A stretch of DNA of 62,698 nucleotides, from positions 1 to 62,698 of the forward strand of contig NVUJ01000011.1 in the NCBI GenBank assembly GCA_002733135.1, read 5' to 3'. This DNA is from Cycloclasticus sp. Its GTDB lineage: Bacteria > Pseudomonadota > Gammaproteobacteria > Methylococcales > Cycloclasticaceae. Positions 1 to 62,698 of the stretch are shown one piece after another. Position numbers and translations under genes: made by a program. The notes beneath the pieces are model-generated. The model was not told the DNA's origin and did no database searches. It worked only from the letters and a program-made list of their open reading frames with translations. Numbering within the stretch: the first letter of the stretch is position 1; the number at the start of each line of letters is the position of its first letter.

Positions 1-96
1 TGTGATCATGATGCTCCTCATTATGGAAAGCATCAGTGTGAGTCATGTGGCTCACTTTTCAACCGTTGGGGTGGCTCAGTTTTGCATCGTTGGTAA
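1..96 (+). pseudogene. Possible 3' end of a gene encoding a zinc-finger-like peptide
   Basis: Frame 1 is open from the window edge to a TAA at 94-96. It encodes a short C-terminal peptide with two His residues near the start and a CxxC pair followed by an aromatic-rich segment (HYGKHQCESCG). That arrangement resembles small phage or mobile-element proteins with a C/H-C-C zinc knuckle. The start lies outside the window, so neither length nor identity can be judged. It abuts a transposase remnant in another frame, so it may be part of a scrambled mobile-element scar rather than a gene. Confidence 0.2.
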
Positions 97-263
97 CAGG
101 TTTGTTTGATGCACGTATTGATAGCCGAGTGGTTGGTGATATTCGTGTGTCGGTACAGAAAGGGCGAGTCTTAGGTAATGATTACTTTAAGGACGCTATT
201 GCTGAATTAACAGGGCGGCGAGTCAGGGAAAGGATGCGTGGGCCGAAAGCGAAAATGGTTTAG
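96..263 (+). pseudogene. 3' remnant of a REP-associated tyrosine transposase (TnpREP/IS200-like family)
   Basis: The last 55 or so codons match the typical C-terminal tail of TnpREP (Y1_Tnp) proteins: a GLFDARID-type segment, then LGNDYFKDAIAELTGRRV, then a basic Arg/Lys-rich end. The HUH catalytic His pair and the catalytic Tyr, which lie in the N-terminal two thirds of the family, have no coding frame here. The reading frame is open back to 45, but homology-like sequence begins only at about 96. This is therefore a truncated, non-functional fragment. No REP palindromes are visible beside it. The family call rests on the recognisable tail. Confidence 0.55.
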
Positions 264-301
264 GTAGTTTTTACTCTTTGAGCAAAGATTCAAAGCGCAC
301 T

Positions 302-353
302 ATAGTTATACTATTGTAAAACAATGAGTGGAGTTATATAATAGTATAACTAT
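302..353 (+). promoter_or_regulatory. Promoter with a 14-bp perfect inverted-repeat operator for the toxin-antitoxin module
   Basis: Arms at 302-315 and 340-353 are perfect inverted repeats (ATAGTTATACTATT / AATAGTATAACTAT) separated by 24 bp. A promoter is embedded between and over them: -35 TTGTAA at 314-319, a 17-bp spacer and -10 TATAAT at 337-342. Each arm overlaps one promoter element. A dimeric AbrB-fold antitoxin, bound alone or with its toxin, would therefore block RNA polymerase, as in mazEF-type autoregulation. The repeat and promoter are seen directly; binding by the downstream antitoxin is inferred. Confidence 0.7.
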
Positions 354-375
354 TTTAGGTATATGAGGCTTTACC

Positions 376-630
376 ATGACAGCAATAGCCGTTAGACAAT
401 CAGGAGGCGCTAACATCGTTAGCATTCCAAAAGCGATCGTAAAAACGTTAGGTTTACACGTTGGCTCAAAACTCGATATGACCATTAAGGATAACAAGAT
501 AGTTTTAACACCCATTAAAGAAGAGGCCAGTCTTGAGGTGCTTTTAGCGGGCAGCCCAAAAGAGTGCTTTAAAGTGACTGAAGAAGATCGAGAATGGATT
601 GATGCTAAGCCTACGGGTAAGGAAACTTAA
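376..630 (+). CDS. AbrB/MazE-fold antitoxin
   Basis: An 84-residue protein. The N-terminal half (about residues 3-48) has the SpoVT/AbrB swapped-hairpin pattern: VRQSGGANIVSIPKAIVKTL, then a Gly-Ser-Lys turn and a KDNKIVLTPI strand. This is the DNA-binding part of PemI/MazE-type antitoxins. The acidic C-terminal tail (from about residue 50) would wrap and neutralise a MazF-type RNase. The stop codon overlaps the next start (TAATG at 628-632), the tight translational coupling typical of toxin-antitoxin pairs. The palindromic promoter at 302-353 suggests autorepression. The partner toxin gene is interrupted, so the antitoxin may now be a free DNA-binding relic. Confidence 0.85.
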   Translation: MTAIAVRQSGGANIVSIPKAIVKTLGLHVGSKLDMTIKDNKIVLTPIKEEASLEVLLAGSPKECFKVTEEDREWIDAKPTGKET

Positions 631-959
631 TGTACATACCCGATAAAGGCGAGATTGTTTTTCTTAATTTCGACCCAAGTTCGGGCAAAGAAATAATGAA
701 ACGTAGACCCGCATTTGTTATCTCTCGTAAAGTATTTAATGAACATACTGGGTTTGCGATTGTGGCTCCAATTACAAGCACAATACGCAAGATGAAATTG
801 GAGGTTGTTTTGCCTGAATAAACCGCAACAAACGGCTCTGTACTTATTCACCAAATGAAATCACTAGATTTTTATAATAGACGATTAGAGCTTATTGAGA
901 AGGCTCCTGGGCCTATGGTCGTTGAAGTTACGGCACTAGCTAAAGCGATTATCCAATAA
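630..959 (+). pseudogene. MazF/PemK-family mRNA interferase toxin interrupted by an in-frame TAA
   Basis: The frame opens with the MazF/PemK signature (YIPDKGEIVFLNFDPSSGKE, then RRPAFVISRKVFNEHTG and VAPITSTIR). It meets a TAA at 819-821 after residue 63. The same frame continues without further stops to 957-959 and encodes the expected remaining third of the family (NGSVLIHQMKSLDFYNRR, then EVTALAKAI). A single nonsense change, for example from CAA, GAA or AAA, therefore explains the break; a frameshift does not. The intact protein would have been about 109 residues, the normal family size. The core RNase fold lacks its last strands and helix, so activity is unlikely unless the stop is read through. 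A sequencing error is the main alternative. Confidence 0.85.
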
Positions 960-1020
960 AGTTTCTGCCCCAACTTAACAAAAATTTAGGGTTATGAAGA
1001 TTTCCTTTGATTACAGCTAT

Positions 1021-1048
1021 AAAAACCCCAGCTTAAACTGGGGTTTTT
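1021..1048. terminator. Bidirectional rho-independent terminator between the toxin remnant and rne
   Basis: An 11-bp perfect stem (AAAAACCCCAG at 1021-1031 with CTGGGGTTTTT at 1038-1048) and a 6-nt loop give a U run on either strand. It lies about 20 bp past the rne stop codon, read on the minus strand, and also closes the plus-strand module. Confidence 0.85.
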
Positions 1049-1068
1049 ATTTAACTGCTATACCTTTT

Positions 1069-3585
1069 TTATTCAGGCTTTTCGGTCTTTGTAGCACTAC
1101 TTGTTTTAGCTTGCTCTGCTGAGCTTGGTTTTTCCACTACCGGTTTGGGCGCTTCTGCTTTCTGGGCTTCAGCTTGTGGCTTTGGTGTTTCTACCTTTGG
1201 GACTTCAGCTTGTGGTTTAGGCGCTTCTACTTTTGGAGCTTCAGCTTGTGGCTTTGGTGCTTCTGCCTTTGGGATTTCAGAGGGTGCCGGGGCTGATGTT
1301 TCTACAGGAGTTGCTTGTTCAGCTATTTTTGGCTTAGCCGTTGATGAGCGCCTTCTTCTGCGAGGATGGCGAACACCGGATTTTGTTTCCGCCTGCTCTT
1401 GATTATTATCAACTTTAGCTTCTACGGGCGCACTAGTTGTTTCCTTATTATCGGTTGCCGCAGCTACAGAAGGTTGCGCTGGTTTCGCCTCTGTTGTTTT
1501 AACTTGAGGGGCGTTCTCGACCTTATCTGTCCGTTTTATTTCTTGAACAGATTCTTTATTATCAATGGGTATTGTTACATTAGAAATGCCAGTTTCAACT
1601 GTTGAATTAACTTGTTTATTAGCATCTGAAGTATTAGAACGGCTTGATCTACGACGTCTACGTGGCTTTGAGGCTTGTTCTGTTTTATTGCCATCAGCCA
1701 CTTTTTCTACGGGCTTATTTTTCCCTTGTGGCTGATTGTTATCTGCTTTATTTTTTTGTGCTTGATTTTGTTTATCTTGCCCACTATTAGCGTTTTTGTT
1801 CCTATTACGATTGCGGTTTCTATTGCGGTTTTCGTTTGGTTTTCCGCGTTGCTGACGGTTTTGTTGGGTTTTCTTTTGCGCGTCAGTTGGTTTTTTCTTT
1901 GTTGTGCTTTCTTCTTTCTCCGCAGGTGAAATAATTTTATTGATTATTCGTTTAAAAAAACCTTTGCTTTCTGGGGCTTTCGGAGCTGGTTGAGCTGTTG
2001 TAGGCATGACATTCTGTACAACGGCTTTTTGTTGAGCTTGTGGCTCACGTTGATATGGTTTTGCGTCACGTACATCTTCGTTAGGCACTCGCTCGTGACT
2101 CGCTGTTTTATCGCCAGATGCTTCTTTGGAGCGTATCCGTTCAATTTCGAAATGAGGCGTTTCAAAATGTTTATTGGGTACAACAATCAGAATCACTTTA
2201 TGGGCTTTCTCAATTTGCTCAATTTCAGAACGTTTTTCATTCAGCACAAAAGTGGCGCAATCGATAGGTAATTGAACGATGACACGCGCTGTGTTCTCTT
2301 TCATGGCTTCTTCTTCAAGAATCCGAATAACGGAGAGCGATAATGATTCAACGCTTCTTATTGTGCCTTGCCCATGACAACGCGGACAAACCGGTAAGCT
2401 AGATTCGGTTAGAGAGGAATGGATCCTTTGACGTGACATTTCAAGTAAGCCAAAACGAGATATTTTGCTGAACTGAATTCGCGCACGGTCATGTTTCGTC
2501 GCCTCTTTGATGCGATTTTCAACCATTCGTTGGTTTTTAGACGGCCCCATATCAATAAAGTCGATAACGAATAAACCGCCCATATCACGAATGCGTAATT
2601 GGCGTGCCACTTCGTCAGCTGCTTCAAGGTTGGTATTTAACGCGGTACTTTCAAAATCACTGCCCTTGGTTGCACGTGCAGAGTTAATGTCAATAGACGT
2701 TAATGCTTCTGTAGGGTCAACAACAATAGAACCGCCTGATGGAAGAGGTACCTCGCGTCCGTAGGCCGTTTCTATTTGGCTCTCTATTTGGTAACGGGTG
2801 AATAGTGGAACTGACTCATCGTACAGTTTTACGCGGGCAATGTATTGCGGCATAATTTGCTGCATAAAATCACGCGCTAAGTTAAACGAACTGACGCTAT
2901 CAATCAGTACTTCATCAATATCTGCGCGTAAATAGTCGCGAATAGAACGAATAACAAAGTTACTTTCTTGGAAAATTAAATAAGGTGCTTTACGGTCAGC
3001 TGAAGCTAGGTTGATGGCATCCCACAAGTGGGTCAGATAATTTAAATCCCATTGCAACTCTTCTACAGACTTGCCAATACCCGCTGTACGAACAATGAGG
3101 CCTATAGTGTCCGGTATTTCAAGTTGGTTAAGCACATCGCGAAGGGCAGTACGGTTTTCACCGTCTATACGGCGCGAGATACCGCCAGCACCTGGGTTAT
3201 TCGGCATCAATACCAAATAGCTTCCTGCTAGGCTTATTTGCGTGGTGAGTGCCGCGCCTTTATTACCGCGTTCTTCTTTTTCTACTTGTACAACGAGCTC
3301 TTGACCTTCTTTAATGTCGTTTTTATCTTTAACATTTGGCGTATCTAGGCCAATAGAAAAACCGGTGATTTCTTTGAACGGTAAAAAACCGTGACGATCA
3401 GAGCCGTAATTAACAAATACGGCTTCTAAACTACGTTCTACGCGGGTGATAACCCCTTTGTAGATATTTGATTTCTTTTGTTCTCTTGCAGGGACTTCAA
3501 TATCGAAGTCATATAATTTTTGTCCATCGACTAGTGCAACTCTCAGCTCTTCGGCGTGAGTTGCATTGATTAACATTCTTTTCAT
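1069..3585 (-). CDS. rne: Ribonuclease E
   Basis: An 838-residue endoribonuclease that starts mRNA decay and processes rRNA and tRNA precursors, acting at the inner membrane. The N-terminal catalytic half is conserved: an S1-type domain (about 35-120) and a DNase-I-like active site with D299 and D342, which match E. coli D303 and D346 at a constant offset of 4. The zinc-link CPxC at 400-403 again sits at offset 4. Length and Zn-link show RNase E rather than RNase G. The C-terminal half from about residue 500 is low-complexity, rich in Arg/Asn/Gln and Pro/Ala/Lys, as expected for the degradosome scaffold and RNA-binding arm. It ends in a 12-residue repeat. The 434-bp gap upstream holds hairpins compatible with leader-based autoregulation. 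Confidence 0.97.
1150..1275 (-). repeat. 36-bp tandem repeat encoding a Pro-Lys-Ala/Glu-rich 12-residue unit in the RNase E tail
   Basis: Three successive copies start near 1166, 1202 and 1238 on the plus strand (each beginning CTTCAGCTTGTGG), with an exact 36-bp period. On the coding strand they give the repeated peptide [12 protein letters not shown] with small changes. The unit keeps frame, so copy-number change would lengthen or shorten the disordered tail without breaking rne. Confidence 0.8.
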
Positions 3586-4019
3586 TGTATTCTTTTCCTG
3601 ATGCCACGCTGTGCACAGAAATAATAGGCCTGTGAGATTGTATTGATTGATTCATTATTTGTTATCTTTCAACTATTTATACTTGTTTAATTAGTAGGTT
3701 TCTCACGGTGTCGGACATTGAAGCTTATTTGATTTATGATAAGCTTATTATTGAAATGTCCGTATAAAATTTCTGTTTAGGCGGGCAAATAAAATCGCTC
3801 ATCATGGGTCGAGCGAATAAAACCCCGTTTGAATGCCAGTTATAAACTGATTATTCAGATTCTGTATTACGATAATTAAACGATTGATTAGCCTTGCTTA
3901 TAGACAACCGTTATCATGATTACCGTATTTGACGCTCCACATTAGTGCGCCAAACTGTTTTGGACTATAGCAAAAAATTTCATTAACATCAATCAGATAA
4001 GCAGTAAAGTTAAGTATTT
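3586..4019. promoter_or_regulatory. Divergent rne/rluC intergenic region with a structured rne leader
   Basis: This gene-free 434-bp stretch separates two divergent genes. Read in the rne direction it holds two clear hairpins. At 3712-3762, CGGACATT and AAGCTTAT pair with ATAAGCTT and AATGTCCG around a long centre. At 3796-3815, CGCTC pairs with GAGCG. E. coli rne carries a long 5' UTR with hairpins through which RNase E autoregulates its own message, so a similar role is inferred here. No open frame of note was seen. The rluC side ends in AT-rich sequence before the start at 4020. Confidence 0.5.
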
Positions 4020-4958
4020 ATGAAAGTACAATCGTATGAAGAAGTTCGATATATTGAAGTTGATGAAAATTCTGCTGGACAACGATTAGATAATTTTCTA
4101 ATTAACCTGCTTAAAGGGGTTCCCAAAGGCCATATTTACAAAATTATTCGCCGTGGTGAAGTGCGAATTAACAAAGGTCGAGCAAAAAACGTATACCGGC
4201 TGCAACTTAAAGATATTGTTAGAATCCCGCCGGTTAAAGTTGATGAAAAACAAACATCAACCGCCGCCAGCTGGATGATTAAAGCGATTCAACAACGTAT
4301 CATTTTTGAAGATGCTGATCTGTTATTGTTGAATAAACCTTCTGGCATTGCTGTACACGGTGGTACTGCTAATAGTCATGGCGCTATTGATGTATTACGA
4401 CATTTACGCCCAGATGAACGTTATTTAGAGTTGGTGCACCGTATTGATAAAGCTACTTCAGGCTGTTTGCTCATCGCCAAAAATAGAAAAATGCTCAATA
4501 GTCTGCAAACTCTACTGAGAAATAGAACCGTTAATAAAACATATACGGCATTGCTGTGCGGCGTGATTCACCAAGACAGTATAAATGTTAATGCGCCGCT
4601 TGAAAAACGTACGCTGCCTACCGGTGAACATAGGGTTCGCGTCCATCCGGAAGGGAAAAAATCCGAAACGCTGTTGACCAAGTTGGCTCAATACAAAAAC
4701 GCTACGTTAGTGTCTGCATCACCAAAAACAGGGCGCACCCATCAAATACGTGTGCATGCTAAGCATGTCGGCCACCCCATAGCCGGTGATGAGCGGTATT
4801 CCACACCTAACCAATATAAACAATATAGGGAGCAAGGGTTAAAAAGGTTATTTTTGCACGCGAGTAAGCTGAACTTTATTCACCCAATAACCAATAAATC
4901 AATAACTTTCGAAGCACCGTTAGATAAAGAACTTAGTGCTTTTCTAGAGACATTATGA
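4020..4958 (+). CDS. rluC: 23S rRNA pseudouridine synthase RluC
   Basis: A 312-residue RluA-family enzyme that makes pseudouridines at positions 955, 2504 and 2580 of 23S rRNA (E. coli numbering). An N-terminal S4 RNA-binding domain (about 18-75, QRLDNFLINLLKGVPKGHIY) precedes the catalytic domain, where HRIDKATSG carries the catalytic Asp143. Later motifs GRTHQIRVH and GHPIAGDERY fit the family. Divergent rne-rluC order is typical of gammaproteobacteria and supports RluC over RluA or RluD. The TGA stop overlaps the next ATG by 4 bp, so the three following genes probably share its transcript. Confidence 0.95.
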   Translation: MKVQSYEEVRYIEVDENSAGQRLDNFLINLLKGVPKGHIYKIIRRGEVRINKGRAKNVYRLQLKDIVRIPPVKVDEKQTSTAASWMIKAIQQRIIFEDADLLLLNKPSGIAVHGGTANSHGAIDVLRHLRPDERYLELVHRIDKATSGCLLIAKNRKMLNSLQTLLRNRTVNKTYTALLCGVIHQDSINVNAPLEKRTLPTGEHRVRVHPEGKKSETLLTKLAQYKNATLVSASPKTGRTHQIRVHAKHVGHPIAGDERYSTPNQYKQYREQGLKRLFLHASKLNFIHPITNKSITFEAPLDKELSAFLETL

Positions 4959-5599
4959 TCAGTAATTACGATTTAATTATTTTTGATTGGGATGGAACGC
5001 TTGTAGATTCAATCGATTGGATTGTTGAATGTATTCGTGATGTTGCCGAGGAGCAAAAACTCGATAAGCCCGATATCCAATCGTGTAAAGATATCATCGG
5101 TTTAAGTTTAACCGAAGCTATGTTGCAGCTTTATCCAACGATAACTGAACATCAAAAAACTGAGATGGTTAAAAATTACCGACATCTCTATCTAGCTAAA
5201 CCGTCTACGCCCTCTGATTTGTTTCGCGAAACACACGCAGTCCTTAACCGGCTTAAAAAGGCGGATAAAACGCTGGCTATTTCTACTGGTAAAGGCAAAG
5301 CTGGATTGGATAGAGGTTTAGATGGTACTGGGCTCCGTTCGTTTTTTTCTGAATGTCGCTGTGGAGACACGATGAGTTCTAAACCCAGCCCGCATATGCT
5401 TTTTGATATTATGCAAGCAACAAACATCGCACCTGACAAATCCATTATGATTGGAGATTCAACATTAGATTTACAAATGGCGAATAATGCTGGCATTGAT
5501 AGCATTGGTGTTGCAACGGGTGCACATTCAAGTGAGATACTCGAGAAACATGCAACGTTGGGGTGTATAAATAACTTAACGGAATTATTTAAGGGGTAA
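4955..5599 (+). CDS. HAD-superfamily phosphatase (phosphoglycolate-phosphatase-like)
   Basis: A 214-residue haloacid dehalogenase-type hydrolase. The nucleophile motif FDWDGTLVDS has Asp11 and Asp13. ISTGKGKAGLDRGL gives motif II, a Lys precedes P-S-P-H-M, and GDSTLDLQMANNAGID gives the acidic motif. The helical cap between about 20 and 85 is subfamily IA. It would hydrolyse a small phosphoester; the substrate cannot be read from sequence. It is coupled to rluC through an ATGA overlap and lies 2 bp before the peptidase gene. The same rluC-HAD-peptidase order is common in related genomes, which suggests housekeeping. Confidence 0.85.
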   Translation: MISNYDLIIFDWDGTLVDSIDWIVECIRDVAEEQKLDKPDIQSCKDIIGLSLTEAMLQLYPTITEHQKTEMVKNYRHLYLAKPSTPSDLFRETHAVLNRLKKADKTLAISTGKGKAGLDRGLDGTGLRSFFSECRCGDTMSSKPSPHMLFDIMQATNIAPDKSIMIGDSTLDLQMANNAGIDSIGVATGAHSSEILEKHATLGCINNLTELFKG

Positions 5600-5601
5600 T
5601 A

Positions 5602-6576
5602 ATGGCTTTATTTAGTAAAGATAAATCAGATCTTAATGATCAGCAATGGGAACGTTCTGTCTTAGAAAAAGTGGCTTTGGCTTCTGTTGTCGAGCAAAGG
5701 AGGGCGCGCCGTTGGGGTATCTTTTTTAAATCATTATTCGTTGCCTACATCATTGTTCTAAGTAGCATTGCCTATTCGCCGTTGGGCGATGGCTCGAAAT
5801 TATCAGGTGGTGGTCCACATACGGCCGTTATTGATGTTAAAGGGATTATTGTTTCGGGTGGTGAGGCCGATGCAGAAACAATCATTGAAAGCTTACATAA
5901 CGCCGTTAATGACCCTAATACCAAGGGCATTATTTTACGCGTGAACTCTCCTGGCGGCAGTCCAGTACAGTCAAGTTACGTGTATAAAGCCATTGTGGAC
6001 ATTAGAAAAAATAACCCGGATATCCCCGTCCATGCTGTTGTAGAAGATTTATGCGCCTCGGGTGGGTATTACATCGCATCAGCTGTCGATAAAATATTTG
6101 TTAATGAATCTAGTATCGTCGGCTCTATTGGCGTGGTGATGAACGGGTTTGGTTTCACAGAAGCAATGAAAAACTTGGGGGTCGAACGTCGTTTATACAC
6201 AGCGGGTGAACATAAAGGATTTTTAGATCCTTTTTCTGACGTAAATGTTGGCGAGAAGGCTCATGTGCAAAGCATGCTAAACGATATTCACCAAGAATTT
6301 ATTAAGGCCGTAAAAGAGGGCAGGGGCGAGCGCTTACAAAATAACCCAGATATATTCAGCGGTCTTGTTTGGGCGGGGTCAGAAAGTATTCAACTCGGTT
6401 TAACCGATGCCATAGGTAATGTGCAGTCCGTCGCTAAAGATGAAATTGGCGAAGAAAATATTGTTGATTTTACTGCGAAAAAACCATTGTTTGAACGCTT
6501 AGCTAAGAGTATGGGTGCAGCGATGGCTGAATTTACGTCTCGATTAGCATCAATGAGTCATAATAATTTATTTTAG
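5602..6576 (+). CDS. sppA: Signal peptide peptidase SppA, 36-kDa type (family S49)
   Basis: A 324-residue membrane-anchored serine protease that clears cleaved signal peptides in the periplasm. A cytoplasmic N-terminus of about 38 residues precedes one membrane segment (about 40-60). The S49 core follows, with Ser153 in DLCASGGYYIAS as nucleophile and Lys205 in YTAGEHKGFLDPF as the likely general base. The length is the short half-size form, not the tandem 67-kDa E. coli SppA. The start lies 2 bp after the HAD gene stop, consistent with the rluC operon. SohB is the main alternative name, but the short N-terminus and motif layout favour SppA. Confidence 0.88.
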   Translation: MALFSKDKSDLNDQQWERSVLEKVALASVVEQRRARRWGIFFKSLFVAYIIVLSSIAYSPLGDGSKLSGGGPHTAVIDVKGIIVSGGEADAETIIESLHNAVNDPNTKGIILRVNSPGGSPVQSSYVYKAIVDIRKNNPDIPVHAVVEDLCASGGYYIASAVDKIFVNESSIVGSIGVVMNGFGFTEAMKNLGVERRLYTAGEHKGFLDPFSDVNVGEKAHVQSMLNDIHQEFIKAVKEGRGERLQNNPDIFSGLVWAGSESIQLGLTDAIGNVQSVAKDEIGEENIVDFTAKKPLFERLAKSMGAAMAEFTSRLASMSHNNLF

Positions 6577-6640
6577 AGGCTGGACGCTCTATGTTATTCA
6601 GCTAGAATTCATACGACACGAATAAACTATCTAATAGAAA

Positions 6641-6928
6641 ATGATACAACTTAATTTTATGCCGTATTTAAAAACATTGCTTTTCGTTATCCTGCTGAAC
6701 ATTTCAGTTTCTTTGCCCGTGTTAGCGGGCGATTCAGTTATTATTTTAGCTAAGGCTGATCATGTCACATTAGACGAAGCAGTTAACCGTGTAAAAAAAC
6801 AAAAAAAAGGCAAAGTGCTTGGCGCTGAAACCTTGCAAATAGATGGCCAACCTACACACGTTATTAAAGTTCTCACTAACGAGGGTCGAGTTAAAAAAAT
6901 TCGCCTTAAAAGCACCCCTAACAAATAA
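6641..6928 (+). CDS. Small exported PepSY-like protein
   Basis: A 95-residue protein with an N-terminal signal segment (about residues 8-29, LKTLLFVILLNISVSLPVLA) and a mature part holding one PepSY-type unit: TLDEAVNRVKKQKKGKVLGA followed by HVIKVLTNEGRVKKIRLK. A shorter start at 6659 (MPYLKT) would give a more standard signal peptide. It lies 23 bp before a PhoP-like regulator and is probably transcribed with it. PepSY proteins often sit beside such two-component systems and may tune the sensor's periplasmic domain, but that role is inferred. Confidence 0.7.
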   Translation: MIQLNFMPYLKTLLFVILLNISVSLPVLAGDSVIILAKADHVTLDEAVNRVKKQKKGKVLGAETLQIDGQPTHVIKVLTNEGRVKKIRLKSTPNK

Positions 6929-6951
6929 ATTTTTATTAAAAGGACTTATAT

Positions 6952-7635
6952 ATGCGAGCGCTTGTTGTTGAAGATGACCAAGCTATACAAGACCAATTGG
7001 TTGCTACCTTGACTAAAACTGGCTATGCAGTTGATGCGGCTGGTAATGGGGCAGAGGCGCTTTATTTGGGAACAGAATTCCCCATAGACGTTGCGATTAT
7101 TGACTTAGGCCTACCAGACATGTCTGGCATTGAAGTTATTAAAAAATTACGTGCCAAAGATATTAACTTTCCTATACTTATCCTTACCGCCAGAACTCGT
7201 TGGGAAGAAAAAGTCGAAGGACTTGAAATTGGTGCTGATGATTACTTAGTTAAACCATTTCATAACGAAGAATTGCTTGCGCGTTTAAATGCGCTAATAC
7301 GCCGTTCTGCTGGGTTAGCTAGTGCTGAATTAAGCTGTGGGCCAATAACTTTAGATACCAACGCACAGCAAGTCATTGTCGATAATGAACCGGTTGAATT
7401 GACGGCATACGAATATAAGATGCTGGAATATATGATGATGCACTCAGGACGAGTTATTTCCAAAACAGAAATAACGGAGCATATTTATGATCAAGATTTT
7501 GATAGAGATAGTAATGTCATAGAGGTGTTTATTGGTCGGTTACGAAAAAAATTAGATCCGAACGACCAACATAAACCCATTGAAACGCTTAGAGGAAGAG
7601 GTTATAGATTCTCCATTCCTCTAAATCAAGCGTAA
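6952..7635 (+). CDS. phoP: OmpR-family response regulator, PhoP-like
   Basis: A 227-residue regulator. The receiver domain (1-115) has the acidic pair EDD at 7-9, phospho-acceptor Asp51 and Lys101 in LVKPF. The winged-helix DNA-binding domain (about 128-222) ends in ETLRGRGYRF. It is followed 16 bp later by its sensor kinase. The neighbouring genes on the other strand, nudJ-mnmA-purB, are those that precede phoPQ in E. coli, which supports the PhoP name. QseB/PmrA-type regulators are close relatives and cannot be excluded. Targets are unknown; Mg2+ or membrane-stress response is the family expectation. Confidence 0.8.
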   Translation: MRALVVEDDQAIQDQLVATLTKTGYAVDAAGNGAEALYLGTEFPIDVAIIDLGLPDMSGIEVIKKLRAKDINFPILILTARTRWEEKVEGLEIGADDYLVKPFHNEELLARLNALIRRSAGLASAELSCGPITLDTNAQQVIVDNEPVELTAYEYKMLEYMMMHSGRVISKTEITEHIYDQDFDRDSNVIEVFIGRLRKKLDPNDQHKPIETLRGRGYRFSIPLNQA

Positions 7636-7651
7636 GCGCCTTCATACTGTT

Positions 7652-9013
7652 ATGAACAGCAGCATTCAATCGCGTCTGATTGGTTCTGCCATGTTGGTTC
7701 TTTTTTGTTTTTTAGGCCTTGCGGGGTTAGTGTTTGATGCGGCTTACAAAAGGGGTGCTGAAAGTGCTCTGGATGAACAGTTACAAATTCACCTTTATTC
7801 AATTTTGGCCGAGGTTGAATTAAGTAACAATAACCAAATCAACATTCCCTCAAATTTATCAGAACCAAGGTTCTCTAGAATAAATTCTGGTTTGTCGGCC
7901 TATATTTATAATACCGAGGGGATTGTGTCTTGGAGAAGTTCTTCGTCGGTAGGTATAAATGTGGCAAGCGTAGCCAGTCTTAATGCTGGTCAAAAAACCT
8001 TTATTACAAAGCAGTTGGGTGAGCAATCGTATAAAGAATTACACTATAAAGCGATTTTAGAGAATTCTTCTGGCAAATCCAGCGCGTTCGAGTTCATCAT
8101 TATTGGTTCAACGGCAACTTTAGACATGCAAATCGCGAACTTTCGCTCAGTATTATGGCAATGGCTAGTGGGTATTGGCGTATTGTTAATCACCGTTCAA
8201 TTCTTAATTATTAGAAGAAGCCTTAAGCCATTAAGACAAATCGTGGTTGATTTAGAGGGGATTCATCAAGGTAAAATTCAACACTTACACTCCCATGACA
8301 GTAGGGAATTAAAAGACCTCGCAAGCACACTCAATAAGCTGATAGATAACGAACGTAAGCACCTTAAACGATATAGAAACACCCTGGCTGATTTAGCGCA
8401 CAGTTTAAAAACTCCACTTTCTGTTTTAACAGGTTTATACAACCAACCGGATTTATCGGCAGATGACATAGAAACATTGGAAGTCCAAACTCTGCAAATG
8501 AGGCAACTAGTTGATTATCAATTACAAAAGGCAGCCGCAAAAGGACACCAAACTATATCCGCACCTTTGAATTTACGGCCCATTATTCAACAATTAACAA
8601 ACTCTTTAGATAAAGTATATGCGGATAAAAATCTAAATTTAATGCAACAAGTCGATGACGATACTGTATTTAATGCTGAAAAAGGCGACATGTTTGAATT
8701 ATTCGGTAATTTGTTAGATAACGCTTATAAGTGGGCCGATTCGACGGTTCGAGTGAGTCTCCATTCTATAAAAGGTAGTAAGGATGCTTCATCGGGCATT
8801 CAATTCATTATTGAAGATGACGGGCCAGGTATCGCTGAAGATGAACTTGATAATGTTTTACAAAGGGGTATTCGAGTAGACGAAACTGTAAAAGGACACG
8901 GGATTGGCTTAGCCGTTGTGAAAGAACTGGTCACCATTTATAACGGTACCTTGGAGTCTGTGGCTAGTCAGGCCGGTGGGCAAAAATGGGTTGTTTTCTT
9001 ACCTGAATACTAA
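7652..9013 (+). CDS. phoQ: Membrane sensor histidine kinase, PhoQ-like
   Basis: A 453-residue sensor. Two membrane segments (about 9-30 and 167-187) bracket a periplasmic domain of about 135 residues. A HAMP-like linker, the H-box LADLAHSLKTPLS with phospho-acceptor His250, the N-box NLLDNAYKWA, and G-boxes DDGPGI and GHGIGLAVV follow. It pairs with the adjacent regulator. The last residues lie 14 bp from the convergent DUF7931 gene. PhoQ is chosen from the Lys-Thr-Pro H-box style and the synteny with purB; the periplasmic ligand is not evident from sequence. Confidence 0.8.
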   Translation: MNSSIQSRLIGSAMLVLFCFLGLAGLVFDAAYKRGAESALDEQLQIHLYSILAEVELSNNNQINIPSNLSEPRFSRINSGLSAYIYNTEGIVSWRSSSSVGINVASVASLNAGQKTFITKQLGEQSYKELHYKAILENSSGKSSAFEFIIIGSTATLDMQIANFRSVLWQWLVGIGVLLITVQFLIIRRSLKPLRQIVVDLEGIHQGKIQHLHSHDSRELKDLASTLNKLIDNERKHLKRYRNTLADLAHSLKTPLSVLTGLYNQPDLSADDIETLEVQTLQMRQLVDYQLQKAAAKGHQTISAPLNLRPIIQQLTNSLDKVYADKNLNLMQQVDDDTVFNAEKGDMFELFGNLLDNAYKWADSTVRVSLHSIKGSKDASSGIQFIIEDDGPGIAEDELDNVLQRGIRVDETVKGHGIGLAVVKELVTIYNGTLESVASQAGGQKWVVFLPEY

Positions 9014-9027
9014 TTTAAGGGCAGCTC

Positions 9028-9546
9028 TCATAATATGGCTGAACGAAACTCAACATCTGGCTCACTACGCTCCCAGGCATCTTTAAAAAATGATAAAAGA
9101 TGCGCAGTATAGTCCGCATCGGCAAAATTACAGTTGCCTGCATAGTGCTCGTTATTGGGTAGTTTAAAATAGGCGCTTCTGTCAAAACACACAAAATCAT
9201 CTTCACGCATTGAAACTGTCGGGTTAAGTTTTTTAAAGAATATACTGCTAGACAACTTATGAGATAGCCCCAATAAGCGATGAGAAATTCGTGTTATTGG
9301 GCGACTGTCTTTAATGAGAATATTGATTTTTGTTCTGTGGTTCTTTAAACAAAAATTCTCGCAAGCTCTAATAACAATGTCTGTATCGAAAATTTTAGGG
9401 CATAAGACATGACTAAAAATATTAACTTCAGTTTGCGCCTGATCCATCAGTTTAATAATTGCCAGTTTGTCTTCATCAAATGAATTTAAATCAAATACTG
9501 TATTGGTTTCCCTAAAAACCGCGCTTTCTAGCGAATCTGTGGACAT
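9028..9546 (-). CDS. DUF7931 (PLD-like fold) family protein
   Basis: A 172-residue protein of unknown role. The pattern is that of the DUF7931 domain found in Pseudomonas and relatives, sometimes fused to acetyltransferases: an AQTEVNIFSHVLCPKIFDTD strand-helix, KINILIKDSRPI, HRLLGLSHKL, then FVCFDRSAYFKLPNN, and a C-terminal FKDAWERSEPDVEFR. It has neither a signal peptide nor an acetyltransferase domain. The catalytic HxK motifs of true phospholipase D are absent, so it is probably a non-enzymatic relative. It is transcribed alone, convergent to the sensor kinase. Confidence 0.65.
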   Translation of the reverse strand: MSTDSLESAVFRETNTVFDLNSFDEDKLAIIKLMDQAQTEVNIFSHVLCPKIFDTDIVIRACENFCLKNHRTKINILIKDSRPITRISHRLLGLSHKLSSSIFFKKLNPTVSMREDDFVCFDRSAYFKLPNNEHYAGNCNFADADYTAHLLSFFKDAWERSEPDVEFRSAIL

Positions 9547-9610
9547 AATAATCTCCTTGAAAGTTATGTAACCACTACAGTTAAGCAGTGCTTATGAGGA
9601 ATTGCAATAG

Positions 9611-9712
9611 CGCAAAAAAAACCGAATCATAAGATTCGGTTTAGGATACAGGGCTCAAAGTTCATATAAGGAGGGGAGAGAGAAAATGAACTTATCTAAA
9701 TTACCCTGTATT
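9611..9712 (-). ncRNA. Candidate small RNA (about 100 nt) downstream of purB
   Basis: Read on the minus strand, two nested 8-bp perfect stems are followed directly by an intrinsic terminator. The outer stem pairs 9704-9711 with 9646-9653 (ATACAGGG/CCCTGTAT). The inner stem pairs 9686-9693 with 9658-9665 (AAGTTCAT/ATGAACTT). The 20-nt apical loop (9666-9685) is pyrimidine-rich and includes CUCCCCUCCUU, which could pair with Shine-Dalgarno sequences. This is the general plan of an Hfq-type regulator. No strong promoter was found; a weak CATACT -10 lies just upstream, so it may instead be cut from the purB 3' UTR. No known RNA family was recognised. Confidence 0.45.
9618..9643 (-). terminator. 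Rho-independent terminator of the purB transcript or downstream small RNA
   Basis: A 10-bp stem (AAACCGAATC at 9619-9628 with GATTCGGTTT at 9633-9642) and a 4-nt loop are followed, in the minus-strand sense, by eight U residues. It lies about 120 nt beyond the purB stop and protects the DUF7931 gene from read-through. Confidence 0.9.
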
Positions 9713-9763
9713 GATGTTTAGTATGGCACCTGAAACTTAACGCAATATGAACAGTGTCACTGT

Positions 9764-12251
<2,488 letters not shown>

Positions 12252-12263
12252 TTTGAAGCGTTG

Positions 12264-12719
12264 CTAGGGTCCGTTTAGGTAAGATTTAATCATATCTAAC
12301 GAGTAACGTTTACCGGCAAGATAATCATTCAGACTTTCTAAGATAACGGGAGTTCTTAACCTATCTTTGCTCGCCGAAATTTCATCGTAAGTCATCCAAA
12401 GCGCACGAATAATTCCATTATCTAAAATCGCCGCTTCGTTAGCGGCCCCAACAGTGCCTAAAAATGTCGTACGGAAGTAGGTGGTTTCATTTGCATCGTT
12501 ATGCCATAGATATGAACCCACAATAGCCGTAGCAGTAAACGCATACCCCGTCTCTTCCAGCGTTTCCCTAACCACCGCATCTTCCAAGCTTTCATTCACC
12601 TCTAGATGCCCAGCGGGCTGGTTCAACACAGCGCCAGTCGGAGATTCTTCTTCCACCATAAGAAATTTGCCGTCAAGTTCAACAAGTGAAGCCACGATAA
12701 CATTGGGTTTCCAGATCAT
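12264..12719 (-). CDS. nudJ: Nudix phosphohydrolase NudJ
   Basis: About 151 residues in the form chosen here. The Nudix box GHLEVNESLEDAVVRETLEE continues as TGY and fits Gx5Ex7REUxEExGU, so it should bind Mg2+ and hydrolyse a nucleoside diphosphate linkage. NudJ of E. coli acts on thiamine diphosphate and NTPs. An upstream in-frame ATG at 12749 would add 10 residues. The inner start was chosen because NudJ proteins begin a few residues before the (K/T)PxVxVA strand, here MIWKPNVIVA. No strong ribosome binding site separates the two. The nudJ-mnmA order is the same as in enterics. Confidence 0.88.
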   Translation of the reverse strand: MIWKPNVIVASLVELDGKFLMVEEESPTGAVLNQPAGHLEVNESLEDAVVRETLEETGYAFTATAIVGSYLWHNDANETTYFRTTFLGTVGAANEAAILDNGIIRALWMTYDEISASKDRLRTPVILESLNDYLAGKRYSLDMIKSYLNGP

Positions 12720-12816
12720 GCGGGGTAGTAATAGTGATTGATGAATCATTATAGAATAAAACAGTTAAGTCTGGCTTAAAACTGCCTTGTTACGTAAACT
12801 TTTAGTATCTATACGA

Positions 12817-12836
12817 GGTTAATAGATGGATTAACC
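12817..12836. repeat. Inverted repeat GGTTAAT/ATTAACC upstream of the sulfotransferase gene
   Basis: Perfect 7-bp arms at 12817-12823 and 12830-12836 with a 6-bp spacer lie in the intergenic region between nudJ and the sulfotransferase gene. It could be an operator or a leftover of an insertion; nothing else supports either view. Confidence 0.4.
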
Positions 12837-12853
12837 CTCTTCATTTCAAAAAC

Positions 12854-12862
12854 GTTAGATGC
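12854..12862 (+). other. Integron-core-site-like motif GTTAGATGC (5' boundary)
   Basis: GTTAGATGC fits the GTTRRRY core site at which integron gene cassettes begin, and is preceded by AAC as in typical attC ends. It lies 56 bp before the sulfotransferase start codon. Its exact inverted copy lies just after that gene. The match is short and no integrase gene is in the window. Confidence 0.35.
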
Positions 12863-12909
12863 CGAAAAGAATTACTTCAGAGCATTAGAGCCAAAGAAAC
12901 AGAAAGCCA

Positions 12910-13515
12910 ATGAAAAGAATATTAATGAGAACCAAACATGTAATTGACTCAATGAAACATAGTTATCTTGATGAATTTGTATTTATTCATATTAACAAAA
13001 CCGGCGGAAGCAGTATTGAGAAAGCTTTAAATATCCCGTTTGAGCATAAGACTGCGTTAGAAAAAAGCGCAGAAATTGGACAAAAGAATTGGAACAGAAA
13101 GCTAACCTTCACCGTGGTAAGAAACCCTTGGGATAAAGTTGTATCACATTACCATTATCGCGTTAAAACAAATCAAACTGATTTGCAAGACAACCCAATT
13201 GAATTTAAAGAGTGGGTGAAACGCGCATATGGAAATCAGGATGCTTTTTATTATGACATTCCAAAAATGTTTATGCCTCAAACAAATTGGATTTCGGATA
13301 AGAATGGAAACTTTATGATAGATGAAATAATACGTTTTGAGAATCTTGAGAGAGAATTCAATGAAGTAGTAAAAATGATTGGAAAGAAAGTATCCTTGCC
13401 GCATATAAAAAATTCTAACCGCGGAAACTTCCGAGAGTATTACGATGAAGAAACAATCGAAATAGTGCAAAAATGGTTTGAGAGTGACATAGAAAGATTT
13501 GATTACCAGTTTTGA
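12910..13515 (+). CDS. Sulfotransferase-family protein
   Basis: A 201-residue protein of the sulfotransferase-2 type, which moves a sulfuryl group from PAPS to a sugar or other hydroxyl. The 5'-phosphosulfate loop is INKTGGSS (about 29-35). The 3'-phosphate motif is VVRNPWDKVVSHY (69-81), with Arg71 and Ser79. The acceptor is unknown; capsule or lipopolysaccharide sugars are typical. It stands alone between housekeeping genes, looks more AT-rich than its neighbours and is bracketed by inverted GTTAGATGC/GCATCTAAC motifs. All this suggests acquisition by transfer. It lies within the usual short range of this family (about 200-250 residues). Confidence 0.8.
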   Translation: MKRILMRTKHVIDSMKHSYLDEFVFIHINKTGGSSIEKALNIPFEHKTALEKSAEIGQKNWNRKLTFTVVRNPWDKVVSHYHYRVKTNQTDLQDNPIEFKEWVKRAYGNQDAFYYDIPKMFMPQTNWISDKNGNFMIDEIIRFENLEREFNEVVKMIGKKVSLPHIKNSNRGNFREYYDEETIEIVQKWFESDIERFDYQF

Positions 13516-13522
13516 ATAACGT

Positions 13523-13531
13523 GCATCTAAC
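13523..13531 (+). other. attC-R''-like motif GCATCTAAC (3' boundary)
   Basis: GCATCTAAC fits RYYYAAC, the start of an attC site, and is the perfect reverse complement of the motif at 12854-12862. It begins 8 bp after the sulfotransferase stop codon, the usual spacing for a cassette. The rest of an attC (a longer imperfect palindrome ending in GTTRRRY) could not be found in the next 200 bp, so the site is at best degenerate. Confidence 0.3.
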
Positions 13532-13727
13532 AATAGGTGACTGAGCCCAAACTGATCACATTAAGAAGTTAAGTTTGTGGATGAAAGGGGGTGAACATTA
13601 GCAATGTTTCGGCTTGTTGATAGCCTTGTATACTGAGCACTAATAATCATGAGCTCTGGTGCCGAGCTTCATTGTTAATAATGCGACTTAGCAAAAGGGC
13701 GCTTGAATTTTTTACTAAGGAATATAT

Positions 13728-14153
13728 ATGAAGATATGCGGCATAGAGCTGACGGCTAATGATGCGGTTATTTGTTTGCTTGAATTGGATAATCTGCAAT
13801 TTAATTTACCCGATTGCAGGGTGCGAAAAATAACCTTACCTAAAAATCATACGTGCGAAGACCTTCAGTATTTTCAAACGACATTCGTTAAATTAATGAA
13901 TGACTATGGCATTAACAAGGTGGCGATTAAAGAACGCCCACCTAAAGGGAGGTTTGCCGGAGGCGCTATTGGTTTTAAATTAGAGGCTGCACTTCAGCTA
14001 ATGGCCGATATTGACGTGGTTATGTTGTCGCAAAAGGATATTAAGCTTGGGCAATCGGAAAACAGCTTACCCGTCGCGTTTGCTGAGACGGGATTAAAAG
14101 CATTTCAAGAAACGGCCTTTACAGTGGCTTATGTGGCTCATGTGTTACGGTAA
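13728..14153 (+). CDS. DUF3010 family protein
   Basis: A 141-residue protein matching DUF3010. The pattern is an RNase-H-like opening (MKICGIELTANDAVICLLEL), then a conserved IKERPPKGRFAGGAIGFKLE block at about residues 65-85, then VVMLSQKDIKLG and a helical end. The fold resembles RNase H/RuvC proteins, but the full acidic triad is not obvious. Function is unknown. It is monocistronic with an AAGGA ribosome site 8 bp upstream, and convergent to the LysR gene 30 bp away. Confidence 0.75.
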   Translation: MKICGIELTANDAVICLLELDNLQFNLPDCRVRKITLPKNHTCEDLQYFQTTFVKLMNDYGINKVAIKERPPKGRFAGGAIGFKLEAALQLMADIDVVMLSQKDIKLGQSENSLPVAFAETGLKAFQETAFTVAYVAHVLR

Positions 14154-14183
14154 CTACAAAAACGCTTTGAGTTTTTTAAACGT

Positions 14184-15104
14184 TTAATGAATATTAATAG
14201 CTCCGAAAAAACTCGGGTCAATTAACTCAATAAAATTCTTTGCTGGCATTGATAAAGCACCTTTCCTTTTCATCGTAACACCATAATAGTTATCAGGAAA
14301 ATATTTTGATAAGGGTTTTGAAATAAGCTTTTCATCGCCTGTTAGAGACACGCTAGTAACGATAGATATACCCAAACCTAGTTCTACATACTTCTTAATA
14401 ATCTCCCAACTCCACGCTTCAAGCGAGGTTTTGTAACGTAGTTTATGTTTTTGAAGCACGTCATCCACAATGCGCCATGTATTAAGGTGTTGTGGTGGTA
14501 GAATAAGGTCGTATTGGACAATATCTTTTAGCGTTACATCGTTTAACGAGGCGAGTGGATGGCCGAATGGCATGATGAGTACGGGTACAAAGCGATACAC
14601 TTGTTTATAAAGGATATCTGCGGGCACTTCCAACATAGGGCCTACGGCAAAGTCTACTTCGCCGTTTCTAATTGCATCTACGCCCAATTTACCCGATACG
14701 TTATGTAATCGTATATGTACATTGGGGTAGCGTTGTTTAAACGTTTCTATAATAGTGGGTAGCAAATGCAAAATACTGGCTTCACCGGCGGCGATATTAA
14801 TTTCGGCGGCTTCTTCTGGTTCATTCATGGCGGTAAAGCGCGTTGGTAGGCTATCCATCTGTTCTACCAGTGGTTGCGCCAGTTCTAATAGTTTTTTACC
14901 CGCATCGGTTAGCGATATTTTAGGGCCGTTACGTGTAAATAATTTTGCTTTGAGTTCTTTCTCTAAGCTCTGTATTTGTAGTGATACCGATGGTTGGCTC
15001 AGTTGCAATAACTCTGCTGCTTTTGAAAACCCTCCCACTTTCGCCGCCATGCAAAATGAGCGTAACTGTTTGTGCCTGTTGGCTTTTATTATAGGTTCTG
15101 TCAT
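14184..15104 (-). CDS. LysR-family transcriptional regulator (probable glyoxylate-shunt regulator)
   Basis: A 306-residue LysR protein, CysB/Cbl-like in style. The N-terminal winged helix-turn-helix (about 11-70, FSKAAELLQLSQPSVSLQIQ) is followed by a linker and a periplasmic-binding-protein-like effector domain. It is divergent from aceB, and the 123-bp space between them holds a long perfect inverted repeat. By the usual LysR logic it should control aceB/aceA and itself, with an acetate- or glyoxylate-related co-inducer. The target assignment is inferred from position only. Confidence 0.8.
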   Translation of the reverse strand: MTEPIIKANRHKQLRSFCMAAKVGGFSKAAELLQLSQPSVSLQIQSLEKELKAKLFTRNGPKISLTDAGKKLLELAQPLVEQMDSLPTRFTAMNEPEEAAEINIAAGEASILHLLPTIIETFKQRYPNVHIRLHNVSGKLGVDAIRNGEVDFAVGPMLEVPADILYKQVYRFVPVLIMPFGHPLASLNDVTLKDIVQYDLILPPQHLNTWRIVDDVLQKHKLRYKTSLEAWSWEIIKKYVELGLGISIVTSVSLTGDEKLISKPLSKYFPDNYYGVTMKRKGALSMPAKNFIELIDPSFFGAINIH

Positions 15105-15112
15105 AGGATCAT

Positions 15113-15139
15113 TCTATCATTAATTTTATTAATGATAGA
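15113..15139. promoter_or_regulatory. 12-bp perfect inverted repeat between lysR and aceB (LysR operator candidate)
   Basis: TCTATCATTAAT (15113-15124) and ATTAATGATAGA (15128-15139) are perfect inverted arms with a TTT spacer. The repeat starts 8 bp upstream of the regulator start codon and ends well upstream of the aceB promoter. This is the place where LysR proteins both autorepress and activate the divergent target. It contains T-N11-A half-site geometry. Confidence 0.6.
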
Positions 15140-15155
15140 GATAGCTTTATTGGGA

Positions 15156-15219
15156 TTGTAGAGGGGTAGAAAAGCCATATAATGCAATGCAGAACCCTCG
15201 TATAAGACAGTTTTAGGAG
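15156..15219 (+). promoter_or_regulatory. aceB promoter and ribosome binding site
   Basis: A -35 TTGTAG (15156-15161), a 16-bp spacer and a perfect -10 TATAAT (15178-15183) are followed by the Shine-Dalgarno AGGAG (15215-15219), 8 bp before the aceB ATG at 15228. The poor -35 beside a perfect -10 is typical of an activator-dependent promoter. Confidence 0.6.
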
Positions 15220-15227
15220 CTTTAGGA

Positions 15228-16811
15228 ATGAAACAACTAACGTTTACAGGCGAAATGACGCCTGAATATGCAAGCATCTATACCGATGAAGCCAATAATT
15301 TTGTGGCAACACTGGCGGAAGAGTTTGCGCCTCGTGTACGCGCGCTATTGGATGCGCGGCAAGTAAGGCAAGCTGAGACTGATGCCGGTAAGTTACCTGA
15401 CTTTCTACCTGAAACAAAAGACATCCGTGATGGCGATTGGAATATTCTAGGCGTACCAGACGACCTACAAGACAGGCGCGTAGAAATTACTGGCCCAGTA
15501 GACCGTAAAATGATTATTAATGCCTTAAACGCGAACGTTAAGGTGTTTATGGCTGATTTTGAAGACTCTTTGTCTCCTACATGGGAAAAAGTAGCGCAAG
15601 GCCAAATCAATATGCGTGATGCGGTTAATGGCACCATTTCGTTAGAAGACCCTAAATCTGGCAAGCATTACGAATTGAACGAAGACCCGGCCGTATTAAT
15701 CTGTCGTGCGCGTGGCTTACATTTACCTGAAAAGCACATTCGTTTATATGACCAAGAAATTCCTGGCGGTTTAATCGATTTCGCCTATTACTTTTTCCAT
15801 AACTATAAAGCGTTGATGGCGAAAAGTTCTGCTTCTTATTTTTACATTCCTAAACTTCAATCGCATCAAGAAGCTCGTTGGTGGGCGGATGTGATGGATA
15901 AAGCGGAAGACCTCGTCGACATTAAGCGCGGCACAGTTAAAGCAACCGTATTGATTGAAACATTACCGGCTGTGTTCGAAATGGACGAAATTTTGCACGA
16001 ATTCCGCGACCATATTGTTGCGTTGAATTGTGGTCGTTGGGACTATATCTTCAGCTATATCAAAACGCTGAGAAATTTCCCAGATCGCGTGCTTCCAGAT
16101 CGCCAAGCGGTGACGATGAACAAGCCTTTCTTAAGTGCTTATTCACGCTTATTGATTAAAACGTGTCACAAACGTGGTGCGTTAGCGATGGGCGGCATGG
16201 CGGCGTTTATTCCGTCTAAAGACCCTGAAGAAAATGCAGCGGTATTAAAGCGCGTGGTGGACGACAAAACACTTGAAGCACAAAATGGCCACGATGGCAC
16301 ATGGGTTGCTCACCCTGGTTTAGCGGATACAGCGATGGCTGTGCTAGATGAATACATCGGTGAAGGTAACGCCAACCAAATGAGCGTAAGCCGTGCGGAT
16401 GATGCTGATGTTACAGCTGCAGAATTGCTTGAGCCGTGTGAAGGCGAGAGAACGGAAGAGGGTATGCGCGCTAACATTCGTATTGCGGTTCAATACCTTG
16501 AAGCTTGGATTCAAGGCAATGGTTGCGTGCCAATTTACGGTTTGATGGAAGACGCGGCAACGGCTGAAATTTCTCGTTCATCTATCTGGCAGTGGATTCA
16601 CCACGGTAAAGAATTAAGCAACGGCAAAAAAGTAACCGTTGAATTGTTCCGCCAACTTATGATTGAAGAATTGGAAACGATTAAGTCGGAAGTGGGCGAA
16701 GAACGCTTTAACGCAGGTCGTTTTGATGAAGCAGCAAAACTCATGGATCGTTTTACAACGTCAGAAGAATTGGTGGATTTCTTAACCGTATCCGCCTACG
16801 AATACTTATAG
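15228..16811 (+). CDS. aceB: Malate synthase A
   Basis: A 527-residue enzyme that condenses glyoxylate with acetyl-CoA to malate, the second step of the glyoxylate shunt. The length and motifs (FMADFEDSLSPTWEK around residue 105, then LIETLPAVFEMDEILHE, NCGRWDYIFSYIK and GALAMGGMAAFIP) are those of isoform A, not the 720-residue isoform G. It is followed 99 bp later by aceA in the same direction. Isocitrate dehydrogenase kinase/phosphatase (aceK) is not present in the window. Confidence 0.97.
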   Translation: MKQLTFTGEMTPEYASIYTDEANNFVATLAEEFAPRVRALLDARQVRQAETDAGKLPDFLPETKDIRDGDWNILGVPDDLQDRRVEITGPVDRKMIINALNANVKVFMADFEDSLSPTWEKVAQGQINMRDAVNGTISLEDPKSGKHYELNEDPAVLICRARGLHLPEKHIRLYDQEIPGGLIDFAYYFFHNYKALMAKSSASYFYIPKLQSHQEARWWADVMDKAEDLVDIKRGTVKATVLIETLPAVFEMDEILHEFRDHIVALNCGRWDYIFSYIKTLRNFPDRVLPDRQAVTMNKPFLSAYSRLLIKTCHKRGALAMGGMAAFIPSKDPEENAAVLKRVVDDKTLEAQNGHDGTWVAHPGLADTAMAVLDEYIGEGNANQMSVSRADDADVTAAELLEPCEGERTEEGMRANIRIAVQYLEAWIQGNGCVPIYGLMEDAATAEISRSSIWQWIHHGKELSNGKKVTVELFRQLMIEELETIKSEVGEERFNAGRFDEAAKLMDRFTTSEELVDFLTVSAYEYL

Positions 16812-16910
16812 TCACAGACCATAAGTTTCGTTGAACTAAAAAAACATTTCCACTTAACTCAGCTTTACAATTTTTAAACTTTAAATTTAACTAACCGACA
16901 GGAGATAACA

Positions 16911-18509
16911 ATGTCATCTTATTCAAATGATATAAATGCTGTTTCAGCATTGGTAGAAGCCAAGGGTTCATCTTGGGATCCAATCAATCCTGAATCAATT
17001 GCACGTATGCGCGCGCAAAACAAATTCAAAACAGGTCTTGATGTAGCACAATACACAGCAGACGTCATGAACGCTGACATGGCTGTCTTTGATGCAGACA
17101 AAACTAAGTATACGCAATCACTTGGTTGCTGGCACGGTTTTATCGGCCAACAAAAAATGATCTCTATTAAGAAACATTTCAAGGGCAAAACAGATCGTCG
17201 TTACTTGTACCTTTCAGGTTGGATGGTGGCTGCGTTACGTTCAGACTTTGGGCCTTTACCTGATCAGTCTATGCACGAAAAAACATCTGTTGCTTCTTTG
17301 ATTGAAGAACTATACACATTCCTACGTCAAGCGGATGCTCGTGAACTGGGCGGTTTATTCCGTGACTTGGATGCGGCTCGTGAAGCTGGCGACGATGTTG
17401 CTGCAAAACGCGTTCAAGATTCCATTGATAACCACGTAACACACGTTGTGCCAATTATTGCTGACATCGACGCGGGCTTTGGTAACGCTGAAGCAACTTA
17501 CATCATGGCTAAGCAAATGATTGAAGCGGGTGCTTGTGCACTACAAATCGAAAACCAAGTCGCTGATGAAAAGCAATGTGGTCACCAAGATGGTAAAGTA
17601 ACCGTGCCTCATGCTGACTTCCATTCTAAAATCCGCGCATTACGCCATGCATTCCTAGAGCTAGGTATCGACAACGGTATTATCGTGTCACGTACTGACT
17701 CTGAAGGCGCTGGCCTGACTAAAGAAATCGCTGTTGTTAAAGAGCCTGGCGATCAAGGCGATCGTTACAACTCTTTCCTAGACGTCGAAGAAATTGACGT
17801 AGCTGACATGGCTGAAGGCGACGTATTCTTTAACCGTGATGGCAAATTGGTTCGTCCTAAGCGTTTACCTTCTGGTTTGTACCAGTTCCGTCAAGGCACA
17901 GGTGTAGAGCGTTGTGTCTTCGATTCTATTGAAGCGATTAAAGCCGGTGCCGACCTTCTTTGGATTGAGACGGCTACGCCAAGCGTTGCTGACATCGCTG
18001 AGATGATGAACGAAGTGCGTAAAGAGATTCCAGATGCGAAGCTGGTTTACAACAACAGCCCATCATTCAACTGGACGCTAAACTTCCGTCAACAAGCGTT
18101 TGACGCAATGATTGCCGCTGGTGAAGATGTTTCTGCATACGATCGTGCTGGTCTAATGAGTGCTGAATACGACGAAACTGACTTGGCTCATGCTGCTGAT
18201 GAAAAAATCCGCACATTCCAAGCTGATTCTGCTCGTGAAGCGAATATTTTCCATCACTTGATTACGCTACCTACTTACCATACAGCTGCCTTATCTACTG
18301 ACAACCTAGCTAAAGAGTACTTTGGTGATGCAGGTATGCTTGGCTATGTTGCTGGCGTACAGCGTAAAGAAATCCGGCAAGGAATTGCCTGTGTTAAACA
18401 TCAAAACATGTCGGGTTCAGACATGGGTGATGATCACAAAGAATACTTTGCTGGTGAAAACGCGCTTAAAGCCGGTGGTGCGAAGAATACGTCTAACCAG
18501 TTCTCTTAA
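16911..18509 (+). CDS. aceA: Isocitrate lyase (long, Pseudomonas-type)
   Basis: A 532-residue enzyme that splits isocitrate to succinate and glyoxylate, the first step of the shunt. The catalytic Cys223 lies in DEKQCGHQDGK; the common KKCGH motif reads KQCGH here, as is usual in the long Pseudomonas-type subfamily of about 530 residues. The substrate motif NNSPSFNW is present. A strong AGGAG site lies 8 bp before the ATG. The 99-bp gap after aceB includes a TTTACA-17-TTAACT sequence that could give aceA its own promoter. A strong terminator follows at 18611-18646. Confidence 0.97.
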   Translation: MSSYSNDINAVSALVEAKGSSWDPINPESIARMRAQNKFKTGLDVAQYTADVMNADMAVFDADKTKYTQSLGCWHGFIGQQKMISIKKHFKGKTDRRYLYLSGWMVAALRSDFGPLPDQSMHEKTSVASLIEELYTFLRQADARELGGLFRDLDAAREAGDDVAAKRVQDSIDNHVTHVVPIIADIDAGFGNAEATYIMAKQMIEAGACALQIENQVADEKQCGHQDGKVTVPHADFHSKIRALRHAFLELGIDNGIIVSRTDSEGAGLTKEIAVVKEPGDQGDRYNSFLDVEEIDVADMAEGDVFFNRDGKLVRPKRLPSGLYQFRQGTGVERCVFDSIEAIKAGADLLWIETATPSVADIAEMMNEVRKEIPDAKLVYNNSPSFNWTLNFRQQAFDAMIAAGEDVSAYDRAGLMSAEYDETDLAHAADEKIRTFQADSAREANIFHHLITLPTYHTAALSTDNLAKEYFGDAGMLGYVAGVQRKEIRQGIACVKHQNMSGSDMGDDHKEYFAGENALKAGGAKNTSNQFS

Positions 18510-18564
18510 TCTAAGATGATTTGAGACTGGCTAGCTAAGCCTTAAAAGTTTAACGTGTTTTTCC

Positions 18565-18608
18565 GAGCAATTGCTCCTGCATTGCAAGGATACATGCCAT
18601 CCATGGCA
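18565..18608 (+). repeat. Two short palindromes in the aceA 3' UTR
   Basis: GAGCAATTGCTC (18565-18576) is a perfect 12-bp palindrome, and TGCCAT-CC-ATGGCA (18595-18608) is an inverted repeat with a 2-bp centre. Both lie between the aceA stop and its terminator. They would fold in the 3' UTR and may stabilise the message or mark a 3'-derived RNA. Confidence 0.45.
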
Positions 18609-18610
18609 AT

Positions 18611-18646
18611 AAAAAGGCGACATCCTTAATTGAATGTCGCCTTTTT
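18611..18646 (+). terminator. Rho-independent terminator of aceA
   Basis: A 13-bp perfect stem (AAAAAGGCGACAT at 18611-18623 with ATGTCGCCTTTTT at 18634-18646), a 10-nt loop and a closing U run. It ends 40 bp before the next gene. Confidence 0.9.
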
Positions 18647-18685
18647 CTTTAACTAATAAACCAATACAGCTAAGGTGAATGAATA

Positions 18686-19249
18686 ATGAGTGATATTCCA
18701 AACTATCTACAGGACGCAACAGAGCTATTAACAAAAGACGGCTTTGCCACGGGTGATGTTTGGTATCACGGCACATCTTTTGCCTTAGTAAGCTCCATTC
18801 AGTCATATGGCCTAAAGCGTTCAGGTGATAGGGCAATGAAGCTAGCAGCGAAAAACACCATGGCAACGATTGGTAATGACTACACTGAATCTACCGAACC
18901 CGTCTTTTTAACGCAGAGCAAACAGCTTGCTTATTACTGGGCGCAGCAAGCCGTTCGCGAGCGCAGCGTTCGTTTTGAGGAAGAAGAAAGCCCCATCGTT
19001 TTTGCGGTTAAGTTACCCGAAGAACAAAACGCTATGGTTCGCCCTGATGTAGGCGCGGCAAGTTTATTGATGGTTAAAGAAGGTGAGGCGTACATGGCGT
19101 ATGTCGCTAAAATTTACCAAGATTGCAGCGCAGGGATACCCGATATTGATTTGATGAAGGCCGACCGTTTAGAGTATTTGAATAAGCTTGGCATGGCGTA
19201 TATCGACACAGATATTGATGCGGAGTTCGTATCACTCGTTTCTAGCTAA
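18686..19249 (+). CDS. Hypothetical protein with an ADP-ribosyltransferase-like N-terminal motif
   Basis: A 187-residue cytoplasmic protein with no signal or membrane segment. Residues 25-48 (VWYHGTSFALVSSIQSYGLK) match the YHGT strand-helix opening of the ART fold shared by Arr-type rifampin ADP-ribosyltransferases and KptA RNA 2'-phosphotransferases. A later EPVFLTQSKQLAYYWA segment fits the second core strand and helix. A catalytic Glu or Gln cannot be assigned with confidence. It lies between the aceA terminator and the orphan pmoC with its own spacing, so it may be expressed alone. A generic NAD-using enzyme is the best guess; the substrate is unknown. Confidence 0.5.
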   Translation: MSDIPNYLQDATELLTKDGFATGDVWYHGTSFALVSSIQSYGLKRSGDRAMKLAAKNTMATIGNDYTESTEPVFLTQSKQLAYYWAQQAVRERSVRFEEEESPIVFAVKLPEEQNAMVRPDVGAASLLMVKEGEAYMAYVAKIYQDCSAGIPDIDLMKADRLEYLNKLGMAYIDTDIDAEFVSLVSS

Positions 19250-19304
19250 ACATAAAGCATTCACACCATTTGTTTAAACGCCGGTTAGGTGTTAATTTGG
19301 GGCT

Positions 19305-20078
19305 ATGCCATCGACAGAAATGACTGAATCAATCAGTGACCCAACAAAGAACTTAATTAACGTTAAGGCGGTTATCTTTATTATTTTGGGAATACTGTGC
19401 GTAATGGTCGCTTGGAGGGTCTATCAGCAAGTGTTTGCTTGGGATATGGGCATGGATTCGTTTGAGCCCGAGTTTCAAACCTATTGGATGAATCTTCTGT
19501 ATGCGCAGTGGATTATCGAATTCCTGTTGGCGGCTTCAATCTGGGGCTATCTTTTAAAAACAAGGGACAAAGATGTTTTTAACATCTCACCTGCGGATGA
19601 ATTAAGACGCTACTTTACCTTGTTTCTATGGCTATTAAGCTATACATGGATCATCTATTGGGCAGCCAGTTTTTTTGCTGAACAAGATGCCTCTTGGCAC
19701 CAAGTTACCGTGCGAGATACCGACTTTACACCCAGTCATATCGTTTTATTTTACGGAACCTTTCCTGCTTATATCATTGCGGGTGTTTCTTCTTTTTTAT
19801 ATGCCCGTACACGTTTGCCACAGTTTGCCGATAATATTTCTATTCCCTTCATTATCCTTATTGTTGGTCCTTTTATGATACTGCCCAATGTTGGCTTAAA
19901 TGAATGGGGGCATACCTTTTGGTTTATGGAGGAATTGTTTACAGCACCGTTACACTGGGGTTTTGTCGTACTCGGTTGGTCAGCCTTAGCGATTGGAGGC
20001 CTAGGTATTCAAATAATGCTGAGGCTTATCGCACTATCTAGACTTAAAGGTGAGGTTGAGGTGCGGGAGAATATGTAG
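19305..20078 (+). CDS. pmoC: Orphan PmoC/AmoC-family subunit of copper membrane monooxygenase
   Basis: A 257-residue integral membrane protein with about six hydrophobic segments. It matches the C subunit of particulate methane/ammonia/short-alkane monooxygenase. Asp128, His132 and His145 (DASWH, then DTDFTPSH) correspond to the CuC ligands D156, H160 and H173 of Methylococcus PmoC at a constant offset of 28. Asn199, His203 and His217 (LNEWGH, then APLHW) correspond to N227, H231 and H245 of the CuD site at the same offset. The family usually occurs as pmoCAB or amoCAB, but no A or B gene lies nearby and a terminator follows. An ATG at 19320 is an alternative start. It may serve a distant hydrocarbon monooxygenase or a stress role like singleton amoC3. 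Confidence 0.92.
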   Translation: MPSTEMTESISDPTKNLINVKAVIFIILGILCVMVAWRVYQQVFAWDMGMDSFEPEFQTYWMNLLYAQWIIEFLLAASIWGYLLKTRDKDVFNISPADELRRYFTLFLWLLSYTWIIYWAASFFAEQDASWHQVTVRDTDFTPSHIVLFYGTFPAYIIAGVSSFLYARTRLPQFADNISIPFIILIVGPFMILPNVGLNEWGHTFWFMEELFTAPLHWGFVVLGWSALAIGGLGIQIMLRLIALSRLKGEVEVRENM

Positions 20079-20108
20079 TCGTATATTCTTACTTGAAAAA
20101 CAACTACT

Positions 20109-20137
20109 AAACCTCCATTAATATAGTGAGGTTTTTT
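20109..20137 (+). terminator. Rho-independent terminator of pmoC
   Basis: A 7-bp stem (AAACCTC at 20109-20115 with GAGGTTT at 20128-20134) runs into seven U residues, about 30 bp after the pmoC stop. It shows that pmoC ends its own transcription unit. Confidence 0.8.
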
Positions 20138-20252
20138 TATGCCGAATAATTGCTTACCTGTCTGAAGTCGTTTTATTTAATTCAGCTTTATAGAACAAGT
20201 AGCCTTTTTTTCTGTCAAAATAACGAATAACTAGAGATTGAATAAACGAACT

Positions 20253-20579
20253 ATGTCAGACAAACCTTTTGAACATGATGACGATGGAGGCCTCGCCGTA
20301 CAAGAGGCTAAGCCAAAGTTGCAAAAGCCACCTATGTATAAGGTGTTACTACTAAATGACGACTTTACCCCTATGGATTTTGTCGTGTCTATTTTGCAAA
20401 GTATCTTCTATAAAGAAAAAGAAGAGGCCGTTAGAATCACGATGAATGTCCATACCGCTGGCATTGGTGTGTGTGGCGTCTATACTAAGGAAGTAGCAGA
20501 AACAAAAGTACAACAGGTCATAACGTATGCACAAGAACATCAACACCCTTTGCAATGCACAATGGAACAAAGCGATTAA
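20253..20579 (+). CDS. clpS: ATP-dependent Clp protease adaptor ClpS
   Basis: A 108-residue adaptor that binds proteins with N-terminal Leu, Phe, Tyr or Trp and hands them to ClpAP. The core YKVLLLNDDFTPMDFVV (including the N-degron pocket NDD) and the helix near GIGVCGVYTKEVAE are present after a disordered acidic N-terminus. The ATG at 20253 was chosen over an in-frame TTG at 20238. It lies 12 bp before clpA and is surely co-transcribed with it. Its substrate-tagging enzymes Aat and Bpt are encoded just beyond, on the other strand. Confidence 0.96.
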   Translation: MSDKPFEHDDDGGLAVQEAKPKLQKPPMYKVLLLNDDFTPMDFVVSILQSIFYKEKEEAVRITMNVHTAGIGVCGVYTKEVAETKVQQVITYAQEHQHPLQCTMEQSD

Positions 20580-20591
20580 CGGAGCTGAGTC

Positions 20592-22856
20592 ATGTTAAAT
20601 AAAGAATTAGAAGTTTCTTTGAACGAAGCATTTCACTTCGCTCATGAACAACGTCACGAATTTATCACCGTGGAGCATTTGTTACTCGCGATGATGAAAA
20701 ACCAATCTGGTTCAGATGTTTATAAAGCAGCAGGGGGAGACTCTGAGCAGTTAAAGCTTGATCTACAAGCCTATCTTGAACACTCAACGCCCATTCTTCC
20801 TGAAGATGTCGAGCGTGAAACCCAACCCACATTAGGCTTTCAACGCGTCTTACAACGCGCTGTATTTCATGTGCAATCATCTGGTAAAAAGGAAGTGTCA
20901 GGCGCGAATGTACTGGTTGCTATTTTCAGTGAACAAGACGCTCAAGCCGTTTATTTAATGAACCGCCAAGATGTGTCTCGTTTGGATGTTGTTAATTATA
21001 TGTCTCACGGCATTGCGAAAATTGACGATGAAGAACTCTCAAACCATGAAGGAGTTACTCACGAAGAAACTGTTGAAGAGGCAAGGGACCCTCTAACAAA
21101 GTACACAACAAACTTAAATGAGCAAGCAAACCTAGGAAAAATTGACCCGCTAATCGGTCGTGAAAAAGAACTTGAACGAACCATTCAAACACTTTGCAGA
21201 CGTCGTAAAAACAACCCTTTATTGGTTGGAGAACCCGGTGTTGGAAAAACCGCCATTGCCGAAGGTTTGGCATTGAAAATTGAAAACAGTGATGTACCAA
21301 ACGTACTGTTAAATACGACCATTTACTCATTAGACATGGGGTCATTGGTAGCAGGGACTAAATACAGGGGGGATTTCGAAAAGCGTTTTAAATCGCTGTT
21401 ATCCCAACTTGAAAGTGAAGAAAAAAGCATCCTGTTTATTGATGAAATACACGCTATTATTGGCGCTGGTTCAACCTCTGGCAGCGTTATGGATGCCTCA
21501 AATATGATTAAGCCTGCGTTGGCATCTGGCCAACTACGTTGCATTGGTTCAACTACTTATACCGAATTTAGAGGCATATTTGAAAAAGACCATGCGTTGG
21601 CAAGGCGTTTCCAAAAAATTGATATTAATGAACCCTCCGTAGACGATACGATTCGTATACTGAAAGGCTTAAAAAGCCGTTATGAAGAGCATCACAATAT
21701 CGAATACAGTGCCGATAGTATTGTTACAGCGGCTGAGTTGGCAGATCGCTATATTAATGATAGGTTCTTACCCGACAAAGCCATAGATGTAATAGATGAA
21801 GCGGGTGCTAGACAACGTTTGTTACCTGAAGAAGAGCGCCAGTTAATTATTCAAAAGGTAGATATTGAAAAGATTATTTCTCAAATAGCTAGAATCCCGG
21901 AGAAAAGTATTACACTCAAAGACAAAGATAAACTCAAAGATTTATCTAAAAACCTTAAGCTTGTGGTGTTTGGTCAAGATGATGCTATTGATAAAGTCTC
22001 TGATGCCGTTGTACTAAGCCGAGCAGGCCTTGGTAACGAAGAGCGAACGATTGGGTCATTCTTGTTTGCTGGTCCAACGGGTGTGGGTAAAACAGAGCTG
22101 ACGCGCCAATTAGCGAAAATTATGGGTGTCGACTTGATTCGTTTTGATATGTCTGAATACATGGAGCGTCATACCGTATCAAGGTTAATAGGTTCACCGC
22201 CGGGATACGTCGGTTTTGACCAGGGTGGTCTGTTAACTGAGGAAGTCAATAAACACCCTCACGCTATTCTCTTATTAGATGAAATCGAGAAAGCGCATCC
22301 AGATATTTTTAACTTGTTATTACAAATCATGGATCACGGAACCTTAACTGATAATAACGGTAGAAAAGCTGACTTTAGAAACATCCTGCTCGTTATGACA
22401 ACTAATGCGGGTGCCCAAGAAGGAAGTAGGGCATCTATAGGCTTTACTGAGCAACAACACGAAACTGACACCATGCAAGTGATTGAAAAATCATTCTCGC
22501 CTGAGTTCCGTAATCGCTTAGATGCCGTGGTTCAATTTGATTCATTGAATGAAGATGTGATCATTCACGTGGTCGATAAATTTATTTTCGAGCTTGAAGC
22601 TCAACTGCACGAAAAAAACGTAACCTTAATACTAGAAGCCGATGCTCGCAATTGGCTGGCTAAAAAAGGTTACGACCCAAAAATGGGTGCAAGACCTATG
22701 GAAAGAACCGTTCAAGAGTTTATTAAAAAACCGCTTGCGAATGAATTATTGTTTGGGCAACTAACAGAAGGTGGGGCGGTAAAAGTTTACGTTAAAGATG
22801 ACACGTTAGACTTTACTATCACTCAGCCCGTTAAAGAATTAATTAAACAAGATTAA
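20592..22856 (+). CDS. clpA: Clp protease ATP-binding subunit ClpA
   Basis: A 754-residue AAA+ unfoldase for ClpAP. A Clp-N repeat domain (1-140) binds ClpS. Two AAA modules follow, with Walker A at 213-220 (GEPGVGKT) and 494-501 (GPTGVGKT), and Walker B FIDEIH and LLDEIEK. An IGF tripeptide ([10 protein letters not shown], near residue 615) is the ClpP-docking loop, so it works with a ClpP encoded elsewhere. There is no ClpB-type middle coiled coil. It starts 12 bp after clpS. A 10-bp inverted repeat overlaps its stop. Confidence 0.97.
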
Positions 22857-22877
22857 GAATCGGCTCCTCTTAATCTT
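22849..22877. terminator. Inverted repeat between convergent clpA and infA
   Basis: AAGATTAAGA (22849-22858) and TCTTAATCTT (22868-22877) form a 10-bp perfect stem with a 9-nt loop overlapping the clpA stop codon. It lacks a long U run, so it is a weak or shared terminator for the two convergent genes. Confidence 0.55.
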
Positions 22878-22902
22878 AAGTACCTACTTCGCATAGCTGC
22901 TG

Positions 22903-23121
22903 TTATTTAACGCGGTACGTTATGCGACCTTTTGTTAAGTCATAAGGTGTCATTTCAACTTTCACATTGTCGCCAGTAAGAATTCGAATGTAATGTTTAC
23001 GCATCTTGCCAGAAATATGAGCAGTGATGACGTGTCCATTTTCTAACTTCACGCGAAACATTGTATTAGGTAGCGTATCTGTTACAACGCCTTCCATTTC
23101 GATTTGATCTTCTTTAGCCAT
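22903..23121 (-). CDS. infA: Translation initiation factor IF-1
   Basis: A 72-residue single OB-fold protein ([20 protein letters not shown], then [11 protein letters not shown]), identical in length to E. coli IF-1. It occupies the ribosomal A site during initiation. It is the last gene of trxB-aat-bpt-infA and is convergent to clpA. The Pseudomonas genome keeps the same aat-ate-infA-clpA-clpS block. Confidence 0.98.
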
Positions 23122-23218
23122 TATTTACCTTAGTAGTGATAGTTATGCCGTTAGGCATTAATTTTGGCGCGATTTTACACTATTTAGCGGGTTTTCGCCC
23201 ATCATTTGGCTAAAAAGT

Positions 23219-23950
23219 TTATTTTTCCGAAAGACTGTCTTTATATGACACCCAATTATCATTTTCAAATAATTGTAACGGCTGAAAATTTGCTTTATAG
23301 GTCATTTTTTTAGACGCTTGAATGTAATACCCAAGATACAGGTAATCTTTATTCAATGACTGTGCGCATTGGATCTGTTCTAACACAGACAACGTACCCA
23401 AACTCCTAGTAGGATGGTCAGGGTCAAAGAAGGTATAAACAGCAGACATTGAACGTTGAAAAACATCGGTTAGCGCAACTGCGACAAGCTGGCCATTCAA
23501 CCATGACTCTATAAAAACACTCTCGCCCGGAGATTGGCATAAAAAGTCTTTATAAGCCTTTTCATCAAAATTTTCCATGACGCCGCCTGCGTGCCGTGAG
23601 CGTTGATACTTGAGATATAACGCATAATGCTCATCATTAAACTCCGCATTTACCGTTTTTCTCTCTAAGTCCTTATTTTTATTAAGAACCCTTTTTTGAC
23701 TACGAGATAAGCTAAAGCTACTTAATGGAACACGGCAGGAGATACACGCTTGGCAGGCTTTACAATGTGGACGATAAATAAATTCCCCACTGCGCCTAAA
23801 CCCGACACTTAATAGGTATTCATAAGTGACTGAATCAATTTTTTCTTCCGGTGAAATAAAAATATTTTGAGCGATGTTATTGTCTAAATAATCGCAAGCT
23901 TGCGGAGAGGAAATGTACAGTGATAGGGAACGTTGGGGTTTATTTAACAT
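23219..23950 (-). CDS. bpt: Aspartate/glutamate leucyltransferase (Bpt/Ate family)
   Basis: A 243-residue aminoacyl-tRNA-protein transferase that adds Leu to proteins beginning with Asp or Glu, making them ClpS substrates. The N-terminal Cys-rich motif IYRPHCKACQACISCRVPL (about residues 57-75) and the C-terminal region DYLYLGYYIQASKKMTYKAN are diagnostic of the ATE/Bpt fold. It begins 5 bp after aat. Bacterial members of this size use Leu-tRNA (Bpt) rather than Arg-tRNA, so the older name arginyltransferase is probably wrong here. Confidence 0.93.
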   Translation of the reverse strand: MLNKPQRSLSLYISSPQACDYLDNNIAQNIFISPEEKIDSVTYEYLLSVGFRRSGEFIYRPHCKACQACISCRVPLSSFSLSRSQKRVLNKNKDLERKTVNAEFNDEHYALYLKYQRSRHAGGVMENFDEKAYKDFLCQSPGESVFIESWLNGQLVAVALTDVFQRSMSAVYTFFDPDHPTRSLGTLSVLEQIQCAQSLNKDYLYLGYYIQASKKMTYKANFQPLQLFENDNWVSYKDSLSEK

Positions 23951-23955
23951 GCTTA

Positions 23956-24648
23956 TTATTTATCGCATACCCATGCGTCTATTGAAACCTTTCTTGGGCA
24001 GTATTTATCCAATAACGTGCTGAAATCATTTCGTGATATTTCGTAGGCTCCTAAGGTTTCAAGGTGATTGGATTGCAGCTGGCAATCAACGTATTGATAT
24101 TGCCACTCTTGTAGATTTTCCATTAAAAATGCAAAACCCACTTTAGACGCATTAGAACAGCGGCTAAACATCGACTCTCCAAAATAAAACTGACCAATAG
24201 CAACACCATACAGGCCACCAACTAACTGGTTATTTTTCCACACCTCAATTGAGTGCGCGTAACCTATTGCGTGCAGTGCTTGGTAAGCCTTTTTCATAGA
24301 ACCCGTAATCCATGTGCCTTCTTCATCTGAGCGTTGCGCACACGCCTGTATGACCGCCGAAAAGTCACGGTCATACGTACAGTTAAACTCCGCTTTTTTA
24401 AGCACCTTCTGGAGGCTTTTAGATAAATGAATCTCTGCTGGCCTAAGTACCATTCTTGGGTCCGGTGACCACCAAAGTATCGGCTGATCGTCTTCAAACC
24501 AAGGAAAAATGCCCGCACGATACGCCTTTAATAGGCGCTCAGGGCTCAAAGAACCGCCTGCGGCTAGAAGGCCATTTGGGTCGGTTAATGCGTTATCTAA
24601 ATCAGGAAAATCTTCTGTATCGTCATCTGCGTTTAACCAAGGCAGCAT
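23956..24648 (-). CDS. aat: Leucyl/phenylalanyl-tRNA-protein transferase
   Basis: A 230-residue enzyme that adds Leu or Phe to proteins with N-terminal Lys or Arg. The opening FPDLDNALTDPNGLLAAGG and the segment RAGIFPWFEDDQPILWWSPD are family hallmarks; GESMFSRCSNASKVGF is the tRNA/peptide site region. It lies 15 bp after trxB and 5 bp before bpt. With ClpS and ClpA opposite, all bacterial N-degron recognition and tagging functions sit within about 4.4 kb. Confidence 0.97.
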   Translation of the reverse strand: MLPWLNADDDTEDFPDLDNALTDPNGLLAAGGSLSPERLLKAYRAGIFPWFEDDQPILWWSPDPRMVLRPAEIHLSKSLQKVLKKAEFNCTYDRDFSAVIQACAQRSDEEGTWITGSMKKAYQALHAIGYAHSIEVWKNNQLVGGLYGVAIGQFYFGESMFSRCSNASKVGFAFLMENLQEWQYQYVDCQLQSNHLETLGAYEISRNDFSTLLDKYCPRKVSIDAWVCDK

Positions 24649-24663
24649 GATAGAAGCGAGCCT

Positions 24664-25680
<1,017 letters not shown>

Positions 25681-25737
25681 TCATTTATTAAAATGGAGTA
25701 GTATGGCTATAAGCGTTTAGCTGGTAAAGAGATAATT

Positions 25738-26799
25738 ATGAATATTGGTATCGCTAAAGAGATAAAACCTTTTGAGGGGCGAATTGCATTGACGCCAAAT
25801 GCTTGTAATGCGCTGATTTCGCTAGGTCACCATGTCTTTGTTGAAAAAGATGCTGGCATTCTGAGCGGCTACGACAATGAAGAATATGAACGAGTAGGGG
25901 TTAGGCTTTGTGCATCTGCTAAAGATTTATATCAACAGTGCTACTTCATCGTTAAAGTTAAAGAACCAATAGCAGTTGACCTGCAGTATTTAACCGCTGA
26001 ACATACATTATTTTGCTTTTTACATTTAGCGGCAAACCCAACATTAACGACAAAATTGCTTGATATTGGCTTAACCGCTGTTGGTTTTGAATCTATTCGA
26101 GATAACGACGTCTTATCTATTTTAAAGCCTATGAGTGAGATTGCCGGAAAGCTCTCTGTGCAAATCGGCAGCAACTTAATGCATCTTCAACAAGGAGGGA
26201 TTGGTGTCTTACTTGGTGGAATTGCAGGGTTCTCACAAGAAGGCATAGATAAGGGCCAAGTTCTCATCCTAGGCGCAGGGTCTGCGGGCACTCAAGCCGC
26301 TTTATTAGCAAGCAATATGGGCGCTAATGTATACGTTTATGATAAATATCCCCCAGCATTGGATAAGCTAACACAATTAAACGCCTCCATTCATAGCCTA
26401 TCTGACGAAAAAGCCTGTATAGAACGACTACCATCTACACAATTGTTAATTGGCGCATTACTCGTGCCCGGCAAGAAAACACCTCGTTTAATCAAGCGCT
26501 CGCACCTAAAATTAATGCAACAAGGTAGTGTTATTGTAGATATATCCGTTGATCAAGGCGGCTGCATCGAATCCACGCACCCAACTACCTACGGCAACCC
26601 TACCTTCATAGAAGAAGGTATTACGCATTTTTGTGTCACCAATATGCCGGGAGCCGTTCCTCGAACAGCGACGCAAGCACTATCAGCGATATTACCTTCA
26701 TATATCCATCGATTAACCCTAAACAACTGGTTTGAAAATGATAAGATAATGCGTAATGCAGTTAATACTAAAAATAAAAAATTATTAATTAATATTTAA
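25738..26799 (+). CDS. ald: Alanine dehydrogenase
   Basis: A 353-residue NAD-dependent enzyme that converts L-alanine to pyruvate and ammonium. The N-terminal MNIGIAKEIKPFEGRIALTP, FEKD-type acid/base region and Rossmann GAGSAGTQAALLASNMGANV fit the alanine dehydrogenase/PNT family, as does the VTNMPGAVPRTAT end. The family usually runs to about 370 residues and its C-terminal stretch here is Lys/Asn-rich and short. It is divergent from trxB. In Pseudomonas-type gene order trxB and ftsK are adjacent, so ald seems to be inserted between them. Confidence 0.92.
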   Translation: MNIGIAKEIKPFEGRIALTPNACNALISLGHHVFVEKDAGILSGYDNEEYERVGVRLCASAKDLYQQCYFIVKVKEPIAVDLQYLTAEHTLFCFLHLAANPTLTTKLLDIGLTAVGFESIRDNDVLSILKPMSEIAGKLSVQIGSNLMHLQQGGIGVLLGGIAGFSQEGIDKGQVLILGAGSAGTQAALLASNMGANVYVYDKYPPALDKLTQLNASIHSLSDEKACIERLPSTQLLIGALLVPGKKTPRLIKRSHLKLMQQGSVIVDISVDQGGCIESTHPTTYGNPTFIEEGITHFCVTNMPGAVPRTATQALSAILPSYIHRLTLNNWFENDKIMRNAVNTKNKKLLINI

Positions 26800-26856
26800 T
26801 TTTATTCTTAAATAACATATAGTTAATCGAATTACCTAGAAAAAATATACCTTTAA

Positions 26857-29148
26857 GTGAATCAAAAAATTACATCAAAAACTGTATCGCCCACGCACCA
26901 ACAAGCTATTAAGTTGATAAGAGAATCAGCCTTTTTGGTCTTACTTACTTTTGGCCTGTTCTTATTGGGCTCTTTATTAAGTTATGACGTGAACGATCCT
27001 GGTTGGACACATAGTGGTTCAAGCCAAACGGTATTTAATATCACCGGCGTGGTTGGCGCCTGGATGGCAGATTTTATGCTGTCGATAGTTGGGTTAATGG
27101 CATTTAGCTTCCCTTTTATGTTATTCAGCAGTTCTTGGAAATTTTTGTCTGAGGCGAGAATGGCGCACGCAGACTCAATGGTTCATCAAACAGTCCGCTG
27201 GATTAGTTTCATTGTGTTTTTAATTGCCGGGGCATGTTTAATTAATATGCATTACTATCAAGATTGGATGTCAATTCCAGGTTCAGCAGGTGGGATTATC
27301 GGGCTTGAGTTAAGCGATGTTCTAATTAAATTGTTTGCGTTTGAAGGAGCAACGCTTATTTTATTAAGTTTCTTTTTAATCGGCATCACACTATCAACCG
27401 GCCTTTCTTGGATGGGCTTAATGGATAAAATCGGCTTCCTATCACTTTCTTTATTTGCTGTCCTTAGGAATTACATCTTGGATAGTAAAGAAAGGAAAAC
27501 GTCTGAAAACGCTAAAAAGAAGCGTAGTCAAACATTTGAAAAACAGTCGAAAAAGTTTCTTGGTAAATCTAAAACACGTATTGAACCCATCATACGTGAC
27601 ATTAAAATAAGTGAACGCGTCGAAAAAGAAAAGCAAGTTGGTATGTTTGAAGAGCACAGCGAAGTTTTGCCAACACTATCATTACTTGATGAAGCATCAG
27701 ATCACGTGCAAGGCTATTCTAAAGCTGCGTTAGAAGCACTATCAAAATTAGTAGAAATTAAACTACAAGATTTTGGCGTGGACGTTGATGTGGTCGCTGT
27801 ACACCCGGGTCCTGTTATCACACGCTTTGAAATACAACCAGCACCTGGCGTTAAAGCCAGCAGAATTAGTGGGCTTGCGCAAGATCTGGCGCGTTCAATG
27901 TCTACTCCCAGTGTTCGCGTCGTTGAGGTTATTCCCGGTAAATCAGTTATCGGATTGGAAATTCCTAATGAATCTCGTGAAATGGTTCGGCTTAGCGAAG
28001 TTCTCTCATCTGAAGCGTATGAAAAGTCCAGTTCAGCATTAACCCTTGTACTTGGTAAAGATATTTCAGGCCAACCAACCGTTGCCGATCTCGCAAAAAT
28101 GCCTCACTTATTAGTGGCAGGTACAACGGGTTCCGGTAAGTCAGTCGCTATTAACGCCATGATTTTGAGCCTATTATATAAAGCAACACCAGACCAAGTT
28201 CGTCTGATTATGATAGATCCAAAGATGTTGGAACTGTCTGTTTATGAAGGTATTCCGCATCTATTAACGCCCGTTGTAACGGATATGAAAGAAGCGGCAA
28301 ATTCATTACGTTGGTCTGTCGCTGAAATGGAAAGGCGTTACAAATTAATGTCGTTATTGGGCGTTAGAAACCTGAGTGGTTATAACAAAAAAGTTAGAGA
28401 CGCTATAAAAGAAGGAAATCCATTAGCTGACCCATTATGGGAACCAACCGCATTTATAGATGATGAAGAGGCGGAGGCCCTTGAAGAGTTGCCACAAATT
28501 GTCATTATTATTGACGAATTAGCAGACATGATGATGGTGGTTGGCAAAAAGGTCGAAGAATTAATTGCTCGACTCGCTCAAAAGGCTCGCGCATCTGGTA
28601 TACACCTAGTGTTAGCGACTCAACGCCCGTCTGTCGATGTATTAACAGGCTTGATTAAAGCCAACATTCCAACTCGCATAGCTTTTCAAGTCTCTTCTAA
28701 AATTGATTCGCGCACCATTCTTGATCAAAGCGGAGCTGAATCGTTATTAGGTAATGGTGACATGTTATACCTCCCACCTGGCTCTGGACTTCCACAACGT
28801 ATACACGGTGCCTTTGTAGACGACCACGAAGTTCATAAAGTCGTTAAACAACTTAAAAAGCAAGGCAAACCTAATTATATTGAAGCCATCCTTACTGCGT
28901 CTGACCCAGCTGAATTTGACGGTGCGTCTGGCGGCGGATCTGAAGATTCAGATGAACTGTACGATCAAGCATTGCGCATCGTTACCGAAACGCGCAGAGC
29001 TTCCATTTCTGGAGTACAACGTCAATTAAGGGTTGGTTATAACCGCGCAGCTAGGATGATTGAAGAAATGGAACGTTGCGGCGTAGTAGGGCCGTTGCAG
29101 TCGAATGGCTCGCGAGAAGTTTTAGCACCGCCACCACCCGAGCTATAA
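26857..29148 (+). CDS. ftsK: DNA translocase FtsK
   Basis: A 763-residue septal motor that pumps the terminus region and activates XerCD recombination at dif. The start is GTG at 26857. Four membrane segments fill the first 200 residues, then comes a short linker (about 205-270; much shorter than in E. coli FtsK). The motor follows, with Walker A GTTGSGKS and Walker B VIIIDELADMMM. The C-terminal gamma winged helix (about 700-755, RRASISGVQRQLRVGYNRAA) reads KOPS. LolA follows 5 bp later, the standard ftsK-lolA pair. Confidence 0.96.
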   Translation: MNQKITSKTVSPTHQQAIKLIRESAFLVLLTFGLFLLGSLLSYDVNDPGWTHSGSSQTVFNITGVVGAWMADFMLSIVGLMAFSFPFMLFSSSWKFLSEARMAHADSMVHQTVRWISFIVFLIAGACLINMHYYQDWMSIPGSAGGIIGLELSDVLIKLFAFEGATLILLSFFLIGITLSTGLSWMGLMDKIGFLSLSLFAVLRNYILDSKERKTSENAKKKRSQTFEKQSKKFLGKSKTRIEPIIRDIKISERVEKEKQVGMFEEHSEVLPTLSLLDEASDHVQGYSKAALEALSKLVEIKLQDFGVDVDVVAVHPGPVITRFEIQPAPGVKASRISGLAQDLARSMSTPSVRVVEVIPGKSVIGLEIPNESREMVRLSEVLSSEAYEKSSSALTLVLGKDISGQPTVADLAKMPHLLVAGTTGSGKSVAINAMILSLLYKATPDQVRLIMIDPKMLELSVYEGIPHLLTPVVTDMKEAANSLRWSVAEMERRYKLMSLLGVRNLSGYNKKVRDAIKEGNPLADPLWEPTAFIDDEEAEALEELPQIVIIIDELADMMMVVGKKVEELIARLAQKARASGIHLVLATQRPSVDVLTGLIKANIPTRIAFQVSSKIDSRTILDQSGAESLLGNGDMLYLPPGSGLPQRIHGAFVDDHEVHKVVKQLKKQGKPNYIEAILTASDPAEFDGASGGGSEDSDELYDQALRIVTETRRASISGVQRQLRVGYNRAARMIEEMERCGVVGPLQSNGSREVLAPPPPEL

Positions 29149-29153
29149 GTGAT

Positions 29154-29780
29154 ATGAGATTTCTACGTTTAACGCTACTGTTATTATTAGCTATTGCCGT
29201 GTCTAGTCATGCTAATAATGGCGGAGAAACGCTACAGCAGCATCTAAAAAACTACCAACAGATTAGTGGGCAATTTACACAAACCATTAGTAGCGAACAA
29301 AGTTCCTTGACTCAGACATCTAACGGTAAGTTTTGGGTTAAAAAACCGGGGCAGTTCCGTTGGCATTACTCAAGCCCTTACATTCAAAAGATCGTCTCTG
29401 ATGGTAAGAAACTATGGATATACGATGAAGATTTAGAACAAGTCACCATAAAAAACTCATCAGCATCCATGGATTCGACACCTTTGTCTATCATTCTTGG
29501 CACGTCAGACCTAAATCAACATTTTTCCATTATTGAAACAGACAAGAAAGATACTTTGCAATGGCTAAAGTTAATGCCAACAAGCGATTCGAGCGGTTTT
29601 GAATATATCCTTATTGGCTTCGAAAATGGAACACTAGCACGCATGCAGCTGAAAGATAATTTTGGACAAAATACTCAATTGCTGTTTACACACGTAGTCA
29701 TACATACATCAATTGATACCAATTTATTCCAATTTGAAGTTCCTGAAGGAACCGATGTGTTTGAAGATACAATTGAGTAA
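29154..29780 (+). CDS. lolA: Outer-membrane lipoprotein carrier protein LolA
   Basis: A 208-residue periplasmic chaperone that ferries lipoproteins from LolCDE to LolB. A signal peptide (MRFLRLTLLLLLAIAVSSHA) precedes the LolA fold, with YQQISGQFTQTISSEQ and GKFWVKKPGQFRWHY, both typical. The upstream in-frame start at 29076 lies inside ftsK and was rejected because the signal peptide begins at 29154. It is co-transcribed with ftsK. Confidence 0.96.
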   Translation: MRFLRLTLLLLLAIAVSSHANNGGETLQQHLKNYQQISGQFTQTISSEQSSLTQTSNGKFWVKKPGQFRWHYSSPYIQKIVSDGKKLWIYDEDLEQVTIKNSSASMDSTPLSIILGTSDLNQHFSIIETDKKDTLQWLKLMPTSDSSGFEYILIGFENGTLARMQLKDNFGQNTQLLFTHVVIHTSIDTNLFQFEVPEGTDVFEDTIE

Positions 29781-29909
29781 TTGATAGAGGCTTAGAAATA
29801 AAAATTTCTGATAAACTAAACTATCTACGACAACTGAACGCACAACATAAAAAGGCTGATAATTAATCAGTTCATACGTGCAATTAATTATATTTTAATG
29901 GGAAACCCA

Positions 29910-30254
29910 ATGAATAAATCACTAGCTATTTTTGCCTTTCTTAGCGTATTTCTTATCAATGGCTGCACAGCTGTATTAGTAGGTGGGGCTGGTGCAGGCG
30001 GCTACGCTGCTGGAACCGACGAACGGCCACTCGGTGTTATCTCGGAAGATATATCGATTACTGCAAGTGTTAAAACCACATTTATCAAAGATGACCAAAT
30101 AGATGCTTTTGATATTAACGTTGACACTTATCGTAGTGTTGTAACGCTTCATGGTCACGTTAAAACCTCTGCACAAATAACCCGTGCTGTCCGCCTAGCA
30201 AACACCATTAGTGGTGTTAAAAAAGTTATTTCTAAACTGGTTGTTATTAAATAA
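29910..30254 (+). CDS. BON-domain lipoprotein
   Basis: About 114 residues. A lipoprotein signal ends in the lipobox LINGC (Cys about residue 19 of this form), so the protein is lipidated and probably in the outer membrane. Gly-rich residues follow, then one BON domain (about 45-114: ISITASVKTTFIKDDQIDAF, then VVTLHGHVKTSAQI). DolP (YraP) of E. coli has two such domains and supports envelope integrity; this is a one-domain relative. An ATG 12 bp upstream is possible. It is followed 6 bp later by an FKBP gene. Confidence 0.8.
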   Translation: MNKSLAIFAFLSVFLINGCTAVLVGGAGAGGYAAGTDERPLGVISEDISITASVKTTFIKDDQIDAFDINVDTYRSVVTLHGHVKTSAQITRAVRLANTISGVKKVISKLVVIK

Positions 30255-30260
30255 ATTATT

Positions 30261-30734
30261 ATGAAAATAATTCTTATTATTGTCGTTATAGCCGCTGTTT
30301 ATTTTATATTCCAGCGAGTTATGAACAACCCCGTCGCCTCACAAGAAAACCTTCAAGTAGGCGCTGATTTCTTGGAAGAAAATAAATCAAAAGACGGCGT
30401 TATAACGACTGAATCTGGCCTTCAGTATCAAGTAATTAACAACGGCGCAGGGGATATTCACCCTAAGGCGACAGATAAAGTAACCGTTCACTATCACGGC
30501 ACACTTATTGATGGCACCGTGTTTGACAGCTCTGTAGACCGCGGAGAGCCAGCAACATTTCCACTTAACCGAGTAATAAAGGGTTGGGCAGAGGGCCTTC
30601 AACTGATGGTGGTGGGTGAGAAAACACGTTTTTATATCCCTAGCAACCTCGCCTACGGCAAGCAATCAGCTGGGAAAATACAAGGCGGCTCTACTTTAAT
30701 ATTTGATGTCGAGTTACTAGCTATCGCTGAATAA
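30261..30734 (+). CDS. FKBP-type peptidyl-prolyl cis-trans isomerase
   Basis: A 157-residue protein. One N-terminal membrane segment (about 3-20) anchors it with the catalytic domain outside. The FKBP domain (about 65-156) shows [44 protein letters not shown] and LIFDVELL, with the active-site aromatic and Asp residues in place. It probably helps fold periplasmic proteins. It is the short FklB/FkpA-like form without a dimerisation domain. It ends 18 bp from the convergent nuoN. Confidence 0.88.
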
Positions 30735-30752
30735 TAACGCTTAAAGTTTAGC

Positions 30753-32198
30753 TCAAGTTATCGACTTTAAATACTCCATAAGTGGCTGGGGAATAATACC
30801 TAAAAGTAAAATACTGGCTATTAGGGCGCAGGAAATAATTCGCGCTAACGGTCTATTAACTAGACTAAGTGTTGATTGCTGTTCATCACCCCAGCGCGTC
30901 ATATAAAAAACCACCCGCAGATAATAATAAATACCAATACTACTACCTATAACCAAGCTAGCTAGCAATATCCAGTAGTAACCGGTGATAGCTACATTGA
31001 ATAAGTAAAACTTGGCGATAAAGCCAGCGGTGAGGGGAATACCCGCCAACGATAGCAACGATACCAACATCAAGCTGGCTAATAGCGGCTGATGCCAGAA
31101 CAAGCCGTGTACATCATCCAACTGTACATTTTCGCGGACTGTGTGCCGTGCAGAAATCATTGTCAGTAAACCGAAAGCCGCCAAAGTAGTTGCTGTATAC
31201 GCAACTAAATAATAAATTCCAGCCTCCGTTGCAAGCGCCCTATAGTTACTATCACTGCTGACGACTAGAATAATTAACAGATATCCCATGTGAGCAATAG
31301 AAGAATAAGCGAGCATGCGTTTAATATTTTTTTGCAGTAAGGCTAATAAATTCCCTACCAACATGCTGATAACCGCAATGATAGTAATGCTTTCTATAAG
31401 AATGCTGTAACGGAACAAATCGGCTTCTATAAACCAGCGTAATAAAACAATAAAAATAGCTGCCTTAGAAACAGAAGCAAGAAAACCGGTTATTGGTGCT
31501 GGCGCACCGTCATAAACATCTGGTGTCCATGCGTGGAAGGGGACTAAAGATAGTTTGAAGCCTATGCCCGATATAATCATGAAGCTCGCCACCAGCAACA
31601 TCAAATCACCGGATGGAATAGCGCCCAACTGCCGACCTAGCTCAACAAATTCCAAGGTTCCTGTTGCTGCATATAAAAGCGCGAAACCAAATAAAATGCT
31701 GGCTGAAGCGGCCCCTGATAACACCAAGTATTTTACTGCGGCTTCTAGAGGTAGAACTGATTTATCAGGATAAGCAATAAGCGCGTACAGTGCAACAGAC
31801 ATTAATTCCATACCTAATAATAAAGATGCGAAGTGTGTTGCGTAGGCGAGCACACAGGCGCCCAGAGTACTAAGAACCAGCAGTAAAAAGTACTCTTCTG
31901 GTTGGTCGCCACGCTGTCCTAAATAGTCTATAGACAACACGGTGGTTACCGCCGCTGCAACACAGAATAACGCGCAAAACAGCAACGCTATATGATCCGC
32001 CTGGAGTAGCGGGGTAACCAGTCTTGGTATACTGCTTGCTGCAGGAACAACTGAACAAGCTGCTAGTAACAAAACAAACGTCGTTAGTGTTGCCGTTAGC
32101 ACAATACCGCGCCTAAACGCAATCTGAAGCATTAGTATCGTTGCACCAGCAGACAATACAATAAGAGGTAATAATGATTGATAATCAGCATTCATCAT
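30753..32198 (-). CDS. nuoN: NADH-quinone oxidoreductase subunit N
   Basis: A 481-residue antiporter-like membrane subunit of complex I, with about 14 hydrophobic helices and one proton channel. Family residues include GMELMSVALYALIAY, the Lys-bearing helix AVKYLVLSGAASAS and FHAWTPDVYDGAPAPITGFL. It is the last gene of nuoA-N, 3 bp after nuoM. Confidence 0.97.
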   Translation of the reverse strand: MMNADYQSLLPLIVLSAGATILMLQIAFRRGIVLTATLTTFVLLLAACSVVPAASSIPRLVTPLLQADHIALLFCALFCVAAAVTTVLSIDYLGQRGDQPEEYFLLLVLSTLGACVLAYATHFASLLLGMELMSVALYALIAYPDKSVLPLEAAVKYLVLSGAASASILFGFALLYAATGTLEFVELGRQLGAIPSGDLMLLVASFMIISGIGFKLSLVPFHAWTPDVYDGAPAPITGFLASVSKAAIFIVLLRWFIEADLFRYSILIESITIIAVISMLVGNLLALLQKNIKRMLAYSSIAHMGYLLIILVVSSDSNYRALATEAGIYYLVAYTATTLAAFGLLTMISARHTVRENVQLDDVHGLFWHQPLLASLMLVSLLSLAGIPLTAGFIAKFYLFNVAITGYYWILLASLVIGSSIGIYYYLRVVFYMTRWGDEQQSTLSLVNRPLARIISCALIASILLLGIIPQPLMEYLKSIT

Positions 32199-32201
32199 CA
32201 G

Positions 32202-33722
32202 CTAACTCACCCCACCTAATTGTGGGCTAGCAACCAAGAAGACTCGTAAACTGTCTAATACAGGTTGTGCTAGGTCAAGAACGGGTTGCGGATAAAGCCC
32301 CAGCCATATCAAAGCAATCATCATCGCGGCCATTGTGCCCATTTCTCTAACCCCAAAGTCAGCCATTACTAATTCATTATTGGGTTCACCCTGAAACGTC
32401 TTTTGAATCATCCAGAGTGAGTACACGGCGGCTCCAATTAAACCTAAGGTAGCGATAACCGCAAACCAAGGCTGTACGGCGAACAAACCGACAAGCACCA
32501 AAAACTCTGCGACAAAATTACCGAGACCAGGTAAGCCTAATGAAGCAACAGCAAAAAACATCGCACAGGCACCCATTCGAGGTGCATTGTGCCAAAGTCC
32601 GCCCATTTGGTTCATGTCTCTAGTATGCAACCGATGTTGAAGAGCGCCGGCCATCATAAACAAGGCGGCGGTGCTCACGCCGTGAGCGACCATTTGCATC
32701 ACAGCACCTTGCAGAGCTAAATTATTCCAAGCATAAAGCCCCAGTAACACAAACCCCATATGGCTGACGCTACTGTAGGCGACTAATCGCTTAAAATCAG
32801 TTTGTGCAAAGGCCAATACCGCGCCGTAAATGACCCCTGCTGCTCCCAAAGCCATTGCGATTGGAGCAAACTCCATTGATGCTTCAGGGAATAGCGGGAT
32901 ACAAAATCTTAATAAGCCGTACGCACCTGTCTTAAGTAAAATACCAGCAAGTAAAACACTACCCGCTGTTGGTGCTTGAGTATGCGCATCGGGTAACCAG
33001 GTATGAAAGGGGAAACTGGGCAATTTCACGGTAAATGCGATAAAGAACCCTAACATCATCCAAAAGGCGAGTGAGCTATCGAATGGCACGCCTAATAAAT
33101 CAAAATAACTAAAGCTATAACTACCGTTTATGATGGCTGCTTGCCACGCTATAGTAACTATGGATAACAACATCAACAAGCCGGAAAATTGGGTAAAGAT
33201 AAAAAATTTCATTGCCGCGTAGGCCTTATCCTCATGTCCCCAAATTGCAATGAGCAAATACATCGGTATTAGCATGACTTCCCAAAATAAGAAAAATAGA
33301 AATAAATCCATGGCAAGAAACACGCCGATAACGCCTGCAAGTGACCACAATACGTTGGCTTGAAATAGTCCGGGCTTAAACTTTATTTCTACCCATGAAG
33401 AGGAAATCGCGATAATACCAAGCAACAACGTTAGCACCACGAGTAATAAGCTGAGGCCATCCATCGCCAATTCGAAAGCGATTCCAAACCTTGGGATCCA
33501 TTCCAAACGCAAATGAATTAACCAGCTGCTACCGTCAGTTGGGTTAGGAATTACGCTAAAACTTTCAATAGGTAATTGACGACAAAACAGCCAAATATAA
33601 CCGAGCGCCAAGATCGTAATTGCGAGTGATACCCAACGTGGTAATTGCTCATTAATGCGTTCTGAAAATAACGCAATTAAGCCGCCAACGATTAAAAATG
33701 CAATGAGTATTAACAAGCTCAT
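32202..33722 (-). CDS. nuoM: NADH-quinone oxidoreductase subunit M
   Basis: A 506-residue antiporter-like proton-pumping subunit. It has FFLFWEVMLIPMYLLIAIWG with the channel Glu, and FPFHTWLPDAHTQAPTAGSV. The open frame runs up to 33845, but those extra residues are read out of phase inside nuoL; MSLLILIAFL at 33722 is the true start and overlaps the nuoL stop by 4 bp (ATGA), showing translational coupling. Confidence 0.97.
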   Translation of the reverse strand: MSLLILIAFLIVGGLIALFSERINEQLPRWVSLAITILALGYIWLFCRQLPIESFSVIPNPTDGSSWLIHLRLEWIPRFGIAFELAMDGLSLLLVVLTLLLGIIAISSSWVEIKFKPGLFQANVLWSLAGVIGVFLAMDLFLFFLFWEVMLIPMYLLIAIWGHEDKAYAAMKFFIFTQFSGLLMLLSIVTIAWQAAIINGSYSFSYFDLLGVPFDSSLAFWMMLGFFIAFTVKLPSFPFHTWLPDAHTQAPTAGSVLLAGILLKTGAYGLLRFCIPLFPEASMEFAPIAMALGAAGVIYGAVLAFAQTDFKRLVAYSSVSHMGFVLLGLYAWNNLALQGAVMQMVAHGVSTAALFMMAGALQHRLHTRDMNQMGGLWHNAPRMGACAMFFAVASLGLPGLGNFVAEFLVLVGLFAVQPWFAVIATLGLIGAAVYSLWMIQKTFQGEPNNELVMADFGVREMGTMAAMMIALIWLGLYPQPVLDLAQPVLDSLRVFLVASPQLGGVS

Positions 33723-35560
33723 AAGCTGTGCCTCAAAATCATAGCAACGAATATCACAATGCCAAACACCATCGTTGTGGCGTACCACCGAAGCTCGCCG
33801 TTTTGTACGATTATTAAGCGACGATGGAACCATTTTAAGGTGCATACAATGGCATTATAAATCTGGTCGACTGGTTCGTTTTTACACAAACGGGCAATGC
33901 CAACAAACGGCCAAACTAATGTGTAGTGATACAGGGCATCAAAGCGCCAGCCACTACGTAAGAACCCTTGAATGGCTTGGCCTGCTGTTGATTCAGTTAA
34001 TTTTGCAATAGACATTGCGCGGCTCAAAAATAACAAATAAGCGATAAGTAAGCCCAATAAGGGCGTTGCTATGCCTATATATTCCACGCTATGCGCAATC
34101 AATGAATGATCAGAAGGTGGGGATGCGAACACCTCAGTCAACGGTATGTTAATCCAACCGCCGATTGCTGCTAGAACACAAAGTAATATTAAAGGTATCG
34201 ACATTTTCAAGCCGGGCTGTCTATCAGGTTCGGTGTTGGCATGACCAAAAAACACAATAAAAACTAAACGGAAGCTATAAATAGCCGTCAGCAACGCACC
34301 CAATAGCCCGCCTAACCATAATATGGGTCCAATATCTGCTGTTAGCCAGGCGGAGAGTAAAATGGCATCTTTGCTGTAGAAACCTGACGTGAAGGGTAGT
34401 GCCGCTAACGCAGCTGAGCCAATTAAGAAACTGGCGAAAACAACGGGTAAACGTTTACGCAAACCACCCATACGCAAAATATCGTGTTCGTGGTGTAAAC
34501 AATGAATAATTGCCCCAGCAGCTAAAAATAGTAATGCCTTGAAAAAAGCGTGTGTCATTAAGTGAAAAATTCCGGCACTGAAGGCGCCGACACCCATCGC
34601 TAAAAACATATAACCAATCTGGCTGATGGTGGAGTAGGCGAGAATGCGTTTGATATCATTTTGTGCCAACGCTGCAAAAGCGGCCAGCAGCAGGGTCAAT
34701 AAACCTACCCACGCTACTGCCATCATGGTTGGTGGGGCGAGCAAAAATAACTCGTGAGTACGAGCAATCAGATAAACACCAGCGGTTACCATCGTAGCTG
34801 CGTGGATAAGTGCGCTGACGGGAGTTGGGCCAGCCATCGCATCAGGCAACCAAGTCTGCAGCGGTAATTGTGCTGACTTACCGACCGCTCCGCCGAGCAA
34901 TAGTGCAGTCGCCAAAATAGGCAATGTATCACCCACTTGCCATTGGTTATTAGCCGCGGCCATTAGCGGCTGAATATCTAACGTGCCCAATTCAGTAAAT
35001 AACAAAAACAAACCTAAAGCCATCGCCACATCGCCAACGCGAGTTACAACAAAAGCCTTTCGGGCGGCTTTACCATTGTTTGGGTCTCGGTACCAAAAGC
35101 CGACTAATAGATAAGAACAGACACCCACACCTTCCCATCCGAGGTATAACAGCAGTAAATTATCGGCCATTACTAATAACAACATGGCCGCCACGAACAA
35201 GTTCATATAGGCGAAATAACGCGAGAATGATTCATCATCAGCCATAAACTCAAGCGAGTACAAATGAATCAAAAAGCCGACACCGGTTATTACCGACATC
35301 ATGACCACCGTTAACCCATCTACGTAAAATGAAATGCCGGGCGTGAAGTTATCTAGTGCTATCCAAGTCCATAGGGTCAGTTCACGTATTTGACCGTCCG
35401 CAAAAAAATCATTGGCTAATAGGGCAACACAAACAGCGGCAGCTCCAACCGAACCTGCTCCAAGTATTGCCACTAACTGTTTTGGTAGGCGCCCAGCAGT
35501 AACAATCAATAGCACGGCACTTAGCAGTGGAAACATAGGAATAAGCCAGAGTAAATTCAC
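33719..35560 (-). CDS. nuoL: NADH-quinone oxidoreductase subunit L
   Basis: A 613-residue distal antiporter-like subunit of complex I. It has YLGWEGVGVCSYLLVGFWY (channel Glu), LPLQTWLPDAMAGPTPVSAL and the C-terminal extension that forms the long lateral helix HL. It follows nuoK by 1 bp and overlaps nuoM by 4 bp. Confidence 0.97.
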   Translation of the reverse strand: MNLLWLIPMFPLLSAVLLIVTAGRLPKQLVAILGAGSVGAAAVCVALLANDFFADGQIRELTLWTWIALDNFTPGISFYVDGLTVVMMSVITGVGFLIHLYSLEFMADDESFSRYFAYMNLFVAAMLLLVMADNLLLLYLGWEGVGVCSYLLVGFWYRDPNNGKAARKAFVVTRVGDVAMALGLFLLFTELGTLDIQPLMAAANNQWQVGDTLPILATALLLGGAVGKSAQLPLQTWLPDAMAGPTPVSALIHAATMVTAGVYLIARTHELFLLAPPTMMAVAWVGLLTLLLAAFAALAQNDIKRILAYSTISQIGYMFLAMGVGAFSAGIFHLMTHAFFKALLFLAAGAIIHCLHHEHDILRMGGLRKRLPVVFASFLIGSAALAALPFTSGFYSKDAILLSAWLTADIGPILWLGGLLGALLTAIYSFRLVFIVFFGHANTEPDRQPGLKMSIPLILLCVLAAIGGWINIPLTEVFASPPSDHSLIAHSVEYIGIATPLLGLLIAYLLFLSRAMSIAKLTESTAGQAIQGFLRSGWRFDALYHYTLVWPFVGIARLCKNEPVDQIYNAIVCTLKWFHRRLIIVQNGELRWYATTMVFGIVIFVAMILRHSL

Positions 35561-35561
35561 C

Positions 35562-35879
35562 TTAGCGTTCCTTCAAGGCGGTCGCCGCATCCATATCCAA
35601 CGTTTTGAAACGGCGCTGAATTTGTAACACCAAACCTAAACCTACAGACACTTCAGCGGCGGCGATGGTGAGTATCAAAAGGAAAATAACTTGTCCATCC
35701 GCTTGCCCCCATTTCGCGGCAGCCGCAATAAAAGCTAGCGCCGATGCGTTAAGCATGACTTCTAAAGAAACCAACATGAAAATAATATTTCGACGCAACA
35801 TCAAGCCTAATAACCCACAGCAAAATAACAACGCGCTGAGTACCAAAACGTGTTCGAGTGGGATTTGCAAACCGCCCAT
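35562..35879 (-). CDS. nuoK: NADH-quinone oxidoreductase subunit K
   Basis: A 105-residue three-helix membrane subunit (MrpC-like). Conserved membrane Glu residues lie in [11 protein letters not shown] and [14 protein letters not shown] and take part in proton transfer. Its start shares one base with the nuoJ stop (TAATG). Confidence 0.97.
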
Positions 35880-36418
35880 TAGCTGTCACCTCCCTCATGT
35901 ACGCCTTCTCTACGAACAATAAAGCGACGACCTAAGTGATAAGCACCGACCAAACCTGCCAGTAATAACATTGATGCAATTTCCACCGCCAACACATAAG
36001 GGCCAAATAATGACATAGCAACTTCTTTGGGCGGAACGGCTACGCCACTGGTTAAGGCGATTGTTTGTTCGCTTGAGATAGACAGCGCGATTAATAACTC
36101 TATAAAGAGTAGGGCGGCCATGATGCCAGGCAAGATCCAGCTTTTAACGCTCAGCCAGCCACGTTCTTGCGCTTCACCAACCTCACCTAAATTCAACATC
36201 ATAATGACGAAGACAAACAGCACCATAATCGCACCCGCGTAAATCAATATCTCTAGCGCCGCGGCAAACGGTGCGCCCATCAAGAAAAATAGCACTGCGA
36301 TAGCTAACAAAGAAACGATGAGGTAAATTAACGCGTGTGCCGCATTAGAACGAGTGAGCGCCAATATAGTGGCTAATAAAGCGATAACCGAGGCACTGTA
36401 AAATAACACTTCAATCAT
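35879..36418 (-). CDS. nuoJ: NADH-quinone oxidoreductase subunit J
   Basis: A 179-residue five-helix membrane subunit. The helix [20 protein letters not shown] is the mobile TM3 segment with its pi-bulge, which gates proton transfer in complex I. It overlaps nuoI by 4 bp and nuoK by 1 bp. Confidence 0.97.
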
Positions 36419-36942
36419 TGTAGTAAGTCCTTAATATCAATTGGCTTAGACTCGTTTTGCGCCTCTCCTTTGTCTTTTCCGGCAATAGCTAACCCCGCCA
36501 CGCGGTAAAAATTGTAATCGTGATATTTCCCTGTGCCCTTTATTTGTAGGTGTTCTTTTTCATACACCATGCTTTGTCGGTCGTATTCGCACATCTCAAA
36601 GTCGGGCGTTAGTTGAATGGCATTGGTGGGACAAGCTTCTTCGCACATACCACACATAATGCAGCGAGAGAAATTGATTCGGAAGAACTGCGGGTACCAA
36701 CGCCCATCATCACGAACGCCTTGCTGAAGAGCAATACAATCCACAGGGCAAGCGACTGCGCATAAGTTACAAGCGACACAACGTTCATCGCCGTCTGGGT
36801 CATTAGTCAACACAATACGGCCTCTATAACGCGGCGCTAGATAAGGCATTTCTTCTGGGTATTGCACCGTCTCAGCTTTAGTGAACGTGTGCTGCAGTAT
36901 CGTCCACATGGTTTGAAGTTGGCTAGTTAATGACTTAAACAT
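36415..36942 (-). CDS. nuoI: NADH-quinone oxidoreductase subunit I
   Basis: A 175-residue peripheral ferredoxin-like subunit carrying the N6a and N6b [4Fe-4S] clusters. Two CxxCxxCxxxCP motifs are intact: [16 protein letters not shown] and [16 protein letters not shown]. The TAA of nuoH-proximal coding overlaps within the tight operon, sharing one base position at 36942. Confidence 0.97.
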
Positions 36943-37901
36943 TACCCTTGTCCTTGCATTGCTAAAGCTATAACCGCGGTTACTACTAAATTAAACAATG
37001 CTAATGGCAGCATATACTTCCAACCTAACGACATCAGTTGGTCATATCGCGGACGCGGAATGGCCGCCCGCAACAAAATAAAAAAGCAAATAACAATAAA
37101 GACTTTAATACAAAACCACAGTAAGGGTGGCAACCAAGGGCCTAACCAACCACCGAAGAAGAGGGTAACAATCATGCAGGAGATTAGAATTAAACCTAAA
37201 TATTCACCCAACATAAACATGGCAAATTTCATACCGCCATATTCTGTATGAAAACCTGCGGTCAACTCGTGCTCTGCCTCAGGTAAATCAAAAGGTAAAC
37301 GATGACTTTCAGCGACACCCGCTATTAAGAAAACGTAAAGTCCTAGAAACTGCGGTATACAAAACCATTGATCGCGTTGCGCTTCAACGATATCTAGTAG
37401 ACTAAAACTACCGCTGAGCATCACTACACCCATCAGCGATAAGCCCATAAAAACTTCATAACTCACCATTTGCGCCGCGCTTCGTAATCCACCGAGTAGG
37501 GCGTATTTATTGTTGGAGGCCAAACCCGCTAGCAAGACACTGTAGACGGCTAATGAGGTCATGCTGAGAAAAAACAGTAAGCCAATATTTAAATCAATAA
37601 CGTAAAGATCCGGCCCGAAGGGAACAACGGTAAAACCCAATAACATTGCTACAACGATGGCCGTAGGGGCAAATATAAAGACCATTTTATCGGAGAAGGG
37701 TGGCACCCAATCGTGCTTGGTTAGCAGTTTAATCATGTCAGCTGCTACCTGTAAAACACCAAAGGGGCCCAAACGATTTGGGCCGTAACGATCTTGCCAT
37801 ATACCGAGCAATCGTCGTTCGAACCAAGTAACCAATGCCGCGCCACCAACAGCAGCAAGAATAAGCACCAAGCCGAATACCATTGTCCCTAACTCAGACA
37901 T
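36942..37901 (-). CDS. nuoH: NADH-quinone oxidoreductase subunit H
   Basis: A 319-residue membrane subunit that forms much of the quinone chamber. It has [20 protein letters not shown] near the N-terminus and the acidic loop [20 protein letters not shown] of the E-channel. The ATG at 37901, with GTGGGG upstream, was chosen over a GTG at 37913; either overlaps the nuoG 3' end. Confidence 0.96.
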
Positions 37902-40677
37902 CGCTAACCCCACTGCTCACTGCCTGTTGCGATTCGCTAGGACTCCAGTTTTCAGCCTTACTAAGGACTAACGACTCTCCAGCAAGAAGGTTCTCTGTAG
38001 CAATAAAACCGACGCTATAACCGACGCAACCTGTAGCGATACTGTCGTTTATACTCACTTCCAAGGTTGTAAGTTTGTCGCCCTTGTTGTCATTCAAATC
38101 AACGCCATCACCGTCATTAACACCTAATTTCTTTGCATCGCTGGCATTAATTTCCACAAACGCAGGTCGCACTAATTTGGCAATAGCGGGGCTATGTACA
38201 CTCAGCTCATCGCTGCCGTAAATTTTATGCCTTGGCACCATTTGCCATTGCCCTTTAAGTGCTTTAAAGGCGGCCGGTGATTCAAACAGGGCGATGTTAT
38301 TAGAATTGTCCGTCGCTTGTAACAATCGAGTACCCGCTGTACCTCCTTTAAGCTTAAGCTGCCCACCAACTTCTGATTGGAATTTATGTAACGATTGGTT
38401 AGAGTTCCAACCAGGAGCCCAAACGAAGGGTAATAATGAACCAGGCTGAGAACGATTTAACCCCTCCATACTAAAAGCCAACGGTGTTTCTTTATCCACC
38501 GGCTGCTTAGGCTCATGCACAGAAATATCTGCACGCATCGCAGTACGGCCGCTATATCGATGAGTTTGACGTGGTATCTTCACGCCAATATTACGGAATT
38601 GATGATTAGGCGCTGCGGTTGTGATGCCCGATAACGAACTATTTTGTGTTGCACAGGCTTGTGTAATATCGTCAAAACACTCTATTTCAGTCACCTCGTC
38701 ACGCCCCATCTGTTTTAAACACGCTAATAACCAATGCCAACTTGCACGACGTTGGGCATTAGGCAAATAAACTGGGTAATGGCGTTGAGCACGGCCCTCC
38801 ATGCTGACTAACGTACCTTCGGATTCGGCAAAATTGGCAGCAGGTAAAGCGAGTGAGCTGGCTGATAAGGTGCGATTATCTAAGCCGTCAATAACGATAA
38901 CATTAGTGATGTTTTCTAATAGTTCGTTGATATCTTTCTCTTTACCTCGACGATAAAGGTCATTTTCTAGCACCACCAAGGTTTCCAATGCACCTGCACA
39001 GGCGCGCGCTGTCAGGTCGCTCAAACTCACCGCATTATCGCTAATTAACATAGCTTGTCCGAGACTATTTGCCTCAGCAACGATCATGCTTAATAAGGGT
39101 AAGGGTTGTTTGTCGGCATTACACAGCGCTTGGGTCACTTGAGCGGCGGATTCCATCAGCGCGCTATTGCCGCAACTCGTACCCGATATAATCAGTGGCC
39201 GCTTGGCATTTTTTAGTGCTTTTGCTATGTTTTTTGCTTTTTGTTGAAGCTCATCATCCGAACCTAAATTAGCCTCTCCAGCTATATTAGCTGCAACAGC
39301 AAAACCCAAACGGGCTATATCATCTGGTGCTAAGTTAAAACGCTCTTCGGCCACATCGTCTAATCGACTATCGCCAACCGTTGCAATAAACAAGGGGCTT
39401 CGTTGATTTTGCGCTAAGGTGCGAATCGCGCTATCTTGCCAGCTTTCAAGCCCTAAATCTGCGGCCAATTCGTAAGCTTTGTTACGCACACTCTGGCGCA
39501 GTGCAAGTGCAATACGCGGTGCCGTATTGGTAACGTCTTCACCTAAAATCAAAATGGCGTCTGCCGATTCGATGTTTTTGATATCCGCTATCATCGCAGA
39601 ACTGCTTTGTTGAATTGTTAGCGCAAGTTCAACTAATGGTTGTTCTACGTCACTAAAACCTGGTGCAAAATTATCGGCGCCAACTAAGGTACGTAATAGG
39701 TAATTTGCCTCAACAGATGCTCTGGGCGAACCAATACCAGCAATGTTATTGGTGTCGCATGCCTCAGCCATTTTAAGCAAAGCTTGCTGCTGGTCTAATG
39801 CGTTAAAGCGACCATCTTCAGTACGCGATCCAGGGTAATTTAAGTTATTTACACTGTTGACAAAATTGGCACCAAAACGGCCTCGGTCACAAAGAAAGTA
39901 GCCGTTAACGTCTGCATTGAATCGATTATGAATACGCTTTAACTTTCCATAACGTTCACCCGGCGACGTATTGCAGCCAACGGCACAACTAGTACAAATG
40001 GATGGTGCAGATTGCAGGTCCCATTTGCGCGTATATTCATGCACTAAGGGTTTATCGGTAAAGACGCCCGTAGGGCAAACTTCGACTAAGTTGCCAGCAA
40101 ATTCACTTTCCAATACACCTTCTTCATGACGACCAAAATAGATATGGTCGTGGGCTGCCATTGCAGCAAGATCTGTTCCACCCGCGTAATCATTGTAATA
40201 GCGAGTACAACGATAACAGGTGATACAGCGATTCATTTCATGATGAATAAGAGGGCCTAGGTATTGATTGTGGTGGGTATTTTTTTTGCCCCTATATTTA
40301 CGATCGCGGTGACCCACCATCACCGTCATATCTTGTAAGTGACATTCTCCACCTTCTGCACAAACTGGGCAGTCGTGAGGATGGTTAAGCATTAAAGCCT
40401 CAACGATACCTTCACGAAAACGTTGTGCCTTATCGCCCGTTAGGGAAAACAAAGCACCCTCGGTAACGGGCGTCATACAAGCCATTACAATCCTGCCATG
40501 TTCGTCTTCGGCATGTTGGTATTGCACCACCGCGCATTGACGACACGCACCGACCGAACCCATCGATGGGTGCCAACAAAAGTAGGGCAGATCCAAGCCT
40601 AAAGACAAGCAGGCTTGCAGGATATTTTGTCCTGTGTCGACTTCGTGTTCTTGACCGTCAATTTGAATAATAGGCAT
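37894..40677 (-). CDS. nuoG: NADH-quinone oxidoreductase subunit G
   Basis: A 927-residue large peripheral subunit. An N-terminal [2Fe-2S] ferredoxin domain (YFCWHPSMGSVGACRQCAV) precedes the His-ligated [4Fe-4S] motif in HPHDCPVCAEGGECHLQDM. A second cluster set follows at RCITCYRCTRYYND and a third at CTSCAVGCN. A molybdopterin-oxidoreductase-like domain without cofactor fills the rest. The frame is open to 40719, but MPIIQIDGQEHEVDTG at 40677 is the real start; its ATG shares one base with the nuoF stop. Confidence 0.96.
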   Translation of the reverse strand: MPIIQIDGQEHEVDTGQNILQACLSLGLDLPYFCWHPSMGSVGACRQCAVVQYQHAEDEHGRIVMACMTPVTEGALFSLTGDKAQRFREGIVEALMLNHPHDCPVCAEGGECHLQDMTVMVGHRDRKYRGKKNTHHNQYLGPLIHHEMNRCITCYRCTRYYNDYAGGTDLAAMAAHDHIYFGRHEEGVLESEFAGNLVEVCPTGVFTDKPLVHEYTRKWDLQSAPSICTSCAVGCNTSPGERYGKLKRIHNRFNADVNGYFLCDRGRFGANFVNSVNNLNYPGSRTEDGRFNALDQQQALLKMAEACDTNNIAGIGSPRASVEANYLLRTLVGADNFAPGFSDVEQPLVELALTIQQSSSAMIADIKNIESADAILILGEDVTNTAPRIALALRQSVRNKAYELAADLGLESWQDSAIRTLAQNQRSPLFIATVGDSRLDDVAEERFNLAPDDIARLGFAVAANIAGEANLGSDDELQQKAKNIAKALKNAKRPLIISGTSCGNSALMESAAQVTQALCNADKQPLPLLSMIVAEANSLGQAMLISDNAVSLSDLTARACAGALETLVVLENDLYRRGKEKDINELLENITNVIVIDGLDNRTLSASSLALPAANFAESEGTLVSMEGRAQRHYPVYLPNAQRRASWHWLLACLKQMGRDEVTEIECFDDITQACATQNSSLSGITTAAPNHQFRNIGVKIPRQTHRYSGRTAMRADISVHEPKQPVDKETPLAFSMEGLNRSQPGSLLPFVWAPGWNSNQSLHKFQSEVGGQLKLKGGTAGTRLLQATDNSNNIALFESPAAFKALKGQWQMVPRHKIYGSDELSVHSPAIAKLVRPAFVEINASDAKKLGVNDGDGVDLNDNKGDKLTTLEVSINDSIATGCVGYSVGFIATENLLAGESLVLSKAENWSPSESQQAVSSGVSDV

Positions 40678-41984
40678 TAAGTAATTACCTCTGATTCTTG
40701 AACGGCATAAGAACAACAACCATTAGTAATATGACTTTCGAAATCTTCTCGAAAATATTTAATGGCGCTACCTAATGGTTCCATCGCCCCCGGCGCTAAG
40801 GCGCAATGCGTATTACCCATATCACCAATAAACGATACGTGATGCGCCAGAGTGGCCATATCTTCTTTTCTACCGCGACCCAGCTCAAGTTCGTTCAATA
40901 CCTGTGTTGACCAAGGCAGGCCATCACGACAGGGCGTGCAAAATCCGCATGACTCACGGGCAAAAAAGGCCACCAAGTTTTTTACGAAACCGACCGGGCA
41001 TGTCTTGTCGTCTAAGATAATCATGGTGCCGGTACCCATACGACTACCAGCTTTTGCAATCGTCTCGTAATCCATGGCTAAGTCTAGGTGTTCTTCAACA
41101 AGAAAATCCGTCGAGGCACCACCCGGTAATAATCCGCGAAACTGGTAACCATCTTCCATACCACCCGCGTGTTGTTCTAATATTTCACGAATACTCGTGC
41201 CCATCGGCAGTTCCCAGCAGCCTGGGTTCTTTACACGACCGCTAACGCCATATAATTTTGTACCGGCATCTTCGGTAATACCCAACGATTTAAACCAATC
41301 GGCACCGCGTTCGATAATGTGAGGGATATTACATAAGGTTTCAACGTTATTGACGATAGTAGGGCGGCCCCATAAACCACTCACTTGAGGAAATGGTGGT
41401 TTGGCTCGTGGGTTAGCTCGCTTACCTTCAAGTGCGCTGATAAGCGCCGTTTCTTCGCCGCAAATATAACGACCCGCACTAACGTGAACGTATAATTTTA
41501 AATTGAAGCCACTGCCAAGAATATCGTTGCCTAAATACCCGTTGGCATAACTTTCAGCAATGGCTTCGCGCAATATTTTTGTTGCATAAGGATATTCGGC
41601 ACGAATAAAGATATAAGCCACATCGGCCTGTATGGTATAGGCCGATAAAATCATTCCCTCGATTAATTGATGCGAATCACATTCCATCAACAATCTATCT
41701 TTAAAAGTACCTGGCTCCATTTCATCTGCATTACAGATGAGGTATCTATGCCCAGTTGAGTCGCCTTTCTTGGGTACAAAACTCCACTTCATGCCGGTTG
41801 AAAAACCCGCGCCTCCACGACCACGTAAGTTTGAGTCTGTAATTATTTTGAGACATTCATCGGGGGATAATTTACCCAGTGCAGCGCGTAACCCGAGGTA
41901 ACCCCCATTAGCCTCATAAGCCGTGAAATAGGTTGGTGATTTATCCGCTCTTACATTACGCGTTAATGGACGATCCAGACTCAT
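40677..41984 (-). CDS. nuoF: NADH-quinone oxidoreductase subunit F
   Basis: A 435-residue flavoprotein subunit where NADH is oxidised. It has the NADH/FMN loop LRGRGGAGFSTGMKWSFVPK, the FMN region ICNADEMEPGTFKDR and the N3 [4Fe-4S] ligands in SCGFCTPCRDG plus a later Cys (MGNTHCAL). It is coupled to nuoE by a 4-bp overlap. Confidence 0.97.
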   Translation of the reverse strand: MSLDRPLTRNVRADKSPTYFTAYEANGGYLGLRAALGKLSPDECLKIITDSNLRGRGGAGFSTGMKWSFVPKKGDSTGHRYLICNADEMEPGTFKDRLLMECDSHQLIEGMILSAYTIQADVAYIFIRAEYPYATKILREAIAESYANGYLGNDILGSGFNLKLYVHVSAGRYICGEETALISALEGKRANPRAKPPFPQVSGLWGRPTIVNNVETLCNIPHIIERGADWFKSLGITEDAGTKLYGVSGRVKNPGCWELPMGTSIREILEQHAGGMEDGYQFRGLLPGGASTDFLVEEHLDLAMDYETIAKAGSRMGTGTMIILDDKTCPVGFVKNLVAFFARESCGFCTPCRDGLPWSTQVLNELELGRGRKEDMATLAHHVSFIGDMGNTHCALAPGAMEPLGSAIKYFREDFESHITNGCCSYAVQESEVIT

Positions 41985-42487
41985 TCATCCTCCACTGGCC
42001 GATTGGAAAAGAGCGCTTGCAGGTATTTCTCGTCTATATTCTCGTGTAAATCATCGCCCACCATTAATACGGGGGCTTTGTCACAAGCGCCTAAACACGT
42101 GACAGGTATAAGAGTGTATTCATTATCTGCCGTTGTTTCTCCTGCTTTAATGCCTAATTGTTGAGTAATTTTTTTCTGTAATCCATCGCAATCTTTTATC
42201 CAACAACTGATACTGTCACACAATAAAATAACCTTATTACCAACGGGCTTACGGAAGATCATGCTATAAAAAGTGGCAATACCATCCAATTCTGCAGCCG
42301 ACATATTCAGGTGTTTAGCAATCGCTTTAATGCTGCCATCGGAGACCCATCCTCGATGTTCTTGAACGATTTTAAGCGCATCAATTGCCGCAGCTGCAGG
42401 TGTCGGTAAGTGCGCGACTTCGGCATCTATCTCGGTAATTTCGGTATCGCTTAGCAAGGTAGGGATAGAGACATTCATTTCAATCAC
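41981..42487 (-). CDS. nuoE: NADH-quinone oxidoreductase subunit E
   Basis: A 168-residue thioredoxin-like subunit with the N1a [2Fe-2S] cluster. The ligands lie in LLCDSISCW and [11 protein letters not shown], the expected C-x4-C and C-x3-C spacing. It overlaps nuoCD by 4 bp and nuoF by 4 bp. A second ATG lies 3 codons in (42478). Confidence 0.97.
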
Positions 42488-44235
42488 CTATCCACGTCTG
42501 CCATGACAAAATCAATACTGGCGATGATAGCTATCAAATCAGGAATCATCAGCCCACGACTAATAAGTGGAATTTGCTGTAGCGCCGGAAATGATGGCGT
42601 TCTAATGCGTGTTCGATAGGACGTAGTGCCTCCGTCGCTGATTAGGTGATAATTATTAATACCTTTTGTCGCTTCAATCAAAAAAGAGGTTTCGCCTGCT
42701 GGCATCACAGGCCCCCAACTGACGTTCAAAAAATGGTGAATTAAAGTTTCGATATCTTGTAAGGTGCGTTCCTTAGGTGGCGGGGTCGTTAAACGATGAT
42801 CACTTTTATAGGGGCCTTCTGGCATATTGTCTAAGCACTGGCGAATAATGCGTAAACTCTGGCGAATTTCTTCAACACGCACAGCTGCACGGTCATAGCA
42901 ATCCCCTTTATTACCGACCGGAACTTCAAAATCAAACTGATCATAACCGCCGTAAGGGCGATCTCTACGTAAATCCCAATCCATGCCAGTAGCGCGTAAA
43001 TTTGGCCCGGTAATACCCCAATCTATTGCTTCTTCTGTACTGTAAGTACCAATGTCTACCGTTCGTTCTTTAAGGATACTGTTATCCATCGCCATTTTTT
43101 GATAGTGATCCATACGGGCAGGCATGCTGTCGATAAAGTCTCGGACTAGTTTTTCCCAACCGATGGGTAAATCTTGTGCTACGCCGCCAATCCGAAACCA
43201 AGCCGGGTGCATACGGCCGCCTGTAATCGCTTCAATAATGCCGAATAAACGTTCACGGTCCGCGAACATATAAAAAACTGGGGACATTTGCCCGACATCT
43301 TGAGCAAAGGTCCCATAAAAAACTAAATGGCTGGAGATACGGAATAATTCGGCCAGCATAATACGAATAACTTTGGCTCGGTCGGGTACTTTTATATCGC
43401 CTAATGATTCGACTGCCATCACATAGGCCATGTTATTCATAACACCACCTAGGTAATCAATACGGTCGGTGTAAGGCATGTACGAGTGCCATGTTTGACG
43501 CTCAGCCATTTTTTCCGCACCACGGTGGTGATAACCAATATCCGGCACTGCATCGACAACCACCTCACCGTCAAGCTGCAAAGCAATGCGAAACACACCG
43601 TGGACGGATGGATGGTTTGGGCCTAGATTAAGAAACATATATTCTGTCTCTTCGGTTTTCTCTTGCATGCCCCAATCTTCAGGTCGAAATGTTAACGCCT
43701 CCATTTCTTGCGCTTGCTTTTCCTCATCAAGACTAAACGGATCCATTTCGGTAGCACGAGCTGGGTGATCTTTGCGAAGCGCATGGCCCTGCCAAGTTGG
43801 CGGTAATAAAATTCGACAAAGGTTAGGGTGTCCGGTGAACTCCACGCCAAACATATCCCACGCTTCACGTTCATACCAATTCGCATTGGGCCAAACACTG
43901 ATCACCGAGGGTACAGAAATATCGGCTTCAGACACCGACACTTTGATTCGAATTTCTTCGCAGCGACTGAAATTTAACAAGTGATAAACCACCGTAAAAT
44001 CTTTGGCGGCTTTCGGCTTATGCTCGCGTAAACGTTCGTCTACAGCAAACAAGTCCAACAACATTGGAAATTCTTTTTTTAAAGACGCAAGTATCTCGAT
44101 TAATTTATTGCGGCTTATCCATAAGGTTGGAATATTGTCCTTAGTTAACTGAGTATCAAACACATCAGCGCCGTGGCGGGCGAATAAATCGTCCACATAC
44201 GTACCGTTATTGTCTAATACCTCCGTTTTAAGCAT
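42484..44235 (-). CDS. nuoCD: NADH-quinone oxidoreductase fused subunit C/D
   Basis: A 583-residue fusion. Residues 1-170 are the 30-kDa NuoC part ([20 protein letters not shown]). Residues about 190-583 are the 49-kDa NuoD part ([20 protein letters not shown], with the quinone-site His and the [12 protein letters not shown] helix). The C-D fusion is a trait of many gammaproteobacteria. A 73-bp gap separates it from nuoB, the only sizeable gap in the operon. Confidence 0.97.
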
Positions 44236-44308
44236 TCAAATTCCGTAGCTGTTTTAGCTTTAATTGTTATTAGCGAATGGATGTAGCCATTAATTAACGT
44301 TATTACTC

Positions 44309-44953
44309 CTAAATTTCATCTGGACTGCGTAGCTGTACTACCTGACTTCTTTGTTCTTGCAAAAGATCGCGGTTTGACGGCATCTCCGGTTTAATCACTT
44401 GTTGATCACCGACAACCCAGCTTAGTGGGCGGCGTTCCTTTTTAATAGACTCTTGTAGCATGATTAAGCCCTGCAGCAACGCTTCAGGTCGAGGAGGGCA
44501 CCCTGGTACGTAAACATCTACGGGGATAATTTTATCAACGCCTTGAACCACACTATATATGTCGTACATACCGCCAGAATTAGCGCAAGATCCCATTGAA
44601 ATAATCCAGCGAGGCTCAAGTAATTGATCGTATAAATGCTGAACGACCGGCGCCATTTTGCGAAATACCGTACCGGAAATAACCATCAAGTCAGCCTGCC
44701 TTGGCGTAGCACGGATAACTTCAGAGCCAAACCGCGCAATATCATGACGGCTGGTAAACGCAGTCGCCATTTCTACATAGCAACATGACAAACCAAAATT
44801 AAATGGCCAGAGTGAATTAGCGCGACTCCAAGCAATCAAATCATCTAACTTAGCGAACATAACATTCCGTTGAATTTGCTCTTCCATACTCTGGCTCATT
44901 GAGCCTGGGGAAGTTCCAACTGAGTCTTCGGGGCGAGTTAAATTCCATTCCAT
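44309..44953 (-). CDS. nuoB: NADH-quinone oxidoreductase subunit B
   Basis: A 214-residue subunit holding the terminal N2 [4Fe-4S] cluster next to quinone. The tandem Cys pair is in [11 protein letters not shown], with the other ligands in [11 protein letters not shown] and [15 protein letters not shown]. It starts 3 bp after nuoA. Confidence 0.97.
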
Positions 44954-44956
44954 AAT

Positions 44957-45358
44957 TTAAGAGTTTCCCTTTTTTGAACCAGTTCTTGTTTTAATTCCCC
45001 AATCCAATGCACCTGAGCGTAATTCATAAACCAATGCGACGGTTAAAATAAAAATAAACAAACCTATCGCAGCAAAGCCACTCCAACCAAGTTCAAAAAA
45101 AGCGACCGCCCAAGCGAAAATAAATACCGTTTCAAGATCAAAAATAACGAAGAAAATAGCTATCAAGTAAAACTCAACGGCCATATGAATTTGTGGTGAA
45201 CCGACAGATAACGCACCCGACTCAAAAGGCACATTCGTGGCCGCATTGGCGCGCCTTTGTCCGAGTAGATGAGATAGAAAAAGAGTCGTGCCGACAAAAG
45301 CCAGTACAGCGAGAAAGTAAACAACGAAAGGTCCGAGCGAAATATTAGCTTCGTTCAA
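44957..45358 (-). CDS. nuoA: NADH-quinone oxidoreductase subunit A (TTG start)
   Basis: About 133 residues and three membrane helices, with FESGALSVGSPQIHMAVEFY and the FVIFDLETVFIFAWA segment typical of NuoA. The frame is open to 45499, but the extra 47 residues have no family likeness. A TTG at 45358 is preceded by a strong GGAGG 7 nt upstream on the minus strand and begins right before the first helix (LNEANISLGPFVVYF), so it is chosen. This is the first gene of the nuo operon. A rare start codon there may limit expression of the first subunit. Confidence 0.9.
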   Translation of the reverse strand: MNEANISLGPFVVYFLAVLAFVGTTLFLSHLLGQRRANAATNVPFESGALSVGSPQIHMAVEFYLIAIFFVIFDLETVFIFAWAVAFFELGWSGFAAIGLFIFILTVALVYELRSGALDWGIKTRTGSKKGNS

Positions 45359-45697
45359 ATTGTCGCCTCCGCATGCAATATTCTGAATAACATGGAATGA
45401 AAACAGGGGCGGGGGCGACCTGTTCAAAAAATTCACATAAAGAAAAAACCGGGAAAAAAGAAAGCCATGACAGCTCGCTGAATGCGATCCGTCGAACATG
45501 TATTGCTACAGTTGTTTTACGTTCTAGCATCCAAACTTCCATATACCCCAAAAGGTTTAAAATGGAGGCCGCTTGCCCTTGTCCACATACTAGGTGGCAA
45601 GAATCGACCTGCTAACCAGTTACTGCTTACAACGATTAATACTCTAGCGAGGTTGAAAAACAAACGCAAGGAATTCTGCAAAATCGCACTTAATAAA
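45359..45697 (-). promoter_or_regulatory. nuo operon upstream region
   Basis: About 340 bp without a convincing gene lies between the tRNA-Leu terminator and nuoA. Overlapping open frames here on both strands show no family likeness. It must hold the nuo promoter because the tRNA transcript is terminated upstream. No consensus -35/-10 pair stands out; the GGAGG for nuoA lies at its proximal end. Confidence 0.5.
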
Positions 45698-45729
45698 AAA
45701 GCCCCAGCACGGTTAAATGCTGAGGCTTT
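45698..45729 (-). terminator. Rho-independent terminator of tRNA-Leu
   Basis: In the minus-strand sense AAAGCCTCAGCA (45718-45729) pairs with TGCTGGGGCTTT (45698-45709), with one G-U pair, and runs into U residues. It lies 9 bp past the encoded CCA end and separates the tRNA from the nuo operon. Confidence 0.85.
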
Positions 45730-45738
45730 GTTATTCAA

Positions 45739-45826
45739 TGGTGCCTGGGGCCGGAATCGAACCGGCACGGCCGTTAAAGCCGCGGGATTTTAAGTCCCGT
45801 GTGTCTACCAATTTCACCACCCAGGC
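45739..45826 (-). tRNA. leuZ: tRNA-Leu (anticodon TAA)
   Basis: An 88-nt class II tRNA with a full cloverleaf. The acceptor arms are GCCTGGG and CCCAGGC, and the D-loop region is TGGTGAAATTGGTAGACAC. The anticodon stem GGGAC/ATCCC-type arm carries loop CTTAAAA (anticodon TAA). A variable arm and a T-arm with GGTTCGATTCC follow. The discriminator A is followed by an encoded CCA (45739-45741). It decodes UUA and UUG. It lies upstream of nuoA, as in many gammaproteobacteria, but secG and tpiA, usually beside it, are missing. Confidence 0.97.
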
Positions 45827-45892
45827 AATCAAATTGAGCGCGAATTCTACCCTATGATTGAATTTAAAACGAGTCGAAAATTAAAAAAATTA

Positions 45893-46537
45893 TCAATTTC
45901 CAAGTAGGCCTTGGTCTAGGGCAAGCCTGACTAGTTCAATATCGCTAGCAATGCCTAATTTTTCGTGCGCCCGGTAGCGATGTGTGTTGACGGTTTTTGG
46001 GCTTATAGATGGTTCATCGGCAATATCTGAAATCTTGTGCCCATCAACAATTTTGGTAACTATTTGTAATTCTCTATCGCTCAATAAGCTGAATGTATTT
46101 TGTTCAACGTCTTGCGCGCTAAAAACAAGGTTAGTAGCTACATCTGATGAGAGGTAGTTTCCACCTTTAAAAACGGTTGTAACAGCCTTAATCATCTCAT
46201 CAACTGGGCAGCCTTTATTGATGTAACCTTTAGCCCCAAAATTAATCGCTTGATGTGGAATAGGCCCATCATCATATACACTTAATGCAATTATTTTGGC
46301 CTTTGGGTTTTTCCTTAATATACGCTTGATGGCTTCTGTGCCACCAATGCCGGGCATATTTAAGTCCATAAGAATAACGTCTGGGTTAAGCTTTTCTGTC
46401 AACCTAATAGCATCTTCTCCGGATGAACCAACTGCAACGACATCAATATCGAGATCAGAACTAAGAAGATGTTCAATACCACTTCTGACCAGCTCATGGT
46501 CATCAATAAGTAATACTTTAATGGTGTGTGAATTCAT
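45893..46537 (-). CDS. uvrY: NarL/FixJ-family response regulator, GacA/UvrY-like
   Basis: A 214-residue regulator. The receiver domain (1-120) has LIDDHELVRSGIEHLL and phospho-acceptor Asp in VILMDLNMPGIGG (about residue 58). The LuxR-type helix-turn-helix (about 148-205) reads LSDRELQIVTKIVDGHKISD then SPKTVNTHRYRAHEKL. The close pattern match to GacA/UvrY suggests control of Csr/Rsm small RNAs by a BarA/GacS kinase encoded elsewhere. The uvrC gene that usually follows is absent, so the exact name is less sure than the family. Its downstream side faces tRNA-Leu. Confidence 0.82.
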   Translation of the reverse strand: MNSHTIKVLLIDDHELVRSGIEHLLSSDLDIDVVAVGSSGEDAIRLTEKLNPDVILMDLNMPGIGGTEAIKRILRKNPKAKIIALSVYDDGPIPHQAINFGAKGYINKGCPVDEMIKAVTTVFKGGNYLSSDVATNLVFSAQDVEQNTFSLLSDRELQIVTKIVDGHKISDIADEPSISPKTVNTHRYRAHEKLGIASDIELVRLALDQGLLGN

Positions 46538-46624
46538 GGGTATTTGTTTTTTATTTTATTTATTCGTACTTTCGCTTGCTTGACTAGCACTATGCAAAAA
46601 GACGATAATGTACTCGCTTTTGGT

Positions 46625-46800
46625 ATTGAGTATAGCACTCAATGAAAAGGGAAGCTGGTACGGCATTAGCCAAACCCAGCGCTGCCCCCGCAACGGTATA
46701 TAAGCAACGTGTATCAACAGCCACTGTGTAAAACATGGGAAGGCGATGCATCGGTCATTAGACCACTTATGAGCCCGGAGACCTGCCACAAGCAAACTGG
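46625..46800 (+). promoter_or_regulatory. Cobalamin (adenosylcobalamin) riboswitch upstream of btuB
   Basis: The B12 box GAGCCCGGAGACCTGCC lies at 46771-46787. Upstream are the other conserved parts in order: GGGAAGCTGGT (46649-46659), CCAGCGCTGCCCCCGCAAC (about 46676-46694), GCCACTG and GGGAAGGCG. This is a standard class I cobalamin aptamer that binds coenzyme B12 and shuts off btuB. A stem GTTGC/GCAAC (46804-46819) just 3' of the aptamer is probably part of the expression platform. The boundaries are approximate. Confidence 0.93.
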
Positions 46801-46921
46801 TACGTTGCGGGTGGGCAACTTGGCTGATGTTGACTCTTCTGTATTTTTCAACCTCATCAAACTTCCTCTTGTAGCGTCTATATTAATTGGCGCGGGGCTG
46901 CGCCTTAAACGAGGGAAACTC

Positions 46922-48760
46922 ATGAAAAAAACTATTTTAGCGGCTAGTATTGCTGCTTTCTTATTAACCCAAACCATTGCATTTGCTGAAGACAATACGA
47001 TGATTGTTACTGCTGCACGAGCAGCTCAAACAACAGATGCTACATTGGCATCTGTTTCTGTCATCACCAAAGAAGATATTGATCGCTATCAATTTAAAAC
47101 CGTTGCTGAGGCCATTAATAGCCTTCCTGGTGTTGTTATTAGCAACTCGGGCGGATTGGGGAAACAAACATCTATCTTCTTGCGTGGAACAGAGTCAAAT
47201 CACACGCAAATACTTTTAAATGGTGTGAAATTGGCGACAAATGCATTTGGCGCTCCTCAAATTGAGCATATTCCACTTAACTTAATTGATCGTATTGAAT
47301 TGGTTCGTGGGCCGCAATCGAGTTTATATGGATCTGGCTCTATTGGTGGAACAATTCAAATTTTCACTAAAAAAGGCTCTGGTAATATCACACCATCTAT
47401 TTCTGTTGGTTTTGGAACGCACGGTACAAAAGAAACAAGTTTCGGCATATCTGGTGGTGATGCATCCTCATGGTATAGCCTAAGTGGTGGTTATACAGAA
47501 ACAGATGGTTTTAATGGCTGTGATGGTAGGAGCGGTACATTATTTATAGGTTGTTTCGCCACAGAGCCAGACCGAGATGCTTATAGAAATGCAAATGCTT
47601 CATTACGTATCGGGCATCGTTTTGAGAATAATGCTGAAGTAGAATTCTTTAATTTATACAGCGAAGGTGAAAGTGAATACGATGGTTACTTTAATACCAC
47701 TGATTTTTTACAGCACACATTTGGTGCCACCGCTTCGTTCGATGTAACTAACACGTGGTCTATTAAATCAACGCTTAGTCAAGGTCGCATGGAAGCTGAT
47801 AATAAAGGGGCATTCGCCACTAGTTTTGCTGACAACCAACAAGACCACTTTAGTTTACAAAATGATTTTCAAATTGATGATGAGCATTTATTAACCATTG
47901 GTTATGACTATGAAGACGATAAAATTAAAGAATCAAATGGCTTTACTGAAACAAGTCGTCATAGCACCGCAATTTTTGCTCAATTACTTGGTGAATATGG
48001 TTCTCATTCGTATCAATTGGCATTTAGAAATGAAGACAACGAGCAATTTGGTAGTCATACGACAGGTAATATAGCGTGGGGAACGGCAATATCAAATAAC
48101 TTGCGCTTAACCGCTTCTTTTGGAACGGCTTTTGTTGCACCTGCTCTAATTGATTTGTACAACGCCCCTTTCTTTGGGTTTCCTACTAGCAACCCTGATT
48201 TAGATCCAGAGCGCTCCAAAGCCTTTGAACTGGGTTTAGCTGGAAGACATGCTAACGTTAACTGGTCAGCAAATATCTATCGTACAAAAATTAAAGACTT
48301 AATCATGTTAGATTCCTTATTCATACCACAAAATATTTCTAAGGCCGTTATAAAAGGTCTTGAACTACAGGCAGAAACGGAATTAGCAGGGGTTCATATT
48401 GATGGTCAATTTTCTTGGATGGACCCTGAAAATAAAAGTGGGGATGCTAATAATGGCAACTTATTAGCGAGACGTGCTGAACAAACCTTCACATTGAATG
48501 CATACAAGTCGTTGGGCAACTTTAGCTTGGCTAGTAAGGTATTTATTTCTGGTCGTCGTTTTGATAATGCCGCTAATACCCGCAGACTTGCAGGGTTTGC
48601 GACTGTTGATTTTGTAGGTGCTTATAAAATAAATAATGACTTTACAGCTCAAGTAAAAGTATCCAATTTATTCAATGAGGAATATGAAACGGTCGCTGGT
48701 TATAATACGGATGGTACGAATATCTTCTTTTCAATTAACTATCAACCAGTTAACAAGTAA
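46922..48760 (+). CDS. btuB: TonB-dependent vitamin B12 outer-membrane receptor BtuB
   Basis: A 612-residue outer-membrane transporter. A signal peptide (MKKTILAASIAAFLLTQTIAFA) is followed by a TonB box-like NTMIVTA, a plug domain (about 40-150; VISNSGGLGKQTSIFLRG, RGPQSSLYGSGSIGG) and a 22-strand barrel ending in an aromatic-flanked strand (IFFSINYQPVNK). The frame is open from 46709, but the start at 46922 has a GAGGG site and the signal peptide. The cobalamin riboswitch makes the B12 assignment firm. The partner btuFCD operon faces it. Confidence 0.95.
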   Translation: MKKTILAASIAAFLLTQTIAFAEDNTMIVTAARAAQTTDATLASVSVITKEDIDRYQFKTVAEAINSLPGVVISNSGGLGKQTSIFLRGTESNHTQILLNGVKLATNAFGAPQIEHIPLNLIDRIELVRGPQSSLYGSGSIGGTIQIFTKKGSGNITPSISVGFGTHGTKETSFGISGGDASSWYSLSGGYTETDGFNGCDGRSGTLFIGCFATEPDRDAYRNANASLRIGHRFENNAEVEFFNLYSEGESEYDGYFNTTDFLQHTFGATASFDVTNTWSIKSTLSQGRMEADNKGAFATSFADNQQDHFSLQNDFQIDDEHLLTIGYDYEDDKIKESNGFTETSRHSTAIFAQLLGEYGSHSYQLAFRNEDNEQFGSHTTGNIAWGTAISNNLRLTASFGTAFVAPALIDLYNAPFFGFPTSNPDLDPERSKAFELGLAGRHANVNWSANIYRTKIKDLIMLDSLFIPQNISKAVIKGLELQAETELAGVHIDGQFSWMDPENKSGDANNGNLLARRAEQTFTLNAYKSLGNFSLASKVFISGRRFDNAANTRRLAGFATVDFVGAYKINNDFTAQVKVSNLFNEEYETVAGYNTDGTNIFFSINYQPVNK

Positions 48761-48787
48761 AAATTAGGCATTTAGCAATAATAATTT

Positions 48788-48818
48788 AAAGAGGGGGAGG
48801 CTAAGCTTTCTCCTCTTT
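48788..48818. terminator. Shared terminator between convergent btuB and btuD
   Basis: AAAGAGG (48788-48794) pairs with CCTCTTT (48812-48818), followed by U residues in the plus sense. The hairpin overlaps the btuD stop codon (48801-48803), so on the minus strand it acts within the 3' end. Confidence 0.65.
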
Positions 48819-49583
48819 TTTATGTCCCCACGGTAAAACCCAGTCGCTTCCTTGATGTTTTCCAAATATCGCATTAATACCATAAACAGTTTGCAGATTT
48901 TCTGTCGTCAGCACATCTTTAGGCATGCCTTCTGAGGCTTTTCTTCCTTTATCCAATAAAATCAAGCCGCCACAATAACGCATCGCTAAATGCAACTCAT
49001 GCAGTACAACAATAACGGTTTTACCTTTACTCGCCAACGATTGTAACAGCGCCATCACTTCAATTTGATGTCGTGGGTCGAGTGAGGCGATGGGCTCGTC
49101 AGCCAATAAAACATCGCTTTGTGTTGCGAGTGCGCGCGCCAACATAACCCGAGCTTGCTCACCACCAGACAACTCATTAATAGAACGTCCCTTAAGATGA
49201 GCCACGTCGGCATCTTCAATGGCTTGTTCAACCGATTGCATGTCGGTATCGTTTAAACGCTGGCTATCTCTGTGTGGGTGCCGGCCTAACATCACCACAC
49301 GTTCAACCGTCATCGGCCAATGGCATATGCCTGATTGTGGTAAATAGGTAATTTTTTTAGCTAACTCAGATCTTGAGAAAGTGTGTAATTGTTTGTTATT
49401 AAAGGTAATATTCCCAGACTCAACCATTTGCAAACCGGCTAAAACACGAATTAACGTTGATTTACCCGCGCCATTTGGGCCAATGAGTCCAATGAGTTTT
49501 CCTTTGGAGAATTCAATGTTGATATCTTTTAAAATAGCGTTGCCAGACAGCGTTACGTGAATATTGGATGCGATTAAACTCAT
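48801..49583 (-). CDS. btuD: Vitamin B12 ABC transporter ATPase BtuD
   Basis: A 260-residue ABC ATPase powering B12 import through BtuC. Walker A is GPNGAGKST, the signature is LSGGEQARVMLARALA, and Walker B is DVLLADEPIASLDPRH; the switch His follows. The ATG at 49583 overlaps the btuC stop (ATGA) and was chosen over an ATG 3 codons upstream. By family alone it could be a haem or iron-siderophore ATPase (HmuV/FepC); the riboswitch-btuB partner and btuF decide for B12. Confidence 0.88.
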   Translation of the reverse strand: MSLIASNIHVTLSGNAILKDINIEFSKGKLIGLIGPNGAGKSTLIRVLAGLQMVESGNITFNNKQLHTFSRSELAKKITYLPQSGICHWPMTVERVVMLGRHPHRDSQRLNDTDMQSVEQAIEDADVAHLKGRSINELSGGEQARVMLARALATQSDVLLADEPIASLDPRHQIEVMALLQSLASKGKTVIVVLHELHLAMRYCGGLILLDKGRKASEGMPKDVLTTENLQTVYGINAIFGKHQGSDWVLPWGHKKEEKA

Positions 49584-50602
49584 GACGCCCATTCCCGTTT
49601 TGATTTTAGAATCAAATGTAAGAAGAACGGTGCGCCTAATAGGGCGGTTAATACGCCAATTTTTAGTTCTTGTTGCGTTGGCAGTAGGCGAACAGTCATA
49701 TCCGCCGCTAAAAGCAGTACAGCGCCGCCTAGTGCACTGCAGGTGAGTAGCCGCCCGGGCTGGTAGCCAACAAAGCGGCGTAATAAATGTGGAACAACAA
49801 GCCCAACAAAACCAATACCCCCGCTCACTGAAACCGCTGCGCCAACGCTTAGTGCAACGCCCAGTATGATTCGTTTGTTTAAGCGTTGTAGATTAACACC
49901 GAGTGACTGAGCCGTATCTTCACCCAGCGATAAAACATCCAAGTCACGCCGCGTGCTGAGTATTAACCACCAACCCATCAGAGTAGGGGCGAGTATCAAC
50001 CAGACTTGTGTAAAGCTTCTATCCGCCAGTGAGCCCATTAACCAAAAGAATATTTCAAGTGAGGCGTAAGGGTTGGGCGACAAATTTAGCGCCAGCGCGG
50101 TTAAAGCTGCCGATAGGCTGCTAACAGCCACACCCGCCAAAATAAGCGTTAACATGCTGTTATTACTACGTGTGAGCAAATAAAGGAATAGAACAGCGAG
50201 CAGGGCGCCAGTAATACCGCCTAGCGGTAATGCCAAGGGAAAAGCTGTGGCGAAGCCAAAGTAAAACACAATGACCGCGCCTAATGCGGCGCTGGTTGAA
50301 ACACCAATCACACCCGGTTCAGCTAGGGGGTTACGAACCATACCCTGTAAAGCCGCGCCAGATAATCCCAATGATGCACCAATCAGCACGGCCAATACTG
50401 CTCTAGGTAAGCGAATGTCTGAAATAATGATGGCACTTAAGGTAGATTCACCATTAAATATACTAGATAAGGCATTGATTAAATTAATATTAGCATCGCC
50501 AATGAATAGCGATAGGCCGAAAAGAATAAATAATGTCGCTAGTAAACTAAACGTTAAGCGTTTTTCTTGTGTCTGCTGATTTAGGCTATCTAACGATTCC
50601 AT
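49580..50602 (-). CDS. btuC: Vitamin B12 ABC transporter permease BtuC
   Basis: A 340-residue FecCD-family inner-membrane permease with about ten helices. It has GLSGAALQGMVRNPLAEPGVIG, LGEDTAQSLGVN and GGIGFVGLVVPHLLRRFVG, the last being the coupling-helix region. The open frame runs to 50662, but those residues lie within btuF; the ATG at 50602 is 1 bp after the btuF stop. It pairs with BtuD by an ATGA overlap. Confidence 0.9.
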   Translation of the reverse strand: MESLDSLNQQTQEKRLTFSLLATLFILFGLSLFIGDANINLINALSSIFNGESTLSAIIISDIRLPRAVLAVLIGASLGLSGAALQGMVRNPLAEPGVIGVSTSAALGAVIVFYFGFATAFPLALPLGGITGALLAVLFLYLLTRSNNSMLTLILAGVAVSSLSAALTALALNLSPNPYASLEIFFWLMGSLADRSFTQVWLILAPTLMGWWLILSTRRDLDVLSLGEDTAQSLGVNLQRLNKRIILGVALSVGAAVSVSGGIGFVGLVVPHLLRRFVGYQPGRLLTCSALGGAVLLLAADMTVRLLPTQQELKIGVLTALLGAPFFLHLILKSKREWAS

Positions 50603-50603
50603 A

Positions 50604-51440
50604 CTAGTGAAAAACCTTCTGTTGTAAATACGATGCCGCCGCAATACTTGAAGGACCAGCACAACTCCAATAGCGATCAGGAATCATTATTTTTCGTACC
50701 TCTTTGAGTGCTGCATATCGGTCAAGAGCATCATGGCGTAATATTTGGTGGGCTAACGAGTCAGTATTATCGCCTAACTCCCCCAACAAAAGAATGTCGG
50801 GGTGAGATTTAAGCAATGATTCAAGCGAAAGTGGTGCGATGTAATCTAGGTTTAATTCAGCGGCTATATTCGCCAACCCCGCTTGCTTTAATATTTCATC
50901 CACAATGGTCTGCTTGCCAGCACTATAACCGTTTGCGTAGTACACCACTGCACGCAATGGAGGCACGTTTTTGCGCCCCTGCGCTAGTTCAGCCAACTCA
51001 TCTTGCAGTGTTTTAATCAGCTTTTTAGCCCGCTGTTGTTGACCCAACTCATCGCCTAAAAAGGTAATTTGTTGAATAATGCCATCAATCGTTACTGGCA
51101 ACCCTAGCGTAATCACTTTGTAGCCCAACTCTTCGAGTAATTGGTTGGTTGGCTGCGCAGTAAAGGCACCAGCGACCACCAAGTCTGGCTTAAGTGCCAT
51201 CACTTCTTCAATGCGGTCGTTATGCTGATGGAATTGAGCGGCGGTTTCATACAGATAAGAAGCCCCGGGGTCAGATGCCAATTGGGTAATACCCACTAAC
51301 TGTTCGGGTTCTAATAGCGCCATCAATAACTGATCCGCGCATAAATTTAAAGAAACAACGCGTTGCGGCTTTGCTATAGTGTTTGCACTAAAAAAAAGTG
51401 CGCTTAAGCAAGTTAGCAAGAGTATTTGTTTAACGTTCAT
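50604..51440 (-). CDS. btuF: Vitamin B12 periplasmic binding protein BtuF
   Basis: A 278-residue periplasmic binding protein of the helical-backbone (BtuF/FepB) type. A signal peptide (about 1-23, ending NTIAKP) precedes VVSLNLCADQLLMALLEPEQ. Glu residues in the two lobes would dock on the BtuC arginines. It is first in btuF-btuC-btuD and is divergent from the FAH gene. The 90-bp gap between them shows no second riboswitch, so only btuB is visibly B12-controlled. Confidence 0.88.
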   Translation of the reverse strand: MNVKQILLLTCLSALFFSANTIAKPQRVVSLNLCADQLLMALLEPEQLVGITQLASDPGASYLYETAAQFHQHNDRIEEVMALKPDLVVAGAFTAQPTNQLLEELGYKVITLGLPVTIDGIIQQITFLGDELGQQQRAKKLIKTLQDELAELAQGRKNVPPLRAVVYYANGYSAGKQTIVDEILKQAGLANIAAELNLDYIAPLSLESLLKSHPDILLLGELGDNTDSLAHQILRHDALDRYAALKEVRKIMIPDRYWSCAGPSSIAAASYLQQKVFH

Positions 51441-51464
51441 CGTTAATGATTATAAAGCTGAATT

Positions 51465-51490
51465 AGCTAGATTTGCTTTTTAATCTAGCT
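51465..51490. promoter_or_regulatory. 9-bp perfect inverted repeat between btuF and the FAH gene
   Basis: AGCTAGATT (51465-51473) and AATCTAGCT (51482-51490) are perfect inverted arms around an 8-bp centre in a 90-bp divergent promoter region. It may be an operator for either gene or a transcript hairpin. Confidence 0.45.
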
Positions 51491-51530
51491 CAATGAAACT
51501 CATGCCCTTTGGGTATAAAGGCATTCTTTT

Positions 51531-52379
51531 ATGAAACTACTGAACTATGGCCCTAAAGGGCAAGAAAAATCGGGCATATTAGATGCTGATGAACAAATGC
51601 GTTCTTTGGATGACGTTTGCGATGTTATTTCATCGTCATTTCTAGCCAAAGGCGGCTTGTTGTCGTTAAAAAACATAGATATTAGCGCGTTACCGCTTAT
51701 TGATAAGGCCGAACGGATCGGTGCTCCTTTGCTCAACCCCGGCAAAATTATCGCTGTTGGCCTTAATTACGATAAACATATCAAAGAGACTGGCTCTAAG
51801 CAGCGAGATGAGCCTGTACTGTTCACTAAAGCCGTTAGTTCGCTAAATGGCCCGTTCGATGACATTGAACGCCCTAAGAACGCCTCTCAAGTGGATTGGG
51901 AAATAGAGCTGGTCGTGATTATTGGTAAAGAGGCTAAATATATTACTGAAAATCAAGTAGAAGAGCATATCGCTGGTTTCTGTACCGGTATTGACGTATC
52001 AGAGCGGCATTTTCAAAAGCACCGCAGTGGGCAATGGTTAAAAGGTAAAAGTGCCGATACTTTCGCGCCGATTGGGCCGTATTTCGTCACCTTGGATGAG
52101 TTTAAGCAGTACCAGTCGTGCAACGTACGGTTGGATGTAAATGGCGAACGCAAACAATCCAGTAATACCAGCACGATGATTCACTCGGTGAAAAAGCTCG
52201 TGAGCTATATTAATGAATTTATGAGCCTACAACCAGGCGATTTGATTTTTACCGGCACCCCAGAAGGGGTCGGGCTAGGTATGAAGCCAGCGCAATTTTT
52301 GAATGCTGGTGACCAAATCATTGCCGAAGTAGAGGGACTGGGGGCTCAAGAACATAAGGTCGTTAATTGCTCTATTTAA
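51531..52379 (+). CDS. Fumarylacetoacetate hydrolase-family protein
   Basis: A 282-residue enzyme of the FAH family, which cleaves or isomerises diketo-acid products of aromatic or sugar degradation with Mg2+ or Mn2+. It has PGKIIAVGLNYDKHIKETG, the metal-ligand segment VDWEIELVVIIGKE, DVSERHFQKHRSGQWLKGKS and the C-terminal FTGTPEGVGLGMKP. The length fits fumarylpyruvate hydrolase or 2-hydroxyhepta-diene-dioate isomerase. The exact substrate cannot be told. Its AAAGG ribosome site (51517-51521) can pair with CCTTT at 51506-51510. A palindrome with a U run follows the stop. Confidence 0.85.
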   Translation: MKLLNYGPKGQEKSGILDADEQMRSLDDVCDVISSSFLAKGGLLSLKNIDISALPLIDKAERIGAPLLNPGKIIAVGLNYDKHIKETGSKQRDEPVLFTKAVSSLNGPFDDIERPKNASQVDWEIELVVIIGKEAKYITENQVEEHIAGFCTGIDVSERHFQKHRSGQWLKGKSADTFAPIGPYFVTLDEFKQYQSCNVRLDVNGERKQSSNTSTMIHSVKKLVSYINEFMSLQPGDLIFTGTPEGVGLGMKPAQFLNAGDQIIAEVEGLGAQEHKVVNCSI

Positions 52380-52389
52380 ACTGACGTAT

Positions 52390-52411
52390 TGTTCAAAATT
52401 TGAACAGTTTT
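52390..52411 (+). terminator. Probable terminator of the FAH gene
   Basis: TGTTCAAA-A-TTTGAACA (52390-52406) is a perfect palindrome 11 bp after the stop and is followed by AG-TTTTT. The stem would be GTTCA/TGAAC with a short AT loop, so it is modest in strength. Confidence 0.5.
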
Positions 52412-52462
52412 TCTAAGGTCAAGCCAGCACTCAAATTTTCCATTTTCACGCGACTTTTACAC

Positions 52463-52493
52463 AAAGTTATCCACAGATTCGGTGGATAACTTT
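52463..52493. repeat. 12-bp inverted repeat containing a consensus DnaA box
   Basis: AAAGTTATCCAC (52463-52474) and GTGGATAACTTT (52482-52493) are perfect inverted arms with a 7-bp spacer. The left arm plus one base (52467-52475) is TTATCCACA, the consensus DnaA 9-mer; the right arm gives a second near-consensus box, TTATCCACC, on the other strand. It lies between the FAH and umuD genes. It may be a DnaA-binding site or simply a hairpin in the FAH 3' region. Confidence 0.55.
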
Positions 52494-52514
52494 TAAAACA
52501 CCTTTTCATTGCTT

Positions 52515-52538
52515 TTTGATTTATGTACACTAATCAAA
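52515..52538. promoter_or_regulatory. Palindromic operator candidate upstream of umuD
   Basis: TTTGATT (52515-52521) and AATCAAA (52532-52538) are perfect inverted arms around 10 bp (TATGTACACT), 25 bp before the umuD start. The TTGA...ATGTA...TCAA layout is close in style to the operator recalled for the Acinetobacter repressor UmuDAb and unlike the CTGT-N8-ACAG LexA box. Binding by LexA or by the extended UmuD here is inferred. Confidence 0.5.
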
Positions 52539-52563
52539 TGTATTTTAATAAAAGCTGATTCCC

Positions 52564-53160
52564 ATGACAGAAGACACATCAAAGCGAGGCGGTTCACGCC
52601 CCGGAGCAGGGCGCAAGAAAGGCTCTTCCGTATATGGTGAGCCGACGAAAGCCGTTCGGGTTCCAGAAAGTTTATTAGCCACGGTTACCGAATTACTCGA
52701 GCATAAAAAGAAACAAACGAGTGATGCGATTATCAATCATCCGGGCGTTTTCTTACCTGCTTTAGACGGCCCTGTGCCGTCTATTCCATTCTACGGAGCC
52801 AGTGTTGCCGCGGGTTTCCCATCTCCAGCCGATGACTTTGTAGAAAAAAGACTCGACCTTAATGAGTTGCTTATCAACAAACCTGCTTCAACCTTTTTTG
52901 TTCGTGCAGAAGGGGAGTCTATGCTCGGCGCAGGCATACACCCCGGTGATGTGTTGGTTGTTGATCGCTCCATAAATGCCAGCGTTGGCAAAGTAGTCGT
53001 ATGCGCCTTAGATGGCGAATTAACGGTTAAGCGTTTACGCTCCAAAGAAGGCAAGTTGGTACTATCCCCTGAAAACCCCGACTACCCAGACATACCACTG
53101 AATGAGGGCGCAGAGATGGTGATTTGGGGTGTGGTGACCAGTGTTATCCACAATGTCTAA
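52564..53160 (+). CDS. umuD: UmuD-like autoproteolytic subunit with extended N-terminus (LexA/S24 family)
   Basis: A 198-residue protein. The C-terminal S24 domain has the self-cleavage site Ala83-Gly84 (VAAGFPSP), the nucleophile Ser119 (EGESMLGAGI) and Lys156 (LTVKRL). Spacings Gly-Ser 35 and Ser-Lys 37 equal those of E. coli UmuD. The 59 extra N-terminal residues hold a basic RGGSRPGAGRKKG stretch and a KAVRVPESLLATV helix, absent from E. coli UmuD (139 residues). Such a region could bind DNA, as in the extended UmuDAb repressor of Acinetobacter. RecA filaments should trigger cleavage. It is followed by umuC 21 bp later. Confidence 0.88.
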   Translation: MTEDTSKRGGSRPGAGRKKGSSVYGEPTKAVRVPESLLATVTELLEHKKKQTSDAIINHPGVFLPALDGPVPSIPFYGASVAAGFPSPADDFVEKRLDLNELLINKPASTFFVRAEGESMLGAGIHPGDVLVVDRSINASVGKVVVCALDGELTVKRLRSKEGKLVLSPENPDYPDIPLNEGAEMVIWGVVTSVIHNV

Positions 53161-53181
53161 ATTCGTCAAAAAAGCCGCTAA

Positions 53182-54456
53182 ATGCCTGCAAATATAGCGC
53201 TTGTTGATTGCAACAACTTTTATGTCAGTTGTGAACGATTGTTTCGCCCAGACCTAATAAATAAGCCCGTTGCAGTACTCAGCAATAACGACGGCTGTAT
53301 CGTTGCGCGTAGCCAAGAAGTTAAGGACTTAGGCATTAAAATGGCGGTACCCGTCCACCAGGTGAAAGACCTTATTGAGCAACACGATATTCAGCTATTT
53401 TCCTCTAATTATCCTTTGTACGCCGATTTGTCTGCACGCATTATGCACAGCTTATCTGCCTTTTCTCCAACAACAGATGTCTATTCTATTGATGAAGCTT
53501 TCGTAGATTTAGATAGAGCCAACCGTGAACCGAGCGAATTAGGGCATGAAATTAAAAATAGCTTATGGCAGTGGGTTGGCATCCCTGTGGGGGTCGGTAT
53601 TGGCCCAACTAAAGCACTAGCGAAGTTAGCCAATTACGCCGCTAAGAAATGGCCAAAAACAGGCGGGGTGGTTGATATTAGCGATGCCGTTAAGCGAAAA
53701 AAAATCATGCAAATAACCGCCGTTAATGAGGTTTGGGGTGTAGGCCGCCGATTAACTGAAAAGTTAAACGCGCTGGGTATCGAGTCTGTTTGGGACTTAC
53801 AGTCACAACCTATAAGATCTATTAGAAAACACTTCAATATAACGTTCGCACAGACCGTACAGGAGCTACAAGGGACGCCTGTTATGTCCTTTGCTGAGCC
53901 AGCCAAACCCAAACAGCAAATTATTTGTTCTAGAAGCTTTAAAGACAAGCTCACTAACCAACAAGACTTAGCGCAAACCCTCAGCGTCTTTTGCTTACGT
54001 GCGGCAGAAAAACTACGCGCACAACAAGGGCTAGCAAGAAAAGTCAGCGTATTTATTCGCACCAGTCCGTTTGATAACAGTGAATTATATTCAAAGTCCG
54101 CACATTACAAGTTGAAATCTGCCACGCATGATAGCCGAGACTTATTAAAAATCACCAAGCAATTACTGGTCAGTATTTATAAAGAAGGTTATCAATACCA
54201 GCAAGCGGGTGTTGTTTTAGGCGATATTACTAATTCGCGAGTCGCCACAGTAACGCAACACGACTTATTCTCAGCAAACGCAGATCAACGCAGCGAAAAA
54301 CTGATGTCGACCTTAGATCAAATAAACCAACGGTTTAATAAGCAAATAACACTCGCCGCGGTAGATAATAAAAAGCTGTGGCAATCGGTACCTATCAATC
54401 GGTCAAACCAATATACAACCGATTGGAGAGGTCTAGCCCGCGTGAAAACTCAATAA
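53182..54456 (+). CDS. umuC: DNA polymerase V catalytic subunit UmuC
   Basis: A 424-residue Y-family translesion polymerase. Active-site acids are in ALVDCNNFYVSCERLF (Asp8) and VYSIDEAFVDL. The thumb helix-hairpin-helix shows VWGVGRRLTEKLNALGIESV. The C-terminal DUF4113-type end is also present (DQRSEKLMSTLDQINQRFNK, then WRGLARVKTQ). With UmuD' it forms Pol V and copies past lesions, causing mutation. It is co-transcribed with umuD and closed by a strong terminator. Confidence 0.96.
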   Translation: MPANIALVDCNNFYVSCERLFRPDLINKPVAVLSNNDGCIVARSQEVKDLGIKMAVPVHQVKDLIEQHDIQLFSSNYPLYADLSARIMHSLSAFSPTTDVYSIDEAFVDLDRANREPSELGHEIKNSLWQWVGIPVGVGIGPTKALAKLANYAAKKWPKTGGVVDISDAVKRKKIMQITAVNEVWGVGRRLTEKLNALGIESVWDLQSQPIRSIRKHFNITFAQTVQELQGTPVMSFAEPAKPKQQIICSRSFKDKLTNQQDLAQTLSVFCLRAAEKLRAQQGLARKVSVFIRTSPFDNSELYSKSAHYKLKSATHDSRDLLKITKQLLVSIYKEGYQYQQAGVVLGDITNSRVATVTQHDLFSANADQRSEKLMSTLDQINQRFNKQITLAAVDNKKLWQSVPINRSNQYTTDWRGLARVKTQ

Positions 54457-54457
54457 A

Positions 54458-54489
54458 AAAAGGGAAGTAAAATTAATTACTTCCCTTTT
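54458..54489. terminator. Bidirectional terminator between umuC and the hydratase-aldolase gene
   Basis: A 13-bp perfect stem (AAAAGGGAAGTAA at 54458-54470 with TTACTTCCCTTTT at 54477-54489) and a 6-nt loop give a U run on both strands and serve the two convergent genes. Confidence 0.9.
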
Positions 54490-54514
54490 AAAAACAATTA
54501 ATTAACTACTTTAC

Positions 54515-55513
54515 TTAAAGTGTTCCATCAATAACTTTTTTGGCTAACTCAGCCCAGCCAGAACCGGCTTTAGCGGCACCTTCTAAATAGTTTGCCGGTG
54601 CTGATTGATAGGGTGGGCGACAAGGGCCTGCTTTCATCCAACCACCGGCATTGATGCGTTCTTTTTCTAATTGAATGTTGTAACGTGAGAACTCAGTAAA
54701 ACCACCCGGTGGGAATAGATTCGCTAACACAGGAATCATTTTGCCGTATAAAGCATCGGGTACACTCCAATCACCTGTTTTAACAGACTCTCTAACGCTG
54801 TCACGCCAGTGAATGGTTAATTCTGGGCCTGTGCAAGCACAAGGTGACCAAAAGGCTGTGTGGAATTCAGGGTCCATTTTAGCTGCATCGGCGTGATCAA
54901 ATTCTAGTGGTAAGAAACGAATTTGTTTACGTGACACCAAGGTATGCAAATGTAATTGTCCAATATTGATGTATTTACAAGTAATAACTTGTGGGATGTT
55001 TGCGACTTGTGCCCAAAATGGAGCAGGAAAATCGAACTTAAACGCTTCTGGGTTGGCGTATACACAAATGGCCATTTCAGGTACGGCTTCGGCCACATTT
55101 TGGTAAAAACGAACAGCGCCCGGTACGTCTATTTGTTGCCACATAGGTAAGCCCAGCATGGTGCCATCTGCACCAATATCACGCGCGTGTTTTAACTGGC
55201 GGATGGTTTCGCGAGTATTCATAGTGGTTACGCCAACAAACACCGGGACACGGCCATTGGCTGTTTCAACCATGACTTCCATCATTTTCTTCTTTTCTTC
55301 CCAAGTCAGCGTAGCGCCTTCACCAAACGTACCTTGGCACATAATCGCATCAACACCGGCAGTAATTAGGCCTTCAACAGCTTTAGCCACTTCATCATAA
55401 TCAACACTGTCTTCAGTTTGCCATTGATCACCCGTATCAATCGCAGGCGTTGGAATAATCGCCCATGCGCCGTTTACATCGTCTACGGTTAATCTGTCTT
55501 GTCTTCTTGCCAT
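54515..55513 (-). CDS. nahE: trans-o-Hydroxybenzylidenepyruvate hydratase-aldolase
   Basis: A 332-residue class I aldolase of the dihydrodipicolinate synthase family. It hydrates and cleaves trans-o-hydroxybenzylidenepyruvate, from naphthalene breakdown, to salicylaldehyde and pyruvate; relatives act on larger polycyclic rings (PhdJ/PhdG type). The Schiff-base Lys180 (VITCKYINIG) and Tyr152 (CVYANPEAFKF) sit at offset 3 from NahE Lys183 and Tyr155. GTFGEGATLTWEEK and FPPGGFTEFSRYN are also typical of this subgroup and set it apart from DapA. No dioxygenase or other aromatic genes adjoin it. It is monocistronic, with a shared terminator. Confidence 0.88.
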   Translation of the reverse strand: MARRQDRLTVDDVNGAWAIIPTPAIDTGDQWQTEDSVDYDEVAKAVEGLITAGVDAIMCQGTFGEGATLTWEEKKKMMEVMVETANGRVPVFVGVTTMNTRETIRQLKHARDIGADGTMLGLPMWQQIDVPGAVRFYQNVAEAVPEMAICVYANPEAFKFDFPAPFWAQVANIPQVITCKYINIGQLHLHTLVSRKQIRFLPLEFDHADAAKMDPEFHTAFWSPCACTGPELTIHWRDSVRESVKTGDWSVPDALYGKMIPVLANLFPPGGFTEFSRYNIQLEKERINAGGWMKAGPCRPPYQSAPANYLEGAAKAGSGWAELAKKVIDGTL

Positions 55514-55594
55514 GTTACTGCCACCTTTAGTTTTGATTTAAGAATGAATATTCTAAAGTGAATTAAAATTTATGTCAGTGACTTTCATCAGTTT

Positions 55595-57547
55595 TTACTT
55601 ATATTCTAAATTAAATGTCAGCTGCTGATAAAAATCCAGGCTGTCAGGATTTGATAAAGCATCTTTGTTTTTAACTGCTTCACCGTGAATCAACTTTTTA
55701 ATCGCCAATTCAACTTTCTTACCGCTTAATGTATAGGGAATCGCTTTGGTTTCGATGATCAATGCGGGTACATGACGTGGGCTACATTTATCCCTAATGG
55801 CTTTTTTAATGCTGATTTGTAAATCATCATTAAACACAGCACCATCATTTAACATAACAAATAATAATATACGTTCGTCACCGTCCCAACGTTGTCCTAC
55901 GGCGACGGAATCTGAAATCTCGGGTAAGGCTTCAACCACGCGGTATAAATCGGCGGTGCCTAAGCGCACGCCGCCCGGGTTTAAGGTTGCATCTGAACGC
56001 CCAAAGAAGCGCACGCCGCCGTGTTCATTAATATCAACATAGTCGCCATGACACCAAATATTGGGGTACACATCAAAATATGCCTCGTGATACTTTTTGC
56101 CGTCTTGGTCATTTAAAAAATAAATAGGCATCACTGGAAACGCCGCGCTGCACGCTAGTTCGCCTTTCTCACCAATAATGGGGTGACCTTGTTCATCGAG
56201 CGCTTCCACTTTCATACCGAGCATTCTGCACTGTAGTTCGCCACGATGAATCGGTAGCCACGGTACGCCGCCAGCAAAACAGGAAACGATATCCGTGCCG
56301 CCAGACATAGAGGCCAATAGCACGTCGCTTTTCCAATCACGGTAAACGTAATCGAAGCTCTTTTCCAGCAAGGGTGAACCGGTTGACAGAATCGTTTCTA
56401 GTGACGAGAATTCGGATAAATTTTTGGGCGTTATGCCCATGTTTTCAAGGGTATCGATGTACTTCGCGCTGGTACCAAAAATGTTGATGTTTAAAGCATC
56501 AATCATCTTTAGCATGATGCGGTTATCCGGTTTTAACGGGTTTCCGTCAAACAGTACAATGGCGCCGCCGGTTGCAAGGCCCGACACTAACCAGTTCCAC
56601 ATCATCCAGCCACAGGTGGTGAAATAGAAGAGGGTTTTATCGCGACCCATATCAGCATGTAATTTGTGTTCTTTAAGGTGCTGAAGTAGTACACCGCCCG
56701 CACAATGTACAATGCTCTTGGGTAAGCCGGTGGTGCCAGATGAATACATGATGTACAAGGGGTGATCGAACGGTAATTGTTCGAAGACTAACGGCGTGGG
56801 TTCTTTGGCTAAAAAGTCATCCCAAAAGATGCCGTTATTGATATGGCCTAACTCAGGTTTCTCAACATACGTTGCCACCACAACAGCTTCCACAGAGGGC
56901 AGGGATTCAATAATGGCATTCAGCTTATCCAGCGTATTGATGTATTTACCGCCATATAAATAGCCATCAGCCGCAATCACGACTTTAGGGTTGATTTGCT
57001 GAAAACGATCCAGTACGCCTTTAATACCAAAATCAGGTGAGGTAGATGACCAAACAGCGCCAATGCTGGCTGTTGCCAACATAGCGATAAGGGTTTCAGG
57101 AATATTGGGCATAAACGCCGCCACACGATCGCCTTTGGTCAGGCCCATTTCGCGTAAGCTGTGGGCTAGTTTTTCAACCTCGGCATAAAGTTCCGCATAG
57201 CTGAGCTGTGTTTTAATTTGGTCTTCGCCCCAAAAATGCACCGCGGTTCGGTCATCGCGAAAGCGCAGTAAGTTTTCTGCAAAATTTAAGCGCGAGTCGG
57301 CAAACCATGTAGCGCCGGGCATTTTATGAATGTCGTCAACGACCGATGAATAAGGCGTAGAGTGAATAACGTCGTTACTCTCCCAAATGTTTTGCCAAAA
57401 TGCGGGGATGTTGTCGATAGACCAGTCGTATAATTCGCTATAGCTATTTAGAGAAAGGTTGTAGCGTTGATTAATGGTTTGAGCAAACTGCCAAACTTGG
57501 GAACGCTCAATGCGTGATTGAGAGGGCTTCCAAAGCTGTTTATTCAT
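55595..57547 (-). CDS. acsA: Acetoacetyl-CoA synthetase
   Basis: A 650-residue AMP-forming ligase that activates acetoacetate with CoA and ATP. The AMP-binding loop is YIMYSSGTTGLPKSIVH. The N-terminal ACAS-N segment (YSELYDWSIDNIPAFWQNIW) and the C-terminal catalytic Lys in SGKKVELAIKK are present. It is set apart from acetyl-CoA synthetase by GATWFADSRLNFAENLL, a segment typical of the acetoacetate type. It lies 12 bp after HMG-CoA lyase, whose product acetoacetate it would use. It is the last gene of the leucine block. Confidence 0.92.
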   Translation of the reverse strand: MNKQLWKPSQSRIERSQVWQFAQTINQRYNLSLNSYSELYDWSIDNIPAFWQNIWESNDVIHSTPYSSVVDDIHKMPGATWFADSRLNFAENLLRFRDDRTAVHFWGEDQIKTQLSYAELYAEVEKLAHSLREMGLTKGDRVAAFMPNIPETLIAMLATASIGAVWSSTSPDFGIKGVLDRFQQINPKVVIAADGYLYGGKYINTLDKLNAIIESLPSVEAVVVATYVEKPELGHINNGIFWDDFLAKEPTPLVFEQLPFDHPLYIMYSSGTTGLPKSIVHCAGGVLLQHLKEHKLHADMGRDKTLFYFTTCGWMMWNWLVSGLATGGAIVLFDGNPLKPDNRIMLKMIDALNINIFGTSAKYIDTLENMGITPKNLSEFSSLETILSTGSPLLEKSFDYVYRDWKSDVLLASMSGGTDIVSCFAGGVPWLPIHRGELQCRMLGMKVEALDEQGHPIIGEKGELACSAAFPVMPIYFLNDQDGKKYHEAYFDVYPNIWCHGDYVDINEHGGVRFFGRSDATLNPGGVRLGTADLYRVVEALPEISDSVAVGQRWDGDERILLFVMLNDGAVFNDDLQISIKKAIRDKCSPRHVPALIIETKAIPYTLSGKKVELAIKKLIHGEAVKNKDALSNPDSLDFYQQLTFNLEYK

Positions 57548-57559
57548 GTTTAAACCTGA

Positions 57560-58456
57560 TTAGTTGAGTACGTGGCCAATGCGGCTATTATTGCTGACCC
57601 CTATTTTTTTTGTAATGAAGTGTCCAGCCTGCGCCAACTTGTCTAAATCAATACCGGTTTCAATACCCATGCCGTGAAGCATATAAACCACATCTTCAGT
57701 AGATATATTACCCGATGCGCCTTTGGCATAGGGGCAGCCGCCTAATCCAGCAACAGAAGCATCAACACTGGCAATGCCATATTCAAGGCAGGCTAATAAA
57801 TTGGCGAGTGCCTGGCCACGCGTATCGTGAAAATGCAGGCCAATTTGATTGGCATTAACCTCCTGCAAAACGCGTTCTAACATAGCTTTTGCTTTTAACG
57901 GTGTACCGATGCCAATGGTGTCGCCAAGCGACACTTCATAGCAGCCCATATCAACCAGTGACTGGGTGACGAAAGCTACTTTGTCAGGCGATATATCACC
58001 GTCATACGGGCAACCCAGCACACAGGATACATAACCACGCACGCGAATATTATTCTCTAACGCAGAACGCATAATGTCTTCAATACGCGCTAAAGACTCA
58101 TCAATAGAGCAATTAGTGTTCTTTTTCGTAAAGCTTTCTGACGCAGCTGAAAACACCGCGATTTCTTTAACGCCTGATGCTAACGCACGTTCAAAACCCT
58201 TTAAGTTTGGCGTTAATACGGTGAAATTTGTGCCACTGTTTAAATCCAGTTGAGAGAGTACATCAGCCGCGTCCGCCATTTGTGGCACCCATGTTGGGCT
58301 AACAAAACTCGCCACTTCAATGGTATTAACACCCGCCTGTTGTAGCCGATTAATTAACTCGACTTTATGTGCCGTTGAAATGGTTTTTTTTATATTCTGT
58401 AGGCCATCTCTTGGCGAAACGTCAACAATACGTATGGTTTTTGGGTAGCTAGGCAT
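57560..58456 (-). CDS. mvaB: Hydroxymethylglutaryl-CoA lyase
   Basis: A 298-residue TIM-barrel enzyme that cleaves HMG-CoA to acetyl-CoA and acetoacetate, the last step of leucine degradation. It has VDVSPRDGLQN (metal Asp and catalytic Arg), LHFHDTRGQA (metal His pair) and the Cys loop GLGGCPYAKGASGN. It starts 3 bp after the carboxylase alpha gene. In the liu operon of Pseudomonas the same gene is liuE. Confidence 0.95.
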   Translation of the reverse strand: MPSYPKTIRIVDVSPRDGLQNIKKTISTAHKVELINRLQQAGVNTIEVASFVSPTWVPQMADAADVLSQLDLNSGTNFTVLTPNLKGFERALASGVKEIAVFSAASESFTKKNTNCSIDESLARIEDIMRSALENNIRVRGYVSCVLGCPYDGDISPDKVAFVTQSLVDMGCYEVSLGDTIGIGTPLKAKAMLERVLQEVNANQIGLHFHDTRGQALANLLACLEYGIASVDASVAGLGGCPYAKGASGNISTEDVVYMLHGMGIETGIDLDKLAQAGHFITKKIGVSNNSRIGHVLN

Positions 58457-58459
58457 TGG

Positions 58460-60463
58460 TTAATCTTGCTCGATAAAGGTGATTAATGTCGCATCTGCTT
58501 CAACAAAATCAGTTTCTGCATAAAATACTTTATCAATAGTCGTATCAAAAGAGGCCGTCAATGTGTGTTCCATTTTCATCGCTTCTAATATGGCTAAGGG
58601 TTGTCCTGCAACGACAGCTTCGCCATCACTCACCAATACTTTCAATAGTTTCCCAGGCATGGGTGCAATAATGCTGGTAGCCGCTGACAGGTTAGATAAG
58701 TCAGGCTCAAAGGGGTTCACTACATTCAGTGAATACCAACGGTTTTGCCATGAAACTAGCAACTCATTGGCCACTCTAAGAAGTGTGAAGCGTTCCCATG
58801 CGCCATTAAGTTGTAGGCGTATAACGTTATCGTCCACCTCTTCTAACAGAACTTCCACATCGTTATCTTGGTGAAACACAAAGTGCTTATCGTGCTCGGT
58901 CACAACCACTTCAATATCATCGCCGTCTTGATAGTTAAAAAACAAATTGCGTTCGCTTTGCCCATTGGGTCGCCAACCGGTCGTGTCAAACCAAGGGGAG
59001 TTAGGTTCTGTAGATGCTGCCGCCATATTAGCCACGGACTTTTGTTCATCCATTAATAGACGCACGCTGGCGGCCATTAATACGTTCTGAGGTAATTCAA
59101 CAACACTGTCACTTAGCAATGTTTCTAACTTCGCATCAATGTATTGTGTGTCGATATGGTTGCCAATAAAGTCTGGGTGATTGGCTAAGGTTTCTAGAAA
59201 TGCAATATTGTTTTCTACGCCTAAAATACCGCATTCGCCTAAGGACGATATTAAGCGTCTGCGTGCCAATTCTCTATCCTCACCCCAAACAACCAGTTTG
59301 GCGATCATCGGGTCATAAAACACGCTAATGGTATCGCCTTGTTCCACACCTGTTTCCACTCGACACGTTTCACTCGCTTTAGGAAACACAAGCCGGTGTA
59401 ATTTGCCTGTTGACGGTAAAAATAAATTGTTTGGATTTTCGGCATATAGCCTCGCTTCAAACGCATGGCCTTGGCTTGTAATTTGCTCTTGCGCTAGGGG
59501 CAGTGCTTCGCCAGCAGCAACGCGTAATTGCCATTCCACCAGATCTTGCCCAGTGACCATTTCGGTAACCGGGTGTTCTACTTGCAGGCGCGTATTCATT
59601 TCCATAAAGTAAAATGAACGGTCTTCGCCAACAATAAATTCAATGGTGCCTGCGCCTTCATATTGAATAGCTTGAGCCGCATTAACCGCTGCAATACCCA
59701 TGGCTTCACGTGTTTCATCATCCAAGAAGGGTGAAGGGCTTTCTTCAATAATTTTTTGATGACGGCGCTGCAAAGAACACTCACGTTCGTGTAAATGCAC
59801 GTAATGGCCGTGTGTATCACCAAACACTTGGAACTCAATATGGCGTGGCTTGCTGATATAGCGCTCTAATAAAACACGGTCGTCGCCAAAGGCGTTCTGT
59901 GCTTCGCGCATAACCGCGTCCAGTAAGTCTAAAAATTCATCGGCTGACGTTACAACACGCATGCCTTTACCACCACCGCCAGATACCGCTTTAATAAGCA
60001 GCGGGTAGCCAACCTTTTCAGCCTCAGCTTTTAAGAAGTTAGCATCTTGATTGTCGCCGTGGTAACCCGGCACTACGGGCACATTGGCTGTTTCCATTAA
60101 TGCTTTAGCGGCATCTTTTGCACCCATTTGTTTAATGGAGTCTGCCGTTGGGCCAATAAACGTAATGCCCGCTGCTGGGCAAGCGCGTGCAAAGTCACTG
60201 TTTTCAGATAAAAAACCATAGGCTGGGTGAATAGCCTCAGCACCAATGCGTTTTGCCAGTGCTATGAGTTCATCACCTCGTAAATACGATTCATCTGGGC
60301 GTGAACCACCAATGTGATATGCCTCATCGGCTAATTTAACGTGACGAGCATGGCGATCAGCATCCGAATACACAGCAACACTGATGATGCCCATTTTTTG
60401 AAGCGTTGAAATAACTCGACAAGCTATTTCTCCACGGTTTGCTATCAAAACTTTTTTAAACAT
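58460..60463 (-). CDS. liuD: Methylcrotonyl-CoA carboxylase biotin-containing alpha subunit
   Basis: A 667-residue subunit with biotin carboxylase and carrier activities. The carboxylase (1-450) has KVLIANRGEIACRV, the Gly-rich ATP loop VSGGGGKGMRVV and MEMNTRLQVEHPVTE. The carrier domain (about 595-667) holds LEAMKMEHT with biotinylated Lys630. With the beta subunit it carboxylates 3-methylcrotonyl-CoA. The neighbouring HMG-CoA lyase and beta subunit favour the methylcrotonyl over the propionyl enzyme. A 150-bp gap with no gene separates it from the beta gene; liuC usually lies there. Confidence 0.94.
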   Translation of the reverse strand: MFKKVLIANRGEIACRVISTLQKMGIISVAVYSDADRHARHVKLADEAYHIGGSRPDESYLRGDELIALAKRIGAEAIHPAYGFLSENSDFARACPAAGITFIGPTADSIKQMGAKDAAKALMETANVPVVPGYHGDNQDANFLKAEAEKVGYPLLIKAVSGGGGKGMRVVTSADEFLDLLDAVMREAQNAFGDDRVLLERYISKPRHIEFQVFGDTHGHYVHLHERECSLQRRHQKIIEESPSPFLDDETREAMGIAAVNAAQAIQYEGAGTIEFIVGEDRSFYFMEMNTRLQVEHPVTEMVTGQDLVEWQLRVAAGEALPLAQEQITSQGHAFEARLYAENPNNLFLPSTGKLHRLVFPKASETCRVETGVEQGDTISVFYDPMIAKLVVWGEDRELARRRLISSLGECGILGVENNIAFLETLANHPDFIGNHIDTQYIDAKLETLLSDSVVELPQNVLMAASVRLLMDEQKSVANMAAASTEPNSPWFDTTGWRPNGQSERNLFFNYQDGDDIEVVVTEHDKHFVFHQDNDVEVLLEEVDDNVIRLQLNGAWERFTLLRVANELLVSWQNRWYSLNVVNPFEPDLSNLSAATSIIAPMPGKLLKVLVSDGEAVVAGQPLAILEAMKMEHTLTASFDTTIDKVFYAETDFVEADATLITFIEQD

Positions 60464-60613
60464 GTTGACACATTCCTATCACTATTACGCTTGAAAATAC
60501 GGCGTTATTTATCAACTCAAAATCCTCATTTATGGCATATAAACTACGTTTTTTCGTTGTTAAATGCCTTGTTTTTTTTGCGCTCATGACGCGATATAAA
60601 TGTGTCATAAACA
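60464..60613 (-). promoter_or_regulatory. Gap between the carboxylase subunit genes with an imperfect palindrome
   Basis: This 150-bp gene-free stretch holds ATGAC (60586-60590) and GTCAT (60604-60608) with a 13-bp spacer, soon after the beta-subunit stop. Poly-T and poly-A tracts flank it. It may hold an internal promoter or operator for liuD-mvaB. No remnant of an enoyl-CoA hydratase gene can be read in it. Confidence 0.35.
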
Positions 60614-62221
60614 TTACATCCTAAAGATGCCGTAATTTGTTTTTTCTATCGGTGCGTTAAGAGAAGCGGCAATGGCCAAGCCTAGAACTTTTCGTGTGTC
60701 ACGCGGGTCGATAATACCGTCGTCCCATAAACGTGCAGTGGCATAGTAGGGGTTGCCTTTTTCTTCATACTCATCACGAATTGGCGCCTTAAAGGTTTCC
60801 TCGTCTTCAGCAGACCATTTTTCACCTTTACGGTCGTAATTATCACGTTTAACCGTGGCTAATACCGACGCTGCTTGCTCGCCGCCCATCACAGAAATAC
60901 GCGAGTTTGGCCATGTCCACATCATACGGGCACCAAACGCTCTGCCACACATGCCGTAATTACCAGCGCCGTACGAACCACCTATAATGACCGTAAACTT
61001 AGGCACGCTGGCGCATGAAACGGCCGTCACCATCTTCGCACCATTTTTAGCGATGCCTTCATGTTCGTACTTTTTACCCACCATAAAACCGGTGATATTT
61101 TGCAAGAACACCAGCGGTATTTTCCGTTGATTACATAATTCAATAAAGTGCGCCCCTTTAAGCGCTGATTCCGAAAATAAAATACCGTTGTTGGCAATAA
61201 TACCAACGGGGTAGCCGTGTAAATGCGCAAAGCCACACACCAAGGTGCTGCCATATAACGGCTTAAATTCATGAAACTCTGAACCGTCTACCAGACGTGC
61301 AATTACTTCTCGAATATCGAACGGTTGTTTGGCGTCTTTAGGGATAATGCCTAATAAATCTGATGTCGGTAATAAGGGTTCCTTTACTGCACGAACGTTT
61401 AATGACACGTCTTTTTTTCGGTTTAAGTGCGACACAATATCTCGTGCTATCGACAGGGCATGGCTATCGTCTTCGGCTAAATGGTCTGTTACGCCAGACT
61501 GTTTGCAATGTACCTCTGCACCGCCCAGCTCTTCGGCTGACACTTCTTCACCTGTTGCGGCTTTAACGAGAGGAGGGCCCGCCAAAAACACCGTGGCTTG
61601 TTGCTTAACAATAATTGACTCATCACACATTGCTGGAACATACGCGCCACCCGCCGTACAAGAGCCCATGACAACCGCTATTTGTGGAATATCCATCGCC
61701 GACATCTTCGCTTGATTAAAAAAGATTCTGCCGAAGTGCTCTTTGTCTGGAAACACCTCATCTTGCATCGGTAAATAAGCGCCGCCTGAGTCGACCAAGT
61801 AGATGCAGGGCAAGTTATTTTCACGAGCAATTTCTTGTGCACGCAAATGTTTTTTAACCGTCATTGGGTAGTAGGTGCCACCTTTAACTGTCGCATCATT
61901 GGCCACCACCATGACTTCGTTGTCATGAATACGGCCAATACCCGTAATAATGCCTGCAGCAGGTGCATCGTCGTTATACATGCCGTAGGCGGCTAATTGC
62001 GACAGTTCTAAAAAGGGGCTACCTGGGTCCAGTAATGCTTTGATGCGATCCCTAGGTAATAACTTGTCCCTAGCGATATGTTTTGCGCGGTATTTTTCAC
62101 CACCCCCTAACGCAGCCGTATCAATGCGTTGCTTCATTTCGCCAACAAGAGACTGCATTTGCTCCACGTTCTCTTTGAAGTCACTAGATGCATTAATTAA
62201 TTTTGATTGAATGATGGGCAT
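60614..62221 (-). CDS. liuB: Methylcrotonyl-CoA carboxylase beta subunit (carboxyltransferase)
   Basis: A 535-residue carboxyltransferase that moves CO2 from carboxybiotin to 3-methylcrotonyl-CoA, giving 3-methylglutaconyl-CoA. The two crotonase-like halves show [38 protein letters not shown] (oxyanion loop), and in the second half [18 protein letters not shown] and [17 protein letters not shown]. The length equals the methylcrotonyl type, while propionyl types end differently. It lies 12 bp after the thiolase gene. Confidence 0.95.
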
Positions 62222-62233
62222 GGTTAACCTTAA

Positions 62234-62698
62234 TTATGGAATTTCTATCGCAATTGCCGTGGCTTCACCGCCGCCTATACATAAACTGGCAATACCTTTT
62301 TTTAAGCCTCGGTTTCTCAGCGCATGGAGTAGGGTGACGACAATACGAGCGCCCGATGCACCAATCGGGTGGCCTAAAGCACAAGCGCCACCATTAACAT
62401 TTACTTTTTCTGAATCTAGGCTCAACTCTTTTATGGCAGCCATCGTAACAACGGCAAAGGCTTCATTAATTTCAAATAAATCAACGTCATCTGTCGTCCA
62501 GTTGCACTTTTTAAGTAGTTTTCGTATGGCATAAATGGGCGCGGTGGTAAACCAATCAGGGTCTTGTGCATGAGTGGTATGCGCTGTAATTTTTGCCAAA
62601 ATAGGCATGCCTTTTTCTTTAGCTTCTTCCGCATCCATTAATATAAGTGCAGACGCGCCATCAGAAATTGAGGATGAATTAGCCGCGGTGACTGTTCC
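62234..62698 (-). CDS. Acetyl-CoA acetyltransferase (thiolase), C-terminal part only
   Basis: The last 155 codons of a thiolase run off the window edge. NEAFAVVTMAA gives the catalytic-His region. NGGACALGHPIGASGARI and the Cys motif LCIGGGEATAIAIE give the second Cys loop. As the biosynthetic or degradative acetoacetyl-CoA type it would split the acetoacetyl-CoA made by the synthetase at 55595-57547. Family-typical Gly-Gly-Gly-Met is Gly-Gly-Gly-Glu here. The N-terminal half and the nucleophilic Cys are outside the window. Confidence 0.92.
   Translation of the reverse strand, partial: GTVTAANSSSISDGASALILMDAEEAKEKGMPILAKITAHTTHAQDPDWFTTAPIYAIRKLLKKCNWTTDDVDLFEINEAFAVVTMAAIKELSLDSEKVNVNGGACALGHPIGASGARIVVTLLHALRNRGLKKGIASLCIGGGEATAIAIEIP

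Follow-up and report, generated by a model that had tools for sequence, protein, structure and literature searches.

Which role is left to the C subunit of a copper membrane monooxygenase if its gene stands apart from those for subunits A and B? This question is raised by pmoC2, a gene in a stretch of 62,698 nucleotides from Cycloclasticus sp. (the whole stretch analysed, in the following the window), which a first-pass annotation had described as an orphan. Lone C subunits are found in methanotrophs, nitrifiers and phages, and the reason for their retention is an open question. As far as excerpts of the respective papers go, xmoC is sometimes a singleton beside operon copies, with bacterial xmoAB always clustered with xmoC (Khadka et al., PMC6215863), and singleton pmoC genes have been reported for Methylococcus (PMC517821), Methylocystis (PMC3794950), Methylocaldum (PMC10974252; PMC11931723) and phages (PMC7674155, PMC9875498). 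According to the same excerpts pmoC3 of Methylococcus, the genes of Methylocystis SC2/Rockwell and types 2-5 of Methylocaldum resemble pmoC2 in that they encode a C subunit outside pmoCAB, the operon being present as well (PMC517821, PMC3794950, PMC10974252, PMC11931723). Cycloclasticus is described as a short-chain alkane user, and its particulate hydrocarbon monooxygenase is of the same enzyme family and from the same genus as pmoC2 (excerpt of PMC12510462). The excerpted parts of that work comprise a phylogeny of subunit a, subunits a and b in proteomes and a legend listing phmo (A, B, C, D); the terms 'subunit c', 'hmoc' and 'orphan' have zero occurrences in its main text. No title or opening abstract met in our literature search announced a stand-alone pmoC in Cycloclasticus.

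The gene under study is the following:

19305 to 20078, plus strand: pmoC2, stand-alone copper membrane monooxygenase C subunit of 257 amino acids with all six copper-ligand residues

Its 257 codons encode a full-length C subunit, in agreement with the first-pass annotation: PmoC2 matches the Pfam family AmoC (PF04896) over the full length (E 4.6e-107, 357.4 bits, cut-off 26.7), and both NCBIfam equivalog models (AmoC_BACT / CH4_NH3mon_ox_C) are matched above cut-off, likewise over the full length (NF041641, 365.9 bits, cut-off 319; TIGR03078, 338.9 bits, cut-off 280.6). Residues 23-235 align onto residues 51-263 of PmoC from M. capsulatus (1yew_C), and the constant offset of 28 that had been claimed for the ligands is borne out, i.e. 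all six positions, D128, H132, H145, N199, H203 and H217 in Methylococcus numbering, are matched. The site names CuC and CuD and this numbering are those that we assume for M. capsulatus PmoC. By its profile matches and by the six ligands (D, H, H, N, H, H) PmoC2 is a member of the PmoC/AmoC family, and its sequence matches in the PDB are 14 distinct C chains, every one from pMMO or AMO. In the alignment the six ligands are invariant in all five pmoC2 copies, in all eight Cycloclasticus operon copies and in 70 of 70 outside PmoC sequences, the latter being the query's own best matches and not a neutral sample (drawn from 80 loci, the first ten of which, Cycloclasticus or Piscirickettsiaceae, were excluded). 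Sixty-seven columns with a conservation of at least 97% in the outside PmoC were taken as family-invariant; the five pmoC2 copies retain 63-64 of them and the eight operon copies 62-64. The substitutions E68Q, W84L and R89K set all five pmoC2 copies apart from this core, and four of the five also deviate from it at position 98.

The earlier statement that pmoA and pmoB are missing is correct for the window, where family searches found neither gene, but fails for the genome. The source assembly (G000; 24 contigs, 1,756,937 bases, 83.31% complete), in which the window lies on contig C24, was searched with PmoC2 and yielded four places: PmoC2 itself, a PmoC at C4:57695-58459 with 76% identity, and two weak matches on C17. 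The PmoC on C4 opens a complete pmoC-pmoA-pmoB operon (G000:C4:57695-60752), with PmoA at C4:58727-59428 and PmoB at C4:59610-60752, each present once, and on C4 only, in family searches of the whole genome. Neither pmoA nor pmoB adjoins pmoC2 and no contig end cuts the locus, i.e. the gene stands alone; because a complete pmoCAB lies on C4 of the same genome, it is nevertheless not partnerless. With moderate confidence we regard pmoC2 as a stand-alone paralogue of the pmoC of the type-1 particulate hydrocarbon monooxygenase of Cycloclasticus and its product as an alternative C subunit for operon-encoded PmoA and PmoB.

The phylogeny favours this reading, and with it the earlier suggestion that the gene serves a distant hydrocarbon monooxygenase. 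In a tree of 35 PmoC rows (13 type-1 Cycloclasticus sequences, one of the second type, 16 of the 70 outside PmoC and five of the best 80 viral rows) the five pmoC2 sequences form one clade that is sister to the eight operon PmoC, with support values of 100/97 and 96/88; the same split is found in a 22-row set (87/71 and 91/95). Thus, pmoC2 is a Cycloclasticus-specific sister of operon pmoC. Recent duplication of today's operon gene was considered as the origin of pmoC2 and rejected, as the tree places pmoC2 outside all operon copies; forcing pmoC2 together with the operon copies of G000 and G007 gives a p-AU of 0.043, as does forcing it with all operon rows but that of G009, whereas with the G007 copy alone p-AU is 0.10, so that this last grouping is still conceivable. 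Among the carriers of pmoC2, G000 and G007 have the operon copy elsewhere in the genome, and type-1 pmoB is found in three of the five (G000, G007 and, as a 147-residue piece, G010); no type-1 operon was found in the assemblies of G006 and G002, which are 58% and 73% complete, respectively.

The first-pass annotation would have given up its reading if a closer, expressed pmoC in an operon were accompanied by missing transcription of this copy or by relaxed selection on it. The operon exists, the relaxed selection does not: dN/dS of pmoC2 is 0.054 (G000/G007), 0.083 (G006/G010), 0.059 (G006/G002) and 0.034 (G010/G002) in the four of ten pairs that could be scored, the other six being saturated, and 0.062-0.125 for operon PmoC in six of seven pairs with the G000 operon copy. 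Between pmoC2 and operon copies dS is saturated in all 12 printed pairs. Hence pmoC2 is under strong purifying selection (0.03-0.08 in the scorable pairs), and on account of selection and the intact core a pseudogene was rejected. Taken together, pmoC2 is an intact, selected C subunit from the same immediate lineage as operon PmoC, and it occupies one site in five genomes.

The close kinship to the operon copy and the retained invariants, as well as the 14 PDB matches that are all pMMO or AMO, make it improbable that PmoC2 acts alone or with partners other than PmoA and PmoB in a separate reaction, as might be thought from its being unlinked from A and B. Such a view has a counterpart in Methylocaldum, for which the authors propose non-methane roles of stand-alone PmoC: in the excerpted text its likely functions are unrelated to methane oxidation, the conclusions allow a part in high-affinity oxidation, and the CuD residues are reported to be kept (PMC11931723).

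The site of pmoC2 comprises the following features:

16911 to 18509, plus strand: presumed isocitrate lyase gene, which bounds the conserved block on the left
18611 to 18646, plus strand: terminator-type hairpin (-18.1 kcal/mol, z -4.94, 0/200 shuffles) that separates the isocitrate lyase gene from p187
18686 to 19249, plus strand: p187, a 187-codon gene directly 5' of pmoC2 on the same strand
19250 to 19304, plus strand: p187-pmoC2 spacer of 55 bases without the CTTGAAA 3' element; GGTG 13 bases 5' of the ATG
20092 to 20143, plus strand: 3' element CTTGAAAA with a weak hairpin and a T-run, located after pmoC2 in carriers and after p187 where pmoC2 is absent
20253 to 20579, plus strand: presumed clpS, right flank, with a conserved TTTCTGTCAAAAT upstream (ATG at 20253 read by eye; searches used 20271-20576)

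A gene which we take to be clpS is present in all 18 Cycloclasticus genomes. The order p187-pmoC2-clpS is found in five of them (G000, G007, G006, G010 and G002, five species-level genomes), and 11 have p187-clpS without pmoC; in G001 p187 is missing between the isocitrate lyase gene and clpS, and in G003 no p187 lies near clpS. G023, an outgroup from another genus of the same order, has isocitrate lyase-p187-clpS without pmoC. The suggested insertion into a conserved block thus fits the 11 genus genomes and the outgroup well. The Cycloclasticus case is a clean one, in that a single genus offers the site both with and without the gene, the operon gene is its sister, selection is strong and the neighbour is specific, and pmoC2 differs from the stand-alone pmoC of methanotrophs in its own lineage in the tree, its p187/clpS context and its host.

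The carriers are draft assemblies with 58-83% completeness, from which an assembly or binning artefact might be suspected. However, the layout is common to five genomes with p187 and clpS as flanks, although of p187 the G002 contig, which starts 263 bases before pmoC2, contains the tail only, and PmoC2 of the other carriers differs from that of the window by 7-24%, so that an artefact is scarcely credible. Absence from the clpS site in 13 of the 18 genomes may also be read as repeated loss of a functionless spare duplicate, and the carriers do not form a single clade (p-AU 0.083 with three genes; 0.036 with 11 genes in a quick locus tree; 0.065 for the carriers plus G016). This reading is very unlikely in view of the dN/dS of 0.034-0.083 and of the 11 empty spacers, in which tblastn found no pmoC relic beyond two chance-level pieces in G004 (9 and 21 residues, E 3.0 and 5.2). 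The distribution of the carriers fits an old duplication with losses, but equally an exchange of the gene among species.

A phage-borne or otherwise foreign origin is most improbable, too. Phage-encoded pmoC, like pmoC2, is a C subunit alone, and pmoC is found on many viral contigs (122 stretches in our search; see also the excerpt of PMC7674155). In contrast, pmoC2 lies on a bacterial contig and is Cycloclasticus-specific, the five viral rows of the tree, taken from the best 80, group with methanotroph PmoC and not with PmoC2, the top identity among the best 80 of the 122 viral stretches is 60%, the GC content of pmoC2 (0.419) matches that of operon pmoC (0.417) and of the window (0.429), and a search of 50,697 phage records gave no match. 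On these grounds a phage origin was rejected.

How might pmoC2 be expressed? All of the 16 spacers examined contain the motif CTTGA[AG]A, whereas shuffles would lead one to expect 0.73 (the pattern was picked after looking), and in many of the 16 rows it is followed by a hairpin-like stretch and a T-run. In all five carriers the element lies 3' of pmoC2, and in none between p187 and pmoC2; therefore pmoC2 is placed between p187 and the element that forms the 3' end of p187 elsewhere. Three hairpins were folded, i.e. the one at 20109-20137, the one at 18611-18646 and that of the empty site of G013. The first had been taken for a terminator of pmoC2's own; the hairpin exists, but with -7.5 kcal/mol and a z of -1.95 it is weak, 8 of 200 shuffles doing as well, and it is probably not pmoC2's own because its element follows p187 in genomes without pmoC2. 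The G013 hairpin is strong (z -6.52), and those of G006, G010 and G002 look weak by eye. Since the element behind pmoC2 stands after p187 in genomes lacking pmoC2, pmoC2 probably shares the transcript of p187, which is likely the first gene. A promoter of its own may lie in the 55-base spacer. A sigma-70 scan of the region gave an uninformative 8 sites (5.7 expected in shuffles). Upstream of clpS, TTTCTGTCAAAAT was read by eye in the 16 spacers, as would be expected for a separate unit.

As for translation, GAGG precedes the ATG in all eight operon copies but in none of the five pmoC2 copies; GGTG, 13 bases before the pmoC2 ATG, is a possible ribosome site. This difference suggests that the dose of pmoC2 differs from that of operon pmoC, and it could fit low or conditional translation, or little PmoC2 protein. 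If pmoC2 is transcribed with p187 it would be free of the control of the pmoCAB operon, and the membrane protein, judged by homology, would assemble with operon-encoded PmoA and PmoB. The outcome could be a variant enzyme, or the renewal of damaged C subunits, whenever p187 is on. AmoC3 of Nitrosomonas europaea may be a precedent for such a conditional C subunit: it is, like pmoC2, a divergent singleton, though of an ammonia monooxygenase, and is said to have a stress role (reportedly from work of Berube and Stahl in 2012). An accessory pmoC in Cycloclasticus is real and selected, i.e. a known oddity with a new example in another group, and offers a case that can be tested beyond methane and ammonia oxidation. 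Structural studies cited in PMC11931723 (excerpt) indicate that catalysis is centred on CuD of PmoC; substrate, affinity or stress tolerance could therefore be altered by a second PmoC under selection.

The neighbour p187 shows faint similarity to Tpt1/KptA, RNA 2'-phosphotransferases with an ADP-ribosyltransferase-type fold: all 15 members give matches with E values up to 1, the best being 0.0027, three of the 15 also match PARP in this range, and the window's p187, with 18.2 bits, stays below the Pfam gathering value of 26 and is thus outside the Tpt1/KptA family as defined there. Its AlphaFold model is of low confidence (pLDDT 61.7), which makes the best Foldseek match (E 0.018) a lead only, and PADLOC reported nothing for p187. 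Among 301 genomes of the order, p187 was found in 18, of which 16 are from Cycloclasticus and two from G023's genus.

Cycloclasticus contains further PmoC-like genes. In the window's genome two genes of a family termed d1 lie in tandem by smpB (L008:7576-8265 and 6610-7305; G000:C17:59621-61264) and score 70.7 and 42.9 bits against Pfam AmoC. Family d1 is present in ten of the 18 genus genomes, in all ten next to smpB. In ten d1 rows the first three ligand columns read D-Y-Q and the last three S-x-Y (seven rows), D-F-Y, N-G-Y or G-A-C; the second tandem copy reads D-Y-Q / S-A-Y. The dN/dS is 0.043-0.229 in 32/45 usable pairs, in a set that includes the tandem copy and leaves out the G008 copy, which has an internal TAG. 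Ten of the 11 genomes with type-1 PmoC have d1 and none of the seven others (Fisher p 0.00025, not corrected for kinship), and among the 301 genomes of the order matches below E 1e-17 are confined to Cycloclasticus and G023/G029. The AlphaFold model of d1 has low confidence (pLDDT 63.9), so that its fold matches are leads only; the best ones in the PDB are C chains of pMMO/AMO (E 5e-4 at best, TM about 0.45, rmsd about 11). A second PmoC-like family, d3, is found in six of the 18 genomes (L257, L258, L259, L263, L264, L265), has D-H and then R or S in the first three ligand columns, and lies behind a presumed short-chain dehydrogenase gene in the three loci inspected (L257, L259, L265).

PmoC2 might instead be a factor for assembly, quality control or copper handling outside the finished enzyme. 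The ligand-poor PmoC-like proteins, which are under purifying selection and track type-1 PmoC, could be taken to speak for this, as could two precedents from excerpted papers: a pmoC of Methylocystis that is monocistronic, adjoins ftsH and has been interpreted, by way of speculation, as a sensor of folding (PMC3794950), and AmoC, thought to act as a chaperone that stabilises AMO subunits under stress (PMC5960693). Yet neither the ligands nor the invariant core have been lost from pmoC2, whereas the ligand-poor proteins keep 15-19 of the 67 positions, and we consider such a factor unlikely. A link to ClpSA proteolysis, modelled on the ftsH precedent, was not retained: p187 and clpS are also neighbours where pmoC2 is missing, and their neighbourhood hence provides no evidence for it.

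Returning to PmoC2 as an alternative C subunit, we may speculate that it is one of a set, consisting of operon PmoC, PmoC2 as liganded exchange subunit coupled to the ADP-ribosyltransferase-like p187, and the ligand-depleted pseudo-subunits d1 and d3, in which the C-type protein in the complex sets the activity. This extension is doubtful; if it were true, d1 (by smpB) and d3 (behind the dehydrogenase gene) would be regulatory or assembly pseudo-subunits.

Some observations concern the operons and d1 in other genomes. The operon on C4 continues with a D-like gene, a multicopper oxidase gene and a cupredoxin-like gene; for the D-like gene, as we presume the gene after pmoB to be, no Pfam family was over cut-off. 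Downstream of the operon, L007:10880-15299 contains D-like, multicopper oxidase, cupredoxin-like, DedA-like and methyltransferase-like genes (the D-like, DedA-like and methyltransferase-like names being our presumption), and genes of this type follow pmoB in seven of the eight genus genomes with a type-1 operon that were examined, but were not seen in G012 within the stretch taken. The operon of the window's genome lies in a neighbourhood that we take to be guaA-tadA-mltF, where the operon of G023 is also located. G017 has a d1 relic by smpB (L294; G017:C35:1319-1456; 46 residues aligned) and no pmoA/pmoB match, which suggests that its lineage once had the enzyme. In two presumed sponge symbionts, G015 (L059/L061) and G016 (L060/L062), pmoC does not share a contig with pmoAB, and pmoA is preceded by a sequence read by eye as putative transposase/integrase, which in G015 also follows pmoC at the contig end. 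The unlinking may be due to a contig mis-join; if it is not an assembly effect, it would contradict the 'always clustered' of the excerpt of PMC6215863. Finally, an operon of the second type in G009 (L293, on C14) has two C genes in succession before A and B.
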